DNA from: Levilactobacillus bambusae | GTDB lineage: Bacteria > Bacillota > Bacilli > Lactobacillales > Lactobacillaceae | DNA length: 64,000 nucleotides | NCBI RefSeq assembly: GCF_003124125.1 | Contig: NZ_QCXQ01000001.1 | Span: 62,001 to 126,000 of the forward strand | Direction: 5' to 3' | Shown here: positions 1-64,000 of the stretch, piece by piece | How the letters are laid out: the number at the start of each line of letters is the position of its first letter | Numbering within the stretch: the first letter of the stretch is position 1 | The notes under the pieces: generated by a model | What the model was told of the DNA's origin: nothing | The model's input: only the letters and a program-made list of their open reading frames with translations | The model's database searches: none | Made by a program: the position numbers and the translations under genes

Positions 1-1
1 A

Positions 2-724
2 TTACGAACCCGAATTTTAAACCATTTTGGTCAGCGGCTGACGGTTCAAACTAAGACGGGGCGTAAGGACCTTGTGACAAATGTTGATAAGGAAAACGAA
101 AAATTTTACGTTGAAAAAATTCACGGGTTTGATCCACAGGCTAAAATCTTGGGGGAAGAAGGGTTTGGGGATCAAGTTAACAGCCTGAAGGGGCGGCTAT
201 GGATTGTTGATCCAATTGACGGGACCATGAACTTCGTCAAACAGCATGATCACTTTGCGATGATGGTTGGCGTTTACGAAGACGGGGAACCCGTTTACGG
301 CGCCATTATGGATGTTATGAATAACGTCATTTACCACGGCGGACCCCAGATTGGGGTGTTTGCCAATGGGTTGGCAGTCCCAGAACCGGAAAACCTATCG
401 TTATCCGATGGGTTAATGGGGATGAGTGCGTCGCTGGTAGTGAACGATGTTAGCCACATGCAAGCCATTGAACACGCGGCGTCTGGTATGCGGATCTATG
501 GAAGTGCAGGTCTTGACATTATTGCCGTGCTAGCCGGCGAGAACGTGGGCTATATTTCATATTTAAAACCGTGGGATATCGCCGCTGGGCGCGCATTATT
601 AGAACCTCTTGGACTTGTTGTTTCAACTATTGACGGTAATGCGTTAGATATGTTATCATCTAATCTTGTATTAGTAGCGACGAAGCAAGCACAACAGGAT
701 ATCCTGAAGATTGTTCAGGGATAA
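2..724 (+). CDS. Inositol monophosphatase family protein (5' end outside window)
   Basis: Probable Mg2+-dependent phosphatase of the inositol monophosphatase superfamily, cytosolic. The frame is open to the left edge, so the start lies outside the window. It reads through DLVTNVDK, the conserved N-terminal motif, then GEEG (metal-binding Glu), then DPIDGTMNF, the diagnostic metal-binding and catalytic motif, and near the C-terminus WDIAAGRALLE, the usual WD-x-AAG motif. The substrate in lactobacilli is not established (inositol phosphate, fructose bisphosphate or a nucleotide such as pAp are all possible). The gene ends in a strong terminator before typA, so it is a separate transcription unit. 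A GTG at 74 lies inside the conserved motif and is not a believable start. Confidence 0.9.
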   Translation, partial: LRTRILNHFGQRLTVQTKTGRKDLVTNVDKENEKFYVEKIHGFDPQAKILGEEGFGDQVNSLKGRLWIVDPIDGTMNFVKQHDHFAMMVGVYEDGEPVYGAIMDVMNNVIYHGGPQIGVFANGLAVPEPENLSLSDGLMGMSASLVVNDVSHMQAIEHAASGMRIYGSAGLDIIAVLAGENVGYISYLKPWDIAAGRALLEPLGLVVSTIDGNALDMLSSNLVLVATKQAQQDILKIVQG

Positions 725-730
725 CATCCG

Positions 731-756
731 ACTGTGACTACGGTCACAGTTTTTTT
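731..756 (+). terminator. Intrinsic terminator of the IMPase gene
   Basis: Perfect 8-bp stem (ACTGTGAC/GTCACAGT) with a TACG loop followed by seven T, 7 nt after the stop codon. Confidence 0.9.
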
Positions 757-855
757 ATGCCAGCGAGCACTTGGTGTTGTGCCACAAGATTAATTGATCT
801 TGTCACTTAAACGTTACTCTAAAATTGAGATTAACCAGGAAAGGGAGAAACCTAC

Positions 856-2700
856 TTGAAGACTCGGGACGACATTCGTAACATTGCGATTATTGCGCAC
901 GTTGACCACGGTAAGACGACATTGGTTAACGAAATGTTAAAGCAATCCGATACCCTTGACAGCCATGCTGAAATTGAGGATCGGGCACTTGATTCAAATG
1001 CAATTGAAAGAGAACGTGGGATCACGATCCTTTCAAAAAATACTGCCGTTAAATACGGTGACAAACAAATCAACATCTTAGATACGCCAGGACACGCCGA
1101 TTTTGGTGGTGAAGTGGAACGGATCATGCGGATGGTTGATGGTTGTTTACTTGTTGTGGACGCCTACGAAGGAACGATGCCGCAAACGCGTTTCGTTTTG
1201 AAGAAGGCCTTAGAACAACACTTAACGCCAATCGTTGTAATCAACAAGGTTGACCGTGAAGGTGCACGTCCAGCTGAAGTGGTTGATGAAGTGTTGGATC
1301 TCTTCATCGAATTAGGCGCTGACGAAGAACAATTGGACTTCCCAGTGATTTATGCTTCAGCCATGAACGGGACTTCAAGTTACGATGCTGAGTTATCAAC
1401 GCAAGAACACACGATGAAGCCAATTTTCGATACCATCATCGAAAGCATTCCTTCACCAATTGATAATAGTGACGAACCCCTCCAATTCCAAGTGAACATG
1501 TTAGACTACAACGACTTCGTTGGTCGGATCGGAATTGGGCGGATCTTCCGTGGTAAGATCAAGGTTGGAGACAGCGTTACCGTTATGAAACTGGATGGTT
1601 CATCACAGAACTTCCGGGTAACTAAGCTCTTTGGTTTTATCGGTTTGAGCAAGGTTGAAATTAACGAAGCCAAGGCCGGTGACTTGATTGCCGTTTCTGG
1701 GATGGATGAAATCAACGTGGGTGAAACAGTGGTTTCACCTGATAAGAAGGAACCATTACCACCCCTACGGATTGATGAACCTACCTTACAAATGACTTTC
1801 CGGACCAATGACTCACCGTTTGCCGGTCAAGAAGGTAAGTTTGTAACGTCCCGTCAAATCGAAGAACGTTTGAAGCGTGAACTTCACACTGACGTTTCCC
1901 TTCGGGTGGAAGATACGGATGATCCCGGTGCTTGGATTGTATCGGGTCGTGGTGAATTACACCTTTCAATCTTGATTGAAACGATGCGGCGTGAAGGTTA
2001 CGAACTCCAAGTATCACGGCCTGAAGTTATCTACCGTAATATTGACGGCGTTCAAAGCGAACCATTTGAAGAGGTTCAAATTGATACGCCTAGCGAGTAC
2101 ACGGGTTCAATCATCGATACGTTATCACAACGTAAGGGTGAAATGTTAAACATGGAAACAACCGATAACGGTCAAACTCGGTTAACGTTCCTTGCCCCAT
2201 CCCGTGGCTTAATTGGCTACTCATCTGAATTCCTGTCATTAACTCACGGATATGGAATCATGAACCATACCTTTGAAAAGTACGCTCCGGTTATCAAGAA
2301 CTGGCAACCAGGTCGTCGTAACGGAACCTTAGTTTCAATTAACTCGGGTGCGGTTACCACGTATGCCATTATGGCCGTCCAAGATCGGGGATTAATCTTC
2401 ACCGATCCCGGGACAGAAGTGTACGAAGGAATGATCGTTGGGCAAAACAGTCGGGATAACGATATTTCGGTTAATATCACCCGTGGACGTAACCAAACCA
2501 ACGTCCGGGCTGCTGGTTCTGAAGATATTGCCAAGGTTAAGGCACCATTACACATGACCTTGGAAGAATCATTGGAATTCTTAAACGAAGACGAATATTG
2601 TGAAGTAACACCTGAACATGTTCGTTTGCGGAAGCAAATCTTAAATACTAACGCCCGTGAAAAGGCTGCTAAACAACGTCGGAGTGCTGCACGTAAGTAA
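856..2700 (+). CDS. typA: Ribosome-associated GTPase TypA/BipA
   Basis: Translational GTPase of the EF-G family that binds 70S ribosomes and helps assembly and stress or cold adaptation. 614 aa, the family's normal length. G1 AHVDHGKTT at residues 14-22, G2 in ERERGITI, G3 [12 protein letters not shown]4 NKVDR and G5 SAMNG are all intact, followed by domain II, the EF-G-like III/V domains and the BipA-specific C-terminal domain with a basic tail. The start is TTG at 856, 9 nt after AAGGGAG. The gene stands alone between two strong terminators. Confidence 0.97.
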
Positions 2701-2716
2701 TTCTGAGACGTAAGAT

Positions 2717-2764
2717 AACGGTTCAACCCCTAGTTAAGTGAATTTGGGGTTGAACCGTTTTTTT
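2717..2764 (+). terminator. Intrinsic terminator of typA
   Basis: 14-bp perfect stem (AACGGTTCAACCCC and its complement at 2746-2759), then a seven-T run. Confidence 0.92.
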
Positions 2765-2819
2765 GCGTTAAAAGCTTCCTTAAAGAACGGGGCAGACCAT
2801 CAGTTTGATGCGTGAGTTA

Positions 2820-2828
2820 TGCTATAAT
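2820..2828 (+). promoter_or_regulatory. Extended -10 promoter of ftsW
   Basis: TGC-TATAAT is a consensus -10 with the TGn extension; no good -35 is visible. It lies 50 nt before the ATG and after the typA terminator. Confidence 0.6.
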
Positions 2829-2878
2829 TAATCCATTCGGTCGGTTTTTAACCGATGATTGAAACGGAGCGCTAAAAA

Positions 2879-4033
2879 ATGAGAAAGTGGCATTACTTAG
2901 ACTATGTCCTCCTAGTCCCATATCTAATCCTAAGCATCTTAGGAATTATTATGGTCTATTCGTCCAGCATGGACATTGGTAATCAAACCGGGGGAAGCGC
3001 AACGAGTTACTTAATTAAACAGGTGGTTTACGTTATAGTAGGGCTCGTTGCAGCGGCGTTTATGTCGTCCATTTCGTTAAGGAAAATTCGGCAAACCCAG
3101 GTGCTGGCCATTACGGCACTCGTATTTATTATTCTCCTTCTCTTTTTGCTGGTATTTGGTCAAACGGTGAATGGAGCGGCCGGCTGGATTCACTTGGGCC
3201 CGATCAGCATTCAGCCAGCGGAGTTTATTAAGTTTTACTTTATCATTTGGTTTGCAAATACAATTGATAATCGTCAAGATGAGATTCCAGAATTTGGGTG
3301 GTGGCCAACCTTTCGGCAACCCATTATTTTGGCGGCCATCATTGTGGGTTTAATTTTAGTTCAACCCGATACCGGTGGGGCAACGATTAACGCCGCTATT
3401 ATCATCGTTATGCTATTAGCGTCTGGAATTGATTGGCGCTGGTCGGGAATGATTCTGACGGGGATCGTTGCTGCCATCATCGTGGTCATCGGCCCGGTGG
3501 CAACCTGGTTATCTACCGTGGCTGCCCATACCCATATGTATCAGTTGCAGCGGTTTATTGCCTACGTTCGACCGTTTCAGCATGCTAATGGGTCTGGGGC
3601 CCAGTTGGTTAACTCTTACTATGCGTTAAGCAACGGCGGGGTCTTTGGGGTTGGATTAGGGAATTCCATTCAGAAGACGGGTTATCTGCCTGAACCTAAT
3701 ACCGATTTTATTATGGCTATCTTAGCGGAGGAACTTGGGCTGGTAACGGCGATTGTGGTTATTATGCTGATTATGATTATTATTGCCCGGATGGTATTAA
3801 TTGGAATTCGGAGCCAGTCCACTTATGCCACCTTAGTCTGTTACGGTAGTGCAACTTACTTAACCGTTCAAACCCTGTTTAATATCGGAGGCGTCTTAGG
3901 GATGCTTCCCATTACGGGGGTTACCTTTCCCTTCATTAGTTATGGGGGATCGAGTACCCTGACCCTTGCTTTGGTGATGGGCCTAGTCCTAAATATTAGT
4001 GCCCGGCAAAAGTTAAAGCGGCAAGTGATTTAA
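2879..4033 (+). CDS. ftsW: SEDS-family peptidoglycan polymerase FtsW/RodA
   Basis: Polytopic SEDS glycosyltransferase that polymerises lipid II, in division (FtsW) or elongation (RodA). 384 aa with about ten hydrophobic membrane spans. Family signatures are visible: NGAAGWIHLGPISIQPAEFIK-like loop around residue 100 (FtsW class reads NGARRWI...QPSE), PNTDFIMAILAEELG near residue 280 carrying the conserved Asp, and FPFISYGGSS near the C-terminus. ATG at 2879 follows GGAG by 9 nt. FtsW versus RodA cannot be settled from sequence alone; the position upstream of ylbG in lactobacilli favours FtsW. No intergenic terminator separates it from ylbG. Confidence 0.9.
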   Translation: MRKWHYLDYVLLVPYLILSILGIIMVYSSSMDIGNQTGGSATSYLIKQVVYVIVGLVAAAFMSSISLRKIRQTQVLAITALVFIILLLFLLVFGQTVNGAAGWIHLGPISIQPAEFIKFYFIIWFANTIDNRQDEIPEFGWWPTFRQPIILAAIIVGLILVQPDTGGATINAAIIIVMLLASGIDWRWSGMILTGIVAAIIVVIGPVATWLSTVAAHTHMYQLQRFIAYVRPFQHANGSGAQLVNSYYALSNGGVFGVGLGNSIQKTGYLPEPNTDFIMAILAEELGLVTAIVVIMLIMIIIARMVLIGIRSQSTYATLVCYGSATYLTVQTLFNIGGVLGMLPITGVTFPFISYGGSSTLTLALVMGLVLNISARQKLKRQVI

Positions 4034-4059
4034 ATGGTTAAGGTTAGGAGGATTTAGAA

Positions 4060-4332
4060 GTGACCTTTAAGATTAATCCACGAACAGAGTTAATTATTTA
4101 TACTTATAGTTTAAAACAGATGCGGCAGCTTAAACGGTATGGTAACGTCGAATATACGAGCAAACGGATGCGGTATGCGGTGATGTATGTTGATCTAGCC
4201 GAGGCGGAGGCCGTGACGGAAAAGTTAAAATCGTTGCGGTTTGTTAAACGAGTGATTTCATCCCCAAGGCAAGATGTCAGAGAAACCTTTGGCGATACTA
4301 CCGGAGATGCTTTACTGGAGGTTGACGAATGA
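4060..4332 (+). CDS. ylbG: YlbG family protein (UPF0298)
   Basis: Small soluble protein of the conserved Firmicutes YlbG/UPF0298 family, function unknown. 90 aa; the usual ylbG-rsmD-coaD order supports the assignment. GTG start at 4060, 8 nt after TAGGAGG. The stop overlaps the rsmD start by 4 nt (ATGA), so the two are translationally coupled. The C-terminus is acidic and poorly conserved. Confidence 0.9.
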   Translation: MTFKINPRTELIIYTYSLKQMRQLKRYGNVEYTSKRMRYAVMYVDLAEAEAVTEKLKSLRFVKRVISSPRQDVRETFGDTTGDALLEVDE

Positions 4333-4886
4333 GGGTGATTAGTGGTGAATACGGGGGACGTAAGTTAAAGGCAGTCCCTGGAATGAAAACCCGACCAACG
4401 ACCGATAAAGTGAAGGAAAATATGTTTAACATTGTGGGACCTTACTTTGACGGTGGCCAAAGTTTAGATCTTTTTTCCGGGTCTGGTGGACTAAGCATTG
4501 AAGCCGTATCGCGTGGAATTGATCACGCAGTGTTAATTGATCGGCAAAGAGCGGCGATTGCAACCATTCAGGATAACATTGCCGTAACCAAGGATCCCGA
4601 TCGGTTTACGGTCATTAAGGGCGATGCAGAACGAGTCTTAGACTCCCTGTCCCAAGCCAACGATCGGTTTGACCTGGTCTTTTTTGATCCGCCGTATAAA
4701 GATCAAAAAATTATGACTGAAATGGAACGGTTAATTGAGTTGAAACTGTTGGCACCCAATGCCGTTGTGGTTTGCGAAACCGACATGGCCGCTAATTTAC
4801 CGGATGACCTGCCAAATTATCGCCTATTAAAACGAAAAGATTACGGTATCACACAGTTAACGATCTATCAGTTAGGGGGAGAATAG
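4329..4886 (+). CDS. rsmD: 16S rRNA (guanine966-N2)-methyltransferase RsmD
   Basis: SAM-dependent methyltransferase that modifies G966 of 16S rRNA during 30S assembly. 185 aa, typical length. N-terminal MRVISGEYGGRKL and the RPTTDKVKENMFNI block, SAM motif I DLFSGSGGLSIEA around residue 49, and the catalytic motif FFDPPY near residue 117 are all present. ATG overlaps the ylbG stop. coaD begins 1 nt after its stop, a common Firmicutes operon. Confidence 0.96.
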   Translation: MRVISGEYGGRKLKAVPGMKTRPTTDKVKENMFNIVGPYFDGGQSLDLFSGSGGLSIEAVSRGIDHAVLIDRQRAAIATIQDNIAVTKDPDRFTVIKGDAERVLDSLSQANDRFDLVFFDPPYKDQKIMTEMERLIELKLLAPNAVVVCETDMAANLPDDLPNYRLLKRKDYGITQLTIYQLGGE

Positions 4887-4887
4887 G

Positions 4888-5376
4888 ATGACGACAGCAA
4901 TTTTTCCTGGCAGTTTTGATCCCGTCACTGTGGGCCATATGCATTTGATTGAACGGGCCAGCCATTTAGTTGACCGACTGATTGTAGCCATTGGGGTTAA
5001 CACCCAAAAAACCGGCTATTTTACCCCAGAAGAACGGTTAGAAATTCTATCTGAAAGTGTCGCCGATCTGCCCAACGTTACCGTTCAGATTGAAACGGGC
5101 TTAACGACCGACTTTGCCGCTTCGGTAGGCGCCACCGTTATCATTCGGGGCCTGAGGAATGTAACTGATTTTGAATATGAACAGGGGATTGCGGGGATGA
5201 ATCAATACCTTAATCCGAAGATTGAAACGGTATTTTTATTAGCCAATCCGGCGGACGCTTTCGTTTCATCATCTTTAATCAAAGAGGTCATTCAGTTTGG
5301 GGCGGACATTACCGGTGTTTTACCTCCGGCGGCTGCTAAAGCCATTGAGCAACGGAGGAATGAAAATGCAGACTAA
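4888..5376 (+). CDS. coaD: Pantetheine-phosphate adenylyltransferase
   Basis: Catalyses 4'-phosphopantetheine + ATP to dephospho-CoA + PPi, the penultimate step of CoA synthesis. 162 aa. Nucleotidyltransferase motif FPGSFDPVTVGHMHLIERA at the N-terminus (T/HxGH class), IRGLRNVTDFEYE in the middle and the VSSSLIKEV motif near residue 130 are intact. ATG at 4888 follows AGGGGGAG. The 3' end overlaps the likely start of sepM by 11 nt. Confidence 0.97.
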   Translation: MTTAIFPGSFDPVTVGHMHLIERASHLVDRLIVAIGVNTQKTGYFTPEERLEILSESVADLPNVTVQIETGLTTDFAASVGATVIIRGLRNVTDFEYEQGIAGMNQYLNPKIETVFLLANPADAFVSSSLIKEVIQFGADITGVLPPAAAKAIEQRRNENAD

Positions 5377-6421
5377 GCCAGAAACGTGGTGGCACCGGTG
5401 GCGGTCAACAATTTTAACCACGATTACCGTGGTTTTAGTGGCGGGGTTCTTTTTGTTGCCGCTGCCTGAATACATTGAGGGTCCCGGAGATGCGAACGAT
5501 TTAAAACAGATGGTGACGGTTAAGGGGCATCCGGATGACCGATCCGGTGACTTTTTGCTGATGACGGTGGCCCTAACTAAGGCACGGCCCGTGAGTTTAT
5601 TAAAGGCAAAGCTGATTCCTTACTATTCCGTGGAACCAGAGGCTGCGGTAACCGGAGGTCAGAGTAGTCAAACCTACACAAAAGTCCAGGATTTTTACAT
5701 GCAAAGTGCCATTAATGAAGCGAAGTACACGGCATTTCATGCGGCTAATAAGCCGGTTAGTCGTCAGTACTTAGGAATTTATGTGGTGGATTTGAATGAT
5801 CAAAGCCCGTTTAAGGGACAGCTTCACGTTGGTGATACCATTACCCAGGTTGATGGACATCACTATAATAGTGCGGCTGGCTTTCAAAAGTACATTCAGC
5901 ATCAAAAAATCGGCCAAAAGCTCACCATTGAGTATCAGCATAACGGGAAACCCAAGCAGGCAACCGAAAAACTAATGAAAATCCAGACCGGCACGGCGGG
6001 AATTGGAATTACGTTAACGGATAACGTTAAGGTGACGACTAAACCAGCTGTTCGGGTTAACACTGGCGCAATCGGGGGTTCATCTGGGGGGTTAATGCTG
6101 AGCCTGCAATTGTATCAACAGCTAACTAATAAAAACTTGCGGCACGGTAAACAAATTGCCGGAACCGGAACCATCGACGGTGATGGAAACGTTGGAGAAA
6201 TTGGTGGAATTGATAAGAAGGTGATTGCCGCAAAGAAGGCAGGAGCGACCGTCTTCTTTGCGCCGTATCAGAAACCTAGCCGCCTACTTTTAAAGTATGA
6301 GGAGCACCATCAAACCAATTACCAATTAGCTAAGGCGACCGCCAAAAAATATGCTCCAGATATGAAAGTGGTACCAGTTAAAACTTTTAGCGACGCCGTT
6401 AACTACTTGGAAACCCATTGA
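5366..6421 (+). CDS. sepM: SepM/YlbL-type membrane serine protease (PDZ + Lon catalytic domain)
   Basis: Membrane-anchored extracellular protease. SepM in streptococci trims a competence pheromone; the natural substrate here is unknown. 351 aa: one membrane helix at about 14-32, the family motif EYIEGPGDA just outside it, a PDZ domain at about 135-198, and a Lon-type (S16) domain with the nucleophile Ser in GGSSGGL (about 238) and the catalytic Lys in GIDKKVIAAK (about 282). ATG 5366 is 7 nt after GGAGG; ATG 5360 is too close. A longer frame starting at 5297 overlaps coaD and is rejected. The location just before comEA/comEC is suggestive but a strong terminator separates them. Confidence 0.93.
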   Translation: MQTKPETWWHRWRSTILTTITVVLVAGFFLLPLPEYIEGPGDANDLKQMVTVKGHPDDRSGDFLLMTVALTKARPVSLLKAKLIPYYSVEPEAAVTGGQSSQTYTKVQDFYMQSAINEAKYTAFHAANKPVSRQYLGIYVVDLNDQSPFKGQLHVGDTITQVDGHHYNSAAGFQKYIQHQKIGQKLTIEYQHNGKPKQATEKLMKIQTGTAGIGITLTDNVKVTTKPAVRVNTGAIGGSSGGLMLSLQLYQQLTNKNLRHGKQIAGTGTIDGDGNVGEIGGIDKKVIAAKKAGATVFFAPYQKPSRLLLKYEEHHQTNYQLAKATAKKYAPDMKVVPVKTFSDAVNYLETH

Positions 6422-6425
6422 TAAA

Positions 6426-6474
6426 AAAGCGAACCTCAATTTGATTTTTGATCAAATTGAGGTTCGCTTTTTTT
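6426..6474 (+). terminator. Terminator of the ylbG-sepM operon
   Basis: 20-bp perfect inverted repeat (6426-6445 and 6451-6470) with a 5-nt loop and T-run; A-run on the left makes it potentially bidirectional. Confidence 0.93.
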
Positions 6475-6555
6475 GTGATCTGGCACGGGTATCCGGGAGC
6501 GATGGAAGAAGAATGTGAATTTGTTTTTAGATCTTACACCAGACCAGCATTTAAT

Positions 6556-6563
6556 TACGGATA
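6556..6563 (+). promoter_or_regulatory. Possible com-box (ComX/SigH-type promoter) of comEA
   Basis: TACGGATA differs by one base from the streptococcal late-competence box TACGAATA. It sits 25 nt before the comEA start, where a -10 element belongs, and no ordinary -10/-35 pair is seen nearby. The single match makes it tentative. Confidence 0.35.
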
Positions 6564-6588
6564 TATGTAAGTAAGGAGGTGAAAGACG

Positions 6589-7311
6589 TTGGAAAGATTA
6601 CGACAGTTAATTGGGATCCATCTTCGGTGGGTCATTACGGGAGGAATCATTGGCGTGATTGCCCTTATCATTGGGATAATGACGCTCAACCGGGGACATA
6701 GCGATCAGGCGACCCCCGAATTCACCAGTCAACAGGTTGGGGAGTTGAACAGTGATAAGACGTCAGGTTCATCATTTCCCGCTGCTTCAGAGGCACATCA
6801 ATCTGGCGATATTGGCCCTTCAAGCGGGCGAGTTTTTGTGGATGTTAAGGGAGCCGTTAAGCACCCTGGACTATACGAAGTTAGGGATGATATGCGGGTA
6901 ATGGATGCCATTCAACTTGCGGGCGGCTGTACGCGATCGGCCGACCAGAAACATTTGAACCTGGCTCAACGTTTAACGGATCAGCAGGTTGTTTACGTGC
7001 CAATTAAGGGCGAGGTCAAGGGACCGCCTGCCGGACAGCAAAATACGGCGGATACAAAACCAAGTTCAGTTTCATCTAGCACGGCTAGTCAATCAGGTCA
7101 GACCAGTAGCGGATCGGGAGCTACCGTAAACTTGAATCAAGCCACTAAGGAACAATTAATGACCATTAATGGGGTGGGGGATAAGAAGGCCGATAAGATC
7201 ATTGAGTACCGGCAACAGCACGGCAGCTTTAAATCCGTGGATGATTTGAAAGATGTCCCAGGATTTGGTGAGAAAACCGTCGCTAATTTACGGTCTCACC
7301 TTAGCGTCTGA
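6589..7311 (+). CDS. comEA: Competence DNA receptor ComEA
   Basis: Membrane-anchored double-stranded DNA-binding protein of the uptake machinery. 240 aa: short cytoplasmic N-terminus, membrane helix at about 14-33, Ser/Thr-rich extracytoplasmic spacer, SLBB-type domain at about 82-140 (FVDVKGAVKHPGLY), a second low-complexity linker, and two helix-hairpin-helix motifs (TINGVGDKKADKII, DVPGFGEKTVANL) in the last 60 residues. TTG start at 6589 behind the very strong AAGGAGGTGA. Directly followed by comEC; the comEB gene found between them in Bacillus is absent. Confidence 0.95.
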   Translation: MERLRQLIGIHLRWVITGGIIGVIALIIGIMTLNRGHSDQATPEFTSQQVGELNSDKTSGSSFPAASEAHQSGDIGPSSGRVFVDVKGAVKHPGLYEVRDDMRVMDAIQLAGGCTRSADQKHLNLAQRLTDQQVVYVPIKGEVKGPPAGQQNTADTKPSSVSSSTASQSGQTSSGSGATVNLNQATKEQLMTINGVGDKKADKIIEYRQQHGSFKSVDDLKDVPGFGEKTVANLRSHLSV

Positions 7312-7315
7312 TGGG

Positions 7316-9595
7316 ATGAAATTTCAATTAAATGTGATAAAACCCAACCGGCTGATCTTTGGCGCCTTCGCAATGACGCTGGTCGCCCTAATCTGGTACT
7401 GGCAACCGATTATTGGGTTGGTTTTGTTTGGCTTATTTGTTCTTCGTCTGTGTAAGTTAAGGGAATCTCAAACGCTACTGGTGACCGTTTTCTGTGCAGT
7501 GATCATGTGCGGCGTGATTTGGCACCGGGAAGCGGTCCTTGACCAATTAACCCTTAAGCCCGTTTCTGATGAAACACTAACGATCCGGATACTGCCGGAT
7601 GAACTCCGTTGGAACGGGGCTCAGTTTAGTGAAATCGGAACCTTAACCCACCAAAGGGGCAGGGTTTTACTAACTGGCCGGGCCAAAAATCACGCCGAGT
7701 ACCACCGATTACGAACGTTGGATCGACCGGCTGAGGTGACGGTAGTGGGGCAGCTGGTTAAGATCTTACCACCTACCAACGTCAATCAATTCGATAGTCA
7801 ACGTTACTTTCGGGAAAATGGGGTCGCCCAAACCGTAAAGATTAGTCAGCTCAAGTCAATTCAACAGTTGCCCTTATCAATTACACGACCATTGACCCTT
7901 TTGCATTGGTTCCGGATGTTGATGATCAACGATTTTAATCGGCTCCCAGGATTACTGAAACCGTACGCCCTAGGACTCATAACGGGTACCCGGAGCAACG
8001 ACTTTAATCAGGCCATGACGGGAATTCAGGACCTAGGGTTAATTCACCTTTTTAGTATTTCCGGACTTCACGTATCATTGATGATCTTAGCGCTGGAATG
8101 GGGATTATTTCACCTATGGCTTCCAAGGCAGACAGTGCAGATCATTCAACTGGGAATGCTGCCCATTTACTTTGTCATTGCGGGCGGATCAGTCGGCTTG
8201 TTACGTTCGGTTTTAATGGCCGGCAATTCGTTAATCGCAAAACAATTTGGGATTCATTTGAGCGGTTTAGATAACTGGTCGTTAGCGCTTATGATCACCT
8301 TGATGATTAATCCGATGATTGTTCTGATGATGGGCCCCCAACTCAGCTTTGCCCTATCCTTTGGGCTGATTATGTTACATCACCAGAGTCGGTTCTTCGT
8401 TTTGTTGGCGCTAAACCTAATTCAGTTGCCCATCCTTTTGAATAGTTTGTATCAATGGCATCTCTTATCTGTCGTAGCTAATTTAATCGTGGTACCGATC
8501 TTTGGGATCACGATCATGCCGCTAACCTTTATTGGTGTGATTGCGGCACACTGTTTTTACCCCCTGGCATTACTTGTGGCTGTCCTCTTAAGCGGATTTG
8601 AAACGGGAATTCGATGGGTTTCGCAATTGCCGGGGATGATCATCTATGGGCGACCACCGTTACCCATACTCATCTTACTGGTCGGCGCTACGACGCTGTT
8701 GCTTGCATTTCCCAATAAGTGGCAGAGGCTAAGTCGTTTACTTGGGATGATCTACCTGGTTGGATTTTTATGGATTCATTTTCCAATTTTGGGGGAAGTT
8801 GTCTTTTTTGATGTGGGTCAGGGGGACAGCTTTTTAATTCGGACCCCCTTTAACCAACAGGTTGTCATGATTGATACGGGAGGTAAACTAAACTTGCCAG
8901 ATCCTACGTGGGCGCCACCGACAGTGCGTCAAGCTAACGCAACTAGGACGAGTTTAAACTACCTAAAAAGTCAGGGAATTTCACGGTTGGATGGGGTATA
9001 CTTATCTCATCAGGATGCCGACCACGTGGGGGATATAGCGACCGTTTTAGATACGATGCACGTTCAACGGTTATACGTCCCCGCCGGAATGGAAAATAAC
9101 CGGGCGTTTTGTCATCGACTGAGCGGCCATATGGCCCAGACGAAACTAATTTCTGTGCGGGCTGGTCAGTCGGTGGGGGCCGGGTTAACCGTCATCCATC
9201 CCTTTCAACCCGGGTTAGGCAGTAATGCGGATTCAATGGTATTGCTAGGTCGTTATGGGGGACAACGATTTTTATTCATGGGCGATTTGGACCGAGCGGG
9301 GGAGCGGCAAATTTTAATGAGGTATCCAGCCTTCAAGGCAGACATCATTAAGCTAGGCCATCACGGCAGTAAAACATCGTCAGACCCGCAGTTCTTGGCT
9401 GAATTACAGCCAAAACTTGCAATTATTTCAGCTGGCCGCCATAATCGATATGGACACCCAAACGAGGAAACGCTAGTCACCTTGGCCCGTCAAAAAATCC
9501 CCCAATTTTCGACGCAGCAACGGGGAATGATTTGGTTTCGTTACTTCGGCCAGGTTGGGATATGGCACGTCAAATTAAAGGAGTCGATACCGTGA
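7316..9595 (+). CDS. comEC: DNA internalization channel ComEC/Rec2
   Basis: Polytopic membrane channel that takes single-stranded DNA across the membrane. About 759 aa, full length. Order: two N-terminal hydrophobic helices, OB/DUF4131 region, the competence domain with LGLITGTRS and HLFSISGLHVSLM, many membrane helices, then a metallo-beta-lactamase domain from about residue 495 with FFDVGQGDSF, SHQDADHVGD and KLGHHGSKTSS. ATG 7316 begins just after the comEA stop (7309-7311). There is no clear Shine-Dalgarno, so translational coupling is likely, and in-frame starts at 7253-7268 inside comEA remain possible. Overlaps holA by 4 nt. Confidence 0.95.
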   Translation: MKFQLNVIKPNRLIFGAFAMTLVALIWYWQPIIGLVLFGLFVLRLCKLRESQTLLVTVFCAVIMCGVIWHREAVLDQLTLKPVSDETLTIRILPDELRWNGAQFSEIGTLTHQRGRVLLTGRAKNHAEYHRLRTLDRPAEVTVVGQLVKILPPTNVNQFDSQRYFRENGVAQTVKISQLKSIQQLPLSITRPLTLLHWFRMLMINDFNRLPGLLKPYALGLITGTRSNDFNQAMTGIQDLGLIHLFSISGLHVSLMILALEWGLFHLWLPRQTVQIIQLGMLPIYFVIAGGSVGLLRSVLMAGNSLIAKQFGIHLSGLDNWSLALMITLMINPMIVLMMGPQLSFALSFGLIMLHHQSRFFVLLALNLIQLPILLNSLYQWHLLSVVANLIVVPIFGITIMPLTFIGVIAAHCFYPLALLVAVLLSGFETGIRWVSQLPGMIIYGRPPLPILILLVGATTLLLAFPNKWQRLSRLLGMIYLVGFLWIHFPILGEVVFFDVGQGDSFLIRTPFNQQVVMIDTGGKLNLPDPTWAPPTVRQANATRTSLNYLKSQGISRLDGVYLSHQDADHVGDIATVLDTMHVQRLYVPAGMENNRAFCHRLSGHMAQTKLISVRAGQSVGAGLTVIHPFQPGLGSNADSMVLLGRYGGQRFLFMGDLDRAGERQILMRYPAFKADIIKLGHHGSKTSSDPQFLAELQPKLAIISAGRHNRYGHPNEETLVTLARQKIPQFSTQQRGMIWFRYFGQVGIWHVKLKESIP

Positions 9596-10635
9596 AGATT
9601 TTTGATTTAATACAACAACTAAAACAACCGAACTTAGAAAGTTTAGCCTCGATATACGTTATTTTAGGCCAGCAGGATTACCTTCAACGCCAAATTCGGG
9701 AGGGGTTTATCCATCTTATTCCAGCCGACGAGAAAACAATGAATTATGCGAGCTATGATATGGATACCACACCGCTTGCGGTGGCACTGGATGATGCGAT
9801 GTCGGCTCCCTTTTTTGGGGAACACCGGATTGTAATTATTGAAAACCCCCTTTTTTTGTCCGGGGAGACTAAAAAGCAAAAGCCAGATCACGATATTGAG
9901 GGTTTAATCCATTACCTAGAACACCCAGAACCCACAACCACTTTGATATTTTTTGCGCCGTACGCTAAGCTTGATGCCCGCAAAAAAGTGACCAAGCGAT
10001 TAAAAAAAGCGGCCGAATTTGTTGAAATTAATCAATTGGATGAACGCCAGATTAAGGCTTACGTTCAAAACGACATTAAGCGGACGGGATATTCAATTGA
10101 GCCCAACGCATTAGCTGAACTTTTACAACGTACCGATGCTGATTTAACCCTGATGATGGCAGAATTACCTAAACTAGAGCTCTATTGCCTGGGCACAAAG
10201 CAAATTGACTTATCAGCGGTTGATGACTTAGTGACTAAAACGTTAACCCAAAATGTTTTTGACCTAGTGAATGACGTATTAAGTCATAACACGAAGGCTT
10301 CCGTCACGTTATACCGGCAATTATTAGAAGCGAAGGAAGAACCACTAAAAATTAACGCGATTTTAATTGGTCAATTTCGGTTATTGATTCAAGTTAAGGT
10401 TTTATCTCAGGAGGGGTATTCACAGGGGTCCCTAGCCAGCGCCCTAAAAGTGCACCCTTACCGGATTAAGTTGGCGCTACAAATGCAAAAAAAATTTAAC
10501 CTTACGGATCTCAATCAGGCCTACTTAGGGCTGGTTGATGTGGAAACGAAAATGAAATCATCCCAAACGGATCCTGAACTTCTCTTTGAATTGTTTATGA
10601 CCCGATTTGTTGATAATCGGGTCGTCAATCACTAA
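9592..10635 (+). CDS. holA: DNA polymerase III delta subunit
   Basis: Clamp-loader delta subunit, which opens the beta sliding clamp. 347 aa, typical. IYVILGQQDYLQRQ at the N-terminus is the delta signature and LIFFAPYAKLDARKKVTK lies in the expected position of the degenerate AAA+ fold; the C-terminal helical domain follows. GTG at 9592 sits 8 nt after AAAGGAG and overlaps the comEC stop (GTGA). comEC-holA-rpsT is a widespread Firmicutes order. Confidence 0.95.
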   Translation: MKIFDLIQQLKQPNLESLASIYVILGQQDYLQRQIREGFIHLIPADEKTMNYASYDMDTTPLAVALDDAMSAPFFGEHRIVIIENPLFLSGETKKQKPDHDIEGLIHYLEHPEPTTTLIFFAPYAKLDARKKVTKRLKKAAEFVEINQLDERQIKAYVQNDIKRTGYSIEPNALAELLQRTDADLTLMMAELPKLELYCLGTKQIDLSAVDDLVTKTLTQNVFDLVNDVLSHNTKASVTLYRQLLEAKEEPLKINAILIGQFRLLIQVKVLSQEGYSQGSLASALKVHPYRIKLALQMQKKFNLTDLNQAYLGLVDVETKMKSSQTDPELLFELFMTRFVDNRVVNH

Positions 10636-10679
10636 CTTAAGGTTTGATCGGGTTAAATTGAATAATTAAGTCAAAAAAA

Positions 10680-10723
10680 CAGCTGCTGCCAAGGGGAGGA
10701 CCTTTGGCGTTAGCTGGTTTTTT
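10680..10723 (+). terminator. Terminator of comEA-comEC-holA
   Basis: Imperfect hairpin (CAGCT..TGCCAA / TTGGC..AGCTG) followed by an eight-T run. Confidence 0.8.
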
Positions 10724-10782
10724 ATTGGTGTGCGACTGATCTGGGCCGTATTCTTCAATAAAGGTTACGAAAATGAGGGGAC

Positions 10783-10806
10783 AAAAAAAGCCCGGTTAAG
10801 AACCGG
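10783..10806 (-). terminator. Terminator of rpsT
   Basis: On the minus strand CCGGTT-CTT-AACCGG followed by GC and seven T, 22 nt past the rpsT stop. Convergent with the holA terminator. Confidence 0.82.
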
Positions 10807-10828
10807 ACATCATTGGTTTAGGTTAAGA

Positions 10829-11083
10829 TTACTTAGCTAAACGTGCGGCCATACGTGACTTGTCACGTGAAGCCTTGTTTTTCTTGATTAAGCCCTTAGA
10901 AGCGGCGTGGTCAACAGCCTTGGAAGCTTGGCGGAATAATTCCTCAGTGTTATCGGCACCGTCATTGATACCTTTTTCAAACTTCTTAACTGCAGTCCGC
11001 ATCGTGCTAAGTTGTTCTTTGTTACGCTTGTTAGCTTTTTCGTTCGTCTTAACACGTTCGATAGCTGACTTGATGATTGGCAT
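10829..11083 (-). CDS. rpsT: Ribosomal protein S20
   Basis: Primary 16S-binding protein of the 30S subunit. 84 aa, very basic and helical: starts [18 protein letters not shown], contains the conserved [11 protein letters not shown] and ends with [16 protein letters not shown]. The ATG at 11083 lies 7 nt after GGAGGT; a longer in-frame extension to 11134 has no support. Transcribed against holA and divergently from rpsO. Confidence 0.97.
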
Positions 11084-11233
11084 TTTTTTCACCTCCGTGC
11101 TGAAACCCGTCAAAGGGGATTCGTTAAATTTCAACGAACACTATTATACCGAACCCTGGAAAACAAATCAATAGCTTGTCTGCAGTTTGTAAAGGAAAAC
11201 TACTTGATAGGAACGGTTATTTTTAGTTAGGCC

Positions 11234-11262
11234 TTGCAAATCACAAGTAAAATCGTTATAGT
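11234..11262 (+). promoter_or_regulatory. SigA promoter of rpsO
   Basis: TTGCAA, 17-bp spacer, TATAGT. The start site would be about 11269, giving a 96-nt leader. Confidence 0.8.
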
Positions 11263-11268
11263 AAATAA

Positions 11269-11345
11269 CTGTGCGAGAGCACAAAACCCTTAACTTGGTG
11301 TCCCGCGACCACCAACGAACACTCAGTTTTGGGCATTTATCTATT
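11269..11345 (+). promoter_or_regulatory. Structured rpsO leader, candidate S15 autoregulatory RNA
   Basis: The leader holds two well-formed hairpins: TGTGC-GAGA-GCACA (11270-11283, GNRA loop) and TTGGTG / CACCAA (11295-11300 / 11310-11315) with a 9-nt loop. S15 represses its own mRNA through different leader folds in different bacteria; I infer the same here, without a match to a named family. Confidence 0.45.
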
Positions 11346-11364
11346 TGAAAGGTGGAAATTTACA

Positions 11365-11634
11365 ATGGCACTTAGTCAAGAACGTAAAGATGAAATTATC
11401 AAGAAGTTTGCTCGTCATGAAGGCGACACGGGTTCAGTTGAGGTCCAAGTTGCAGTTTTAACTGCCGACATTAACGACTTAAACGACCACATGAAAGCCA
11501 ACAAGCATGACTACTCTTCACAACGTGGTTTGATGAAGAAGATTGGTCACCGTCGTAACCTCTTACGTTACCTTAAAGATAACGATGTTGAGCGTTACCG
11601 GAACTTAATCCAAGAATTAGGTTTACGTCGTTAA
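11365..11634 (+). CDS. rpsO: Ribosomal protein S15
   Basis: 30S central-domain protein that binds 16S helices 20-22 and forms bridge B4. 89 aa, the standard length: [16 protein letters not shown] at the start, [14 protein letters not shown], and the [17 protein letters not shown] motif. ATG at 11365 follows GAAAGGTGG; an upstream in-frame extension to 11329 falls within the leader. A terminator follows, so RNase J2 has a separate or read-through transcript. Confidence 0.98.
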
Positions 11635-11644
11635 TCCTAACTCT

Positions 11645-11677
11645 AAAAGCATCGCAGTCTTGCTGCGGTGCTTTTTT
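11645..11677 (+). terminator. Terminator of rpsO
   Basis: Hairpin AAAAGCA-CGCAG / CTGCG-TGC followed by TTTTTT. Confidence 0.88.
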
Positions 11678-11835
11678 GCGTTTATAACTGGTAGGGATAT
11701 GATGAAAAGTATGGTACACTGTATTCAGTTTATCACGGACGTTTAGGGGTAGCTTCCCTTTAAAAAACGATTGCTCAGATATTAAGGGCGTCGTTCGAAT
11801 GTTAACTAAAGCAAAACTGACTATTGAGGTGGACT

Positions 11836-13563
11836 ATGAGTTCGAAAATTAATATTATTCCATTTGGCGGAGTACGTGAAAATGGGAAGAACATGTATGC
11901 AGTCGAAGTTAACGACGGCATTTATCTATTAGATTGCGGGTTGAAGTACCCGGAAAATGAATTACTTGGAATTGACGTTGTGATTCCTGATTTTGATTAT
12001 TTGCGGGACCATAAAGATCAAATCGTTGCCGTCTTTTTAACTCACGGCCATGCCGATGCGATCGGGGCACTCCCATACTTTTTAAATGAATTTAACGTTC
12101 CGGTATTTGGATCAGAAATGACCATTGCCCTTGCAAAACTCGGTGTTGAAGCTGACCCTCGGGTGAATGACTACGATGATTTTCACGTGGTTGATGAAAA
12201 AACTGAGGTGGACTTTGGCGACGTCTCGGTTTCATTCTTTAAGACGACCCATTCCATTCCGGAATCCCTCGGAATTGACCTTAAAACGGATGAAGGTCAA
12301 ATCGTTTATACGGGTGACTTTAAGTTTGATCAAACGGCTCAGAATGGCTACCGGACTGATTATGGTCGCATTGGAGCCATCGGACAGGACAAGGTTTTAG
12401 CCTTACTAGCCGACTCAGCCAACGCTGAAAATCCTTATACCACCGCAAACGAACGGGATATTGCTAAGGATTTAGAGGAAACCTTTGATGATTATGATGG
12501 CCGGATCATTGTTGCCAGTGTCGCTTCAAATATTTTACGGATCCAGCAGGTACTAAATGCGGCTGCGGCATCCAAGAGAAAGGTTTATCTGACGGGTACC
12601 GACGTTGAAAAGATCGTCAAAACGGCAATGGATCTGAAGAAGCTGACGATGCCCGAGGATGATTTACTGATCAAGTCAGCTGACCTCGCTAAGTTAGATA
12701 AGGACCAAATTGTGATCTTGCAGACCGGGCGAATGGGGGAACCCATTAAGGCCCTTCAACGGATGGCGGATCAACAAGATAAGAGTCTTAACATTGAACC
12801 AGGTGACTTAGTCTACATTGCAACAACACCATCTCACGCCATGGAAAATACAACGGCCCGGACCCGAGACTTAATTTATCGCGCGGATGGTGAAGTGCGA
12901 AATGTTTCTGATAATATGCACGCCTCAGGACACGCCAGCAAGGATGATTTACAGCTGCTGATCAACATGCTTCACCCCGAGTATTTAATCCCGGTAACGG
13001 GAGAGTATCGGTGTTTAACGGCCCAAGCCGAAGCCGCAAAAGAGTTAGGTTACGCAGATGACACCATTTTTCTGTTACAAAAGGGCGATAACTTACAGTA
13101 TGATAATGCGGGGATGCACCTAGGCAAGGGGATTGAGATGAGCGATACCATGATTGATGGTATCGGAGTTGGCGACATTGGAAACATTGTGCTGCGTGAT
13201 CGGAAGGTTCTTTCTGAAGACGGTATCTTTGTTGCGGTCGTTACCATTGACCGGAAGAAGAAAAAAATTGTTTCGGAACCTAAGATTACGTCCCGTGGGT
13301 TTGTGTATGTGAAAGCTAACAAGAATCTGATGCAGGAAAGTGCTGAGATCATTCAGAAGGCGGTTCAGAACAATCTTGATAATAAAGAGTTTGACTGGGG
13401 TCATCTTAAACAGGATGTCCGTGAACAATTGAGCCACTTCCTCTTTGACCAAACTCATCGCCGTCCCGTTATCTTACCGGTGATTATGGAAGCTAACCAA
13501 CATCACCGTCGGAAAAAGAGCGGCGCAAAAGCCACCAAGGATGAAGAATCAATTAACGAGTAA
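11836..13563 (+). CDS. rnjB: Ribonuclease J2-type protein
   Basis: Metallo-beta-lactamase/beta-CASP ribonuclease, partner of RNase J1 in 5'-to-3' mRNA decay and RNA maturation. 575 aa. Beta-lactamase domain first, then beta-CASP with DNMHASGHASKDDL near residue 365 and a C-terminal domain. The metal motif reads LTHGHADAIGA (His70, His72, Asp74, then Ala75): RNase J1 has HxHxDH here, whereas J2 proteins carry this Ala form and are weakly active. This supports rnjB over rnjA. ATG at 11836 with GAGGTGG just upstream; a TTG 12 nt earlier is inside the ribosome site. Basic C-terminal tail. Confidence 0.92.
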   Translation: MSSKINIIPFGGVRENGKNMYAVEVNDGIYLLDCGLKYPENELLGIDVVIPDFDYLRDHKDQIVAVFLTHGHADAIGALPYFLNEFNVPVFGSEMTIALAKLGVEADPRVNDYDDFHVVDEKTEVDFGDVSVSFFKTTHSIPESLGIDLKTDEGQIVYTGDFKFDQTAQNGYRTDYGRIGAIGQDKVLALLADSANAENPYTTANERDIAKDLEETFDDYDGRIIVASVASNILRIQQVLNAAAASKRKVYLTGTDVEKIVKTAMDLKKLTMPEDDLLIKSADLAKLDKDQIVILQTGRMGEPIKALQRMADQQDKSLNIEPGDLVYIATTPSHAMENTTARTRDLIYRADGEVRNVSDNMHASGHASKDDLQLLINMLHPEYLIPVTGEYRCLTAQAEAAKELGYADDTIFLLQKGDNLQYDNAGMHLGKGIEMSDTMIDGIGVGDIGNIVLRDRKVLSEDGIFVAVVTIDRKKKKIVSEPKITSRGFVYVKANKNLMQESAEIIQKAVQNNLDNKEFDWGHLKQDVREQLSHFLFDQTHRRPVILPVIMEANQHHRRKKSGAKATKDEESINE

Positions 13564-13572
13564 AGCGATTTA

Positions 13573-13611
13573 AAAACGGGACTTGGGTTTCTAACCGGGT
13601 CGCGTTTTTTT
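13573..13611 (+). terminator. Terminator of rnjB
   Basis: AAAACG..GAC..GG / CC..GTC.CGTTTT imperfect stem followed by seven T. Confidence 0.8.
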
Positions 13612-13629
13612 GTAGAAGGGGTGGTTTAA

Positions 13630-14559
13630 ATGAACCAAAAGTCGGCTGAACAGCTTGAGCGGGAGGGGCGAGAGGCGTTTGAACGTGAGGACTGGTCCTT
13701 AGCCAGTGCTAACTTTGAGGCCCTGTATGAAAAACAGCAAACGGAACAAAATAACCACTTATTAGTCGAAGCACTTTACCTGGATCAACGATATCAAGCA
13801 GCCCAACAGTATGCTGCGGATTTTGTCACGACCTATTTGACTGATCATGCTTTATTTAACCTGTTAATTAGTCTTTTAGTGCATAATCACAGATTTATTG
13901 AAGCACGGGAAATGGCTATGGATCCAGTAGTTCATCAGGATTGGCTACCGGCAGCCCTGCAGGAAATTCAGGACGGGGAGAGGGTGGCCAAAAGTGAAAT
14001 GAAGGAAACCATTCAAACGGTCAGCCGCCAGTTTTACCATCTTAGCGATCAATCCTTCTCCGAACAGAAACGCCGATTTGATGCGGCATTAGCCTTACCG
14101 TTGGATAATTACCTCGTTGGAGCCAAATATTTACTGTTGGATCCCTTTTTACATCCCTTACTTCGGTCCAGTCTACTAGAAGTTCTCCAACAACTTCAGT
14201 ACCAAGAAGAGATCGAGTTGCTCTGGCTTGATGAACAGCGCCATAAAATTGGAGGTCAGCAGTTGCCACTCCTAGGAAGCATCAGCAGTGTACAGGCGGT
14301 TAACGATGAAATTCAACGGCGACTTGGGCACGATGATCCGATGGCGGAACAAATGATTACGCAACAGGCCCAACTTGAAATGATGTACCTGTATCCCTTT
14401 AACGATCGAGTGGTGACGGATCCTCAACTGTGGGTGGACCGTCTAATTCAGAAATACCGGGCAGGCGGGGTACCCGTTGACGTTTCGTCGTCGGCCGAAG
14501 AACAGGTTGACCAATGGCAAAAAAAGTTGGACCAATACACCACGCGGCTGATGCATTAG
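13630..14559 (+). CDS. TPR-like helical repeat protein
   Basis: Soluble all-helical protein of 309 aa, probable scaffold. The first 120 residues show tetratricopeptide-like spacing (LEREGREAFEREDWSLASANFEALY, then YLDQRYQAAQQYAADF, then NHRFIEAREMA); the rest is helical with no recognised domain. No signal peptide or membrane segment. ATG at 13630 sits 5 nt after GGGGTGG. Lies between rnjB and tuf, each separated by a terminator or promoter, so context does not define its role. Confidence 0.8.
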   Translation: MNQKSAEQLEREGREAFEREDWSLASANFEALYEKQQTEQNNHLLVEALYLDQRYQAAQQYAADFVTTYLTDHALFNLLISLLVHNHRFIEAREMAMDPVVHQDWLPAALQEIQDGERVAKSEMKETIQTVSRQFYHLSDQSFSEQKRRFDAALALPLDNYLVGAKYLLLDPFLHPLLRSSLLEVLQQLQYQEEIELLWLDEQRHKIGGQQLPLLGSISSVQAVNDEIQRRLGHDDPMAEQMITQQAQLEMMYLYPFNDRVVTDPQLWVDRLIQKYRAGGVPVDVSSSAEEQVDQWQKKLDQYTTRLMH

Positions 14560-14599
14560 CCGGTTTTGAAAAAATAAACGACCTTTTTTGCGATTATGG

Positions 14600-14628
14600 T
14601 TTACAAATAAAAGTTTGATAGATATAAT
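14600..14628 (+). promoter_or_regulatory. tuf promoter P1
   Basis: TTTACA, 17-bp spacer, TATAAT: near consensus. Confidence 0.85.
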
Positions 14629-14683
14629 GTTTAAGGATTCTTTCGTTAAAGGGATGCACCTTCCTCTTTTAGGAAAGAAGTAG

Positions 14684-14689
14684 TATAAT
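14684..14689 (+). promoter_or_regulatory. Possible tuf promoter P2 (-10)
   Basis: A second perfect TATAAT downstream of P1, without a clear -35. Between P1 and P2 lies a short TTCCT/AGGAA hairpin. Confidence 0.45.
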
Positions 14690-14761
14690 CTTATGTAAAG
14701 GACGGTAACTCCACTTGTGGAGGATACTGATTCTTACGAAAACAACAGGAGGGTTTCATTA

Positions 14762-15952
14762 ATGGCTGAAAAAGAACATTATGAACGTACAAAACCCCAT
14801 GTTAACGTTGGTACAATCGGCCACATTGACCATGGGAAAACAACACTGACTGCTGCTATCACTAAAGTATTGGCTGATAGAGGTTTAGCTAAGGCTGAAG
14901 ACTATGCTGATATTGATGCAGCTCCAGAAGAACGTGAACGTGGTATCACGATCAACACTGCTCACGTTGAATACGAAACTGAAAAGCGCCACTATGCTCA
15001 CATTGATGCGCCAGGACACGCTGACTACATCAAGAACATGATCACTGGTGCCGCACAAATGGATGGTGCCATCTTAGTTGTTGCTGCAACTGATGGTCCT
15101 ATGCCACAAACGCGTGAACACATTTTGCTTGCCCACCAAGTTGGTGTTGACTACATCGTTGTCTTCTTAAACAAGACCGACTTAGTTGATGATGACGAAT
15201 TGGTTGACTTAGTTGAAATGGAAGTTCGGGAATTACTTTCTGAATACGATTACCCTGGTGACGATGTACCTGTTGTCCGTGGTTCAGCTCTCAAGGCTCT
15301 TGAAGGCGACCCAGAACAAGAAAAGGTTATCCTTCACTTATTGGACATCATTGATGACTACATTCCTACTCCAGAACGTGATACTAGCAAGCCTTTCTTA
15401 ATGCCCGTTGAAGATGTCTTCACTATCACTGGTCGTGGTACTGTTGCATCTGGTCGTATTGACCGTGGGACTGTTAAGGTCGGCGATGAAGTTGAAATCG
15501 TTGGTTTAAAGGAAGAAGTTCTTAAGAGTACCGTTACTGGTCTCGAAATGTTCCGTAAGACTCTTGACCTTGGTGAAGCTGGGGATAACGTCGGTGTTCT
15601 TCTTCGTGGTGTTAACCGTGAAGACGTTGTTCGTGGACAAGTTCTTGCCGCACCTGGTTCAATCCAAACGCACAAGAGCTTCCATGCCGAAGTTTATATC
15701 TTAACTAAGGATGAAGGTGGCCGTCATACGCCATTCTTCTCAAACTACCGTCCACAATTCTACTTCCACACCACTGATATCACTGGTGTAATTGAATTGC
15801 CAGAAGGTGTTGAAATGGTTATGCCTGGTGATAACGTTACCTTTGATGTTGAGCTGCAAAAGCCAGCTGCCATCGAAAAGGGTACTAAGTTCACTATCCG
15901 TGAAGGTGGCCACACTGTTGGTGCCGGTATCGTTTCAACTATTGATGACTAA
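14762..15952 (+). CDS. tuf: Elongation factor Tu
   Basis: GTPase that carries aminoacyl-tRNA to the ribosomal A site. 396 aa. G1 GHIDHGKTT at 19-27, GITI switch, DAPGHADY G3, NKTD G4 and SALKAL G5 are intact; domains II and III follow. The usual G1 in the family reads GHVDHGKTT, so Ile for Val is a mild change. ATG at 14762 is 8 nt after AGGAGGG. Sole gene of its transcription unit, bounded by two promoters and a strong terminator, with the strongly biased codon use of a highly expressed gene. Confidence 0.99.
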
Positions 15953-15980
15953 TTAGTTTTTAACTAATTTAGTGATTATA

Positions 15981-16016
15981 AGGCCCAAAGGGGAGCGATC
16001 TCCTTTGGGCCTTTTT
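15981..16016 (+). terminator. Terminator of tuf
   Basis: 14-bp stem (15981-15994 / 15999-16012, one G-T pair) closed by a GCGA tetraloop, then T-run. Confidence 0.93.
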
Positions 16017-16067
16017 CTTTTTTCGGGACAAAACCGGCGTTATGACTGGCTTTTTAATGAGAAAAGA

Positions 16068-16096
16068 TTTACATTTTTGAATCCTTCATGTAAAAT
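16068..16096 (+). promoter_or_regulatory. Promoter of tig
   Basis: TTTACA, 17-bp spacer, TAAAAT; 63 nt before the start codon. Confidence 0.75.
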
Positions 16097-16158
16097 GAAA
16101 TGCGTATGCAATTGATAGAATTGTAAATAGATCATCTTTTCAATTCGGAGGGAAAATA

Positions 16159-17475
16159 ATGGCTGCAAAATGGGAAAAAACAGACGCTAACCAGGGTAAA
16201 TTATCCTTTGAAATTAGCGTAGATAAAATTAAGGAAGGCCTCGATCAGGCCTTTGCACGTGCTAAGAAGAACTTGAGTGTTCCTGGATTCCGTAAGGGCC
16301 GGGTTCCACGTCAAGTGTTCGATTCAATGTACGGTGAAGAAGCACTTTACGAAGATGCTTTAAACATTGTATTACCAGAAGCTTATGAGGCTGCGGTTCA
16401 AGAAACTGAAATTAAACCCGTTGACCAACCACAAATTAGTGTTGATTCAATGGAAACTAATCAACCATGGACACTTTCTGCGGTCGTTACCGTAGAACCA
16501 GAAGTTGAATTAGGTGAATACAAAGACCTTAGCGTTCAAAAGCAAACGACGCGGGTTTACGCTAAGGATGTTGACGCTGAACTTGAACGTGAACAACAAC
16601 AACAAGCTGAATTGGTCCTGAAGGAAGATCAACCTGCAGAAAATGGTGATACCGTTGTGATCGATTTTGATGGTTACGTTGACGGTAAGCAATTTGACGG
16701 TGGTAAGGCCGATAACTACTCCCTAGAATTAGGCTCTAACTCCTTCATCCCTGGCTTTGAAGACCAACTTGTTGGGCACAAGGCCGGTGAAAACGTTGAT
16801 GTTACGGTAACTTTCCCAGCTGACTATCAAGCTGAAGACTTACGTGATAAGGAAGCCGTCTTTAAGGTGACGATTCACGAAGTTAAGGCTAAGCAATTAC
16901 CTGAACTAGACGATGAATTTGCCAAGGACGTTGATGATGACGTTGACAGTCTTGATGAATTAAAGGCTAAGATCAAAGAACGGTTGAAGGAACAAAAGAC
17001 GGAAGCCGCCAAAAATGCAATTGAAGAGGAAGCAATCGACACTGCCGTTGAAAATGCTACCATTGCAGAGATCCCTGAAGCCATGATTAACGAAGATGTT
17101 AATCGTCAGGTTCAACAATATTTAGCAAACATGCAACAACAAGGGATCAGTGCTGAGATGTACTACCAATTAACGGGTACTAGCGAAGCTGACCTTCGGA
17201 AGCAATTTGCTGAAGGTGCAGAACACCGTGTTAAGGTTAACTTAGTCCTAGACGCAGTCGTTAAGGCTGAAAACATCGTTCCTTCACAAGAAGAACTTGA
17301 TGCTGAAGTTAAGGATTTAGCTGCCCAATATGGCATGGAAGAATCTGCAATCCGTTCAGCATTGACTGAAGACATGTTGAAGCATGATATTGCTGTCAAG
17401 GATGCAGTTGATTTGATTCGGGATTCTGCTAAGCAGAATTTAAAAGCCGACGATAAGAAGAGCGACGAAAAATAG
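16159..17475 (+). CDS. tig: Trigger factor (ribosome-bound chaperone, PPIase)
   Basis: Binds L23 at the ribosomal tunnel exit and shields nascent chains. 438 aa: N-terminal ribosome-binding domain with the signature [12 protein letters not shown] around residue 41 (FRK loop), FKBP-type prolyl isomerase domain at about 155-245 ([20 protein letters not shown]), and a helical C-terminal chaperone domain with an acidic/lysine tail. ATG at 16159 follows GGAGGG. Placed immediately upstream of clpX, the normal Firmicutes pairing, with a terminator between. Confidence 0.98.
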
Positions 17476-17500
17476 TCGTTAGTTACTTATAAGTGGGGTT

Positions 17501-17540
17501 AAAACGGGTATTTCGACCGAGGTCGGAATGGCCGTTTTTT
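17501..17540 (+). terminator. Terminator of tig
   Basis: AAAACGG...CCGTTTT outer stem and TTCGACC/GGTCGGAA inner stem, followed by T-run. Confidence 0.85.
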
Positions 17541-17702
17541 CGTGAAAACAAATGGCTTTTATTTAGTAAGATGATGTGTTATATTTCCACTTGCTGGTGA
17601 TAACAGTTTGTTCTATTAAGCGGTTGTTTAATTGTCGCGAAATAATGACATCTCTGCTATCATTAAGGTAGTGAAACAAAAATTAATGGAGGGGTGAATG
17701 GA

Positions 17703-18953
17703 TTGTTTGAAGATACTGAAACGAATGGCCCCGTAACCTGCTCATTCTGTGGAAAGTCTCAGGACCAGGTCAGAAAAATTGTGGCTGGACCGGGCGTCTA
17801 CATTTGTAATGAGTGTATCGATTTATGTAAGGAAATTATTGACGAAGAGTTTAGCCAAGAACACGCAAATGAGGCGTTTGAAGTTCCAACTCCGGCAGAG
17901 ATTGTTCATGAACTGGATGACTATGTCATCGGCCAGAATGAAGCTAAACGGACCCTTGCCGTAGCCGTTTATAATCATTATAAGCGGGTTAACGAGATGG
18001 AAAAGGATAACGAGGGGCCAGAACTGCAGAAGAGTAATATTGCTGTAATTGGACCGACGGGCTCCGGTAAGACCTATCTAGCCCAAACCTTGGCTCGAAT
18101 TTTGAATGTTCCGTTTGCCATTGCGGATGCCACGACCTTAACGGAAGCGGGATACGTTGGTGAAGACGTTGAAAATATTTTGCTAAAACTTTTGCAAAAC
18201 GCTGATTTTGATGTTGAACGGGCTGAAAAGGGAATTATTTATATCGATGAAATCGATAAAATTGCCAAGAAGTCTGAAAACGTCTCGATTACTCGTGATG
18301 TTTCTGGTGAAGGGGTTCAACAAGCGCTCTTAAAGATTCTCGAAGGGACCATTGCCAACGTGCCACCTCAGGGTGGGCGCAAACATCCACAACAGGAGTT
18401 TATTCAAATTAACACGAAGAATATTCTCTTTATTGTGGGTGGGGCCTTTGACGGAATTGAAACAATTGTTAAGAACCGGTTAGGGGATAAAACAATTGGG
18501 TTTGGTACTAATTCCAAGGAACTGGAAGCACAAAAATCCGGTGAGAGTTTTATGCAGCAAGTTATCCCTGAAGATCTCCTGCAGTTTGGGTTAATTCCTG
18601 AATTTATTGGTCGGTTGCCGATTTTAACGGCCTTAGAGAAGTTGGATGAACATGATTTAGTCCGAATTTTAACCGAACCCAAAAACGCACTGGTTAAACA
18701 ATACCAAAAACTCATTTCACTTGACGATGTTGATTTAGAGTTCGATGAAGGTGCACTTAGTGAAATGGCTAAGCTAGCGTTAGATCGAAACACAGGGGCC
18801 CGTGGGCTACGATCAATTATTGAAGAAGTGATGCGGGATATTATGTTTGATTTACCGAGTCGGGATGACGTCGAAAAAGTCGTTGTAACGGCTGATACGG
18901 TGAAAAATCATACGGAACCGCAAATTGTGATGAAGAACGGTCAGCCATCGTAA
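17703..18953 (+). CDS. clpX: ClpX, ATPase subunit of ClpXP protease
   Basis: AAA+ unfoldase that feeds substrates to ClpP. 416 aa. N-terminal C4 zinc-binding domain (CSFCGK...CNEC), Walker A GPTGSGKT, pore loop GYVGEDV, Walker [10 protein letters not shown], sensor [14 protein letters not shown] and arginine-finger region RGLRSIIEE are intact. I choose TTG 17703 because GGAGGGG (17688-17694) leaves 8 nt to it, and it gives MFEDTE..CSFCGK like other ClpX; a GTG at 17694 overlaps the ribosome site. Confidence 0.97.
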
Positions 18954-18966
18954 CGGTTGGGTGATG

Positions 18967-19008
18967 CTGGTTAAGTTAGGTTACTTACCTGACTTAACCA
19001 GTTTTTTT
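18967..19008 (+). terminator. Terminator of clpX
   Basis: 15-bp stem CTGGTTAAGT.AGGT / ACCT.ACTTAACCAG followed by seven T. Confidence 0.92.
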
Positions 19009-19062
19009 ATGGACCTTTTTCTAATGATTCCGTAAATGATGGCTAAAAACGTCAGTGGGATA

Positions 19063-19071
19063 TGTTAGAAT
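19063..19071 (+). promoter_or_regulatory. Extended -10 promoter of engB
   Basis: TGT-TAGAAT, 33 nt before the start codon; weak -35. Confidence 0.5.
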
Positions 19072-19103
19072 GAGTAGGAATCTTTTTGGAGGGTGGCATT
19101 TTT

Positions 19104-19700
19104 ATGGAAGTCAATAACGTCGAGTTAGTGATGAGTGCAGTAGCACCGGAACAGTATCCGACGACAGGATACCCGGAAATTGCTTTTGTCGGTCGGTCGA
19201 ACGTGGGGAAGTCATCGTTGACGAACGTTTTAATTAACCGGCGTTCTTACGCCAGAACGTCAAGTCAGCCGGGTAAGACCCAAACCCTTAACTTTTATAA
19301 CGTTGAGGATCAGCTTTACTTCGTGGATGTGCCAGGTTACGGATATGCGAAGGTCTCGCAAGCGGAGCGTGAACGTTGGGGCCAGATGATTGAAACCTAT
19401 CTTACCCAGAGGGAACAACTTCGTGGTGTGATTCAGCTAGTCGATGCTCGGCATGAACCAACGAAAGATGATATTCAAATGTTTCAGTGGCTTGCCTACT
19501 ATGATTTACCAACCTTGGTCGTTGCCACAAAGGCGGATAAAATTCCACGCAGTAAATGGAATAAGGTTGAAAGTACAATGCGCAAGGGGTTAGGGATGAC
19601 CCCTGATAACCCCCTACTTTTATTTTCTGCACCGCAGAAGATGGGAAAGGATGCCATTTGGGATTGGATTGAAACTCAGGCATTTGGAGGCCAAAACTAA
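19104..19700 (+). CDS. yihA: Ribosome biogenesis GTPase YihA/YsxC (EngB)
   Basis: Essential GTPase needed for 50S subunit assembly. 198 aa. G1 [10 protein letters not shown] at about 31-40, G3 [12 protein letters not shown]4 ATKADK and the [11 protein letters not shown] switch region are typical of EngB. ATG at 19104 lies behind GGAGGGTGG; an in-frame TTG at 19086 precedes the ribosome site and is rejected. Normal neighbour of clpX; its stop overlaps the next start by 1 nt. Confidence 0.96.
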
Positions 19701-19999
19701 TGGAATTTAACGATTATCAAGAGGCCGCTAATCGGACCCTTTACGGCAACGAACAGGTTCTAACCAACTGTGCCTTGGGCTTAGCAAGTGAGACGGGTCA
19801 GGTTGTCGATCTTGTTAAAAATTATACGTTTCGGGGCCAGGAATTGGATCAAGAGGCTTTGGTTTCTGAGATGGGCGATGTCCTCTGGTATCTTAGTCAA
19901 GTCGCTCAGTGGGCTGACATTGATTTTGATGATGTCGCCCAGGAAAATATCAAACGGCTAAATGAACGCTATCCTGATGGTTATCAATCAAATTTATAA
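19700..19999 (+). CDS. MazG-like nucleotide pyrophosphohydrolase
   Basis: All-alpha NTP pyrophosphohydrolase family, which cleaves (d)NTPs to NMP + PPi as house-cleaning. 99 aa, single domain. The fold motifs are GLASETGQVVDLVK, then SEMGDVLWYLSQVA, then NIKRLNERYPDGY. The family metal site is ExxE..ExxD; here the first motif is E31-T-G-Q34, so the second acid is Gln, while E57-M-G-D60 is intact. Activity may therefore be altered. ATG overlaps the engB stop (TAATG), so the genes are coupled. Confidence 0.85.
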   Translation: MEFNDYQEAANRTLYGNEQVLTNCALGLASETGQVVDLVKNYTFRGQELDQEALVSEMGDVLWYLSQVAQWADIDFDDVAQENIKRLNERYPDGYQSNL

Positions 20000-20067
20000 A
20001 TATAATCGAGGAATTGTATCCGAGTTTAGCTAATCGAATAGTTGACTAGCTGGTAGTTCTGATAGAA

Positions 20068-20112
20068 CAAAGCCCCCGACGTTAGATTAGTCTAACGGCG
20101 GGGGCTTTGTTT
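20068..20112 (+). terminator. Terminator between converging genes
   Basis: ACAAAGCCCCCG.CGTTAGA / TCTAACG.CGGGGGCTTTGT, about 20 bp, then TTTT on the plus strand. Serves engB-mazG; may also act on the reverse gene. Confidence 0.88.
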
Positions 20113-20127
20113 TATCATTTTTTTGTA

Positions 20128-20316
20128 TTATTTTTCATCGTCACTAATTTTATGGTGATGTTTTTTGGGTGTGATAATTGGTTTAGCCTTTTTTTCGGCA
20201 TGGTTACCGTGTTTTAAGAATTTATCCCGAGCACTATCACGGGGATCAAGTTCGGCAAACGTACCGAACTTGGAATCTAAATTATCTTGGCGCTTAGCTT
20301 TTCCTCGTATTGCCAT
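20128..20316 (-). CDS. Small hydrophilic basic protein, unknown
   Basis: 62 aa, highly charged (MAIRGKAKRQDNLDSKFG at the start, histidine/lysine-rich KKHHHK near the end), with no membrane segment and no recognised domain. Real-gene evidence is a good ribosome site GAAGGAGAT 8 nt before the ATG at 20316, an ATGACA/17/TATTCT promoter-like pair upstream and a terminator downstream. Likely disordered or nucleic-acid-associated; function unknown. Confidence 0.65.
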   Translation of the reverse strand: MAIRGKAKRQDNLDSKFGTFAELDPRDSARDKFLKHGNHAEKKAKPIITPKKHHHKISDDEK

Positions 20317-20450
20317 ATTTTTACATCTCCTTCACTCATATTCACAGAATAGCAGAATTTATATCATTTGTCATTTGATATGTGTAAATGCATAAAACAG
20401 CGACGTGTATTCATTTTTAGTGTATATTAAATAAAAAATAGCAAAAAATG

Positions 20451-20479
20451 TTGCATAATAAATGAATATTAAGTATGAT
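20451..20479 (+). promoter_or_regulatory. Promoter of the glnPQ-type operon
   Basis: TTGCAT, 17-bp spacer, TATGAT. The strong AT-richness of 20340-20530 contrasts with the flanking genes. Confidence 0.78.
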
Positions 20480-20495
20480 AAACAACATATTCATT
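20461..20495 (+). promoter_or_regulatory. Inverted-repeat operator candidate over the transporter promoter
   Basis: AATGAATAT (20461-20469, inside the -35/-10 spacer) and ATATTCATT (20487-20495, at the expected start site) form a 9-bp inverted repeat. Further ATTCAT/ATGAAT copies lie at 20409 and 20526. The half-sites resemble ArgR boxes (TGAAT..ATTCA); this is inference. Confidence 0.45.
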
Positions 20496-20533
20496 TATTT
20501 ACATATTTATTTAATTATTTGGGAGATGAATGC

Positions 20534-22012
20534 ATGAAAAATACAGGTAATTTATTTTATCGGGTTGTAATCATATTTATTCTAACGATGTCCTTTGGAA
20601 GCCTTTCGACTGCCAAGGCTGATGTGCCAGAAATGAGCAGCTCCTTGTCAGCGGTTAAGGCCCGGGGGGAATTAGTGGTTGCAACTAGTCCGGATTATCC
20701 ACCTTATGAATTTTTAGTGAATAAAAATGGGCATTCAACGGTTCAGGGTGTTGATATTATGGTTGCTAAAAAAGTTGCCAAAAATATAGGTGTTAAGCTG
20801 GTCGTTAAAAAAATGAATTTCGATTCCCTACTGGTTGCACTCCAGACTGGGAAGTGTGACATGGTCATTGGAGGAGTCAATCCAACCCCTGAACGGCGTA
20901 AGAATGTGTTGTTTACAAAGATGTACTACCATGGGGGACAATATATCTTGGTGAAGAAGTCTATGAGCTGGCTTTACCATGATAAAAATTCTTTTAAAAA
21001 TAAGACGATTGGGGCACAAACGGGAACAACGCAGTATGACCTTGCAAAAAAACAAATCAAAGGAGTAAAAGTCAGGGGGATGACCTCTTATAGCGATCTC
21101 GTTTTAGCACTTAAGACTAACAAAGTTAACGGGGTAGTAATGGAAAAGCCTGCCGCGCTGGCATACGCCAAAAATGATGGTAGTTTAAGGGCAATCAACG
21201 CTGAATTTAAGTTGGATAAGGGAACCACTGGGGTTGCCATCGCTGTGAAAAAGGGAAATGTCAGCTTAGCACAGGCTGCAAATAAGGGTATTGATCAAAT
21301 TCAAAAACAAGATTTGGTGAATAAGGATTACTTGAAAAAAGCTGGCCAGTATTTGAAGGTCAATACAGAGGACACATCGATGTGGCACTATTGGCGATTC
21401 TTTGCTACTGGGATCGAATACACGCTGATTATTTCTATTGTTTCTGCTATTTTAGGGTTGATGCTGGGGTTATTACTCGCACTTATGCGGCTATCTAAGA
21501 ATAGATTATGGCGTGGAATTGCTATTTCCTACATTGAGTTTTTACGGGGAACCCCAATGATGGTGCAGGTCATGTTTGTTTACTTTGGGATTGGTGTTCT
21601 AATTAATATTCCAGCCTTACTTGCAGGCATTATTGCGGTTTCGCTGAATAGTGGAGCTTACGTGGCCGAAATTATCCGGGGCGGGATTAATTCAGTTGAT
21701 TCTGGTCAAACGGAGGCGGCAGAAAGCCTTGGGTTATCAATGAGTGACAGTTATCGATTCGTTATTTTACCCCAAGCGATGCGAAATATATGGCCAGCAC
21801 TGGGAAATGAATTCATTACCTTGCTAAAGGATAGTTCCATAGTATCCATTATTGGCGTTACCGATTTAATTTATGAGTCTAACCTGGTTCGATCAGATAC
21901 GTACCGTGGTGTCATGCCAATTTTTATCGCGATGTTACTGTATTTTGCAATGACATTTATTTTAACGAGAATTTTGAACCACTACGAAAGGAAGATGCAA
22001 TATGCCAATTGA
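20534..22012 (+). CDS. Amino-acid ABC transporter, substrate-binding domain fused to permease
   Basis: Polar amino-acid importer (glutamine/arginine class) with receptor and permease in one chain. 492 aa: signal peptide ending about AKA-D (residues 1-29), one type-3 periplasmic-binding domain at about 40-275 ([16 protein letters not shown]-like [12 protein letters not shown]), then a HisM-type permease with five hydrophobic spans and the coupling motif EAAESLGLS....[15 protein letters not shown]-type EAA loop. ATG 20534 follows GGGAGATG. Overlaps the ATPase gene by 11 nt. Substrate cannot be fixed from sequence. Confidence 0.92.
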
Positions 22013-22751
22013 TCAACCTATTTTAGCTATTCAACACCTTGAAAAGAAATACGGTACAACGAATGTTCTAAAGGATATCAATGAAGTGGTAGCAGAAGGC
22101 CAAGTTATCTGTGTAATTGGGCCCTCTGGTGCTGGCAAAAGTACCTTTTTGCGGTGTTTAAACCTATTGGAACAACCAACAAGTGGCGAGATACTATACA
22201 AGGGTGAAAATATTACTCGCTTTGATCGGACGCAATTGAGTCAATATCGGGAAAAAGTGGGTATGGTTTTTCAAAACTTTAATCTCTTTCCAAATATGAC
22301 GGTGGCTCAAAACTTAATGTTGGCCCCCCAGCGGGTAAAAAAGGAATCTGAAGGTGATGCGCGCAAATCTGCGCTATTATTATTGGATCGAGTTGGTCTA
22401 AGAAAAATGGCAGATCGTTATCCGGAACAATTATCAGGTGGGCAAAAACAACGGGTTGCCATTGCCAGAGCGTTGGCAATGAATCCGGAAGTTCTATTAT
22501 TTGACGAGCCAACGTCAGCATTAGATCCTGAAATGGTAGGGGAAGTGTTACAAGTCATGCAAGAGTTGGCGGAAGACGGAATGACCATGGTTGTTGTTAC
22601 TCATGAAATGGGTTTTGCAAAAAAAGCTGCTGATCGGGTTTGGTTTATGGCGGATGGATATGTTCAAGAAAATGGCACACCTCAACAAGTCTTTGATCAA
22701 CCTACGTCCGAAAGGGCTCAGAATTTTATTAATAAGATTATTAATGACTAA
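22002..22751 (+). CDS. Amino-acid ABC transporter ATP-binding protein (GlnQ class)
   Basis: ATPase partner of the upstream fusion protein. 249 aa. Walker [10 protein letters not shown] near residue 41, Q-loop [13 protein letters not shown], signature [15 protein letters not shown], Walker [15 protein letters not shown] and the H-loop VVTHEMGF are intact. The PAAT family (polar amino acid) is indicated by the overall match to GlnQ/HisP. ATG at 22002 is within the permease's last codons, with GAAAGGAAG upstream, so translation is coupled. Confidence 0.95.
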
Positions 22752-22775
22752 TTAAAAATATTGGCTATATTAATA

Positions 22776-22813
22776 CGTCTCTGGAGTGTGATTTTTACTC
22801 CGGAGACGCTTTT
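22776..22813 (+). terminator. Terminator of the ABC transporter operon
   Basis: CGTCTC.GGAGT / ACTCC.GAGACG stem followed by CTTTT. Confidence 0.82.
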
Positions 22814-22840
22814 ACGTTAAAGGCAAATTCACGTTATTTC

Positions 22841-22869
22841 TTGCATCGAACGTGCTTTCGTTTTATACT
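22841..22869 (+). promoter_or_regulatory. Promoter of uvrC
   Basis: TTGCAT, 17-bp spacer, TATACT, close to consensus; start site about 22876. Confidence 0.85.
22847..22860 (+). promoter_or_regulatory. Candidate LexA (SOS) box in the uvrC promoter
   Basis: CGAACGTGCTTTCG matches the Gram-positive palindrome CGAAC-N4-GTTCG at all but one of the ten fixed bases, and fills the spacer between -35 and -10. lexA itself is at 44.3-44.9 kb. Confidence 0.65.
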
Positions 22870-22905
22870 GATTATCGAAATTTATTTAGAATGGTGGGAC
22901 GGCCT

Positions 22906-24687
22906 GTGGCATCAGAACACATTGAACATAAGTTGGCGTTACTCCCTGATCAACCAGGATGTTATATTATGAAAAATATTCGGGGCGATGTTATCTATGT
23001 TGGAAAATCAAAAAATCTGAAAAACCGGGTCCGCTCCTACTTTAAAACAACGCAGGTGGGAAAACGGGCCCAATTAGTCGAGGAAATTGCGGATTTTGAA
23101 ACCATTATCACCTCAACCGATAAGGAATCCTTCCTACTTGAAATTACGCTGATTCAAAAGTATCAACCTTATTACAACACGAAGCTTAAGCAGGGATCAG
23201 GTTACCCCTACATTAAAATTACCAACGAGCGTGATCCCGTTATGCAATTAGTTAGCACCATTAAAAAAGATGGAGGGTACTATTTTGGTCCTTATCCAAA
23301 CGTCTACGCGGCGGAAGAGACGCTGCACTTCTTAGAAAAGGTTTACCCGTTAAGACGGTGCCCCGGACACCAGGGACGCCCGTGTCTTTATTACCACATG
23401 GACCAGTGTTTAGGTGCCTGCTTTAAGGATGTACCAAAGGCTGCTTACGATGCACAGATTAGACGAATTAAGTCCTTTTTAAACGGGAACGTGGGAGAAG
23501 CGAAGAAGACGCTGACCACTCAAATGAAGCTGGCGGCAAACGACCTTCAGTTTGAACGGGCAGGTGAAATCCGGGATCAGATCAAGTACATTGAGATGAC
23601 GGTGGAAAAACAAAAAATTATTTCGCACGATCATGCAGAACGCGATATTTTTAATTTCTACATGGATAAGGGCTGGTTATCCGTTCAAGTCTTCTTTATT
23701 CGTCAGGCCCGGTTAATGAAGCGGGAAAAGAAAATGTTACCCGTCATGAATACGGCCGAAGAGGACTTTTCAACCTTCATCGTACAGTTTTACCAACGAA
23801 AAAACATTGTGATGCCAAAGGAGATCTTGGTTCCGGCTGGTCTAGATGCAACTGCCCTGTCAGAAGTGTTGGAAACCCCTGTTAGAACGCCTAAGCGGGG
23901 TGCCAAGCGCGACCTGCTGGAAATGGCGGGTAAGAACGCCAAACTGGTCTTAGAAGAGAAATTTCGGCTTCTTGAAATGGATGAGGGGAAGACAACGGGG
24001 GCCATGCGGGAAGTTACGGATGCCTTAGGAATTGCACCTGGACATAAAATCGAGGCCTTTGATCATTCTCACATTCAGGGAGCGGATTTAGTTTCAGCGA
24101 TGGTCGTCTTCGTGGATGGAAAACCGAATAAGAAACTATACCGTAAGTACAAATTACACCAAGAGCATGCGGATGAAGCTGCCAGTACCCGTGAAGTTAT
24201 TCGGCGCCGGTATACCCGGCTATTAAAGGAACACGCAGCGATGCCGGACCTGATATTAATGGATGGGGGCGAAATTCAAATGAATGCGGTCAAGGACGTT
24301 TTAGAGAATGAATTGGGGTTAGATATTCCGGTGGCTGGTATGGTGAAGAATGATCACCATAAAACGGCCGATCTACTATTTGGCGATGGTGATCAACACA
24401 TTCACTTAGACCCTAAGAGCCAGGGCTTTTACTTGGTTCAAAGAATTCAGGATGAAGTTCACCGGTTTGCCATTTCGTTTCACCGTCAGGTTCATACGAA
24501 GCACTCCCTCAGTTCACGGCTGGATTCCATCAAGGGGGTTGGACCAAAGACCCGGAATAAATTGCTGCGTCAGTTCGGGTCTATGAAGGGCATTGAAGCT
24601 GCTTCACTTGATGAACTAAAGGATATCGGAATTTCAGAGAAGGTCGCCCAAACAATTAAATATTCCTTGCAGCCAAATGAAAGCTAG
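22906..24687 (+). CDS. uvrC: Excinuclease ABC subunit C
   Basis: Makes both incisions in nucleotide excision repair with UvrAB. About 593 aa. N-terminal GIY-YIG nuclease ([21 protein letters not shown]), UVR helical pair around residue 205, the RNase-H-like domain with [18 protein letters not shown] and ILMDGG, and a C-terminal (HhH)2 domain ([13 protein letters not shown]). The open frame extends to 22852, but the promoter -10 lies within it. I prefer GTG 22906, giving [20 protein letters not shown] as in relatives; ATG 22891 is the alternative. Confidence 0.95.
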
Positions 24688-24708
24688 CTCCAAACTGGGG
24701 CCGAATCA

Positions 24709-24717
24709 TGTTAGAAT
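24709..24717 (+). promoter_or_regulatory. Extended -10 element upstream of obgE
   Basis: TGT-TAGAAT, the same extended -10 seen before engB and ynzC. The -35 is poor. Start site would be about 24724, directly at the following hairpin. Confidence 0.45.
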
Positions 24718-24720
24718 AGA

Positions 24721-24761
24721 GCAGACGGTTCTTCCGCCTGTTTTTTTCATGGTGGCGGAAG
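24721..24761 (+). promoter_or_regulatory. Putative transcription attenuator in front of obgE
   Basis: Terminator hairpin CAGACGG-TTCTT-CCGCCTG (24722-24740, one A-C mismatch) followed by seven T. The 3' arm CTTCCGCC (24731-24738) can instead pair perfectly with GGCGGAAG (24754-24761), destroying the terminator. The pairings are exclusive. It may be only the uvrC terminator, but an exact 8-bp competing match is unlikely by chance. Confidence 0.5.
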
Positions 24762-24814
24762 CAGAACAAGTCCGGAGTGACCTGTTGGATTACGAAGAAA
24801 ATGAGGATAAAATA

Positions 24815-26119
24815 ATGGCACAAATGTTTGTCGATCAAGTGAAAATTAGTGTAAAGGCCGGTAAGGGCGGCGATGGAATGGTTGCCTTTCGCCGGGAAAA
24901 ATTTGTTCCTAACGGCGGTCCTGCCGGTGGTGATGGTGGCCGAGGAGGCAACGTGATTTTCCGCGTGGATGAAGGGTTACGGACGTTAATGGATTTTCGG
25001 TATACCCGTAAATTCAAGGCGGATAATGGGGGAAACGGTGCTATTAAAAAGCAGCACGGTAAGAGTGCAACCGACACGATCATCGCGGTTCCAGAAGGAA
25101 CAACCGTTATTGATACGGATACGGGGCAGGTCTTAGCGGATCTTCTGCATCAAGGTGATGAGTTTATTGCGGCTCGTGGGGGTCGAGGAGGCCGGGGAAA
25201 TACCCACTTTGCCTCCCCAAAGAATCCGGCGCCAGAGATTGCCGAAAACGGGGAACCGGGTCAAGAACGCAACATTCAGCTTGAGCTAAAAGTATTGGCA
25301 GACGTTGGCCTAGTTGGTTTTCCATCCGCTGGAAAGTCAACGCTATTATCCGTTGTCACGAGTGCCAAGCCCAAAATTGCGGCATATCATTTCACCACGC
25401 TGGTCCCTAACCTGGGGATGGTTCGACTAGATGACGGCCGGGACTTTGTAATGGCCGATCTTCCAGGATTAATTGAAGGAGCGTCTAATGGCGTTGGCTT
25501 GGGAACCGAGTTTTTACGTCACGTTGAACGGACGCGGGTTATCCTGCACGTTGTCGATATGAGTGGATCCGAGGAACGCAATCCATTTGACGATTTTGAA
25601 AAAATTAATTTGGAACTCCAGGAATATGATCCCGAACTCTTGAAGCGACCTCAAATTGTTGTTGCTTCCAAGATGGATTTGCCGGGTGCCGAAGAGAATC
25701 TGCTTAAGTTTAAGGAAGAACTAGCACAAGATCACTATTTAGATCAAACCCCAGAGATCTTCCCAGTCTCATCTGTGACACATCAGGGATTGTCACCACT
25801 ACTCAATAAAACCGCTGACTTATTAGATGTGACCCCACAGTTTCCGGTTAAGGGGATTCCTGATGAGATCGATGTGGCATATGATTATGAAGAAGAGCAA
25901 CCGTTTGAAATTAGTCGGGATGAGGACGGTATCTGGGTTCTCTCAGGGCGTGAGCTCGAACGACTATTTGAAATGACGGATACCAACCACGAGGAAAGTT
26001 TAACCCGGTTTGCCCGTCAAATGCGAGGAATGGGCGTTGATTCGGCCCTCCGGGATGCGGGTGCCAAAAATGGTGATTCAGTTCAAATTGGCAACTTTAC
26101 CTTTGAGTTCCTAGAATAG
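24815..26119 (+). CDS. obgE: GTPase ObgE/CgtA
   Basis: Essential GTPase acting in 50S assembly and stringent/stress signalling. 434 aa. Glycine-rich Obg domain at 1-160 ([26 protein letters not shown]), G domain from about 160 ([27 protein letters not shown]) and a C-terminal OCT domain with acidic start. ATG 24815 is chosen from GAGGAT at a spacing of 6-7 nt; ATG 24824 is possible. The frame open upstream to 24677 spans the attenuator hairpin and is rejected. Confidence 0.96.
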
Positions 26120-26217
26120 CTGAATGAACCTTTTTGGTAGTTGCAATCACTTGGTTAATCTAATTAAAAATACGTTATGATATCTGCATAAGATTACTTT
26201 TTGTAGTTAACAAAAAG

Positions 26218-26250
26218 CGGTCAATCATTTTTAGAATGACTGACCGTTTT
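26218..26250 (+). terminator. Bidirectional terminator obgE / lipoprotein operon
   Basis: 12-bp stem with one mismatch (CGGTCAATCATT / AATGACTGACCG) flanked by A-run and T-run, between convergent genes. Confidence 0.9.
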
Positions 26251-26985
26251 TTATTGGATTTTTAGCTTGAGTAAATTGGATTTAGGCGTACTGGCCCGTT
26301 GGTGGTGAAAAGCTGGATTAAAACGAATGGTAGCGGAGGTAATCTTAGGGTTAGTTTGGGAGCCTAATAGTCCCAGGGCCGAAGTCGTCAAGGATTTGTG
26401 GGATCGAATAATCCGGCCAGCACTACGATCACTTAATTGTTGATTTGGGGCCAAGGTGACGCCGTTACTTAACTTAAGCTGCTTTACGCCACCTAAAACT
26501 AAATCTTGGCTAGAGTGGTTTTGAACTAAAAAACTAAGCTGTACGGTATAGTACGTTCGGGCCAGCGGCTTAGCGTTGAATTGTTGTTCAGCGTAGTTTA
26601 GAGCCGGCTGATTAACGGCGTGGTTCTTAATGACCCTGACACGTGTAATGGTGTAGGACAACGGTCCCGATTGGATTTTATGGTGCTTGGTTCGCATTTT
26701 TAGCAGCTGCTGACGGGTTCCTACTTGATCGTAGGTGAATTCGCCCGGATGGAAAAGTTGCGATGGCTGAACGTAATTCTTACGGTTGGTTTCCGTTCGA
26801 CTAGGAGTAAACGAAGTTGAACTAATGGAACTGGACGTTGTTGAGAGAGCCACATTAGTTGCTGACTGATTGGCGTTAAAATTAGGATCGGTATCAGCCT
26901 TCTTACCCTGATTTGAACTGGTCGAACACCCACTGAGAGTGATCAAGACAATGGCTGATACGAATAGGATGCTTTTTTTAGTCAT
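26251..26985 (-). CDS. Lipoprotein of unknown function
   Basis: 244 aa. Signal peptide MTKKSILFVSAIVLITLSGC with lipobox L-S-G-C, lipidated Cys20, so membrane-anchored and extracellular. Residues 21-75 are Ser/Thr/Asn-rich spacer; 85-244 look like a beta-rich domain (YTITRVRVIKN, TYYTVQLSFLVQNHS, PKITSATIRFN), resembling extracellular DUF4352/DUF5068-type immunoglobulin-like lipoproteins by pattern only. ATG 26985 follows AAGGAGAA. Second gene after the 93-aa unknown, 10 nt apart. Confidence 0.8.
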   Translation of the reverse strand: MTKKSILFVSAIVLITLSGCSTSSNQGKKADTDPNFNANQSATNVALSTTSSSISSTSFTPSRTETNRKNYVQPSQLFHPGEFTYDQVGTRQQLLKMRTKHHKIQSGPLSYTITRVRVIKNHAVNQPALNYAEQQFNAKPLARTYYTVQLSFLVQNHSSQDLVLGGVKQLKLSNGVTLAPNQQLSDRSAGRIIRSHKSLTTSALGLLGSQTNPKITSATIRFNPAFHHQRASTPKSNLLKLKIQ

Positions 26986-26995
26986 GGGATTCTCC

Positions 26996-27277
26996 TTATC
27001 CGAGTAACAGATGATTTTGAGTAAGCCGGTACCCAAGAATGAGGTGATCGCCAGTAGCCTGTTGAACGTAGAGGCGTAACCGGCCCGGGAGCGCCTTAAC
27101 CTGAGCCCGAAGCTGCCCCAGCGTTAATGGCGTTTGGTTGCCGGTTAGGTTTAGGATGAGTTGTGATGAAGTGGGAGTGAGAGCGCTCACCGGTACTTCG
27201 TGGGAACCTGATTCAAAATAAAGGGGCATGGCCGGATCCAATTCCTGAGTGGATAACATAAAATCAGATAAACGCAT
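26996..27277 (-). CDS. Unknown 93-aa protein, first gene of the lipoprotein operon
   Basis: Soluble, no signal peptide or membrane segment. Pattern is short strands and helices (MRLSDFMLSTQELDPAMPLYFESG, then LILNLTGNQTPLTLGQLRAQV, then RLRLYVQQATGDHLILGYRL). Strong ribosome site AAGGAGGAAACTC before ATG 27277. It is transcribed toward the lipoprotein with a 10-nt gap, so a shared role is likely but unknown. Confidence 0.7.
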   Translation of the reverse strand: MRLSDFMLSTQELDPAMPLYFESGSHEVPVSALTPTSSQLILNLTGNQTPLTLGQLRAQVKALPGRLRLYVQQATGDHLILGYRLTQNHLLLG

Positions 27278-27373
27278 ATGAGTTTCCTCCTTAATAATGA
27301 TTTTCATTATAACCTGGATTAGGGGTCGACCTCTGACTAAAGCTTAGTTTTATCCGATTCGATTGAATCCATG

Positions 27374-27402
27374 TTGCAGATTCAGGAAAAATCGCCTAAA
27401 AT
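27374..27402 (+). promoter_or_regulatory. Promoter of rnz
   Basis: TTGCAG, 17-bp spacer, TAAAAT; start site about 27409, 31 nt before the ATG. Its position inside the longer open frame excludes a start at 27371. Confidence 0.75.
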
Positions 27403-27439
27403 AAGGCAGGATAAACTAAAGAATAGGAACGATCAGACG

Positions 27440-28369
27440 ATGCAAATTGAATTTTTAGGAACTGGCGCAGGTGCACCCGGAAAATTTCGTAATGTGACGA
27501 GTACGGCCCTCCGTTTGTTGGATGAACGTAATTCCGTATGGTTGTTCGACTGTGGTGAAGCAACGCAACACCAAATTTTACGTACAACGCTTAAGCCACG
27601 AAAAATAGATAAGATTTTCATTACTCACTTACACGGGGACCATATCTTTGGACTACCCGGTCTGTTAAGCAGCCGTTCCAACCAGGGGGGGGAAACTCCC
27701 GTTACCATTTATGGCCCGCGAGGCATCAAGGACTTCGTAACAACGAGCCTGAGAGTTTCTAAAACTCGGTTATCTTATCGGTTGATTTTTACAGAACTCG
27801 AGACGGAAGGGTTATTATTTGAGGATCAAAAATTTTCCGTATTTGGTTATAAATTAGATCATAAAATTGAAAGTTGGGGTTACCGGGTGGTGGAAAGGGA
27901 TCACCCAGGTGAATTAATGGTTGATAAGCTCCAGGCAGAACACGTGCCATCTGGACCGATCTATGGCAAACTAAAGGCGGGCGAGGTTGTCACATTGCCG
28001 GATGGCCGAACGATCAATGGTCAGAATTATTTGGGACCCACCCAGAAGGGCCGCATTGTTGCCGTATTTGGGGATACCCGAATGACAAAGAACTCGCAAA
28101 AGATTGCTCAGAATGCGGATGTGATGGTCCATGAGAGCACCTTTGGGAAGGACGAAGGCAAATTAGCCAGATCCTACTATCATTCGACCAACCTTCAAGC
28201 CGCTAAGTTAGCTAAGGAAAGTGGGGTCGCCTTATTATTGTTAACCCATATTTCAGCTCGTTACACCGGTAAAATGGCACATCAATTAGAAAGTGACGCA
28301 CAACGAATTTTTCCGAATACTCGCGTTGTCCGTGACTTTGATATCATTGAGATCCCCTTTAAAAAATAG
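27440..28369 (+). CDS. rnz: Ribonuclease Z (tRNA 3' processing)
   Basis: Zinc endonuclease that trims tRNA 3' trailers lacking an encoded CCA. 309 aa. Metallo-beta-lactamase motif [13 protein letters not shown] near residue 62, later His/Asp ligands in VFGDTR and MVHEST..THISARY, and an exosite arm around 155-200. Relevant locally: the window's tRNA-Ser has no encoded CCA. ATG 27440 has only a weak AGGAAC site. Followed 17 nt later by the LapA-like gene, so co-transcribed. Confidence 0.95.
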
Positions 28370-28386
28370 ACTAGGGAGCGAAAGTT

Positions 28387-28776
28387 ATGAAAAATCAGGG
28401 CCGCATTATTTTAGGAATTTTATTAATTATTTTAATTGCCATCTTTGCTTTACTAAACGTTGAGACTGTCCCGGTCGACTTTGGGTTTGCGGAGGTTCAC
28501 TGGCCGCTTGTAATGGTGCTTCTCATTTCATTGCTGATCGGAGCGCTGTTAGTTTTTCTGTTTTCCAGTATCAATACGTTTAAAACTAACCGGCAGCGTA
28601 AGACCTCCGAACAGGATGCCAACGCTCAGATTGACTCCCTGCAAAAGCAAAACAATCAGTTAACGCAACAATTGAAGAATTCGGTCGGTAAACAGGATTC
28701 TGGCCAGAAGGATCAACAAATTAAGCAACTTCAGCAGCAGGTTGCGGATTTAAAGAAGAAAGTTCAAACCAGTTAA
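28387..28776 (+). CDS. LapA-domain membrane protein
   Basis: 129 aa: two membrane helices at about 7-24 and 39-62, carrying the LapA/DUF1049 pattern (ILLIILIAIFALLNVETVPVDF), then a cytoplasmic glutamine/lysine-rich coiled coil (about 75-129). The E. coli relative works in LPS assembly; Firmicutes members have unknown function. ATG 28387 follows AGGGAGCG. Lies between rnz and recJ; a terminator follows. Confidence 0.85.
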   Translation: MKNQGRIILGILLIILIAIFALLNVETVPVDFGFAEVHWPLVMVLLISLLIGALLVFLFSSINTFKTNRQRKTSEQDANAQIDSLQKQNNQLTQQLKNSVGKQDSGQKDQQIKQLQQQVADLKKKVQTS

Positions 28777-28787
28777 ACGGAGAGATT

Positions 28788-28817
28788 AAAACAAGACAGC
28801 GGTGCCTGCCTTGTTTT
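28788..28817 (+). terminator. Terminator after the LapA-like gene
   Basis: AAAACAAG.CAG / CTG.CTTGTTTT hairpin with loop CGGTGC. recJ starts 25 nt later with no visible promoter, so some read-through is likely. Confidence 0.75.
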
Positions 28818-28841
28818 TCTTTTTGAGAAAGGATGACTTGC

Positions 28842-31169
28842 GTGATTGAATCACATTATGATTGGGATGTTAAGGGTGTTAATCGACCGACTGAAGCAGC
28901 TAAACAGTTGGGAACTCAGTTAGACATAAATCCCGTGATTGCCCAAATTCTCATCCACCGCGGTTATACGACGGTGGATGAGGCCTCTGCCTTTTTAAAC
29001 CCAGGTCCTGAACAGCTTCACGATCCAATGTTAATGCATGACATGCAAAGAGGGGTGGAGCGCATTGAAAAGGCCATTTCAGAGGGAAACCAAATTACGG
29101 TTTACGGTGATTATGATGCTGATGGCGTAACTAGTACCGCGATTTTAGTGGAGGCGCTAGAACAGATGGGCGCTCAAGTGAACTATTACGTTCCTAATCG
29201 GTTCACGGATGGTTACGGACCTAATTCACGGGTTTTTGAGGAACTTATTCAGGCTGGGACAGAATTGATTGTCACGGTTGATAATGGGGTGGCAGGAAAT
29301 GAAGCCATATCCGTTGCCAATGAACACGGGGTTGACGTTGTGGTAACCGATCACCACGAAATGCCGGAGACGTTACCAGACGCCTATGCGATTATCCACC
29401 CCCGCCACCCAGAGGGTTCCTACCCCTTTGGCGACCTATCAGGAGCTGGGGTAGCTTTCAAAGTTGCGACCGCACTATTAGACGAAATTCCCCAAGAAAT
29501 GTTAGACCTCGCCGCAATTGGCACTGTGGGGGACTTAGTTTCTTTAACACGTGAGAACCGGGTTTTAGTTAGTTTTGGATTAAAACTTCTGGCTCAGGAT
29601 GAGCGACCCGGATTAATTGCCCTAATGAAAAATGCTGGGGTTGATGCCCATCAAATTACGGAACAAACCATTGGATTTACCATTGCGCCAAGACTTAATG
29701 CGCTTGGTCGGATGAAAGATGCAAAACCAGCGGTGGAGTTGTTAACCACGTTAGATCCCGATCAAGCTCAAGAATTGGCTGATCAGACGGAGAAAACCAA
29801 CCAGGAGCGTCAGGGACTAGTTAATAAAATTAGTGATGAAGCCCTGCAAATCGCTAATGATGAAGAACATGTTCATCGGCAAGCGTTGGTTATTGCGGGA
29901 CATCATTGGCATGAGGGTGTCTTAGGGATTGTGGCATCCCACGTAGTAGAGGCGACTGGTAAGCCAACTTTGATTCTAAACCTTGGTGACGATGGCCGAG
30001 CTAAGGGTTCCGGTCGAAGTGTTCCAGCGTTCAACCTGTTTGCTGCCCTAGACCCCCACCGTGATCTGATGGTGGCTTTTGGGGGTCATCACATGGCCGT
30101 TGGATTAACGGTGATGGCGGATCAATTAGATGAGTTAGCCCAAGCTTTGGATGCGGCGGCTGACGAACAGGATCTAAAGGCCAGTGGCAAACAGAGTTTA
30201 ACCGTGGCGGCTGAAATCTCGGTTTCTACGGCGACAATGGAAGTTTATCAAGCCGTCCAGCGACTAGCACCGTTTGGGCCGGCTAACCCAGAACCATTGT
30301 TTGAGTTTAGCGACGCTTCCCTGCAGAATGTCAAGGCTATTGGCAGTACGGGAAGTCACTTGAAGTTTGAACTCACTGAGGGTCAGCAACGGTTAAGTGC
30401 CATTGACTTTGGTGCCGGCCAGTTAGCCAGTGATTTAACGGCGAATTCGGACGATGCTCAAATTGTGGGGGCGTTAGGGACAAATACCTGGAAGGGGAAG
30501 ACGAGTCTCCAACTGATGGTAAAAGATATTGCAACCTCAGGAATTACCATCATTGACTCACGGACTTCGGCGCTGCATCAACAAATGTTTGATCGGCCGG
30601 GAATTTACGTTTTCTTTCATGAATCCCTGTATGAACAACTTCAAGGGTATATTAAGGAACCCGCAATTAGTATTTGTATTGACGGTCAGGTTTTGACTCA
30701 ACCCATTCCAGATGATCAACCCATCATACTAGTGGATTGTCCGGATTCAACTGATGATTTAAAATCCATCTTAGCCGAACTACCAGGGAATGAAATCGCG
30801 CTGTACCTCTATAAAAAGCAGCCAGTTTCGCTTTTGGGGATGCCAGAACGGTCGGAGTATGCTAAACTATTTAAGTTCGTTGAAACACACCAAAATATTG
30901 ATATTACCCATCAAATGGGGGAACTCAGTCAATTTTTAGGGATTCAACAAGCACAGTTGGTCTTTATGATTCAGGTTTTCTTTGAACTCGGGTTTGTCAC
31001 GATTTCAGCGGGCAAGATGACGGGGGTCAAACATCCTGAAAAGAAGGCCCTTTCCTCTGCACCTAGTTATCAGTTGAGAGAGGAACAGGTAAAGACAGAG
31101 CAGGCTCTGCTGTTTAGTGACGGTAAACAGTTAATCGCAAGACTAAAAGCGATTTTTAAGGGGCATTAA
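28842..31169 (+). CDS. recJ: Single-strand-specific DNA exonuclease RecJ
   Basis: 5'-to-3' ssDNA exonuclease in recombination and mismatch/base-excision repair. 775 aa, with the long Firmicutes C-terminal extension. DHH-family motifs: GDYDADGVTST near residue 92, VTDNG, and VTDHHEMPE near 170; DHHA1 domain with GGHHMAVG around 410; OB domain after 450. GTG 28842 is 8 nt from GAAAGGA; an ATG 9 nt earlier is too close. apt follows after 22 nt, the common recJ-apt operon. Confidence 0.95.
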   Translation: MIESHYDWDVKGVNRPTEAAKQLGTQLDINPVIAQILIHRGYTTVDEASAFLNPGPEQLHDPMLMHDMQRGVERIEKAISEGNQITVYGDYDADGVTSTAILVEALEQMGAQVNYYVPNRFTDGYGPNSRVFEELIQAGTELIVTVDNGVAGNEAISVANEHGVDVVVTDHHEMPETLPDAYAIIHPRHPEGSYPFGDLSGAGVAFKVATALLDEIPQEMLDLAAIGTVGDLVSLTRENRVLVSFGLKLLAQDERPGLIALMKNAGVDAHQITEQTIGFTIAPRLNALGRMKDAKPAVELLTTLDPDQAQELADQTEKTNQERQGLVNKISDEALQIANDEEHVHRQALVIAGHHWHEGVLGIVASHVVEATGKPTLILNLGDDGRAKGSGRSVPAFNLFAALDPHRDLMVAFGGHHMAVGLTVMADQLDELAQALDAAADEQDLKASGKQSLTVAAEISVSTATMEVYQAVQRLAPFGPANPEPLFEFSDASLQNVKAIGSTGSHLKFELTEGQQRLSAIDFGAGQLASDLTANSDDAQIVGALGTNTWKGKTSLQLMVKDIATSGITIIDSRTSALHQQMFDRPGIYVFFHESLYEQLQGYIKEPAISICIDGQVLTQPIPDDQPIILVDCPDSTDDLKSILAELPGNEIALYLYKKQPVSLLGMPERSEYAKLFKFVETHQNIDITHQMGELSQFLGIQQAQLVFMIQVFFELGFVTISAGKMTGVKHPEKKALSSAPSYQLREEQVKTEQALLFSDGKQLIARLKAIFKGH

Positions 31170-31191
31170 ATGACAAAGGAGTTCATCAATT

Positions 31192-31716
31192 ATGGCAATT
31201 GATTTCACAAAGTATGTGGCGACGGTTCCTAACTATCCAGAGGATGGCGTTATTTTTCGAGACATTTCTCCGTTGATGGCAAACGGAAAAGCCTATCATG
31301 CTGCAACCGATGAAATTGTGAAATATGCTAAAGAAAAGGGTGTCGATATGGTTGTCGGCCCTGAGGCCCGCGGATTTATCGTGGGGTGTCCAGTTGCTTA
31401 TGAATTAGGGGTTGGCTTTGCGGCGGCCAGAAAGGCTGGCAAACTGCCCGGTGAAACCGTTGAGGCCAAGTACGAATTGGAGTACGGAACGTCAGCGCTT
31501 TACCTGCAAAGGGATGCCATTCAACCCGGACAAAAGGTTTTAGTGACGGATGATTTACTGGCGACTGGCGGTACCATTGGCGCTACCATTCAGTTAATTG
31601 AGGACCTGGGCGGGATAGTCGTTGGGACGGCTTTCTTCATCGAATTAGATGATCTCCACGGCCGAGAAAAAATTGAAAGCAACGGTTATGACGTTTTTAC
31701 GTTGATGAATTATTAA
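31192..31716 (+). CDS. apt: Adenine phosphoribosyltransferase
   Basis: Purine salvage: adenine + PRPP to AMP + PPi. 174 aa. Starts [19 protein letters not shown], has GPEARGFI, and the PRPP-binding loop [13 protein letters not shown] near residue 120. ATG 31192 follows AAAGGAG. Co-transcribed with recJ. The next strong terminator belongs to the fluoride riboswitch beyond a new promoter, and no separate apt terminator is obvious. Confidence 0.97.
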
Positions 31717-31732
31717 ATCGGTTGCTGATAAG

Positions 31733-31760
31733 TTGTTTTCTAGCAAAAGACTGCTAAAAT
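31733..31760 (+). promoter_or_regulatory. Promoter of the fluoride riboswitch / P-type ATPase unit
   Basis: TTGTTT, 16-bp spacer, TGC-extended TAAAAT. The start site would be about 31767, 7-8 nt before riboswitch helix P1. Confidence 0.75.
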
Positions 31761-31773
31761 TAAGTTAATAAAA

Positions 31774-31853
31774 TGAGCGATGGTGTTCGCTCAATAAATT
31801 CTTCGGAATTGATGACGCCTACTTCACTTAGATAAGTGAAGTAGGCGTTTTTT
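31774..31853 (+). ncRNA. Fluoride riboswitch (crcB motif) with overlapping terminator
   Basis: P1 GAGCGA/TCGCTC (31775-31780/31787-31792) encloses the loop TGGTGT; the conserved ATAAA follows at 31795-31799, then an AATTC-TTCG-GAATT stem, then GATGACGCCTAC. Loop GGTGT can pair with ACGCC (31815-31819), reproducing the fluoride-sensing pseudoknot with a G-U pair. ACGCC is also the base of a 14-16 bp terminator (31815-31848) with a T-run, so ligand-stabilised pseudoknot and terminator exclude each other: an ON switch with fluoride. GCGATGGTGTTCGC matches known crcB RNAs closely. Confidence 0.93.
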
Positions 31854-31873
31854 CTTACTTAAGGGGGAAAAGC

Positions 31874-34201
31874 ATGGATCAGAATTCACTGGAATCAACG
31901 TATCAGGGGACAGGTTTAACAACGGACGAGATCAATCAGGAACAGCGTCAGTTTGGTCCCAATGTGATTCAACGCTCACAACAAACCACGTTGTTGCAGG
32001 GGATTATTGCCCGATTCTGGGGGCCGATCCCATGGTTGCTTGAAGCCACTTTGATTTTTGAAGTTAGTTTGGGCAACCTATTTCAAACCGTTGTTATTTT
32101 TGGACTACTTCTTTTTTCAGCCGTGGACGGGGCGATTCAGGAACACCGGGCCCAGTCTGCAATTGGTTTTCTTCATACGAAGGAAACAATGACGGCGCGG
32201 GTAAAACGAAATGGGACCTGGCAAACCATTAACGTCGATGATTTAGTTCCTGGTGATATCGTCCACCTATTTGTTGGGGACCTTATTCCAGCGGATGGAA
32301 CGCTCGAAGCAGGTTCGGTCGTTGTGGATGAATCTGAATTAACGGGTGAATCGGCCGCCATTGAAAAGACTGAGGGGGCCACAGTTTCATCGGGAACGGT
32401 TGTTAAGCAGGGGGCTGCTCTGATGCAAGTTGTTAAAATTGGTGCGGCTAGTACGGCGGGTAAAACTGCGGCACTCGTCAAAAACGCTAAGGCCCCGGGG
32501 CAGCTCCAACAGCTTTTATTTACGGTAGTCCGTTATTTAGCCTATATGGATTTGGTATTGATTATTATTTTGGTCATTGTCGCAGTATTTAGGGGGATTC
32601 AGATTCAGGTACTGCTTCCCTTTATGGTGATTTTAATTGTGGCTACCATTCCAATTTCCATGCCCTCTAGTTTTACGGTTGCTAATTCAATTGAAGCTAA
32701 GTACTTGGCTCAACACCAAATCTTGGTTACGGATCTAACAGGAATTCAGGATTCAGCAACCATGACGGTTTTACTGACGGATAAGACGGGAACGCTAACC
32801 ACTAATCGGCCCGTAGTTCAAGGAGTCACTTCGTTTCAAGGGTTAACGGATACGCAACTGCTTCAATTAGCAGCGGTTGCCTGTGATCCCAGTGGAGCTG
32901 GAACCATTGATAGAGCAATTATTGGTGAAGCGGCACAGCGGGGCTTAACTAGTTTACCACGCTTATCTTATACCCCGTTTGATCCTAATAAGAAGGTAAC
33001 AGTGGCCACGACAAAGTGGAACGATCAACCACTAACCGTCACTTTAGGCTCACCAACCGTGCTGCTAACTAGGTTATCAAAAACGGATCAGGCAGTTACA
33101 GATGTGATTCAGGCCGAACAGGATGGGGATCGGGTACTTGCTTTAACGACGAGCTCAAATGGACAACCGGCAACCTTACAGGGATTAATTGCGTTGGCTG
33201 ACGAACCAAGGCAGGATGCGGCAACCTCCATTGCCGATTTACAGGAACGTGGGGTTAAGGTTGTGATGTTAACGGGGGATTCGTCAACCACGGCTAAATC
33301 AATTGCAACAAAGGTTGGGATTGGGCCTAATATAACGGATATTCATAGTGGCCTCGCGCATCCACTGGAATATAATGGCTTTTCCGACGTCTACCCCCAA
33401 GATAAGTTTGAACTCGTGAAAGCTCTGCAAAAAGCGGAAAACGTTGTTGGGATGACGGGGGATGGCATTAATGATGCGCCTGCGCTAAAACAGGCTAACG
33501 TTGGGATTGCTGTTAGTAATGCAACGGATGTGGCAAAGGAAGCCGCTAAGGTCGTTCTAACGGAACCCCGGCTAAGTGATATTAGTAAATTAATTGATAG
33601 CGGGCATCGGGTTTATCAACGCATGCTAACGTGGACGATTACTAAGTTAGCTCGGACAGCTGAGTTGGCAGTCCTACTGACCTTTGGGTACTTACTAACA
33701 GACTTCTTTCCGGTTAATTTAAGCATGATTGTCTTTATTATCGTTATGAACGACCTGGTAACGCTAACCTTAGGAACAGATCGAACGTCGGCTATCACGC
33801 ATCGGCCAGAAAAATGGCGGATGGGACAGATTATTAAAATCGCTAGCATTTTTACAATTGGTTGGCTTATCATTGGCTTTGGGTTATTAGATGTTTATTT
33901 AACCGGTTGGCATTTTTCCCACGCGGTGATTAGTTCTCTGCTATTTGTGTTCCTGATTGACTCACCGATGGCAACGATTTACATGACTCGGACGCGGGGT
34001 CATTTTTGGAAGCTAGCGCCAAGCCGCCCGGTTTTCTGGATGACGTTAATTAACGTTATTGTCGCCAGTGCCATGGCTATATTTGGAATTTTATTGGCTA
34101 AGGCGCCCGTTACTCAAGTTGCGTTGGTGCTAGGAATTGTGGTGGTAATGACCTTTGTTTTAGACGAAGTGAAGGTGCTTTACTATCGCAACCAGAATTA
34201 A
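31874..34201 (+). CDS. P-type ATPase of the H+-ATPase-like (P3A) class under fluoride control
   Basis: Ion-pumping membrane ATPase. 775 aa. Cation-ATPase N-terminal region, A-domain LTGES near residue 155, membrane helix 4 motif PISMPSS (H+-ATPases have PxxMP), phosphorylation site DKTGTLT near 303, and hinge MTGDGINDAP near 527; about ten membrane spans, no N-terminal metal-binding domain. By these features it is closest to plasma-membrane proton ATPases, not to Ca2+ or heavy-metal pumps. ATG 31874 follows AAGGGGG. The riboswitch implies expression when fluoride is present; pumping protons would offset the acid load of HF entry. Ion specificity is inferred. Confidence 0.88.
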   Translation: MDQNSLESTYQGTGLTTDEINQEQRQFGPNVIQRSQQTTLLQGIIARFWGPIPWLLEATLIFEVSLGNLFQTVVIFGLLLFSAVDGAIQEHRAQSAIGFLHTKETMTARVKRNGTWQTINVDDLVPGDIVHLFVGDLIPADGTLEAGSVVVDESELTGESAAIEKTEGATVSSGTVVKQGAALMQVVKIGAASTAGKTAALVKNAKAPGQLQQLLFTVVRYLAYMDLVLIIILVIVAVFRGIQIQVLLPFMVILIVATIPISMPSSFTVANSIEAKYLAQHQILVTDLTGIQDSATMTVLLTDKTGTLTTNRPVVQGVTSFQGLTDTQLLQLAAVACDPSGAGTIDRAIIGEAAQRGLTSLPRLSYTPFDPNKKVTVATTKWNDQPLTVTLGSPTVLLTRLSKTDQAVTDVIQAEQDGDRVLALTTSSNGQPATLQGLIALADEPRQDAATSIADLQERGVKVVMLTGDSSTTAKSIATKVGIGPNITDIHSGLAHPLEYNGFSDVYPQDKFELVKALQKAENVVGMTGDGINDAPALKQANVGIAVSNATDVAKEAAKVVLTEPRLSDISKLIDSGHRVYQRMLTWTITKLARTAELAVLLTFGYLLTDFFPVNLSMIVFIIVMNDLVTLTLGTDRTSAITHRPEKWRMGQIIKIASIFTIGWLIIGFGLLDVYLTGWHFSHAVISSLLFVFLIDSPMATIYMTRTRGHFWKLAPSRPVFWMTLINVIVASAMAIFGILLAKAPVTQVALVLGIVVVMTFVLDEVKVLYYRNQN

Positions 34202-34235
34202 AAATCGAAAACTATTTGTCGGTTAACCCCAATAA

Positions 34236-34291
34236 AATAAGCAGCATACCCAACCTTGATTATGCAATCAAAGTTGGGCATGCTGCTTATT
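34236..34291. repeat. Long intergenic inverted repeat (AATAAGCAGC family)
   Basis: About 26-bp stem with two mismatches, AATAAGCAGCAT.CCCAAC.TTGATT and its complement, loop ATGC. No T-run on the plus side; lies between convergent genes and probably stops transcription from both. Its outer arm is shared with the hairpin at 38751. Confidence 0.75.
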
Positions 34292-34312
34292 AACGTTTCA
34301 GGACGTCAGATA

Positions 34313-34492
34313 TTAATGCTGAATAATTAAACGAAAAACATCTGCACCCAATAAAATGACGAGCCCGATTCCAAGCGTGACAAGTGCCGCTTGCGCCGTC
34401 CGTTTTCTTGAGGAATTCCAAATCAACCAGACTAATCCAACCGCCATTAAAACCATCCCGATGATTCGACCGATGGTAACGAACTGAAGCAC
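34313..34492 (-). CDS. Small two-helix membrane protein, unknown
   Basis: 59 aa from GTG 34492: MLQFVTIGRIIGMVLMAVG.., helix about 5-25, a short basic loop WNSSRKRT, helix about 33-55, ending IIQH. AAAGGA lies 10 nt upstream and CATAAT with a TG extension further up looks like a -10. It is in a different frame from a longer but composition-wise unconvincing frame covering 34290-34544. Function unknown. Confidence 0.6.
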   Translation of the reverse strand: MLQFVTIGRIIGMVLMAVGLVWLIWNSSRKRTAQAALVTLGIGLVILLGADVFRLIIQH

Positions 34493-34577
34493 ATTTACCG
34501 CATCCTTTTTTAGCGTTATTCAATATTATGCCACGTTTGATCATAAAATGCGAATGGGTTCTTTTAAGACCCGGTGG

Positions 34578-34709
34578 TTAACGCTTTGGCTTTGAGGCTG
34601 ATTCTTGGTGAAGTGACTTCATCCGTTGAGAAACAGACATGATGTTTAACACAATGGTAATGAGGGTAGCGATAATAGATAAATATGCCGCAAGTTTATT
34701 GACTTTCAT
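34578..34709 (-). CDS. 43-aa single-span membrane protein downstream of ndk
   Basis: Starts MKVNKLAAYLSIIATLITIV: one membrane helix at about 6-26 followed by a basic, polar tail ending PKR. Very strong ribosome site AAGGAGGAG just before ATG 34709, and only 10 nt from the ndk stop, so it is the second gene of the ndk transcript. No recognised family. Confidence 0.65.
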   Translation of the reverse strand: MKVNKLAAYLSIIATLITIVLNIMSVSQRMKSLHQESASKPKR

Positions 34710-34719
34710 AAGCTCCTCC

Positions 34720-35151
34720 TTAAACTTCTAGGTTGGGAAACCAAATTTGAATTTCTTTTTCTGCGTCGGTAACACTGTCGGAAGTATGAACCGTATTTCG
34801 CAAGATACCGTCTGACCAGTCATGGGAATAATCACCACGAATGGTACCTGGTTGTGCTTCATCAGGATTGGTATTGCCCGCCATATGGTGAACGGTCTTA
34901 ATGATATTAACCCCACTGGCCACGATAGCAACTAAGTGATCCTCCTGCATATAGCTGGTAATTTCCTTAAAAAAGGGTTTATCTACCTTGTCCGAATAGT
35001 GATTTTTTAATTGGTCCTCCGTTGCCGTAACGACTTTGAGTGCCGAAATAGTATAGTGCTTTTCTTCCAATCGGTGAATGATATCACCAATATGGCCCTC
35101 CGTTACCCCATCGGGTTTTACAAGTAGGAGTGTTCGTTCTAATTGGGTCAT
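34720..35151 (-). CDS. ndk: Nucleoside diphosphate kinase
   Basis: Transfers phosphate between NTPs and NDPs through a phospho-histidine. 143 aa. ERTLLLVKPDGV at the start, HYSDKVDKPFF, NPDEAQPGTIRGDY, and the active-site segment NTVHTSDSVTDAEKEI with catalytic His (usually NxxHGSDS; here Thr replaces Gly). Slightly divergent from typical Ndk. ATG 35151. A TTGTAA/17/TAAAAT pair lies upstream at about 35185-35215. Many lactobacilli lack ndk, and it sits here among accessory genes. Confidence 0.93.
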   Translation of the reverse strand: MTQLERTLLLVKPDGVTEGHIGDIIHRLEEKHYTISALKVVTATEDQLKNHYSDKVDKPFFKEITSYMQEDHLVAIVASGVNIIKTVHHMAGNTNPDEAQPGTIRGDYSHDWSDGILRNTVHTSDSVTDAEKEIQIWFPNLEV

Positions 35152-35239
35152 TTAAATCACACTTTCCGTCTTATTAGTAGTTAACACCCTTATTTTAAAA
35201 TTTAAGGGAGAAAATTACAATAATTGTGATGAGCCCACA

Positions 35240-35264
35240 TAAAAAGGCCAGAAAGCTCTGACCT
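35240..35264 (-). terminator. Terminator of the 35.3-kb gene
   Basis: On the minus strand AGGTCAGA-GCTT-TCTGGCCT followed by TTTTT. Confidence 0.82.
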
Positions 35265-35280
35265 CTTTAAGGTAATGAAC

Positions 35281-35583
35281 TTAATGGTAAGCAACAGCGA
35301 ACGCTAATTGACGGTTAGGCATTAAGTTCATTCCCAGCAGGCGTGTTTCGTCGTTGGGACCGTATGTTTCGGTAAATAAATTAAGAAATCCGTCGTTCTG
35401 TAAATCGGTTAAAATACGAAGTAAATTTTCTGCGCCCACTAACTCCTTTAACTGGCAGAGGAGATTGCCTGAGCAGGAGACGTTCTTAGCTTCCTTGGGT
35501 GTTAAACCAGACTCGAGTCGTTGATTATATAGCTTCGTGAAGTAGTAACGCAGGGTTTGTTCTTTTGAGTTATTAACTGTCAT
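35281..35583 (-). CDS. Unknown 100-aa protein
   Basis: Soluble, mixed helical: MTVNNSKEQTLRYYFTKLYN, then a CSGNLLCQLKELVGAENLL segment with two Cys, ending RQLAFAVAYH. No recognised domain. ATG 35583, with AAAGGTGG about 12 nt upstream; an own promoter (TTGATG, 17 bp, TATGAT, plus-strand 35617-35645) and an own terminator make it a monocistronic gene. Function unknown. Confidence 0.7.
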   Translation of the reverse strand: MTVNNSKEQTLRYYFTKLYNQRLESGLTPKEAKNVSCSGNLLCQLKELVGAENLLRILTDLQNDGFLNLFTETYGPNDETRLLGMNLMPNRQLAFAVAYH

Positions 35584-35616
35584 TGGCCATGACCACCTTT
35601 TCTAGAAGATAGCGCC

Positions 35617-35645
35617 ATCATAACAAATATAATTTAGGCCATCAA
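35617..35645 (-). promoter_or_regulatory. Promoter of the 100-aa unknown gene
   Basis: On the minus strand TTGATG, 17-bp spacer, TATGAT with a TGT extension. Confidence 0.7.
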
Positions 35646-35828
35646 CAAATACGCTTATCAGGGTTAAGGCCCGTAAATGATGAATGATAATAATTTAAAT
35701 TATGTAAAGTTATGGAATATCTTAAAACGGTTTTCTAGTAGCAAATGTCGACATTAGTGTCAACCTAGCCGTGGTCAAATAACGCAATAACTTCCTGAGT
35801 TAACGGACGCTAACGGGACCAAAAATAA

Positions 35829-35854
35829 AAAATACCGGCATTCGCCGGTATTTT
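35829..35854 (-). terminator. Terminator of the 109-aa unknown gene
   Basis: AAAATACCGGC / GCCGGTATTTT with 4-nt loop; the stem overlaps the stop codon, and a T-rich tail follows on the minus strand. Confidence 0.85.
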
Positions 35855-36182
35855 ACGCGATTGTAATTTTAAGGGTGTAATCCGACTTCGAAGAGGTCGC
35901 GACTTGATCAATGAAGTCACTATTTCCCGTAAGCCGAGGAATTAATTGAAGAGCCTGCTTAAAAGCTTGGGGATTTGGAAAGCCGGGGGTTAAAATATAC
36001 TTTTTCCGGTGGGCATCTTGAACGTAAATAACATTTTTTTGGCCAAAAATTAAGTTCACCCGGGTTGGTAATGTTAAGGTCGCAAAAATTGATTGCGCTT
36101 CCTGATCCCCTGAAATAGTTGTGGCATTATTGACATCTAAAAATAGGGGTTGTTCCCCGTCCTGAGTACTATGTAAAATCAT
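35853..36182 (-). CDS. Unknown 109-aa protein
   Basis: Soluble beta-rich small protein (LFLDVNNATTISGD, TRVNLIFGQKNVIYVQDAHRK, ending YTLKITIA). No signal peptide or recognised family. ATG 36182 with GAGGTG upstream is preferred; the frame continues to 36209 without a ribosome site. Monocistronic with its own terminator. Confidence 0.65.
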   Translation of the reverse strand: MILHSTQDGEQPLFLDVNNATTISGDQEAQSIFATLTLPTRVNLIFGQKNVIYVQDAHRKKYILTPGFPNPQAFKQALQLIPRLTGNSDFIDQVATSSKSDYTLKITIA

Positions 36183-36355
36183 ATGAACACCTCGTTTAAT
36201 CAGCTTCATCCGTTAAATGAAGCTACTGATGATTCATAGTGTTGGTGATGAGTTGCGACACTGTGAATTAATGAGTTTATTATACACTATTAGTGGTGAG
36301 GAGTTATCACGTTTAGAATAAATTAGGGTGAACTTAAGGGAATAAGTGCAAATAG

Positions 36356-36461
36356 TTGTTTATTTGAAATAATTTGGTTAATATAAATCTTGGTTATCGT
36401 GAAAAAGCACGAACCCTACATTATGTTTAAGTCCCCGCCAAGTTTTTGGTAGGGACTTTTT
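36356..36461 (+). ncRNA. Candidate small RNA
   Basis: No coding frame. TTGTTT (36356-36361), 17 bp, TAATAT forms a plausible promoter; the following sequence holds a hairpin (GGT..TCGTG-AAAAAG-CACGA-ACC, about 36392-36415) and ends in a clear intrinsic terminator AAGTCCC..CCAA / TTGG..GGGACTT with T-run (36429-36461). A terminator with no upstream gene on this strand is the main argument. Predicted length 70-75 nt. Confidence 0.5.
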
Positions 36462-36600
36462 AGGTCAGGGTGGGTGAGGGAGTTTAAAAGCGATCCCACA
36501 ATCAAAGGACAGCCGAATGTCTTTTAAGTTTTGCTGGCGTTCAAAAAGTGTGAAAAAATGCTAAAAGTGTTCTCAGTTATTCGACATTCTTACCCAAACT
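36462..36600. other. Unexplained 140-bp intergenic stretch
   Basis: No open frame on either strand longer than about 20 codons, no known RNA motif. Contains one short hairpin (AAAGGACA/TGTCTTTT, about 36505-36526). Could be a decayed gene or mobile-element remnant; nothing decides it. Confidence 0.3.
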
Positions 36601-36601
36601 C

Positions 36602-36650
36602 AAAAATAGGAACCTCGCTAAACGTTGATTTAGCGGGATTCCTATTTTTT
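36602..36650. terminator. Bidirectional terminator downstream of tRNA-Ser
   Basis: AAAAATAGGAA / TTCCTATTTTT outer stem and CGCTAAA / TTTAGCG inner stem, T-runs on both strands. Confidence 0.88.
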
Positions 36651-36676
36651 AAAAACTTTCTATACCGTACCTGAAA

Positions 36677-36763
36677 GGAGAGTACAGGATTTGAACCTGC
36701 GCGCCGGTATTAGCCGGTTCGACGGATTTCGAGTCCGTTGCATTACCACTCTGCCAACTCTCC
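36677..36763 (-). tRNA. tRNA-Ser(CGA)
   Basis: 87 nt on the minus strand. Acceptor GGAGAGT/ACTCTCC, anticodon stem ACGGA/TCCGT with loop CTCGAAA (anticodon CGA, reads UCG), long class-II variable arm with CCGG pairing, TPsiC arm GCAGG-TTCAAAT-CCTGT. CCA is not encoded. The base at the discriminator position is T, whereas serine tRNAs normally carry G73. Confidence 0.95.
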
Positions 36764-36885
36764 AAATTGCTTACAAAAATAAGTATATCAAAGATACAAA
36801 TTAATGCAACATAAATTCCTTGATAAAAGTTTATAGCGTATACCAAATTGACAGTGAGCGGTGATTAACAGGTGGAGTGACAGGG

Positions 36886-37215
36886 CTAACGAATATAAAA
36901 GCGGTTCATTGCTAGTCTCAGGGTTGGCTCCACCTGCTCGGGAACCAATTCATTTGGGGTAATTTGATGATGATAACAGTAAGTATGATGAAAAAAATCC
37001 TCCATCTTTTGATAGTAAAAAATGTTTAAAAACCGAATTTCTTGTTCAGAGAGTTCGTTTTCGGTGATGGACGTTGTCACAATTTGATGTAAAACGTTTG
37101 GGTCAACGCCAGTACTTTCGGCTAGCCGATCGATGGTAATGGCACCGATTTCGATCAACCAACGGGTATTTTCAATGACGTGGTTAGTGTTAAAAAATTT
37201 TTTCCATTCAGACAT
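36886..37215 (-). CDS. Unknown 109-aa helical protein
   Basis: Soluble, acidic, predicted all-helical: MSEWKKFFNTNHVIENTRW, a possible helix-turn-helix-like segment AITIDRLAESTGVDPNVLHQIV around residues 26-46, then NIFYYQKMEDFFHHTYCYHH, aromatic and His-rich. The HTH resemblance is weak. ATG 37215 after AAAAGGAGG. Separated by 28 nt from the 73-aa gene upstream, so likely the same operon. Confidence 0.7.
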   Translation of the reverse strand: MSEWKKFFNTNHVIENTRWLIEIGAITIDRLAESTGVDPNVLHQIVTTSITENELSEQEIRFLNIFYYQKMEDFFHHTYCYHHQITPNELVPEQVEPTLRLAMNRFYIR

Positions 37216-37243
37216 TTTGGCAGCCTCCTTTTGCTAGCTCAAT

Positions 37244-37465
37244 TTAAATTTCACTGGCGGGATCCGCCATCACAACACAGTAATGATTATTAAGCTGCTT
37301 TAGGGTAAAAACGTTGCGTGGATATTTAATTCGAACGAGGGTGAGAAACTCCGTGGCCTCGGTAGCTGAACTAAGGGATGTATCCAGCACTAAGCCCTTG
37401 GTAGCCGATTTAACTTTTAGATCCACCGATTGAATAAGTGTTGCAACCATTTCTTCTGACATCAT
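37244..37465 (-). CDS. Unknown 73-aa protein
   Basis: Small soluble protein with alternating helix and strand pattern (MVATLIQSVDLKVKSATKG.., YPRNVFTLKQLNNHYCVVMAD). AAAGGAG is 6 nt before ATG 37465. Its size and hydrophobic pattern are like the 65-aa gene at 37.7-37.9 kb, suggesting a distant paralogue. First gene of a pair with the 109-aa protein. Function unknown. Confidence 0.65.
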   Translation of the reverse strand: MMSEEMVATLIQSVDLKVKSATKGLVLDTSLSSATEATEFLTLVRIKYPRNVFTLKQLNNHYCVVMADPASEI

Positions 37466-37678
37466 TCATTTCTCCTTTGAAACTGATTTCATAATTTCAT
37501 TGTACCCATATCAAAAATAAAATCAAGGTAAAGGTATATAAAAAAACAAAAAATATTATGTAATGGACTACATCAATATCGTTGGTACAAAGGAAAAGTG
37601 TCAAAATTGGTTTTATATAGTCTTGTTTTTTCTTTAATTGGTATATGTAAATTTAAGGGCGACGTTACTGCTAATAAA

Positions 37679-37704
37679 AAACCATCATCCATGGATGATG
37701 GTTT
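37679..37704 (-). terminator. Terminator of the 65-aa gene
   Basis: Perfect 26-bp palindrome centred on CCATGG, followed on the minus strand by a T-run; 14 nt past the stop. Confidence 0.85.
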
Positions 37705-37718
37705 GAATGAAGAAGTAA

Positions 37719-37916
37719 TTAGTGTTTGCGGACATGGAGGATATTGGTTGTTCCGTCTTTATCAAGGTCAAAGTCGGCATCAGCCACGTTGGCACTTAAC
37801 CGGTCGATTAACTCACCAGCATGGTCGTCAGTAACATTAGTTAACTGAATCGTCTTGGTGCTACCAGAAGACATTGACTTTACGTCGGCTAGAATTTGAT
37901 TTAATAAGTCATTCAC
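37719..37916 (-). CDS. Unknown 65-aa protein
   Basis: Soluble acidic protein: MNDLLNQILADVKSMSSGST, KTIQLTNVTDDHAGELIDRL, FDLDKDGTTNILHVRKH at the end, i.e. a helix-strand-helix-strand-strand pattern. GTG at 37916 with GGAGG 8 nt upstream (AAAAAGGAGGTC); an ATG four bases later is out of frame. Own terminator. No recognised family. Confidence 0.65.
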   Translation of the reverse strand: MNDLLNQILADVKSMSSGSTKTIQLTNVTDDHAGELIDRLSANVADADFDLDKDGTTNILHVRKH

Positions 37917-37976
37917 TACGAAGACCTCCTTTTTGTTCAGTATAGCAGGTTCTGATTGGATCCTAAGTGAGAAAGC

Positions 37977-38429
37977 TCACAGCTTCAAAAGAACCGTATA
38001 ATCATTTTTACCGTACATGAGATAAGTTCCCGACTTTAAGGAAATTGCCCCGAATTCATGACCTGCCGGAGTAACGGTGAGACTGGCTGATGCATCATCA
38101 ATTTCGTAGCGTCCGGGTCGTTGATCAAAGACGTCCACCAGATTGTCAATGATGGTTTCCTTATTTGTCGGTCCCACTGGGGAAAGGTTGGCGTAGGCAA
38201 CTAGGCCCTTTAGATTAACAATTCCCTTGGGATCGGTTTCAAACACACACTCGGTATCCGAGTCGTGGGCAAAGTTTAAAACGGCCTGTCGCGAATCCTG
38301 TTCACCGTACAAGCGATTTAACTGGGTTCCGTTGATGTAGACCGGGGTTTTAGTGTTAATATTATCTAAGGCCTCGCCCAAGGTGTGGTCAATGCTGTAT
38401 AATTTATTTAATTCTGCGTCACTCGTCAA
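37977..38429 (-). CDS. Unknown 150-aa protein
   Basis: Soluble, slightly acidic, with no recognised domain: TSDAELNKLYSIDHTLGEAL at the N-terminus, FETDPKGIVNLKGLVAYANL in the middle, FGAISLKSGTYLMYGKNDY near the end. I choose TTG 38429, 8 nt after GGAGG; GTG 38438 overlaps that ribosome site. Terminates 60 nt before the 65-aa gene, same strand, so possibly one transcript. Confidence 0.65.
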   Translation of the reverse strand: MTSDAELNKLYSIDHTLGEALDNINTKTPVYINGTQLNRLYGEQDSRQAVLNFAHDSDTECVFETDPKGIVNLKGLVAYANLSPVGPTNKETIIDNLVDVFDQRPGRYEIDDASASLTVTPAGHEFGAISLKSGTYLMYGKNDYTVLLKL

Positions 38430-38539
38430 TTGAATCACCTCCGAAAATTCTACCTTAACTTTAAACTATCGAGCGAAGGGTTGGAATTAAAACGAATCGG
38501 ATTTTATTGCTAGTTAATCGAACGAAGGGAAGAAAGACA

Positions 38540-38701
38540 GTGAAACAAAATTTAATCTACTTTTTTATTTACGCACTCGTGGCCGTTCTCTGCCTGTTGT
38601 GGCTCCGGTCCCGGAAGAAAAAGGGGATCGAAAAGGATAATATTTGGATTGCGATTGTTGCGATTATTACGGCTTTGGCTGCCTTAGGTTCCGTCGTCTA
38701 A
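38540..38701 (+). CDS. Small two-helix membrane protein, unknown
   Basis: 53 aa: helix about 4-22 (LIYFFIYALVAVLCLLWL), a strongly basic loop RSRKKKG, helix about 32-52 (IWIAIVAIITALAALGSVV). GTG 38540 has a purine-rich AAGGGAAG upstream; the frame continues to 38507 without support. The only plus-strand gene in this island. Topology resembles many small Lactobacillus membrane peptides; no family assigned. Confidence 0.6.
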   Translation: MKQNLIYFFIYALVAVLCLLWLRSRKKKGIEKDNIWIAIVAIITALAALGSVV

Positions 38702-38750
38702 AAAATGCCAATCTGTGTGCCTGGATTTTGATAAGGCGATGAATAAAATA

Positions 38751-38795
38751 ACTAAATAAGCAGCGTAACCTGGATGGTTGCGCTGCTTATTTAGT
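38751..38795. terminator. Bidirectional hairpin (AATAAGCAGC family)
   Basis: 15-bp perfect stem ACTAAATAAGCAGCG / CGCTGCTTATTTAGT plus an inner AACC/GGTT, between convergent genes. Shares its AATAAGCAGC arm with the hairpin at 34236. Confidence 0.8.
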
Positions 38796-38828
38796 GGTTC
38801 AGGATATCCTGAGTTTCTGTCGCTAGCT

Positions 38829-39506
38829 TTAATCTTCGGGTGATGCGACCGGAATGTCAACGTGATTAAAGTATTCAACCTGAATATCATTATCCGTAAT
38901 GATCAGTTTAGTAATACTGCCATTTTGGGTGGGTTCGCCTAAGTCAAGTTGGGGAGCGTATCGGTCCACGATGGAGCGAATGGTCATCCCGTGAGAGACA
39001 ACGACGACAACGTCACCGTCGGATGTGTTTGCGCGGAGTTTATCAAAGCCCCGGTCAAGTCGGTGCCAAAACTGATCGTTACTTTCTGCTTCGCCATAAA
39101 GATCAGCGCGATGAATAAGATCACGGGCCTTTTCCAACCCAAATTGCTTTAGAACCGCACTCTCAGAGGTTAATTGAACTTGTTCACCAACAAATTGCCA
39201 CATTTGGTTAAGGTCACTTCCTTCGAAGTAACCATGGCACTGTTCCCGAAATTCAGGATATTGGTATTGGACAATATTTTGATTGTGGGGGTTAGCCTTT
39301 AAAATCAACCGTTCCGTTTCAATGGCCCGACCGGAATCACTTGAATAGGCGGAGTCGAAGTTGAGGGCCTTTAAATTTTGGCCGGCCCGTTTGGCGTCAG
39401 CAATCCCTTTTTCGGTTAACGGGGAGTCAATCCAACCCTGTACCTTATTGTAGTGGTTTAACATCGTTTGACCGTGGCGGACAAAATAAGCAGTAATCGT
39501 TTTCAT
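38829..39506 (-). CDS. Histidine phosphatase family protein (phosphoglycerate-mutase-like)
   Basis: 225 aa. Branch 1 histidine phosphatase with the active-site YFVRHGQTMLN (catalytic His in RHG) at residues 8-18 and the second-half motif VVVVSHGMTIRSI near residue 168. Acts on a phosphomonoester; substrate unknown, the length and insertions do not fit the glycolytic mutase (GpmA). ATG 39506 after AAAGGAG. Monocistronic by appearance. Confidence 0.9.
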   Translation of the reverse strand: MKTITAYFVRHGQTMLNHYNKVQGWIDSPLTEKGIADAKRAGQNLKALNFDSAYSSDSGRAIETERLILKANPHNQNIVQYQYPEFREQCHGYFEGSDLNQMWQFVGEQVQLTSESAVLKQFGLEKARDLIHRADLYGEAESNDQFWHRLDRGFDKLRANTSDGDVVVVVSHGMTIRSIVDRYAPQLDLGEPTQNGSITKLIITDNDIQVEYFNHVDIPVASPED

Positions 39507-39584
39507 AATAATCTCCTTTACATGACTGATTTACCCTTAGTATAACAAATCTGGGGACAATCAACACTTGTCGGGCAATAAAAA

Positions 39585-39619
39585 AACACCTAACCGGCTG
39601 AAGTTAGCCGTTAGGTGTT
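39585..39619 (-). terminator. Terminator of the aquaporin gene
   Basis: AACACCTAA.CGGCT / AGCCG TTAGGTGTT with a single bulge, followed by a T-run on the minus strand. Confidence 0.88.
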
Positions 39620-39627
39620 AAAACTAA

Positions 39628-40275
39628 TTAGTCAGCAAGGAACCACCGAGCGACAAAGGCAGCGATGGCACTTCCGACTAACGGAGCGCAGAAGTAAACC
39701 CAGTAGTGAGCCAGGGCGCTTCCACCCGCCAAAATTGCGGGTCCAAAACTCCGGGCGGGATTAAGCGAACCGCCAGTTAAGTTGAGGGCGACGATGATCA
39801 TAAACCCAAGGGTAATTCCGATAACTAACGGAGCCATCATTGCGTTACCGAACTGATCGCTTGTGACCATTAAAATAATGAAAACGAATAGGAAGGTAAT
39901 GAGGGCTTCAAATCCGAATGCCATTCCGGCTGAAATCGTTGGGAAATCCGTTTGGCCAAGTTGGTTTGCCGGTTGATGTAGCGCAATGGTAAACCGTTGA
40001 ACGACAAACGAAGCGACGATTGCACCAATGAACTGTGATATCCAGTAGCCGATGGCTTGAACGAAAGTGACATCACCCTTAATTAAAAAGCCCAGGGTAA
40101 CGGCCGAGTTAAAGTGACCACCAGAAATATTTCCCACGGCGTAGGCCATCATCATGACGGCAAGCCCGAACGACAAACCGATGGTCAGGGTATCACCCTT
40201 CGCTAAGACAACGGCTCCTGTACCGACAAACACTAGCACAAAGGTGCCTAAAAATTCAGCAACATACTTTCTCAT
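39628..40275 (-). CDS. MIP-family channel (aquaporin/glycerol facilitator-like)
   Basis: 215 aa, six membrane helices in two repeats. AEFLGTFVLVFVGTGAVV at the start is typical. The second pore motif NPAR (172-175) is intact, but the first is N56-S-A (GGHFNSAVT) instead of NPA. Size and the AQP-like N-terminus favour the water-channel branch over the longer GlpF. ATG 40275 follows AGGAGGA. Diverges from ppk2. Confidence 0.9.
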   Translation of the reverse strand: MRKYVAEFLGTFVLVFVGTGAVVLAKGDTLTIGLSFGLAVMMMAYAVGNISGGHFNSAVTLGFLIKGDVTFVQAIGYWISQFIGAIVASFVVQRFTIALHQPANQLGQTDFPTISAGMAFGFEALITFLFVFIILMVTSDQFGNAMMAPLVIGITLGFMIIVALNLTGGSLNPARSFGPAILAGGSALAHYWVYFCAPLVGSAIAAFVARWFLAD

Positions 40276-40474
40276 CCAATAAATCCTCCTAGAAATTCTT
40301 GCTTCTATCGTCTAGTCAGGACGAGCAAACGTAAAAGCGTACAGATTATAGTTTGGCGGTTTTAGGAAGGGAGGTCAAGCTGATTTTAAATTTTTTTAAG
40401 TTTGCAAGCGTTTCAGCTCACTTTTATCCGAAAATCGTGCTATGGTGAAGAAAATAACATTGGGGGATGACGTT

Positions 40475-41377
40475 ATGGGTGATGAAGAACTGTATCGTTA
40501 TACAGGAAATGAACCGGTTAATATTAATAAGATTCCGACCCGGGCAAAACCGGCCAAAAAGGTGTCAAAACAAAGCGAGAAGGTGACCGAGCAAGCTAAG
40601 CTAGATGAAAACGTCCAAAAGTTAGCGGATTTTCAGCAGCGCCTTTACGCCGACAAACAAACGGGAATTATTATTTTGCTTCAAGGGATGGATGCGTCGG
40701 GCAAGGACGGCATGATTCGACACGTCTTTTCCGGGATGAATCCTGAGGGAACGTCGGTCGCAAACTTTAAGCAACCGACCTCAGTAGAATTAAGCCATGA
40801 TTATTTGTGGCGGGTAAATAATGAATTGCCTGCTCGCGGAGAAATTAAGATTTTTAACCGGTCTCAGTACGAAGAAGTGCTGGTGGATAAGGTTCATCCG
40901 AACCTTGTCCTTAATGAAAAAATCCCGGGAATTACAAGTTCTAAGGATGTCACTCAAAAACTGTTTGACACCCGTTACCGAGACTTGAAAGCCTACGAAC
41001 GATATTTGCGGCACCAAGGTTTCGTTTTTTATAAGTTTTTTCTTCATTTGTCAAAGGATGAACAGGATAAGCGGTTTATTAAACGTATTACGACTCCCGA
41101 AAAAAACTGGAAGTTTTCGGCAAGTGACGCCAAGGAACGGGCCTACTGGGACGATTATCAAATGGCCTATAACAAAATGTTAAGGGGAACGGCTACCAAG
41201 AAGAGTCCATGGTACATTATTCCGGCCGATGATAAGGTCACGGCCCGCTTAATCGTTTCGAATATTTTAGTTCAACACTTTGAAGCAATGAAGTTAACGT
41301 ATCCGACGGTTTCTAATCAGGACCTGGAGGCTATGAAAAAGTTGCTTCCGGGGTTAAAGGAACAATTAGGCCGTTAA
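40475..41377 (+). CDS. Polyphosphate kinase 2 family protein
   Basis: Phosphotransferase between polyphosphate and nucleotides. 300 aa. Walker A-like QGMDASGKDGMIRHV near residue 70 and Walker B-like FNRSQYEEVLVDKVHP near 127, with the lid region KDEQDKRF; classic PPK2 layout. ATG 40475 behind GGGGGATG is chosen; an ATG at 40442 lies in the -10 region (TGC-TATGGT, 40438-40446). Makes NTPs from polyP or the reverse; direction not deducible. Confidence 0.92.
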   Translation: MGDEELYRYTGNEPVNINKIPTRAKPAKKVSKQSEKVTEQAKLDENVQKLADFQQRLYADKQTGIIILLQGMDASGKDGMIRHVFSGMNPEGTSVANFKQPTSVELSHDYLWRVNNELPARGEIKIFNRSQYEEVLVDKVHPNLVLNEKIPGITSSKDVTQKLFDTRYRDLKAYERYLRHQGFVFYKFFLHLSKDEQDKRFIKRITTPEKNWKFSASDAKERAYWDDYQMAYNKMLRGTATKKSPWYIIPADDKVTARLIVSNILVQHFEAMKLTYPTVSNQDLEAMKKLLPGLKEQLGR

Positions 41378-41380
41378 CAA

Positions 41381-41416
41381 ACATCCATGACGTAATTTTG
41401 CGTCATGGATGTTTTT
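41381..41416 (+). terminator. Terminator of ppk2
   Basis: 12-bp perfect stem ACATCCATGACG / CGTCATGGATGT, 8-nt loop, T-run. Confidence 0.93.
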
Positions 41417-41495
41417 GTGTATAGCAATAAGCATAACGACAAGAAATAAATGCTGTAAATTAACTGTTAAGTTGCATAGTACAATTGATCGTCTG

Positions 41496-41525
41496 TTGCG
41501 ATTCAAAGGTAAGTTGTGCTACATT
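41496..41525 (+). promoter_or_regulatory. Promoter of mvaS
   Basis: TTGCGA, 18-bp spacer, TGC-extended TACATT. Confidence 0.6.
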
Positions 41526-41577
41526 TACCTTTTAGAAACTGAGAAATGGCTCCCAGTTCACGAGAGGAGAAGGTTAG

Positions 41578-42759
41578 ATGACAACAAACGTTGGGATTGA
41601 TAAAATCGGGTTTTACGCCCCGAATTACTACGTAGATATGACTGATTTAGCGGAAGCCCGTCATGAGGATCCCAATAAATATTTAATTGGAATTGGGCAG
41701 AATCGACAGGCAGTTATTCCTCCAACTCAGGACGTTGTGACAATGGCTGCCAATGCTGCTGATTCCATTTTAACCCCTGAAGATAAAGAGAAAATTTCGT
41801 TAGTGCTATTTGGAACCGAATCTGGAATTGATAACTCCAAATCGGCAGCGGTTTACCTTATGAATTTGATTGGAGTTAATAATCAGGCCAAGGCGGTTGA
41901 ACTCAAGCAAGCTTGCTTTGGCGCCACAGCAGGGATCGATCTTGCAAAAAACTACTTGATGAATCATCCAGACGAAAAGGCCCTAGTGATCGGTGCTGAC
42001 GTTGCCCGGTATGGCATTAAAACTCCTGGCGAAGTGACTCAGGGCGGGGGAGCCGTTGTCATGTTATTAAGTCAGAATCCCCGGATTTTAGTTCTTGATA
42101 CGCATGATGCCCATTTGACAAGGGATATTATGGATTTCTGGCGGCCAAACTATCGAACAGAAGCACTAGTGGACGGGAAATATTCCGAACAAGTCTATCT
42201 GGACTTTTTTACGGATACCTTTCACCGTTATCTCACTAAAACTGGATTTAAGATGGGTGACTTTGAGGCCCTGATTTTTCATTTACCGTTTACTAAAATG
42301 GGAGTCAAAGCGCTCAGAACGGTTTTGCCCGAGGCCGATGAGCGTCAGCAGGAAGTCCTAAAGGCCAACTTTGATGACAGCCGGGTGTATGCACGGGAAG
42401 TCGGTAATCTATATACTGGGTCACTCTATTTAAGCCTACTTTCATTGCTTGAAACCGGCAAGTTATCGGCTGGTGATCGAGTTGGGCTGTTTAGCTACGG
42501 TTCTGGTGCGGAGGGCGAGTTTTATAGTGGGGTGCTGGTCCCCAATTATCAGGATCAGTTGAATAAAATTCAACGTTTAGATGAATTGAATAACCGAACT
42601 AAGTTATCCGTACAGGACTACGAAACGATGTTTATGGATCAGCTGCCAACGGATGGATCAGACCGAATTCTTGATTTAGCAGGGGATCACGCAACGTTTG
42701 TTTTAGCTGGCCTAAAGGACCAACAGCGCCAATACAGAAAGCAAACGGTTAGACAGTAG
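41578..42759 (+). CDS. mvaS: Hydroxymethylglutaryl-CoA synthase
   Basis: Acetyl-CoA + acetoacetyl-CoA to HMG-CoA, first committed step of the mevalonate route to isoprenoids used in Gram-positive cocci and lactobacilli. 393 aa. Catalytic Glu in FGTESGID (about 80), nucleophile Cys in ELKQACFGATAG (about 113), His in FHLPFTKMG (about 234), and GSLYLSLLSLLE in the C-terminal half. ATG 41578 with GAGGAGAAGG upstream. Feeds uppS (53.4 kb) by supplying isoprenyl units. Confidence 0.97.
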   Translation: MTTNVGIDKIGFYAPNYYVDMTDLAEARHEDPNKYLIGIGQNRQAVIPPTQDVVTMAANAADSILTPEDKEKISLVLFGTESGIDNSKSAAVYLMNLIGVNNQAKAVELKQACFGATAGIDLAKNYLMNHPDEKALVIGADVARYGIKTPGEVTQGGGAVVMLLSQNPRILVLDTHDAHLTRDIMDFWRPNYRTEALVDGKYSEQVYLDFFTDTFHRYLTKTGFKMGDFEALIFHLPFTKMGVKALRTVLPEADERQQEVLKANFDDSRVYAREVGNLYTGSLYLSLLSLLETGKLSAGDRVGLFSYGSGAEGEFYSGVLVPNYQDQLNKIQRLDELNNRTKLSVQDYETMFMDQLPTDGSDRILDLAGDHATFVLAGLKDQQRQYRKQTVRQ

Positions 42760-42781
42760 CCGATTAGCATAATAAGACGAT

Positions 42782-42819
42782 AAAAACCGGGAACGTTTAG
42801 GTGAACGTTCCCGGTTTTT
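42782..42819. terminator. Bidirectional terminator mvaS / 42.8-kb gene
   Basis: 16-bp perfect stem AAAAACCGGGAACGTT and its complement with a 6-nt loop, between convergent genes. Confidence 0.93.
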
Positions 42820-42843
42820 GTACACAGCTAGATGTCATCCTGA

Positions 42844-43479
42844 TTACTTGGCTAAGTTTTGGGTGACTTTGCCGTCTTTGAGACGAAGAATGATGCTATC
42901 GGATGCTGCTGAACTCTTGATTTGCCAGGTATAACCCGACCCAACGTTTTTTTGAATGCTCTGTGAGGTTTTGGTCATATTGGTCACAAAACTAGGCCAC
43001 TTGATTTTTTGACCCTCGCCCGGATTTTGGGAAAGGTATGTAACGGCCTTGTTGAAGTCTTTGTCGGTGATCGTTAAGGTCCAGGTCTTGGTTGTAGCCG
43101 TATAGGTCACCTGGCCTAAATCGGCGTAGGTTTCCCGAAGCTGTTTACTCATTTGTTGAACTTTTAACGTTTGTTCGGCCTTAGCTCGATCAGCCTTTCC
43201 GCCGTCAAAAACGGAGTCCTTTTGATCGGAAAAGTTAGCTGAAAAATCCTTGGCTGAAGTTTTAGCAGAAGTTGAACTCTGAGAGGATACCGAATTGGAT
43301 GTCTGATCATGACCGGACCAAAAGGGAAGCTTCCAAATTGATAGTCCCATGATTAAAACGGCAATCACGGCTAATCCAGTCGGAATTCGCCATCCCTCAC
43401 CTTCCTGAAGATTAAGGACCAACTTAAAAATTGCGAGAAGTAGTACGATTCCCGCCATGATCGCAATAAAAAGCGCCAT
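42844..43479 (-). CDS. Membrane-anchored protein with extracytoplasmic domain, unknown
   Basis: 211 aa: two membrane helices at about 3-22 and 33-50, a Ser/Thr-rich spacer (SNSVSSQSSTSAKTSA), then a soluble domain of about 125 residues with charged helix (KADRAKAEQTLKVQQMSKQL) and strands (TKTWTLTITDKDFN, SIILRLKDGKV). No recognised family. AAGGAGG before ATG 43479. Likely surface-exposed via the N-terminal anchor. Confidence 0.75.
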   Translation of the reverse strand: MALFIAIMAGIVLLLAIFKLVLNLQEGEGWRIPTGLAVIAVLIMGLSIWKLPFWSGHDQTSNSVSSQSSTSAKTSAKDFSANFSDQKDSVFDGGKADRAKAEQTLKVQQMSKQLRETYADLGQVTYTATTKTWTLTITDKDFNKAVTYLSQNPGEGQKIKWPSFVTNMTKTSQSIQKNVGSGYTWQIKSSAASDSIILRLKDGKVTQNLAK

Positions 43480-43637
43480 TAACTGAACCTCCTTAAATCA
43501 TTTGAATGGTATTTAATTAACAGTATAACATGGTTGGGCATTGGTCTTCAGCTCGAACTGATTTTTTCTCAGGCGACCTAGACATATTTGGGTGAGGTCC
43601 GGTAAAATAGGGATAACCAATTCGAGGAGTGAAGAGT

Positions 43638-44075
43638 GTGAAAATTTATTTAGCAGGCCCCTTTTTTGACGATGAACAAATTAACCGAATAAAGCGGGTG
43701 GAAGAAGCCCTGAGCACAAACGTAACTGTAACTGACTTCTTTAGTCCTCGTGCCGAACAAATTGAAAATCTTGAAGTGGGTACCCCGGAGTGGGCTCAGG
43801 CAATTTTCGATAATGATGTTGACCATCTGCAAGACGCGGACGTTGTGGTGGCTGTGAGTGATTTTGTTGGTGACAACGTAGATTCTGGAACGGCGTTTGA
43901 AGTGGGGTATGCCGTCCGTGCTGAGATTCCGGTAGTTTTACTTCACGAAAAAGAATCGCCGGTTAATATTATGTTATCTCAAAGTTTAACCGCCTATCTA
44001 ACGGATGCTGCTCAGTTAGCTGCCTATGATTTTAAGACTATGCCAGAGAGTCATTATAATGGTCCGGTCATTTAA
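43638..44075 (+). CDS. Nucleoside 2-deoxyribosyltransferase
   Basis: Moves the 2-deoxyribosyl group between purine/pyrimidine bases in salvage; a known Lactobacillus enzyme class. 145 aa. N-terminal IYLAGPFF, catalytic Glu in SGTAFEVGYA near residue 87, and the NxxL segment VNIMLSQSLTAYL. GTG 43638 is 8 nt past GAGGAG; a GTG at 43629 overlaps it. The assignment between the NDT superfamily subtypes (purine only versus purine/pyrimidine) cannot be made. Confidence 0.92.
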   Translation: MKIYLAGPFFDDEQINRIKRVEEALSTNVTVTDFFSPRAEQIENLEVGTPEWAQAIFDNDVDHLQDADVVVAVSDFVGDNVDSGTAFEVGYAVRAEIPVVLLHEKESPVNIMLSQSLTAYLTDAAQLAAYDFKTMPESHYNGPVI

Positions 44076-44168
44076 AAATAAAATGAACTTGACACCATGA
44101 GTTCGCTTCGCTTTGAAAACACAATTTTTTCAGGTTGACCATTATGCGGTGTACAGCAAACCGTAATC

Positions 44169-44225
44169 AAAAACGGATGACGACTAAATTCGATCAACAA
44201 TCGAATTAGTCATCATCCGTTTTTT
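44169..44225. terminator. Bidirectional terminator NDT / lexA
   Basis: 24-bp stem with one mismatch and one bulge (AAAAACGGATGA.GACTAA.TTCGAT) between convergent genes, T-runs on both sides. Confidence 0.9.
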
Positions 44226-44273
44226 GTATGAATTGAACGTTGGGCGTTTCATCCTGTTTACCTAACAGGTTAT

Positions 44274-44903
44274 TTAACCAACGGCAGCCCGGTAGAGTCC
44301 GACGACCTTACCTAGAATGGCAACTTGCTTTAAAATAATCGGGGCCATAGTATCATTTTCCGGCTGTAAGCGATAATGATCTGCTTCCTTAAAAAAACGC
44401 TTGCAGGTCGCTTCGTTTTCTTCGGTCATGGCAATGACAATGTCGCCGTTATCAGCAGATTGTTGACGGCGAACGATCACTTCATCGCCGCTCAGGATTC
44501 CAATATTAATCATTGATTCACCACGAATGGTTAACATGAACAGATCGTCGCTGCTATTGTCAAATTCGGGTGGAATCGGAAAGTAATCAGTGGCCTCTTG
44601 GACCGCCAATATTGGTTCGCCGGCGGTTACCGTTCCTAAAACGGGAATCATTTCCTGCTTCTCTTTAACACCCAGTTCGGCCATGCCGGCTGTTGTAATT
44701 TCCAGCGCCCGGGGCTTGGTGGGGTCCTTATGTAGGAAGCCCTTTTTTTCTAGTCTTGCAAGATGGCCATGAACGGTTGACGTCGAGGAAAGGGATACGG
44801 CGTCGCAGATTTCACGAACGGTAGGTGGATAACCGACCTCGTTTACCCGTTTCCAAATAAAGTCGAGAATGGCCATCTGTTTGCTATCTGATGCTTTAGT
44901 CAT
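44274..44903 (-). CDS. lexA: LexA, SOS response repressor
   Basis: Self-cleaving repressor of DNA-damage genes. 209 aa. N-terminal winged HTH ([24 protein letters not shown]), cleavage site Ala94-Gly95 (VTAGEPI), latent protease dyad Ser130 (GESM) and Lys168 (TCKRF). ATG 44903. A near-consensus LexA box lies 60 nt upstream, shared with the divergent ynzC, consistent with autoregulation. uvrC carries a second likely box. Confidence 0.97.
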
Positions 44904-44962
44904 AAGCTTGCATCCTTTCCCGGTAATTTTAAATTAAGTTTATCATAGGATACTGTAAGATT

Positions 44963-44976
44963 CAAACACTTGTTCG
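44963..44976 (+). promoter_or_regulatory. LexA (SOS) box between lexA and ynzC
   Basis: CAAACACTTGTTCG matches CGAAC-N4-GTTCG except for one base. Central in the divergent intergenic region. Confidence 0.75.
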
Positions 44977-44993
44977 TATAAAAGCGGAATAAG

Positions 44994-45022
44994 TTGCGCT
45001 TTTAGGCGTTTGTTGTTAGAAT
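44994..45022 (+). promoter_or_regulatory. Promoter of ynzC
   Basis: TTGCGC, 17-bp spacer, TGT-extended TAGAAT. Confidence 0.72.
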
Positions 45023-45090
45023 TTTCATGCAAAAGAAAACCAATGACTTCTTTTGCCGCCTCAAATTTGAAGATAGAGGGGGATACACGC

Positions 45091-45342
45091 ATGGCAGAAG
45101 ATCCAGAAATGATGAAACTACTCGATCGAATCAATGAATTAGCTCACAAGGCTAAGGAAGTTGAATTAACTGAATTAGAAAAAGTCGAACAAAAGGACCT
45201 GCGGGAACAGTATTTAGAAAAATTTCGGGAGGGCTTTAGAAGTCAACTCGAAATGACCCAGGTGTTTGACAAGGATGGCAAAGAAGTTACGCCAGATAAA
45301 GTTAAAAAGATCCAACGCAAACGTGGATTACGAGATGACTAA
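45091..45342 (+). CDS. ynzC: DUF896 family protein (YnzC)
   Basis: Small cytosolic helical hairpin protein, 83 aa: LLDRINELAHKAKEVELTELEKVEQKDLREQYL is the DUF896 core, followed by a basic tail. In Bacillus it is part of the SOS-induced yneA-yneB-ynzC operon beside lexA; here it stands alone. ATG 45091 after GAGGGGGA; the frame open to 45010 overlaps the promoter -10 and is rejected. Molecular function unknown. Confidence 0.92.
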   Translation: MAEDPEMMKLLDRINELAHKAKEVELTELEKVEQKDLREQYLEKFREGFRSQLEMTQVFDKDGKEVTPDKVKKIQRKRGLRDD

Positions 45343-45353
45343 GCTAAATAACG

Positions 45354-45388
45354 GGGCAATCTAGCGGGAAACCTAGGATTGCTCTTTT
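45354..45388 (+). terminator. Terminator of ynzC
   Basis: GGGCAATC / GATTGCTC stem followed by TTTTATTTT. Confidence 0.7.
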
Positions 45389-45448
45389 ATTTTGCGGAGA
45401 AGTTGTGTAAAATCAATGATTGTAATGAAAAGATGAGGAGGGATGGCT

Positions 45449-45685
45449 ATGTCAACCGGTATTTGGATTTTGATTGTCGTTCTGGCAGCAATTCTGGGAG
45501 CCGTAGGTGGCTTTTTTGGTGCTCGTAAATACCTTGAAAACTACCTAAAGGATAATCCGCCAATTAACGAAGATCAGTTGCGGGCAATGATGCTTCAGAT
45601 GGGGCAAAAACCTTCACAACGTAAGTTGAACCAAATGATGAACGCGATGAAGTCACAATCATCAACGACATCAAAGAAAAAATAA
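45449..45685 (+). CDS. yneF: YneF family membrane protein (UPF0154)
   Basis: 78 aa: one N-terminal membrane helix ([24 protein letters not shown]), then the conserved [22 protein letters not shown] block and a basic Ser-rich tail. Conserved Firmicutes protein of unknown function that sits near lexA/ynzC in many genomes. ATG 45449 is 8 nt past GGAGGG; ATG 45443 overlaps it. Confidence 0.92.
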
Positions 45686-45711
45686 ACTGATCGATTCGTT
45701 TTGATCAGTTG

Positions 45712-45758
45712 GCGTTTAACAGGATCTGATTAAATTCGGATTTTGCTAAACGCTTTTT
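45712..45758 (+). terminator. Terminator of yneF
   Basis: GCGTTTA / TAAACGC stem with inner TC.GA pairs, then TTTTT. Confidence 0.65.
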
Positions 45759-45777
45759 ATTTGATTAATCGGGAAAT

Positions 45778-45803
45778 AAAAACCCCATCCTAAAAGGTTG
45801 GGG
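45778..45803 (-). terminator. Terminator of plsC
   Basis: On the minus strand CCCCAACC-TTTTA-GGATGGGG followed by T-run (one mismatch). Confidence 0.85.
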
Positions 45804-45809
45804 TAGAGA

Positions 45810-46448
45810 CTAATCGATTGTTCGATGTTTTTGACCGGTCACATCAACGTAGTGCCAGTCTGGATCAATTTCTTTATCAAGGGCATCGAAACTTTCTTGC
45901 ATTTGATCTTCAATCAGTTTCTGGTTTTCGTCCGTTAACTTCAACTTCCGGTCAACGTAAATGGGGTCACCGTAAGATACGGTGATTCGCTTGCGTGAAA
46001 ATAGTCGCATAAAGGTTAAAGGACCTTGATAGACGGCCGGAACCAGTGGCACGCCGGCAAGTTTGGCAATGACGATGGCGCCTCCCTTTAGCTCGGCTGA
46101 GTGGCGACTGCCAGAGGGAAAGATAATGAGGGAGTCATCCCCCTTTTTTAAAATTTTGACGGGGACCTTAATTGCTGAAGGTCCCGGATTTTGACGGTCG
46201 ACCGGAAAGGCGTGGACGTGGACCAGAATCCAGCGAAGAATCGGATTCTTAAACAGTTCTTCCTTCGCCATGAAGGCAAATTTGCGCTTGGTCCCTAAAG
46301 CAAACAAAACGGGATCGAACCAAGTCCGGTGGGGTGCAACCAGAATATAGGGTTGATTTGGTAAACGATCCTGATGATCATAATGGATGTTTCCATTTAT
46401 CAGGATAAGTAATGCGCGGATAAGAACACGCAAAAACGAATACAGCAT
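45810..46448 (-). CDS. plsC: 1-acyl-sn-glycerol-3-phosphate acyltransferase
   Basis: Acylates lysophosphatidate to phosphatidate, the precursor used by CdsA (54.2 kb). 212 aa. Membrane-associated N-terminus, HX4D motif APHRTWFDP near residue 39, then AFPVDRQNPG, FPSGSRH (FPEGTRS-type motif) and VPAVYQGP. ATG 46448 after GAGAGGAG. The FPEGTRS variant is FPSGSRH, as in several lactobacilli. Confidence 0.93.
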   Translation of the reverse strand: MLYSFLRVLIRALLILINGNIHYDHQDRLPNQPYILVAPHRTWFDPVLFALGTKRKFAFMAKEELFKNPILRWILVHVHAFPVDRQNPGPSAIKVPVKILKKGDDSLIIFPSGSRHSAELKGGAIVIAKLAGVPLVPAVYQGPLTFMRLFSRKRITVSYGDPIYVDRKLKLTDENQKLIEDQMQESFDALDKEIDPDWHYVDVTGQKHRTID

Positions 46449-46481
46449 AGGGGTAACTCCTCTCGAATTTATACTAAAAAT

Positions 46482-46510
46482 AGTATGGCGAACTTGTTCG
46501 TTAGTTTCAA
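46482..46510 (-). promoter_or_regulatory. Promoter of plsC with an embedded palindrome
   Basis: On the minus strand TTGAAA, 17-bp spacer, CATACT. The spacer contains a perfect 12-bp palindrome CGAACTTGTTCG (46489-46500); ATACTA-AAAA-TAGTAT (46471-46486) overlaps the -10. Confidence 0.65.
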
Positions 46511-46539
46511 GTTAAATTACAAGATTAGGGGGAACTAAG

Positions 46540-47298
46540 GTGACAAAACCAGTGTTAAAGTCGGGCGAACGAATTGATCAGCTTTACAGTCAATCCGTTC
46601 AGATAATCCAGAGTCCCGACGTTTTTTCGTTTTCGCTAGACGCCGTCTTACTGGCAGATTTTGCAAAACTTCCAGTGCGAAACCGTAGTTTGACCGTCGA
46701 TTTATGTGCGGGAAACGGTGCGGTTGGTTTATTCATGAGTCATAAAACGCACGGGAAAATCGTGGAGGTCGAAATTCAACCCCGGCTGGCCGATATGGCT
46801 AAGCGAAGTGTCGAACTAAACCAACTTTCCGATCAAATTTCGGTCTATCCGCAAGATTTAGCTACCGTTTTTAACCACCTGAAAAAGGATAGTGCCGACG
46901 TTGTGACTTGTAACCCACCTTATTTTGAAAATTTGCCGGCAAGTAAGAAAAATGATAATCCATACTTGACCATTGCTCGGCACGAAGTTAAAACAACGCT
47001 CAAAACCGTGGTAGACGTGACGAGTCAGTTGTTAAAAATGAACGGGAAAGCTTATTTTGTTCACCGCCCAGATCGATTGTTAGACTTACTCGCATTGATG
47101 CAGAGTCACCGGTTGGCGCCGAAACGTCTTCGATTTGTTTACCCAAAGGCAAATAAAGAGGCGAATATGGTGTTAGTTGAAGCGATTAAGGATGGTCAGC
47201 CCGACGGTTTGAGGGTAATGCCGCCAATGACTGTATACGACGAACAGGGAGAATATCTTCCAGAAGTGGGGGCGATTCTATTTGGCGACAAACACTAG
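46540..47298 (+). CDS. tRNA1(Val) (adenine37-N6)-methyltransferase-like protein
   Basis: Class I SAM methyltransferase of the YabB/TrmN6 family. 252 aa. SAM motif VDLCAGNGAVGLF near residue 53 and the N6-adenine catalytic motif CNPPYF near 126. GTG 46540 is 7 nt past AGGGGGA. In Bacillus the homologue yabB is followed by the GIY-YIG gene yazA, exactly as here with 17-nt overlap. The target (tRNA) is inferred from the family. Confidence 0.9.
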   Translation: MTKPVLKSGERIDQLYSQSVQIIQSPDVFSFSLDAVLLADFAKLPVRNRSLTVDLCAGNGAVGLFMSHKTHGKIVEVEIQPRLADMAKRSVELNQLSDQISVYPQDLATVFNHLKKDSADVVTCNPPYFENLPASKKNDNPYLTIARHEVKTTLKTVVDVTSQLLKMNGKAYFVHRPDRLLDLLALMQSHRLAPKRLRFVYPKANKEANMVLVEAIKDGQPDGLRVMPPMTVYDEQGEYLPEVGAILFGDKH

Positions 47299-47557
47299 CT
47301 ACTATTTTTACGTTCTACTCTGTCAGGATGGAAGTTTTTACGGCGGTTTTACAACGGACGTTTCAAACCGCTTTGAATCCCATAAGAGCGGACACGGCGC
47401 AAAGTATACCAAAACGCATCATCCCATACGAATTCTTTATCAGGAACGATTTGAATCTAAACATGATGCGCTAAGTGCCGAATGGCATTTTAAACATCAG
47501 TCACGACCGGCAAAAGAAAAGTTTTTACGCTTACATCACGTTGATTTCTCACTTTAG
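47282..47557 (+). CDS. GIY-YIG nuclease superfamily protein (YazA/UPF0213)
   Basis: 91 aa, single GIY-YIG domain: YYFYVLLCQDGSFYGGFTTDV (YVL..YGG form), Arg in NRFESHKSGHGAKYT, and HALSAEWHFK-type SAEWHFKHQSR. Likely a nuclease-fold protein; biological function unknown. TTG 47282 overlaps the methyltransferase by 17 nt with a G-rich site about 10 nt upstream, so coupled translation. Confidence 0.9.
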   Translation: MATNTSYYFYVLLCQDGSFYGGFTTDVSNRFESHKSGHGAKYTKTHHPIRILYQERFESKHDALSAEWHFKHQSRPAKEKFLRLHHVDFSL

Positions 47558-47560
47558 GGA

Positions 47561-47589
47561 TTGGCTGAACCCTGGAAAACACCTATAAT
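47561..47589 (+). promoter_or_regulatory. Promoter of the D-2-hydroxyacid dehydrogenase gene
   Basis: TTGGCT, 17-bp spacer, perfect TATAAT. Confidence 0.8.
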
Positions 47590-47620
47590 AGAGTTATCTT
47601 AATGTTTGGAGGAATGACAC

Positions 47621-48625
47621 GTGAAAATTATTGCCTACGGAATTCGTGATGACGAACTCCCATACGTTAAAGACTGGGAAGAAAAGAACCCGGATGTTGA
47701 TGTAAAAGTAGTTCAAGAATTACTGGATGACTCAACGGTTGATCTTGCCAAGGGGTACGATGGCGCGGTCGTTTACCAACAGAAGCCCTATACGGCATCG
47801 GTAATTGATAAGTTAGCCGCTGATGGCGTAAAATACATGTCCCTACGGAATGTTGGGGTAGATAATATTGATATTGATGCAATTAAACGGAATGGGATCA
47901 CCGTTACCAATGTACCCGCTTATTCACCGGAAGCAATCGCTGAATTTACGGTTACCCAACTCATGCGGTTGCTACGGCGAAGTCGAACGTTTGATCGTAA
48001 ACAGACGGAGGGGAACCTCACATGGGCACCGGACATTGCCCTGGAACTTAACCAGTTAACGGTTGGGGTCTATGCAACCGGGCGGATTGGCCGGGCAGCA
48101 ATTAAAATTTACCAGGGCTTCGGGGCTAAGGTTATTGCCTACGACGTCTACCGGAATCCTGAATTAGAAAAGCAGGGCATCTACGTGGATTCTGCGGATG
48201 ACTTATTTAAGCAGTCGGATGTTTTATCCCTGCACGCACCTGCAACGCCCGAAACCGACCATATGATTAATAAATCGACCCTGAATGAAATGAAGGACGG
48301 GGTTTATATTCTTAATCCAGCGCGGGGGGCACTAGTTGATACGGATGCTTTGATCCACGCTTTAGATTCAGGTAAGGTTGGGGGCGCAGCGCTTGATACT
48401 TACGAAGATGAAGTCGGGATCTTTAACAAAGATTGGGGCAGCTTTGACGCCATTCCCGATGGCCGATTGAAGAATTTGATGGAGCGTGAAAACGTTCTAG
48501 TTAGTCCTCACATCGCCTTTTACACGGAAACCGCGGTGAAAAACATGGTGGTCTTCTCGTTTGATGATAATAAATCTTTAATTGAGACGGGAACTGCCCA
48601 AAATATTGTAGAATTTGAGTCATAA
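47621..48625 (+). CDS. D-2-hydroxyacid dehydrogenase (D-lactate dehydrogenase type)
   Basis: NAD-dependent reduction of a 2-keto acid, pyruvate to D-lactate if it is LdhD. 334 aa, with strong similarity to Lactobacillus D-LDH. Catalytic Arg235 (NPARGAL), Glu264 (TYEDEVG) and His297 (SPHIAF) are intact. The dinucleotide loop is A152-T-G-R-I-G in place of the usual G-T-G-R-I-G. GTG 47621 follows GGAGGAA. Own promoter and terminator. Because of the altered loop I do not call it ldhD outright; it may be a paralogue. Confidence 0.9.
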   Translation: MKIIAYGIRDDELPYVKDWEEKNPDVDVKVVQELLDDSTVDLAKGYDGAVVYQQKPYTASVIDKLAADGVKYMSLRNVGVDNIDIDAIKRNGITVTNVPAYSPEAIAEFTVTQLMRLLRRSRTFDRKQTEGNLTWAPDIALELNQLTVGVYATGRIGRAAIKIYQGFGAKVIAYDVYRNPELEKQGIYVDSADDLFKQSDVLSLHAPATPETDHMINKSTLNEMKDGVYILNPARGALVDTDALIHALDSGKVGGAALDTYEDEVGIFNKDWGSFDAIPDGRLKNLMERENVLVSPHIAFYTETAVKNMVVFSFDDNKSLIETGTAQNIVEFES

Positions 48626-48626
48626 T

Positions 48627-48663
48627 AAAAAAGTCCATCAACTAATTGTTGATGGACTTTTTT
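48627..48663. terminator. Bidirectional terminator D-LDH / HAD gene
   Basis: 15-bp stem AAAAAGTCCATCAAC / GTTGATGGACTTTTT between convergent genes. Confidence 0.93.
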
Positions 48664-49393
48664 ATGCGGGTTCTTCCGTATTAGAACTGGCTAATGCCAG
48701 CAAGAGGTTGAACAAATCCTGATCGTCTGCAACGGTTTGATCCGGAATTAGAGAACTGTCTAACTCTTCGAATTGGCGATGGTTAAACCAACATGATCGC
48801 CATCCGGCCCGTTTGGCACCTAAAATATCGGCGGAATAGCAATCACCGACGTAGGCCATTTCACTTGCTCGTAAGCCAAGTCGGCGGTTCATCATCGTAA
48901 AAATTTCTGGGTTGGGCTTACCGATCCCCGCTTCTTCACTGGTCAGAACGTTTTCTCGTTTGAACCAGCGTGGCAGGTCTAACTGCATGATCTTTTTTAA
49001 CTGGTGCTCTGTGCGGCCATTCGTAATAATTCCGAGTTCAAACTGGTGGCTTAATTCATCAAAGGCCGTCCGAAACCCAGGAAAAAGAGTAATTTCTTCT
49101 AAGTTGGCACAGTAGTAAACTTGAAAATCCAGGGCTTCGGCCATGGTAACGGGGGGGACGGCTTGCTTTTGGAGCATGAGGTTAACCCGGTTTTGGGCCA
49201 TTTCATCCCGCGTCCAACGCCCCTGATCGACTTTCGCATAGGCTGCGGCACTGCTCTGCCGGTAAACGTTAAAGGCCTGCATTGCGTCAAGGGTTGGCAT
49301 AAGGTCCGGGAAGGTTTCCGTAAGTGCAGATTTAAATGGGTAGAATTGATCGTATAACGTGTCATCGAGATCAAAAACGACCGCTTTTATCAT
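48662..49393 (-). CDS. HAD-superfamily phosphatase
   Basis: 243 aa. HAD motifs: FDLDDTLYD (nucleophile Asp9), IITNGRTEHQ (motif II Thr), GKPNPEIF (motif III Lys) and YVGDCYSADILGA (motif IV). The cap-domain length and the FPG.. region resemble YjjG/pyrimidine 5'-nucleotidase-type members. Substrate unknown. ATG 49393 after GAGGAGG. Convergent with the dehydrogenase gene. Confidence 0.9.
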   Translation of the reverse strand: MIKAVVFDLDDTLYDQFYPFKSALTETFPDLMPTLDAMQAFNVYRQSSAAAYAKVDQGRWTRDEMAQNRVNLMLQKQAVPPVTMAEALDFQVYYCANLEEITLFPGFRTAFDELSHQFELGIITNGRTEHQLKKIMQLDLPRWFKRENVLTSEEAGIGKPNPEIFTMMNRRLGLRASEMAYVGDCYSADILGAKRAGWRSCWFNHRQFEELDSSLIPDQTVADDQDLFNLLLALASSNTEEPA

Positions 49394-49475
49394 AGTATTG
49401 GTGACCTCCTCAATCTTGGTCAGTATTGTAACATATTTGTAATATTTTGCAAACCGTCTAACGATTGAAAACTAG

Positions 49476-49504
49476 TTGCTTTTTGATGGGGGATTAGATA
49501 TACT
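49476..49504 (+). promoter_or_regulatory. Promoter of rpsB
   Basis: TTGCTT, 17-bp spacer, TATACT; start about 49511, 110-nt leader. Confidence 0.82.
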
Positions 49505-49510
49505 AATTGT

Positions 49511-49620
49511 CGGTGCGATGCATCAATTCACACTCCACGTAATACTTTAAGCGGTGCTCGAGAGAGTTCTTAAGGTAATGGATCGTGGGGGAGGAAAAAA
49601 CTATTTGGAGGCAAATTTTT
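49511..49620 (+). promoter_or_regulatory. Structured rpsB leader, candidate S2 autoregulation
   Basis: Long-range pairing CCACG (about 49540) with CGTGG (about 49585) would close a branched fold containing TTAAG/CTTAA and a GATGCATC palindrome. rpsB leaders bind S2 in other bacteria; here it is inferred. Confidence 0.35.
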
Positions 49621-50400
49621 ATGGCTGTTATTACAATGAAACAACTGCTTGAAGCCGGTGTCCACTTTGGTCACCAAACTCGTCGTTGGAACCCTAAGAT
49701 GAAGGAATACATCTTTACGGAACGTAATGGAATCTACATCATCGACTTACAAAAGACGGTGAAGATGATTGAAGTTGCTTACAACTACATGAAGGACGAA
49801 TCCTCAAAGGGTGCCGTTGTTCTGTTCGTTGGTACTAAGAAGCAAGCTCAAGATACGATTCAAGAAGAAGCTATTCGGGCAGGCCAATACTACGTTAACC
49901 ACCGTTGGTTAGGTGGAACTTTAACTAACTGGTCAACCATCCAAAAGCGGATTGCTCGTTTGAAGAGCTTGAAGAAGATGGCTACTGATGGGACTTTTGA
50001 CATCTTACCAAAGAAGGAAGTTTCTTTATTAAAGAAGCAGACTGATAAGTTGGAACGTTTCTTAGGCGGTATCGAAGATATGCCAAAGATTCCTGACGTT
50101 ATGTTTGTGGTTGACTCACGCAAGGAAGCAATTGCTGTGAACGAAGCCCAAAAGTTAAACATTCCGATCGTTGCGATGGTTGATACTAACGCTGATCCAG
50201 ACGATGTTGACTACGTCATTCCTTCTAACGACGATGCTATTCGTGCCGTTCGTTTGATCACTTCTAAGATGGCTGACGCTATTATTGAAGGCCGTCAAGG
50301 TGAAGATGACGTTGACTTTGCTGCTGAAGGTGCCAAGAAGGCAGCTGATGGCAAGTCAATGGAAGAAATCGTTGATGCTGTAGAAGGCAAGAACGAATAA
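49621..50400 (+). CDS. rpsB: Ribosomal protein S2
   Basis: 30S protein binding last in assembly, joining head and body. 259 aa. Starts [19 protein letters not shown], has [21 protein letters not shown], and [18 protein letters not shown]; acidic C-terminal tail. ATG 49621 follows GGAGG at about 10 nt; a TTG at 49585 is within the leader. Begins the conserved rpsB-tsf-pyrH-frr cluster. Codon use is strongly biased. Confidence 0.98.
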
Positions 50401-50471
50401 CACTCACGATTTGCAATTAGTATCTGACTAATTATCCAAATATTAATTAGTGCTGGGCTGGCTCAATTTTT

Positions 50472-50507
50472 AGGACCAATTTTGGCCTGGGAATTGGGTC
50501 AGTCTTT
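50472..50507 (+). terminator. Weak hairpin between rpsB and tsf
   Basis: GGACC-AATT / AATTG-GGTC hairpin with TCTTTTATT tail; probably a partial terminator that lowers tsf relative to rpsB. Confidence 0.45.
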
Positions 50508-50545
50508 TATTGTGATGAACTATTTTTAAAGGGAGGCCATTATTC

Positions 50546-51436
50546 ATGGCAAAGGTAACCGCACAACAAGTTAAAGAATTACGTGATAAGACACAAGTTG
50601 GTATGATGGATGCTAAGAAGGCACTCGTTGCTTCCGATGGCGACATGGCTGCCGCAATTGACTTCTTACGCGAAAAAGGTGTTATGAAGGCTCAAAAGAA
50701 GAGCGGTAACACGTCTGCTAACGGTTTAGCTGGAATTGCTGTTGATGGCAACACCGCTGCAATTGTTGAAGTTAACTCTGAAACAGATTACGTTGCAACG
50801 AACGACACCTTCCAAGCCTTAGTTAAATTAACCGCTGAAACGATTGTTAAGGGCAAGCCTGCTGATAACGAAGCTGCCTTAGCTTTAACAACGTCAAACG
50901 GTGATACTTTAGGCGAAGAAATCATCAAGACCACTCAGATTACGAGTGAAAACGTCCAACTACGTCGTTTCCAACTCGTTGAAAAAAGCGACAGTGAAGT
51001 CTTTGGCGCATACTTACACCAAGGCGGATTAATCGCTTCGTTAGTTGTTCTTGATGGGGCCGATGAGGCTACCGCTAAGGATGTAGCTATGCACGTGGCT
51101 GCTATCAACCCAGAATTTCTGAACAAGGAAGCCATTCCAGAAGACCGGTTAGATCACGAACGCGAAGTTATTACCCAGGAATCCTTGAACGAAGGAAAGC
51201 CTGAAAACATCGTGAAGAAGATGGTGGAAGGCCGTTTGCACAAGTACCTTTCACAAGTGACGTTAGCGGATCAAGCCTTCGTTAAAGACGAAGACCAATC
51301 TGTGTCACAATACGTTGCTTCTAAGGGCGGTAAGTTGGTTAGCTTCATCCGTTACCAAGTCGGTGAAGGAATTGAAGTTGAAGAAAGCAACTTAGCTGAC
51401 GAAGTTCAAAAACAAATTAACGACGCTAAAAACTAA
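50546..51436 (+). CDS. tsf: Elongation factor Ts
   Basis: Nucleotide exchange factor for EF-Tu. 296 aa. N-terminal UBA-like helix [27 protein letters not shown], the core TDFVA-type motif [14 protein letters not shown] near 75 and the dimerisation domain with [10 protein letters not shown] at the C-terminus. ATG 50546 after GGGAGG. Follows rpsB in the universal order. Confidence 0.98.
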
Positions 51437-51448
51437 GGTTTATGCCGT

Positions 51449-51491
51449 AAAAAGAGCTAGGTCCCGATTCATTGGGCCCTAGCTCTTTTTC
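51449..51491 (+). terminator. Terminator of rpsB-tsf
   Basis: AAAAAGAGCTAGG.CCC / GGG.CCTAGCTCTTTTT stem with T-run. Confidence 0.93.
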
Positions 51492-51515
51492 TTGGTGAAG
51501 TCGGGTTAAAACCTG

Positions 51516-51542
51516 TTGTCGTGCCGTAATCTATGATAAAAT
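51516..51542 (+). promoter_or_regulatory. Promoter of pyrH-frr
   Basis: TTGTCG, 15-bp spacer, TGA-extended TAAAAT. Confidence 0.55.
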
Positions 51543-51579
51543 TATCACCAGTACGGACACAAACATAGGAGGATGCTAA

Positions 51580-52302
<723 letters not shown>

Positions 52303-52304
52303 AG

Positions 52305-52865
52305 TTGGCTGATAATGATGTATTAGGAACGGCAAAGGATAAAATGCAAAAGGCCGAGGCAGCCCTAGAACGTGAATTAGGAACGATTCGGGCTGGCCGG
52401 GCTAATGCCAGTTTATTAAATAATGTTACCGTTGATTACTACGGGGCACCCACGCCGTTAAATCAAATTGCGGCCATTACTATTCCTGAAGCCCGGGTTT
52501 TACTGGTCAAGCCCTATGATAAATCTGCGTTGAATGATATTGAACATGGGATTTATGCAGCCAACGTCGGTTTAACACCGGCGAATGACGGTGAAGAAAT
52601 TCGGCTAGTGGTACCAGCCTTAACTGAGGAGCGGCGGCAAGAAATTGCCAAGCAGGTGAAGGCAACGGCTGAACAGGGTAAGGTTGCGGTCCGGAACGTT
52701 CGGCGTGATGCAATGGATACGTTAAAACGGGGACATAAAGATGGCGACTATACGGATGATGAATGGCATAAATTAGAGGATCAGGTTCAAAAAGAAACTG
52801 ATACTGCAATTAAAGCTGTCGAACAGATTGCAAGCGACAAAGAAAAGGAAATTCTCGAAGGTTAA
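52305..52865 (+). CDS. frr: Ribosome recycling factor
   Basis: tRNA-mimic that splits post-termination ribosomes with EF-G. 186 aa. LGTIRAGRANASLL, VDYYGAPTPLNQIA and the C-terminal RNVRRDAMDTLKR / EKETDTAIKAVEQI helix are standard. TTG 52305, with AGGGGGA 8 nt upstream and inside the pyrH 3' end, so coupled. Confidence 0.97.
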   Translation: MADNDVLGTAKDKMQKAEAALERELGTIRAGRANASLLNNVTVDYYGAPTPLNQIAAITIPEARVLLVKPYDKSALNDIEHGIYAANVGLTPANDGEEIRLVVPALTEERRQEIAKQVKATAEQGKVAVRNVRRDAMDTLKRGHKDGDYTDDEWHKLEDQVQKETDTAIKAVEQIASDKEKEILEG

Positions 52866-52886
52866 TTTCGAAGGGAGCGGTTAAGC

Positions 52887-53303
52887 ATGGCTGATCAAAA
52901 TAATGATGAAAACGTTGAAATTCAACCGGGGTCTGATGAATTTGCTAAGATGGTGTTTCGGTTAAACGGTCCAATTACAGACGAAAATCAATCGTTGTTT
53001 AACTATAACGGGGGCCAGTTACAAGAAATCCAGGAGGGGGTCTATGCTGAACCCGCCTTTGTCAACGGTGATTTAAATATGTTTTTTGTTATTGCCCAGT
53101 TAATCGGTGAAGACTGGATTATTTCGTTTTCACAGGCGACCATTGAGGATGAAAATCAAATTACTGATTTGTCCGATCCTATTCCAACCGGACAAGGACT
53201 GAATATGGTGGGAAGTATTAGCGGTGATGATGCCAATCAGATTCTGCAATACTTCCAAACCTTGATTGATACGAACCACGGTGAATGGCGGATGCTAGCT
53301 TAA
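52887..53303 (+). CDS. Unknown acidic protein between frr and uppS
   Basis: 138 aa, soluble, strongly acidic, with few basic residues (ENVEIQPGSDEFAKM at the start, then beta-rich segments MVFRLNGPITDENQSLFNYNG, WIISFSQATIEDEN). ATG 52887 after GAAGGGAG and 21 nt from the frr stop, hence in the pyrH-frr operon, and followed by a terminator. No recognised family. Its position in a highly conserved core cluster is unusual. Confidence 0.75.
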   Translation: MADQNNDENVEIQPGSDEFAKMVFRLNGPITDENQSLFNYNGGQLQEIQEGVYAEPAFVNGDLNMFFVIAQLIGEDWIISFSQATIEDENQITDLSDPIPTGQGLNMVGSISGDDANQILQYFQTLIDTNHGEWRMLA

Positions 53304-53341
53304 TCTTTCATTAAATTTTTCAAAACCTGAGATTAGACTCT

Positions 53342-53369
53342 GAGCGGGTAGTTTCCCGCTCTTTTTTTT
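53342..53369 (+). terminator. Terminator of pyrH-frr-unknown
   Basis: GAGCGGG-TAGTTT-CCCGCTC followed by eight T. Confidence 0.93.
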
Positions 53370-53410
53370 GTTATCATATTAGGTTGGAGACACTAACTTG
53401 GAGGTGCGAT

Positions 53411-54202
53411 TTGTTTTCTTTTTTAAGTAAAAATCAACCTGAAACAGATTCTCAGACAATTTCGTTAGATCCGGATAACATTCCGGCCCATATTGCAATC
53501 ATTATGGATGGTAATGGACGGTGGGCAAAGTCCCGTCACATGCCAAGAATTGCCGGACATAAGCAGGGGATGGAGACCGTTAAAACGGTGACGATGGCTG
53601 CTAGTCAGATGGGGGTCAAAGTCTTGACGTTGTATGCCTTTTCAACGGAAAACTGGAAACGGCCAACGGATGAAGTGAACTACCTGATGAAATTACCTAC
53701 CGACTTTTTTAGTGCGTTTGTGCCGGACCTAGTTAAAAATAACGTTCGGGTTCGGGTGATGGGGTACACTGATCAGTTACCTGAAAAGACCCAGCAGGCG
53801 GTACAAGGAGCGATTGAAGATACTAAAGACTGTACCGGGATGGTTTTGAACTTTGCGTTAAACTACGGTGGTCGAGCAGAGATTGTGACGGGCGTCAAGA
53901 GGCTGGCTCAGCAGGTGTCGGATGGTCAGTTAGATCCCACGGCAATTGACGATGAAATGATCTCTAACGTTTTAATGACCGCTAGTTTAGGGCAATACCG
54001 GGATCCTGATCTCCTTATTCGAACAAGTGGCGAAGAACGTATTTCTAATTTCTTACTTTGGCAAATTGCCTATAGCGAATTTGTTTTTGTGAAGGAACAC
54101 TGGCCGGATTTCAACGGGGATTCACTTGCGAAGGCCGTCCAAACCTACCAGCAACGGCACCGACGCTTTGGTGGGCTTGAGCCAGATGAAAACCAAAAAT
54201 AA
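53411..54202 (+). CDS. uppS: Undecaprenyl diphosphate synthase
   Basis: cis-prenyltransferase making the C55 carrier lipid for cell wall and teichoic acids. 263 aa. P-loop-like AIIMDGNGRWAK near residue 30, GHKQGMETVK, LYAFSTENWKR, and the RTSGEERISNFLLWQIAYSE motif near 203. TTG 53411 is about 6 nt past GGAGG and gives MFSFL..; upstream codons to 53384 lack support. cdsA follows after 36 nt. Confidence 0.96.
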   Translation: MFSFLSKNQPETDSQTISLDPDNIPAHIAIIMDGNGRWAKSRHMPRIAGHKQGMETVKTVTMAASQMGVKVLTLYAFSTENWKRPTDEVNYLMKLPTDFFSAFVPDLVKNNVRVRVMGYTDQLPEKTQQAVQGAIEDTKDCTGMVLNFALNYGGRAEIVTGVKRLAQQVSDGQLDPTAIDDEMISNVLMTASLGQYRDPDLLIRTSGEERISNFLLWQIAYSEFVFVKEHWPDFNGDSLAKAVQTYQQRHRRFGGLEPDENQK

Positions 54203-54238
54203 TCGTTTAGAAATAAACGTTAAGGAGAATGTTTAACG

Positions 54239-55027
54239 ATGAAGCAACGTGTTACGACGGCGGTAGTCGCCCTATTAATCTTTATCCCGATTATTTTTGC
54301 GGGACATGGCTGGGTAGACTTAGCTGCGATTGTTTTAGGCTTAGTTGCCATGAGTGAAATACTAGTTATGAAAAAGAAACTGTTAGTTTCGCCGGAGGCC
54401 TTTATCAGTGCACTGGGTGTGATTGCATTGATTGTTCCCACGACATGGATGTCACAACTATCCAGTCGGTTGTCGGACGCCTTTATTTTTTACTTATTTG
54501 TTATTTTATTACTGCTTTGGACCGTATTTTCTAAAAATCGATTCACATTTGATGATGCAGGCGTTTTGACGTTAGGAATGCTTTACGTTGGGATGGGCTT
54601 TCATTACTTTATTGCGGCCCGTAGTGTCAGTGTAGCGGCGATTTTCTACGTCCTCTTTATCGTCTGGTCAACGGATTCAGGGGCTTACATTTTCGGCCGT
54701 CAATTTGGTAAACATAAGTTGGCTCCCCACATTAGTCCGAATAAAACGTGGGAGGGATCAATTGGCGGATCGCTATTAGGGACCTTAGTTGGGGTTATCT
54801 TTGCCTACTTTTTCCCGTTTGCCGGTCATGGAATTGGTTCAATGATCGGGTTGACCCTGATCTTCTCAATTGTGGGCCAGTTGGGGGATTTAATTGAGTC
54901 CGCACTGAAACGCTACTACGGGGTAAAGGATTCGGGTAAAATTTTACCCGGTCACGGTGGAATTTTAGATCGGTTTGATAGCTTGCTATTAGTCCTGCCA
55001 ATCGTCCACCTGTTCGGTTTAATTTAG
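54239..55027 (+). CDS. cdsA: Phosphatidate cytidylyltransferase
   Basis: Phosphatidate + CTP to CDP-diacylglycerol, the branch point of phospholipid synthesis; integral membrane. 262 aa, about eight membrane helices. SGAYIFGRQFGKHKLAP-ISPNKTWEGS block and the CDS signature (KDSGKILPGHGGILDRFDS) near the C-terminus are intact. ATG 54239 follows AAGGAGAAT. Co-transcribed with uppS. Confidence 0.96.
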   Translation: MKQRVTTAVVALLIFIPIIFAGHGWVDLAAIVLGLVAMSEILVMKKKLLVSPEAFISALGVIALIVPTTWMSQLSSRLSDAFIFYLFVILLLLWTVFSKNRFTFDDAGVLTLGMLYVGMGFHYFIAARSVSVAAIFYVLFIVWSTDSGAYIFGRQFGKHKLAPHISPNKTWEGSIGGSLLGTLVGVIFAYFFPFAGHGIGSMIGLTLIFSIVGQLGDLIESALKRYYGVKDSGKILPGHGGILDRFDSLLLVLPIVHLFGLI

Positions 55028-55042
55028 GGCTGACAAAATTAC

Positions 55043-55070
55043 TTGCGTCTGACACTTTAAGTACGATACT
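55043..55070 (+). promoter_or_regulatory. Possible promoter of rseP-proS
   Basis: TTGCGT, 16-bp spacer, GATACT. Confidence 0.5.
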
Positions 55071-55110
55071 CTAATGCATATCTGACTTAAAAAAGGGAGG
55101 AACGATTTCA

Positions 55111-56382
55111 GTGATCTTAACAATTATTGTGTTTATCATTGTGTTCGGAATTCTGGTTACCGTGCATGAGTTTGGTCACTTTTACTTTGCAAAACGTTCC
55201 GGGATCCTGGTCCGGGAATTTTCCATTGGGATGGGATCAAAAATCTTTGCGACTCATAAAAATGGAACGACCTATACAATTCGATTATTACCGGTCGGTG
55301 GCTACGTTCGAATGGCTGGTGCTCAGGATGATGAAGAAGAGATCCAACCAGGTACGCCAGTGAGCTTGTTTTTAAACGGTGATGAAAAGGTGAGCCGAAT
55401 CAATACGAGCAAAAAAACGGCGCTGTTTAACGGCATTCCGATGCAGGTAACGGCAACGGATTTAGAGGATGATCTCTGGATTGAAGGGTACGAAAACGGG
55501 GATGAGTCAACGTTAAAACGGTACCCGGTCGACCATGATGCAACGATTATCGAAGCTGATGGGACCGAAATTCAAATTGCACCAAGGGACGTTCAGTTTC
55601 AATCGGCCTCGCTAGGACACCGGCTAATGACCAATTTTGCGGGACCGATGAATAACATTATTCTAGCTATCGTGGCCTTCATGCTGCTTGCCTTTGTCCA
55701 AGGAGGGGTTGGAACGGGTAGCAATCAGGTCACGCCGACCCCAACTAACTCTGTGGCTAAGGAAGCAGGGATTAAATCAGGTGACCGAATCACCGCCGTT
55801 AACGGACATAAGACCGCAAATTGGGCGGATTTAACGAAGCAAATTCAAAAAAATCCGGATAAGAAGACGACGATGACCATTCAACGGGGAAACCAAAAGA
55901 AGCAAATTACGGTTACGCCAGACAAAAAGACCAGCAACGGGAAGGCCTACGGAGTGATTGGCGTTACGGAACACTTAGATACTAGTTTTGGTGCCAAGGT
56001 CCTGAGCGGCTTTACCCAGACTTGGAGTATGACGCTTCAGCTTTTAAGTGCACTATGGGTCATGGTTTCAGGGCATTTTTCGTTAAACGATTTAGGGGGT
56101 CCCGTGGCTATTTTTGCCACTACTTCTCAGGCAACCCAAATGGGCTTAGCTGGCGTGCTTAACTTCTTGGCCTTTTTGTCGATTAATTTGGCAATTGTTA
56201 ATTTGATTCCAATTCCGGCCTTGGATGGTGGTAAAATACTATTGAATATTATCGAAGGCATTCGACGTAAGCCGTTATCCGAAAAAGTGGAGACCATTAT
56301 TACCTTAGTTGGGGTCGCTATTTTGGTTATTTTAATGGTGTTGGTGACTTGGAACGATATTGAACGTTACTTTATTAGATAG
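55111..56382 (+). CDS. rseP: RIP metalloprotease RseP/RasP (site-2 protease)
   Basis: Intramembrane zinc protease that cuts membrane-spanning substrates such as anti-sigma factors, signal peptides or (Eep in enterococci) pheromone precursors. 423 aa. Active site TVHEFGHFYFA near residue 18, NLIPIPALDGG near 370 for the third ligand, PDZ domain about 205-285, four membrane helices. GTG 55111 after AAGGGAGGAACG. Normal position after cdsA. Confidence 0.96.
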   Translation: MILTIIVFIIVFGILVTVHEFGHFYFAKRSGILVREFSIGMGSKIFATHKNGTTYTIRLLPVGGYVRMAGAQDDEEEIQPGTPVSLFLNGDEKVSRINTSKKTALFNGIPMQVTATDLEDDLWIEGYENGDESTLKRYPVDHDATIIEADGTEIQIAPRDVQFQSASLGHRLMTNFAGPMNNIILAIVAFMLLAFVQGGVGTGSNQVTPTPTNSVAKEAGIKSGDRITAVNGHKTANWADLTKQIQKNPDKKTTMTIQRGNQKKQITVTPDKKTSNGKAYGVIGVTEHLDTSFGAKVLSGFTQTWSMTLQLLSALWVMVSGHFSLNDLGGPVAIFATTSQATQMGLAGVLNFLAFLSINLAIVNLIPIPALDGGKILLNIIEGIRRKPLSEKVETIITLVGVAILVILMVLVTWNDIERYFIR

Positions 56383-56386
56383 GTAA

Positions 56387-58120
<1,734 letters not shown>

Positions 58121-58141
58121 GATAGGTGTATCAGCTGAAGA

Positions 58142-58171
58142 AGGGCTTGGACTTGGTGTCCATCCCTTTTT
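58142..58171 (+). terminator. Terminator of rseP-proS
   Basis: AGGG..TGGAC / GTCCA.CCCT stem with T-run. Lies inside the open frame that extends upstream of polC and so argues against a start at 58126. Confidence 0.75.
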
Positions 58172-58203
58172 TAGCTCATAGGAACAATGAAAGGAGTCTT
58201 ATT

Positions 58204-61200
58204 GTGGGGTTAAGTCATCACGAATTATTTACCAAGTTGTTGGATCAGCTGCAGCTTGGCAGTGAGGAAAACCAACCATACTTTGAGGGTGCAGAAATTG
58301 ACCGGCTAGACGTTCATGAAAAAACGCGCCGCTGGCAATTTTACCTAAAGCTCCCCCAGATACTGCCGTTTGACGTTTTTACTGATTTTCAAAATCGGTT
58401 AACGCTCTCGTTTAACCAAATTGCCAAGGTTAGTGACTGGATCCAGGTTGAAAATCCGGTAATGACCGATCGGCTACTGGGTGATTATTGGGACTGGGTT
58501 GTGACGCACAGTAACATCCAATCCAACATGACCCAATCTTTAATGAACTCTAGGGTTCCTAAACTGGATGGCGACCGGGTTATTTTAATGGCGGAAAATG
58601 AAATTATTAAGGACTTTTTAACGAATCAGGCATTGGGCCCTATTGAGTCAGCTTATCACGCCGCGGGATTTCCAACGTTTAACATTCACGTGATGGTGGA
58701 TGAAACGGCGTCCCAAGAAATGATTAAGGATTTCAAGGAAAAGAAAGCCACCAAGGATGCTGAACGAGCTAAGAAGGCGGCTGCAGCCATTAAGGAATCG
58801 AGTCAAAAGCGGGCGGCCGTATCTGGCGAACCCGGCCCTATTTCAGGGCCGGTTCAGATTGGCCATAAGATCAAACCGAATGAAGAAACCATGCAAATGA
58901 TTAACATCGTTGAAGAAGAACGGTCAGTGGTTTTGGAGGGGTATATTTTTGATAAGGAAATTCGGGTCTTGAGATCGGGCCGCCAACTCCTCACGATTAA
59001 GATTACGGATTATACTTCCTCAATCGTTGTCAAAAAGTTCTCACACGATAAAGATGACGAAGCCCAGTTTGCGGCGGTTAAAGAGGGCATGTGGGTTAAG
59101 GTTCGCGGGGGAATCCAGGAAGATACGTATCTGCGTGACTTAGTGTTAAATGCACGTGACATTAATCAGGTCGGGCATGCGGAACGCCAGGATTCGGCAC
59201 CAGAAAATGATAAGCGGATTGAATTACATCTCCATACCTCAATGAGCCAAATGGATGCGACGAACCCCATTTCGGATTACGTTCAGCAGGCTAACAAGTG
59301 GCAAATGCCGGCGTTAGCCGTGACTGATCATGCCGGCGTCCAAGCTTTTCCAGAGGCATTTAATTCCTCTAAAAAAACGGATTTAAAGATGATATACGGG
59401 GTTGAAGCTAACTTAGTGGACGATGGTGAACCCATTGCTTTTAATAGCGCCCACGTCCCCCTAAATGATGCGACTTACGTTATTTTTGATACGGAAACGA
59501 CTGGTTTATCCGCCATTTATGATCGGGTCATCGAATTGTCTGCGGTTAAAATGCAGGGGGCCAATGTCATTGATCAATTTGAAGAGTTTATTGATCCCGG
59601 TTTTCACCTGTCCGATCAAACGACTGAACTAACAAGTATTACGGATGAAATGGTGCAGGGAAGTAAGAGCGAAGAAGAGGTTTTCAAGGAATTTCGGGAG
59701 TGGTACGGGGACGCTATAATTGTTGGTCATAACGTTACCTTTGATATGGGGTTTATGAATACGGGTTATAAACGACATAACATGGAAGAAATTACCAATC
59801 CGATTATTGATACCCTAACCTTGGCCCGGTTTTTGTATCCCAACCTGAAAAGTTACCGGTTGAATACGTTGGCGAAGAAGTTTAAGGTGGCGCTCGAACA
59901 TCACCACCGGGCCGTTTATGATGCTGAATCAACGGGGCACCTGAATTATATTTTCATTAAGGATGCGGAAGAGCAGTACGGGATTCAGTTCCATGACCAG
60001 TTGAACGACCACATGACGGAAAATGACGCCTATAAACATGCGCGGCCATCCCACGCAATTTTGCTGGCTCAAACTCAGGCTGGATTAAAGAATATGTTCA
60101 AGCTGATTTCAATGTCGAACGTGCAATATTATTACCGGGTACCACGGATTCCAAGAAGTGAACTAGAACGTTTACGCGAGGGGATTATCGTGGGGTCTGC
60201 TTGTTCGTCTGGTGAAGTTTTTACGGCGATGATGCAGAAGGGGGAGGCTGAAGCCGAAGCCCGGGCAAAGTTCTATGATTACCTCGAGGTGCAACCGCCA
60301 GCGGCCTATGCGCCCCTCATTGAATCCGGGTTAATTGCGGATCGAGAACACCTGGAAGATATTTTGAATAATATGGTTAAGCTAGGAGACAACCTCAATA
60401 AGCCGGTGGTTGCCACGGGTGACGTCCACTACCTGAACCCGGAAGATTTTATCTACCGGAAGATTTTAATTAACTCCCAGGGGGGAGCTAACCCCCTGAA
60501 CCGGCAAGAGCTTCCCGACCTTCACTTCCGGTCAACGGATGAAATGCTCGAAGAGTTTGCGTTTATGGGGGCGGACGCTGCACATAAAATTGTGGTTGAA
60601 AATACCCACCAAGTGGCCGACATGATTGAAGAGGTCGAACCATTAAAGGACAAACTCTATACGCCACGAATGGCGGGGGCGGAAGATGAGATTAAAAAAC
60701 GGACCATGGACACCGCTCACGCTTGGTATGGTGAAGAGCTGCCTGATATTGTGCAGGAACGGTTGGACAAGGAATTAAAATCCATCATCGGAAATGGGTT
60801 CTCCGTCATTTATTTAATTTCTCAACGGTTAGTTGCGAAGTCCAATAAGGATGGTTATTTAGTTGGTTCCCGTGGATCGGTTGGGTCTAGCTTAGTGGCC
60901 ACCTTTACGGGAATTACGGAAGTTAATCCGTTACCACCGCACTACCGGTGCCCTAACTGTCAGTATTCCCACTTTTATACGAAGGGGGAATACAGTTCGG
61001 GGTTTGACCTGCCGGATAAGGACTGTCCGGAGTGTGGCACCCATATGATTGGCGATGGTCATAATATTCCGTTTGAAACGTTCCTTGGATTTACAGGAAA
61101 TAAGGTTCCCGATATTGATTTGAACTTCTCCGGGGACTATCAGCCAATTGCCCATAACTACACGAAGGTTCTATTCGGTGAAAAAAACGTTTATCGGGCC

Positions 61201-62538
61201 GGAACTATTGGGACGGTTGCTGATAAGACAGCGTACGGGTACGTCAAAGCGTATGAACGGGATAAGGAAACAACTTTCCGGGGGGCCGAAGAAGATCGGC
61301 TCGCCAAGGGAGCAACCGGGGTCAAACGGACCACGGGCCAACACCCTGCCGGAATCATCGTTGTGCCGGACTATATGGATATTTACGATTTTACGCCGAT
61401 CCAGTACCCGGCCGATGATCAAAGTGCAGCGTGGCAGACAACCCACTTTGATTTCCATTCCATTCACGATAATATTTTAAAAATTGATATTTTAGGGCAT
61501 GATGATCCCACGATGATTCGGATGCTGCAGGATTTATCCGGTATTGATCCCCAGTCCATCCCAATGGATGATCCCGGTGTGATGGGGTTATTTAACGGAA
61601 CGGAAACGCTCGGGGTGACCCCGGAACAAATTCAATCCAAGACGGGTACCTTAGGGGTCCCAGAATTTGGAACGCGGTTTGTTCGGGGGATGTTAGAGGA
61701 AACCCACCCCCAAAACTATTCACAACTTCTGCAGATTTCTGGGTTGTCCCACGGAACCGATGTTTGGCTGGGAAATGCCGAAGAATTAATTAAGAATGGG
61801 ACCGCGACGATTGCCAATGTTATCGGGTGTCGGGATAATATCATGACCGACTTAATTAACTATGGACTGGATTCTGAAACGTCCTTTCAAATCATGGAAC
61901 ACGTTCGGAAGGGCCGGGGAATTCCTGACGAGTGGCAGGAAAAAATGCGGGCAACAAACGTTCCTGAGTGGTATATCGATTCCTGCTTAAAGATTAAGTA
62001 CATGTTTCCCCGGGCCCACGCGACCGCTTACGTGCTGATGGCCTTGCGGGTAGCTTACTTTAAGGTTCACTTTCCGTTGACTTATTACGCCGCTTACTTC
62101 TCCGTTCGGGCAGACGACTTTGATTTAGTGGCCATGTCCAAGGGGAAAGAAGCGGTTAAGGCCCGGATGAAGGAAATTAACGACATGGGACGGGATGCGA
62201 GTGCTAAGGATAAAAACCTCTTAACGGTGCTTGAATTAGCCAATGAAATGCTTGAACGGGGCTACGACTTTCAGATGATTGATATCGAACGGTCGGATGC
62301 CTCGGAATGGCTAATTGATGGTAAGACCCTAATTGCGCCATTTAGAGCGGCGCCTGGGTTGGGGCTTAACGTTGCAAAACAAATTGTGGCGGCTCGGGAA
62401 GATAAGCCATTTTTATCCAAGGAAGACCTGGCAAACCGGGGAAAGGTATCAAAGACCCTAATTGATTACATGACGGAAAATCACGTTTTGGATCAATTAC
62501 CGGATGAAAATCAGCTGAGTTTATTCGATATGATGTAG
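58204..62538 (+). CDS. polC: DNA polymerase III PolC-type alpha subunit
   Basis: Main leading-strand replicase of low-GC Gram-positives. 1444 aa. N-terminal domain, OB fold ([20 protein letters not shown], about 240-330), PHP domain ([12 protein letters not shown], about 340) interrupted by a 3'-5' exonuclease ([17 protein letters not shown], about 430-600), zinc finger [17 protein letters not shown], and polymerase palm with [14 protein letters not shown] 58204 is 7 nt past AAAGGAG. An upstream frame to 58126 crosses a terminator. Confidence 0.97.
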
Positions 62539-62553
62539 GCCATTGGGTTAAAC

Positions 62554-62582
62554 TTGTATTAGATCAATGATTGTGCTATATT
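62554..62582 (+). promoter_or_regulatory. Promoter of rimP-nusA
   Basis: TTGTAT, 17-bp spacer, TGC-extended TATATT. Start site about 62589. Confidence 0.82.
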
Positions 62583-62611
62583 ATGAGATGTAAATTAACT
62601 CGTTATTAAAT

Positions 62612-62638
62612 GAGTGAGCAGCGATGCTCACTCTTTTT
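62612..62638 (+). terminator. Intrinsic terminator in the rimP-nusA leader
   Basis: GAGTGAGC-AGCGAT-GCTCACTC followed by five T. Lies between the rimP promoter and start codon, so it must be conditional for that transcript; it can also end polC transcripts. Confidence 0.82.
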
Positions 62639-62667
62639 ATTGAAAAAAACTGAATGGAGGTGTGAAT

Positions 62668-63141
62668 TTGGGTTCAGTTGTTGAAACGGTAACGGAACTC
62701 GTTCTGCCAATTGCTAAGAAAATGAGCTTAGAACTGGTTGATGTTGAATTTGTTAAGGAAGGCAAGAGCTTTTATTTGCGGGTCTACCTTGATAAAGAAG
62801 GTGGAATTACCATTAACGAGTGTGCTGAGGTCAGTGACGAGCTGGGTGAGGAATTGGACGCCTTAGATCCAGACCCAATTCCACAGGCATACTACTTAGA
62901 GGTCTCTTCACCAGGTGCAGAGCGCCCCTTAAAGAATGAAAGTGACTACGAAAAGGCGGTTGGCGATTACATCCATGTTTCGCTATACCAGAAGCTCGAT
63001 GGTCGAAAAATGTATGAAGGAACCTTGAAATCCCTAACTAAGGAAACCCTAGATTTAGAGGTTAACTTAAAGGGACGGTTCAAAACCTTCACCATCCCTC
63101 GCGATGCAATTGCTAAAGCACGGTTAGCAATTAAGTTTTAA
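62668..63141 (+). CDS. rimP: Ribosome maturation factor RimP
   Basis: Assembly factor for the 30S subunit. 157 aa. [26 protein letters not shown] and [12 protein letters not shown] are the typical N-terminal domain features, followed by an Sm-like C-terminal domain. TTG 62668 is 7 nt past GGAGG; GTG 62662 is too close. nusA starts 17 nt after the stop, as in other bacteria. Confidence 0.96.
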
Positions 63142-63158
63142 CAAAGGAGAATCGAGAC

Positions 63159-64000
63159 ATGAGTAAAGAGCTGCTAGGCGCCCTGGACAGCCTTGAATCC
63201 GAAAAGGGGATCCAAAAGGACGTTGTGATTGATGCACTAGAAGCCGCTTTAGCGTCAGCTTACAAGCGGAACTACGGCCAGGCCCAAAACGTAGAGGTTG
63301 AATTTGACCGTAAAAAGGGTGACGTTCACGTTTACGCCGTTAAAAAAGTGGTTGACCAAGTCTATGATTCACGGCTTGAAGTGAATTTAGACGATGCTGT
63401 GGCCATTAATCGGGGTTATGAAGTCGGTGATGACGTGAAGTTTGAAGTCACACCCAAGAACTTCGGCCGGATTGCTGCACAAACGGCCAAGCAAGTTATT
63501 ATGCAACGGTTGCGCGAAGCTGAACGCGAAAATATTTTTGAACAATACAGTGACTACGACGGTGAAGTCGTTACCGGGGAAATTGAGCGGCAGGATAACC
63601 GGTTTGTCTACGTTAGTTTAGGCAAGGTTGAAGCCGTTATGGGTCGCCAAGACCAAATGCCGAATGAAACGTACCGGATTCATGACCGAATTAAGGTTTA
63701 TGTCGCCCGGGTTGAGAATGCGGCAAAGGGACCTCAGGTCTTTGTCTCACGGACCCAGCCAGAAATGCTGAAACGGTTGTTTGAAGAAGAGGTTCCTGAA
63801 ATTTACGACGGTACGGTCGAAATCGTTTCGATCGCTCGTGAAGCCGGTGACCGGTCAAAGGTCGCCGTTCGATCGAACAACCCGGATGTGGATCCAGTGG
63901 GAACAACCGTTGGTCCCCGTGGTTCACGGGTTCAAGCGATTGTAAACGAACTAAGTGGCGAAAATATGGACATCATTGAATGGACCGAGGACGCTGCGAC
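63159..64000 (+). CDS. nusA: Transcription factor NusA (3' end outside window)
   Basis: Binds RNA polymerase and controls pausing, termination and antitermination. Only the first 280 residues are in the window: MSKELLGALDSLESEKGI start, the N-terminal RNAP-binding domain, S1 domain from about 135 (YDGEVVTGEIERQDN) and the beginning of KH1 with VGTTVGPRGSRVQAIVNEL. ATG 63159 after AAAGGAGA. Its own leader terminator upstream of rimP fits feedback control. Confidence 0.96.
   Translation, partial: MSKELLGALDSLESEKGIQKDVVIDALEAALASAYKRNYGQAQNVEVEFDRKKGDVHVYAVKKVVDQVYDSRLEVNLDDAVAINRGYEVGDDVKFEVTPKNFGRIAAQTAKQVIMQRLREAERENIFEQYSDYDGEVVTGEIERQDNRFVYVSLGKVEAVMGRQDQMPNETYRIHDRIKVYVARVENAAKGPQVFVSRTQPEMLKRLFEEEVPEIYDGTVEIVSIAREAGDRSKVAVRSNNPDVDPVGTTVGPRGSRVQAIVNELSGENMDIIEWTEDAA

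Follow-up and report, generated by a model that had tools for sequence, protein, structure and literature searches.

The window, a stretch of 64,000 nucleotides of the Levilactobacillus bambusae genome (assembly GCF_003124125.1, contig NZ_QCXQ01000001.1, positions 62,001 to 126,000), holds a fluoride riboswitch-like leader placed directly before a gene for a full-length P-type ATPase. The features of the locus, with the basis of each, are as follows:

31192..31716, + strand: apt (adenine phosphoribosyltransferase), the upstream neighbor (NCBIfam NF002633, 273.2 bits)
31733..31760, + strand: candidate sigma-70 promoter, TTGTTT, 16 nt, TAAAAT (read from the sequence; weak)
31767..31828, + strand: fluoride riboswitch aptamer, RF01734, crcB motif (34.5 bits, full model 1-64)
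31774..31793, + strand: aptamer stem-loop (7-bp stem in the fold; pair counts on related aptamers)
31782-31786, + strand: pseudoknot 5′ strand GGTGT, in the loop of the preceding stem-loop (pair counts on related aptamers)
31797..31810, + strand: UUCG-capped second aptamer stem (fold)
31814..31849, + strand: intrinsic terminator hairpin of 16 bp (7 G-C pairs), then a T run (terminator search, fold)
31815..31819, + strand: pseudoknot 3′ strand ACGCC, common to the terminator 5′ arm (pair counts, fold)
31861..31867, + strand: ribosome-binding site AAGGGGG, 6 nt before the ATG (read from the sequence)
31874..34201, + strand: P-type ATPase of 775 aa, P3A-like, of the fluoride-linked clade (HMM scores, tree, alignment, fold)

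The apt gene is probably outside the fluoride system. The candidate promoter has consensus bases at 3/6 and 5/6 positions, and falls below threshold in a promoter scan of 31400-34600 that returned no + strand promoter above it.

Within the aptamer, GCGATGGTGTTCGC, the ATAAA joint, the UUCG-capped stem and GATGACGCCTAC follow one another just where a sequence-only reading of the window had placed them, and the pseudoknot that it had drawn between GGTGT and ACGCC, five base pairs with a single G-U pair, is also seen. The search that it had proposed, RF01734 against the leader, gives 34.5 bits, a narrow margin over the gathering score of 34 (E = 8.6e-6 for the window against all 4227 Rfam families; E = 6.3e-8 in a search of the genome). 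Across 31 distinct related aptamers, 99.4% of cells in the pseudoknot are paired, and both-side changes occur at four of its five pairs. When the partners in stem and pseudoknot were slid by 1-3 columns as a control, the proportion of paired cells fell from 98.6% to 32%-63%. Sequence and structure together support the identification of the leader as a fluoride riboswitch.

The pseudoknot strand ACGCC sits inside the 5′ arm of the terminator, as the same reading had noted. The hairpin has a predicted energy of -25.1 kcal/mol when whole and -10.4 kcal/mol once the six pairs using the pseudoknot strand are removed; in a longer fold that includes the gene start, its lowest pairs yield to another pairing of the T run. 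Because the 16-bp terminator uses the 3′ pseudoknot strand as its base, fluoride should turn the ATPase on. The arrangement recurs in related leaders: a strict search places a terminator on the pseudoknot strand in 10 of the 14 leaders that directly precede an ATPase, each with its start 15 nt upstream of where the aptamer match ends; the other four leaders fold into a hairpin that uses this strand but is imperfect. Over all 92 leaders, hairpins start in 48-55 leaders at each offset from -15 to -12 relative to the aptamer end, in 30 at -11, in 27 at -10, and in at most 17 at the other offsets tested. The expression platform is thus predicted to couple the pseudoknot to transcription, for the leader in the window and the 14 direct ones alike.

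The open reading frame behind the leader is complete. It carries DKTGT (residues 303-307), TGES (157-160) and GDGINDAP (529-536), which we take to be the phosphorylation, TGES and GDGxNDxP motifs of P-type ATPases, as well as the PxxMP motif that had been read from the sequence (PISMP, 260-264). The model of the P-type ATPase superfamily, TIGR01494, scores 266.3 bits against a cut-off of 62.3, and the structure model has ten long helices (assigned by hand). The best model is TIGR01647, the equivalog of P3A H+-ATPases, at 528.9 bits (the next model has 289.9), which is below its cut-off of 615.5. Six relatives in the same clade (L239, L142, L094, L117, L163, and L160) also fall under that cut-off, with scores of 440-611, and two canonical H+-ATPases score 1009 and 1037. 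MgtA-type Mg2+ ATPases (P3B) share the superfamily and overall fold, but their model, TIGR01524, gives only 208.5 bits against a cut-off of 610.75. The closest solved structures by sequence are plasma-membrane H+-ATPases; by fold, Pma1 and a plant proton pump come nearest. The protein groups among the P3A-like pumps, and its nearest class by sequence, modeled fold and tree is P3A. In a tree built by a quick method with a midpoint root, the six other P-type ATPases of the genome lie outside the P3A-like group, and a genome search at E 1e-90 returns one match, so the protein has no second copy of its group.

Having searched 251 Lactobacillaceae genomes, as the sequence-only reading had suggested, we found an RF01734 match within 4 kb upstream of 27 of 48 homologues of the ATPase, where random placement would give 0.06. 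Nineteen of these 27 matches exceed the gathering score and eight lie under it (24.3-31.6 bits). A chance riboswitch match is rejected, because the pairing recurs in this way. Fourteen ATPase copies stand directly behind their own switch, and an additional enolase or CrcB often accompanies linked ATPases. A few linked copies have the look of decay: G052, G213, and G200 each contain a single in-frame stop, the open frame in G127 is 563 aa, and the match in G226:C102 is without the first 101 residues. No switch was detected for 21 of the 48 homologues; for 20 of these (all except G163), a search of about 3 kb upstream with permissive filters found no RF01734 match up to E 0.05.

At 1e-90, 17 of 295 genomes of the order match the ATPase, all of them in the same family, and so do four of 398 genomes of the phylum, the window's own and three at 34%-35% identity. 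A single-protein scan of genome contigs found no relative; a profile scan found at least 587, of which the best 80 were kept. Among these 80, some of whose loci end near the ATPase gene, the model R1, built chiefly from Lactobacillaceae aptamers and liable to overlook switches that are diverged or rich in GC, matches in L142, L143, L145, L150, and L151 only. Rfam at the gathering score, applied to 26 of the 80 loci (the other 54, L150 included, being covered by R1 alone), finds RF01734 in L142, L143, and L151; L145 has two places under the gathering score, at 32.1 and 31.2 bits. In one Chloroflexota metagenome assembly, RF01734 precedes a homologue. By these sequence matches the pairing spans three phyla, one of them represented by that single assembly. 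Its recurrence behind fluoride switches in other bacteria suggests that the pump is a conserved, putative component of bacterial fluoride defense.

All 30 RF01734-linked rows of the tree fall within one clade of 58 rows of P3A-like pumps. Asp627 of the window protein aligns with the Asp that AHA2 and Pma1 have in TM6 (Asp684 and Asp730 in their respective numbering). This Asp is kept in all 29 linked rows that reach TM6; the 29 kindred rows without a detected switch have Asn (22), Asp (six), or Ser (one). Other membrane positions differ from the canonical pumps. The TM2 Asn, which we take to be Asn106 of AHA2, is present in 29/29 canonical and 41/41 intermediate rows, but is Ser82 in the window protein and Ser or Ala in all 29 linked rows having TM2. 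The linked clade has Glu63 in TM1, unlike the canonical charge there, and mostly Asp or Asn at TM2 position 85. In TM5, linked rows have R594 with mostly E or Q at 597, whereas canonical rows mostly have E594 and R597; K591 and R594 do not vary among the linked rows that extend to TM5. With the TM2 Asn replaced by Ser or Ala and charges changed in TM1 and TM5, the ion site is remodeled.

The proton-ATPase nature claimed from the sequence therefore stands as closest kinship: The protein resembles Pma1 and AHA2 in class, fold, the TM4 motif (PxxMP/PxxLP), and the TM6 Asp. Its identity as an H+ pump is unproven, because the TIGR01647 cut-off is missed, the TM2 Asn is replaced, and the TM1 and TM5 charges differ. 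H+ export is likely.

The same reading had seen no obvious fluoride channel. This holds within the window, where neither CrcB (PF02537) nor CLC (PF00654) is matched, but not for the genome: outside the window there are a CrcB pair and three genes that match the CLC family at large. An organism without a fluoride channel is thereby rejected. A second fluoride riboswitch precedes a second enolase, and there are F-ATPase genes. The ATPase is thus not a channel-free route, given the CrcB pair, the CLC-family genes, and the second riboswitch with its enolase. A hidden copy of the switch before the CrcB pair is likewise rejected: In the 5.5 kb around the pair (L007), RF01734 has no match up to E 5.

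A published operon bears on the pairing. The available text on the FRM operon of Enterobacter cloacae (Liu 2017, PMC5533749) describes a fluoride riboswitch, an enolase, CrcB, and orf5249, a gene of 261 bp annotated as "divalent cation transporting ATPase" and induced 15.5-fold by fluoride. FRM lacking orf5249, crcB, and gpmA is reported there to have still grown on plates at 1000 mg/L fluoride, and the available portion names no deletion of orf5249 alone. We found a homologue of the window ATPase at the end of riboswitch-led ppaC-uspA-eno-gpm-crcB operons on enterobacterial plasmids; on the plasmids examined, from Salmonella, Enterobacter, and Klebsiella, it is full length at the place of orf5249, and these islands also carry crcB and a chloride-channel-family gene. 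On the chromosome of E. coli EH09-18-41, an orf of the same length in the same operon position is a remnant of this pump. As far as the published description of FRM goes, orf5249 is probably a fragment of the pump gene; the ATPase of the FRM operon is a 261-bp orf, whereas the pump in the window is full length and lies directly behind its switch. The riboswitch-ATPase pairing is therefore neither unique to this strain nor, in view of orf5249 as described in PMC5533749, wholly unrecorded.

The reading that we favor, with moderate confidence, is that of a fluoride-inducible unit whose P3A-like pump most likely extrudes H+ in aid of fluoride export. In the absence of fluoride, ACGCC would be absorbed into the terminator hairpin and transcription would halt short of the gene. 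Fluoride, in the form of a Mg-fluoride complex, would stabilize the GGTGT-ACGCC pseudoknot and block the base of the terminator, and the ATPase would be made. Neutral HF would enter and release H+ and F- inside the cell. The membrane potential would drive the F- out by way of the CrcB/Fluc channel and would be discharged by this flow. An electrogenic pump extruding H+ at the expense of ATP would clear the leftover acid and restore the potential on which F- exit depends, just when fluoride may be inhibiting the F-ATPase as well. We infer from this scheme a fluoride response in vivo, the ion and direction of transport, and a benefit to the cell. Its steps are consistent with what the available parts of two sources describe: that the export of fluoride relies on the proton-motive force and that Na+/H+ antiporters are the commonest riboswitch genes after exporters (PMC11139923, section 13), and that HF acidifies the cell and the F-ATPase is fluoride-sensitive (PMC5508371).

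Several other readings were weighed. The leader might no longer sense fluoride in this strain, leaving the gene constitutive or silent; its score barely clears the cut-off, but nothing is broken in the stem, the pseudoknot, or the overlap with the terminator, and the family-wide link is strong, which makes this extremely unlikely. We also find it quite unlikely that the pump merely duplicates a fluoride-sensitive enzyme that is overproduced under stress, in the manner of the second enolase, or that it is carried along passively on fluoride islands. Enolase copies are under the same control, in this genome included, and the decayed ATPase copies would suit such a history; however, the genome has no second pump of the group, so this one is not the extra copy of a housekeeping pump, and 14 copies lie directly behind a switch of their own. 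Export of fluoride itself by ATP would account for the association with fluoride genes and for the invariant K591 and R594, two basic residues close to the membrane site. Yet we know of no P-type pump for a small anion, and both this genome, with its CrcB pair, and the plasmid islands, with crcB and a chloride-channel-family gene, already have other candidates for that task, so we give this reading hardly any credence.

An alternative that is unlikely, though it deserves more weight, is that the switch is real but the pump's substrate is a different cation (Mg2+, Mn2+, K+, or Na+), whose transport would mend a metal or charge imbalance brought about by fluoride chelation. The departures of the membrane site from the canonical one (TM1 Glu63, the lost TM2 Asn, position 85, and the TM5 charges) would fit this, as would the annotation of orf5249 (PMC5533749) and the suggestion, in section 13 of a review, that divalent metal availability lies behind fluoride-linked ion transporters (PMC11139923). 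The lead of TIGR01647 over the Mg2+ model, the nearest folds, and the TM6 Asp of the linked rows point instead to H+. It is very unlikely, finally, that the clade is a distinct, horizontally spread fluoride-stress pump with a rebuilt site, whose cargo would be not plain H+ but possibly fluoride or a fluoride-linked ion. The site meant here comprises the TM1 Glu, the TM2 Asp/Asn one turn along, and the exchanged TM5 charges.

The leader shares with other crcB-motif riboswitches (RF01734) the aptamer stem, the covarying pseudoknot, and the overlap with a terminator, and its relatives likewise have fluoride-defense genes nearby. Baker 2012 reportedly analyzed the genes associated with such riboswitches. 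Unlike the genes named in the available parts of the literature (crcB, CLC-F, enolase, and pyrophosphatase, as well as mutS, formate hydrogen lyase, and Na+/H+ antiporter genes), the gene controlled here is a P-type ATPase. An earlier listing (Baker 2012) is possible; in the available parts of the openly licensed literature (PMC11477304, PMC9484302, PMC5533749, PMC11139923, PMC5971314, PMC2864571, PMC6785547, PMC9495176, and PMC5508371), we found no case of a fluoride riboswitch controlling a full-length P-type ATPase. Fluoride defense is described there as the work of passive channels, of F-/H+ and Na+/H+ antiporters, and of spare enzymes.

A primary ATP-driven pump under fluoride switches would explain how the gradient and pH are kept up during HF cycling, and would also explain the poorly understood orf5249 of a published resistance operon. 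The natural split among the relatives, in which those that replace the TM6 Asp have no detected switch, offers a direct test. Were the pump instead to carry fluoride or a fluoride-linked ion, it would add a primary active step to fluoride defense beside the known channels and antiporters.

The region (31733-34201) contains these elements:

31767-31828, plus strand: RF01734 (fluoride riboswitch) aptamer, 34.5 bits (gathering score 34)
31774-31780 paired with 31787-31793, plus strand: aptamer stem, folding as expected
31814-31849, plus strand: terminator, 16 pairs and then a T run
31874-34201, plus strand: complete P-type ATPase gene, 775 aa (open reading frame, NCBIfam)

The fluoride riboswitch proposed in the sequence-only reading is recovered by the covariance model, with only a thin margin, yet all of the aptamer parts are present: the UUCG-capped stem folds as expected, and the GGTGT/ACGCC pseudoknot holds, with its one G-U pair. 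In an alignment of 32 aptamers (Lactobacillaceae, one enterobacterial plasmid, and one Chloroflexota assembly), the stem and pseudoknot are paired in 98.6% of cells, with both-sided changes at six of the nine pairs; when the partner is shifted by one column, paired cells fall to 32%-44%. Judged by sequence and structure, the riboswitch upstream of the pump is sound.

The 5' arm of the terminator opens with G+ACGCC, and thus contains the 3' strand of the pseudoknot, so that the two structures would compete for the same bases, as had been proposed. The predicted energy of the hairpin is -25.1 kcal/mol, and -10.4 kcal/mol without the six competing pairs. A longer fold reaching into the gene shows an alternative pairing of the T run that displaces the lowest pairs of the hairpin; this is absent from the shorter fold. 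The placement recurs among relatives. The ATPase is the first gene behind 14 leaders of the family; in 10 of these, a strict search for perfect stems places the start of a terminator 15 nt upstream of the point where the aptamer match ends, and the remaining four fold into an imperfect hairpin that uses the same strand. Hairpin starts over all 92 leaders in the family peak at this same place. Because of the shared bases and the recurrent placement, ON control by fluoride is the expected logic, as a prediction. That the ATPase gene is under fluoride control, taken alone, is very probable.

We sampled 251 Lactobacillaceae genomes (RF01734 at E 0.001, ATPase homologues at E 1e-90). RF01734 occurs in 59 genomes at 92 places, 71 of which score at least 34 bits. 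The first downstream ORF, found at 91 places, is enolase at 34 (plus one distant), CrcB at 20 (plus one distant), this ATPase at 14, and another gene at 21. The pairing of riboswitch and P-type ATPase is indeed found elsewhere in the family: among 48 homologues in 46 genomes, 27 are preceded by RF01734 on the same strand at a distance of at most 4 kb, where random placement predicts 0.06. These 27 linked ATPases are spread over 26 genomes and 11 genera; 14 are first genes, 12 lie behind enolase, and one lies behind a CrcB pair. The linked match is above the gathering score in 19 cases and below it (24.3-31.6 bits) in eight. Rescanning 20 of the 21 unlinked homologues gave no RF01734 up to E 0.05. 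By raw counts that ignore kinship, 36 of the 46 ATPase-bearing genomes have RF01734, versus 10.8 expected. At one locus (L059, genome G084), two divergent fluoride riboswitches stand back to back, serving the ATPase and enolase, respectively.

Other genes also follow these riboswitches. At the Lactobacillaceae loci L051, L056, L057, and L071, the gene immediately after the riboswitch encodes a DUF190-cluster protein (Pfam PF02641, a label resting on the cluster representative) or a calcineurin-like phosphoesterase; on an Enterobacter plasmid, a DUF190 gene neighbors a chloride-channel-family gene led by a riboswitch. A HAD hydrolase (PF08282, from one representative) and then a CrcB pair come after the riboswitch in six genomes of genus g37 (L009-L011, L013-L015). 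Gene pairs that look MutS-like occur at L056, L065, L067, and L073, as in enterobacterial plasmid islands. Weinberg 2010 (PMC2864571) mentions mutS, K+ or Cl- transport, and formate hydrogen lyase.

The proposed kinship with proton ATPases is supported. Among NCBIfam models, TIGR01647 (plasma-membrane proton-efflux ATPase) scores highest (next model 289.9 bits); the three closest sequences of solved structure, 5ksd, 7vh5, and 1mhs, all belong to plasma-membrane H+-ATPases; and an AlphaFold2 model (mean pLDDT 78.8), whose ten long helices follow one another as expected, has proton-pump entries as its five best PDB matches. However, the TIGR01647 score of 528.9 bits is below the 615.5 cut-off, as are those of all scored group members (440-611; two canonical H+-ATPases score 1009 and 1037), and the ion site differs. 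Asp627 in TM6 occupies the same alignment column as the TM6 Asp in AHA2 and Pma1; the differences from canonical rows lie in TM1, TM2, and TM5. The TM2 Asn, present in 29/29 canonical and 41/41 intermediate rows, is replaced by Ser or Ala in 57 of the 58 group rows having the position (exception L160); TM1 has Glu63 in 58/58 group rows; and in TM5, R594 is combined mostly with E or Q597, where canonical rows have mostly E594 and R597. Given these differences, the pump is, by its residues, P3A-like rather than a canonical H+-ATPase.

The TM6 Asp is kept in all 29 linked rows reaching TM6, the 30th (G127) being a truncated protein. Among 29 kindred rows in which no switch was detected (28 from the 58-row clade plus the sister L160), the residue is Asn in 22, Ser in one, and Asp in six, and the Asn rows fall on two separate branches. 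The Asn/Ser rows are, first, L112, L113, L115, and L121, and second, L114, L120, L156, L157, L159, L161 (Ser), L163, L164, L177, L204, and L245-L253; some Lactobacillus relatives with a replaced Asp are still within about 3 kb of enolase. In a 135-row tree built by a quick method, all 30 linked rows fall in one 58-row clade (SH-aLRT 100). The linked/unlinked label needs seven changes, at least four of them forced by starred branches, and the switch has thus been gained and lost often.

Homologues at E 1e-90 occur in 50 of 72,556 plasmid records, including Klebsiella (16), Citrobacter (six), and Enterobacter (four), whose copies are mostly 42%-44% identical. In all three plasmids of this group that were examined (Salmonella, Enterobacter ludwigii, and Klebsiella), the ATPase is last in an operon ppaC-uspA-eno-gpm-crcB-ATPase, neighbored by MutS-like, chloride-channel-family, and cation:proton antiporter genes; RF01734 heads the operon in both plasmids scanned. 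Such fluoride neighbors are absent around the more distant plasmid copies examined (Burkholderia, Acidiphilium, Rhodococcus, and Frondihabitans). In a Chloroflexota assembly (L142), a metagenome bin whose assignment may be wrong, RF01734 lies ~100 nt ahead of a pump with 53% identity, and the same 10 kb contain two further matches, one preceding enolase.

The E. coli EH09-18-41 chromosome (L244, 6001-6261) has the same operon with the ATPase cut to 261 bp; this remnant matches the plasmid ATPase from the first base, and RND efflux genes come next. In Enterobacter cloacae FRM, the available part of Liu 2017 (PMC5533749) describes orf5249, a 261-bp "divalent cation transporting ATPase" co-transcribed in a fluoride-riboswitch operon, induced 15.5-fold, deleted only jointly with other genes, and likewise followed by an RND gene in the operon table. 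From length and neighbors, we infer that orf5249 is a similar fragment.

The sequence-only reading saw no obvious fluoride channel in the window, which is correct for the window; the genome has a CrcB pair elsewhere, with no RF01734 match around it, and three CLC-family genes (PF00654) outside the window (contig positions C36:110124, C10:629621, and C21:25460). A second RF01734 (43.3 bits) precedes a second enolase (L006 2250-3533; C10:734749-736032), which is 56% identical to the other copy; that other copy is sited in a gap-pgk-tpi-eno cluster (L278). The genome also has an F-ATPase, and no second pump of the same group at E 1e-90. The window further carries a tRNA gene (36676-36763, minus strand; RF00005, 61.9 bits).

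A 2024 review (PMC11139923) ties fluoride to pH and proton-motive force and names Na+/H+ antiporters; "ATPase" does not occur in its main text. The P3A-like pump is one member of a fluoride set that recurs and has spread horizontally. For the mechanism as a whole, the best reading, which we hold to be somewhat favored, is that the pump would export protons and thereby support Fluc.
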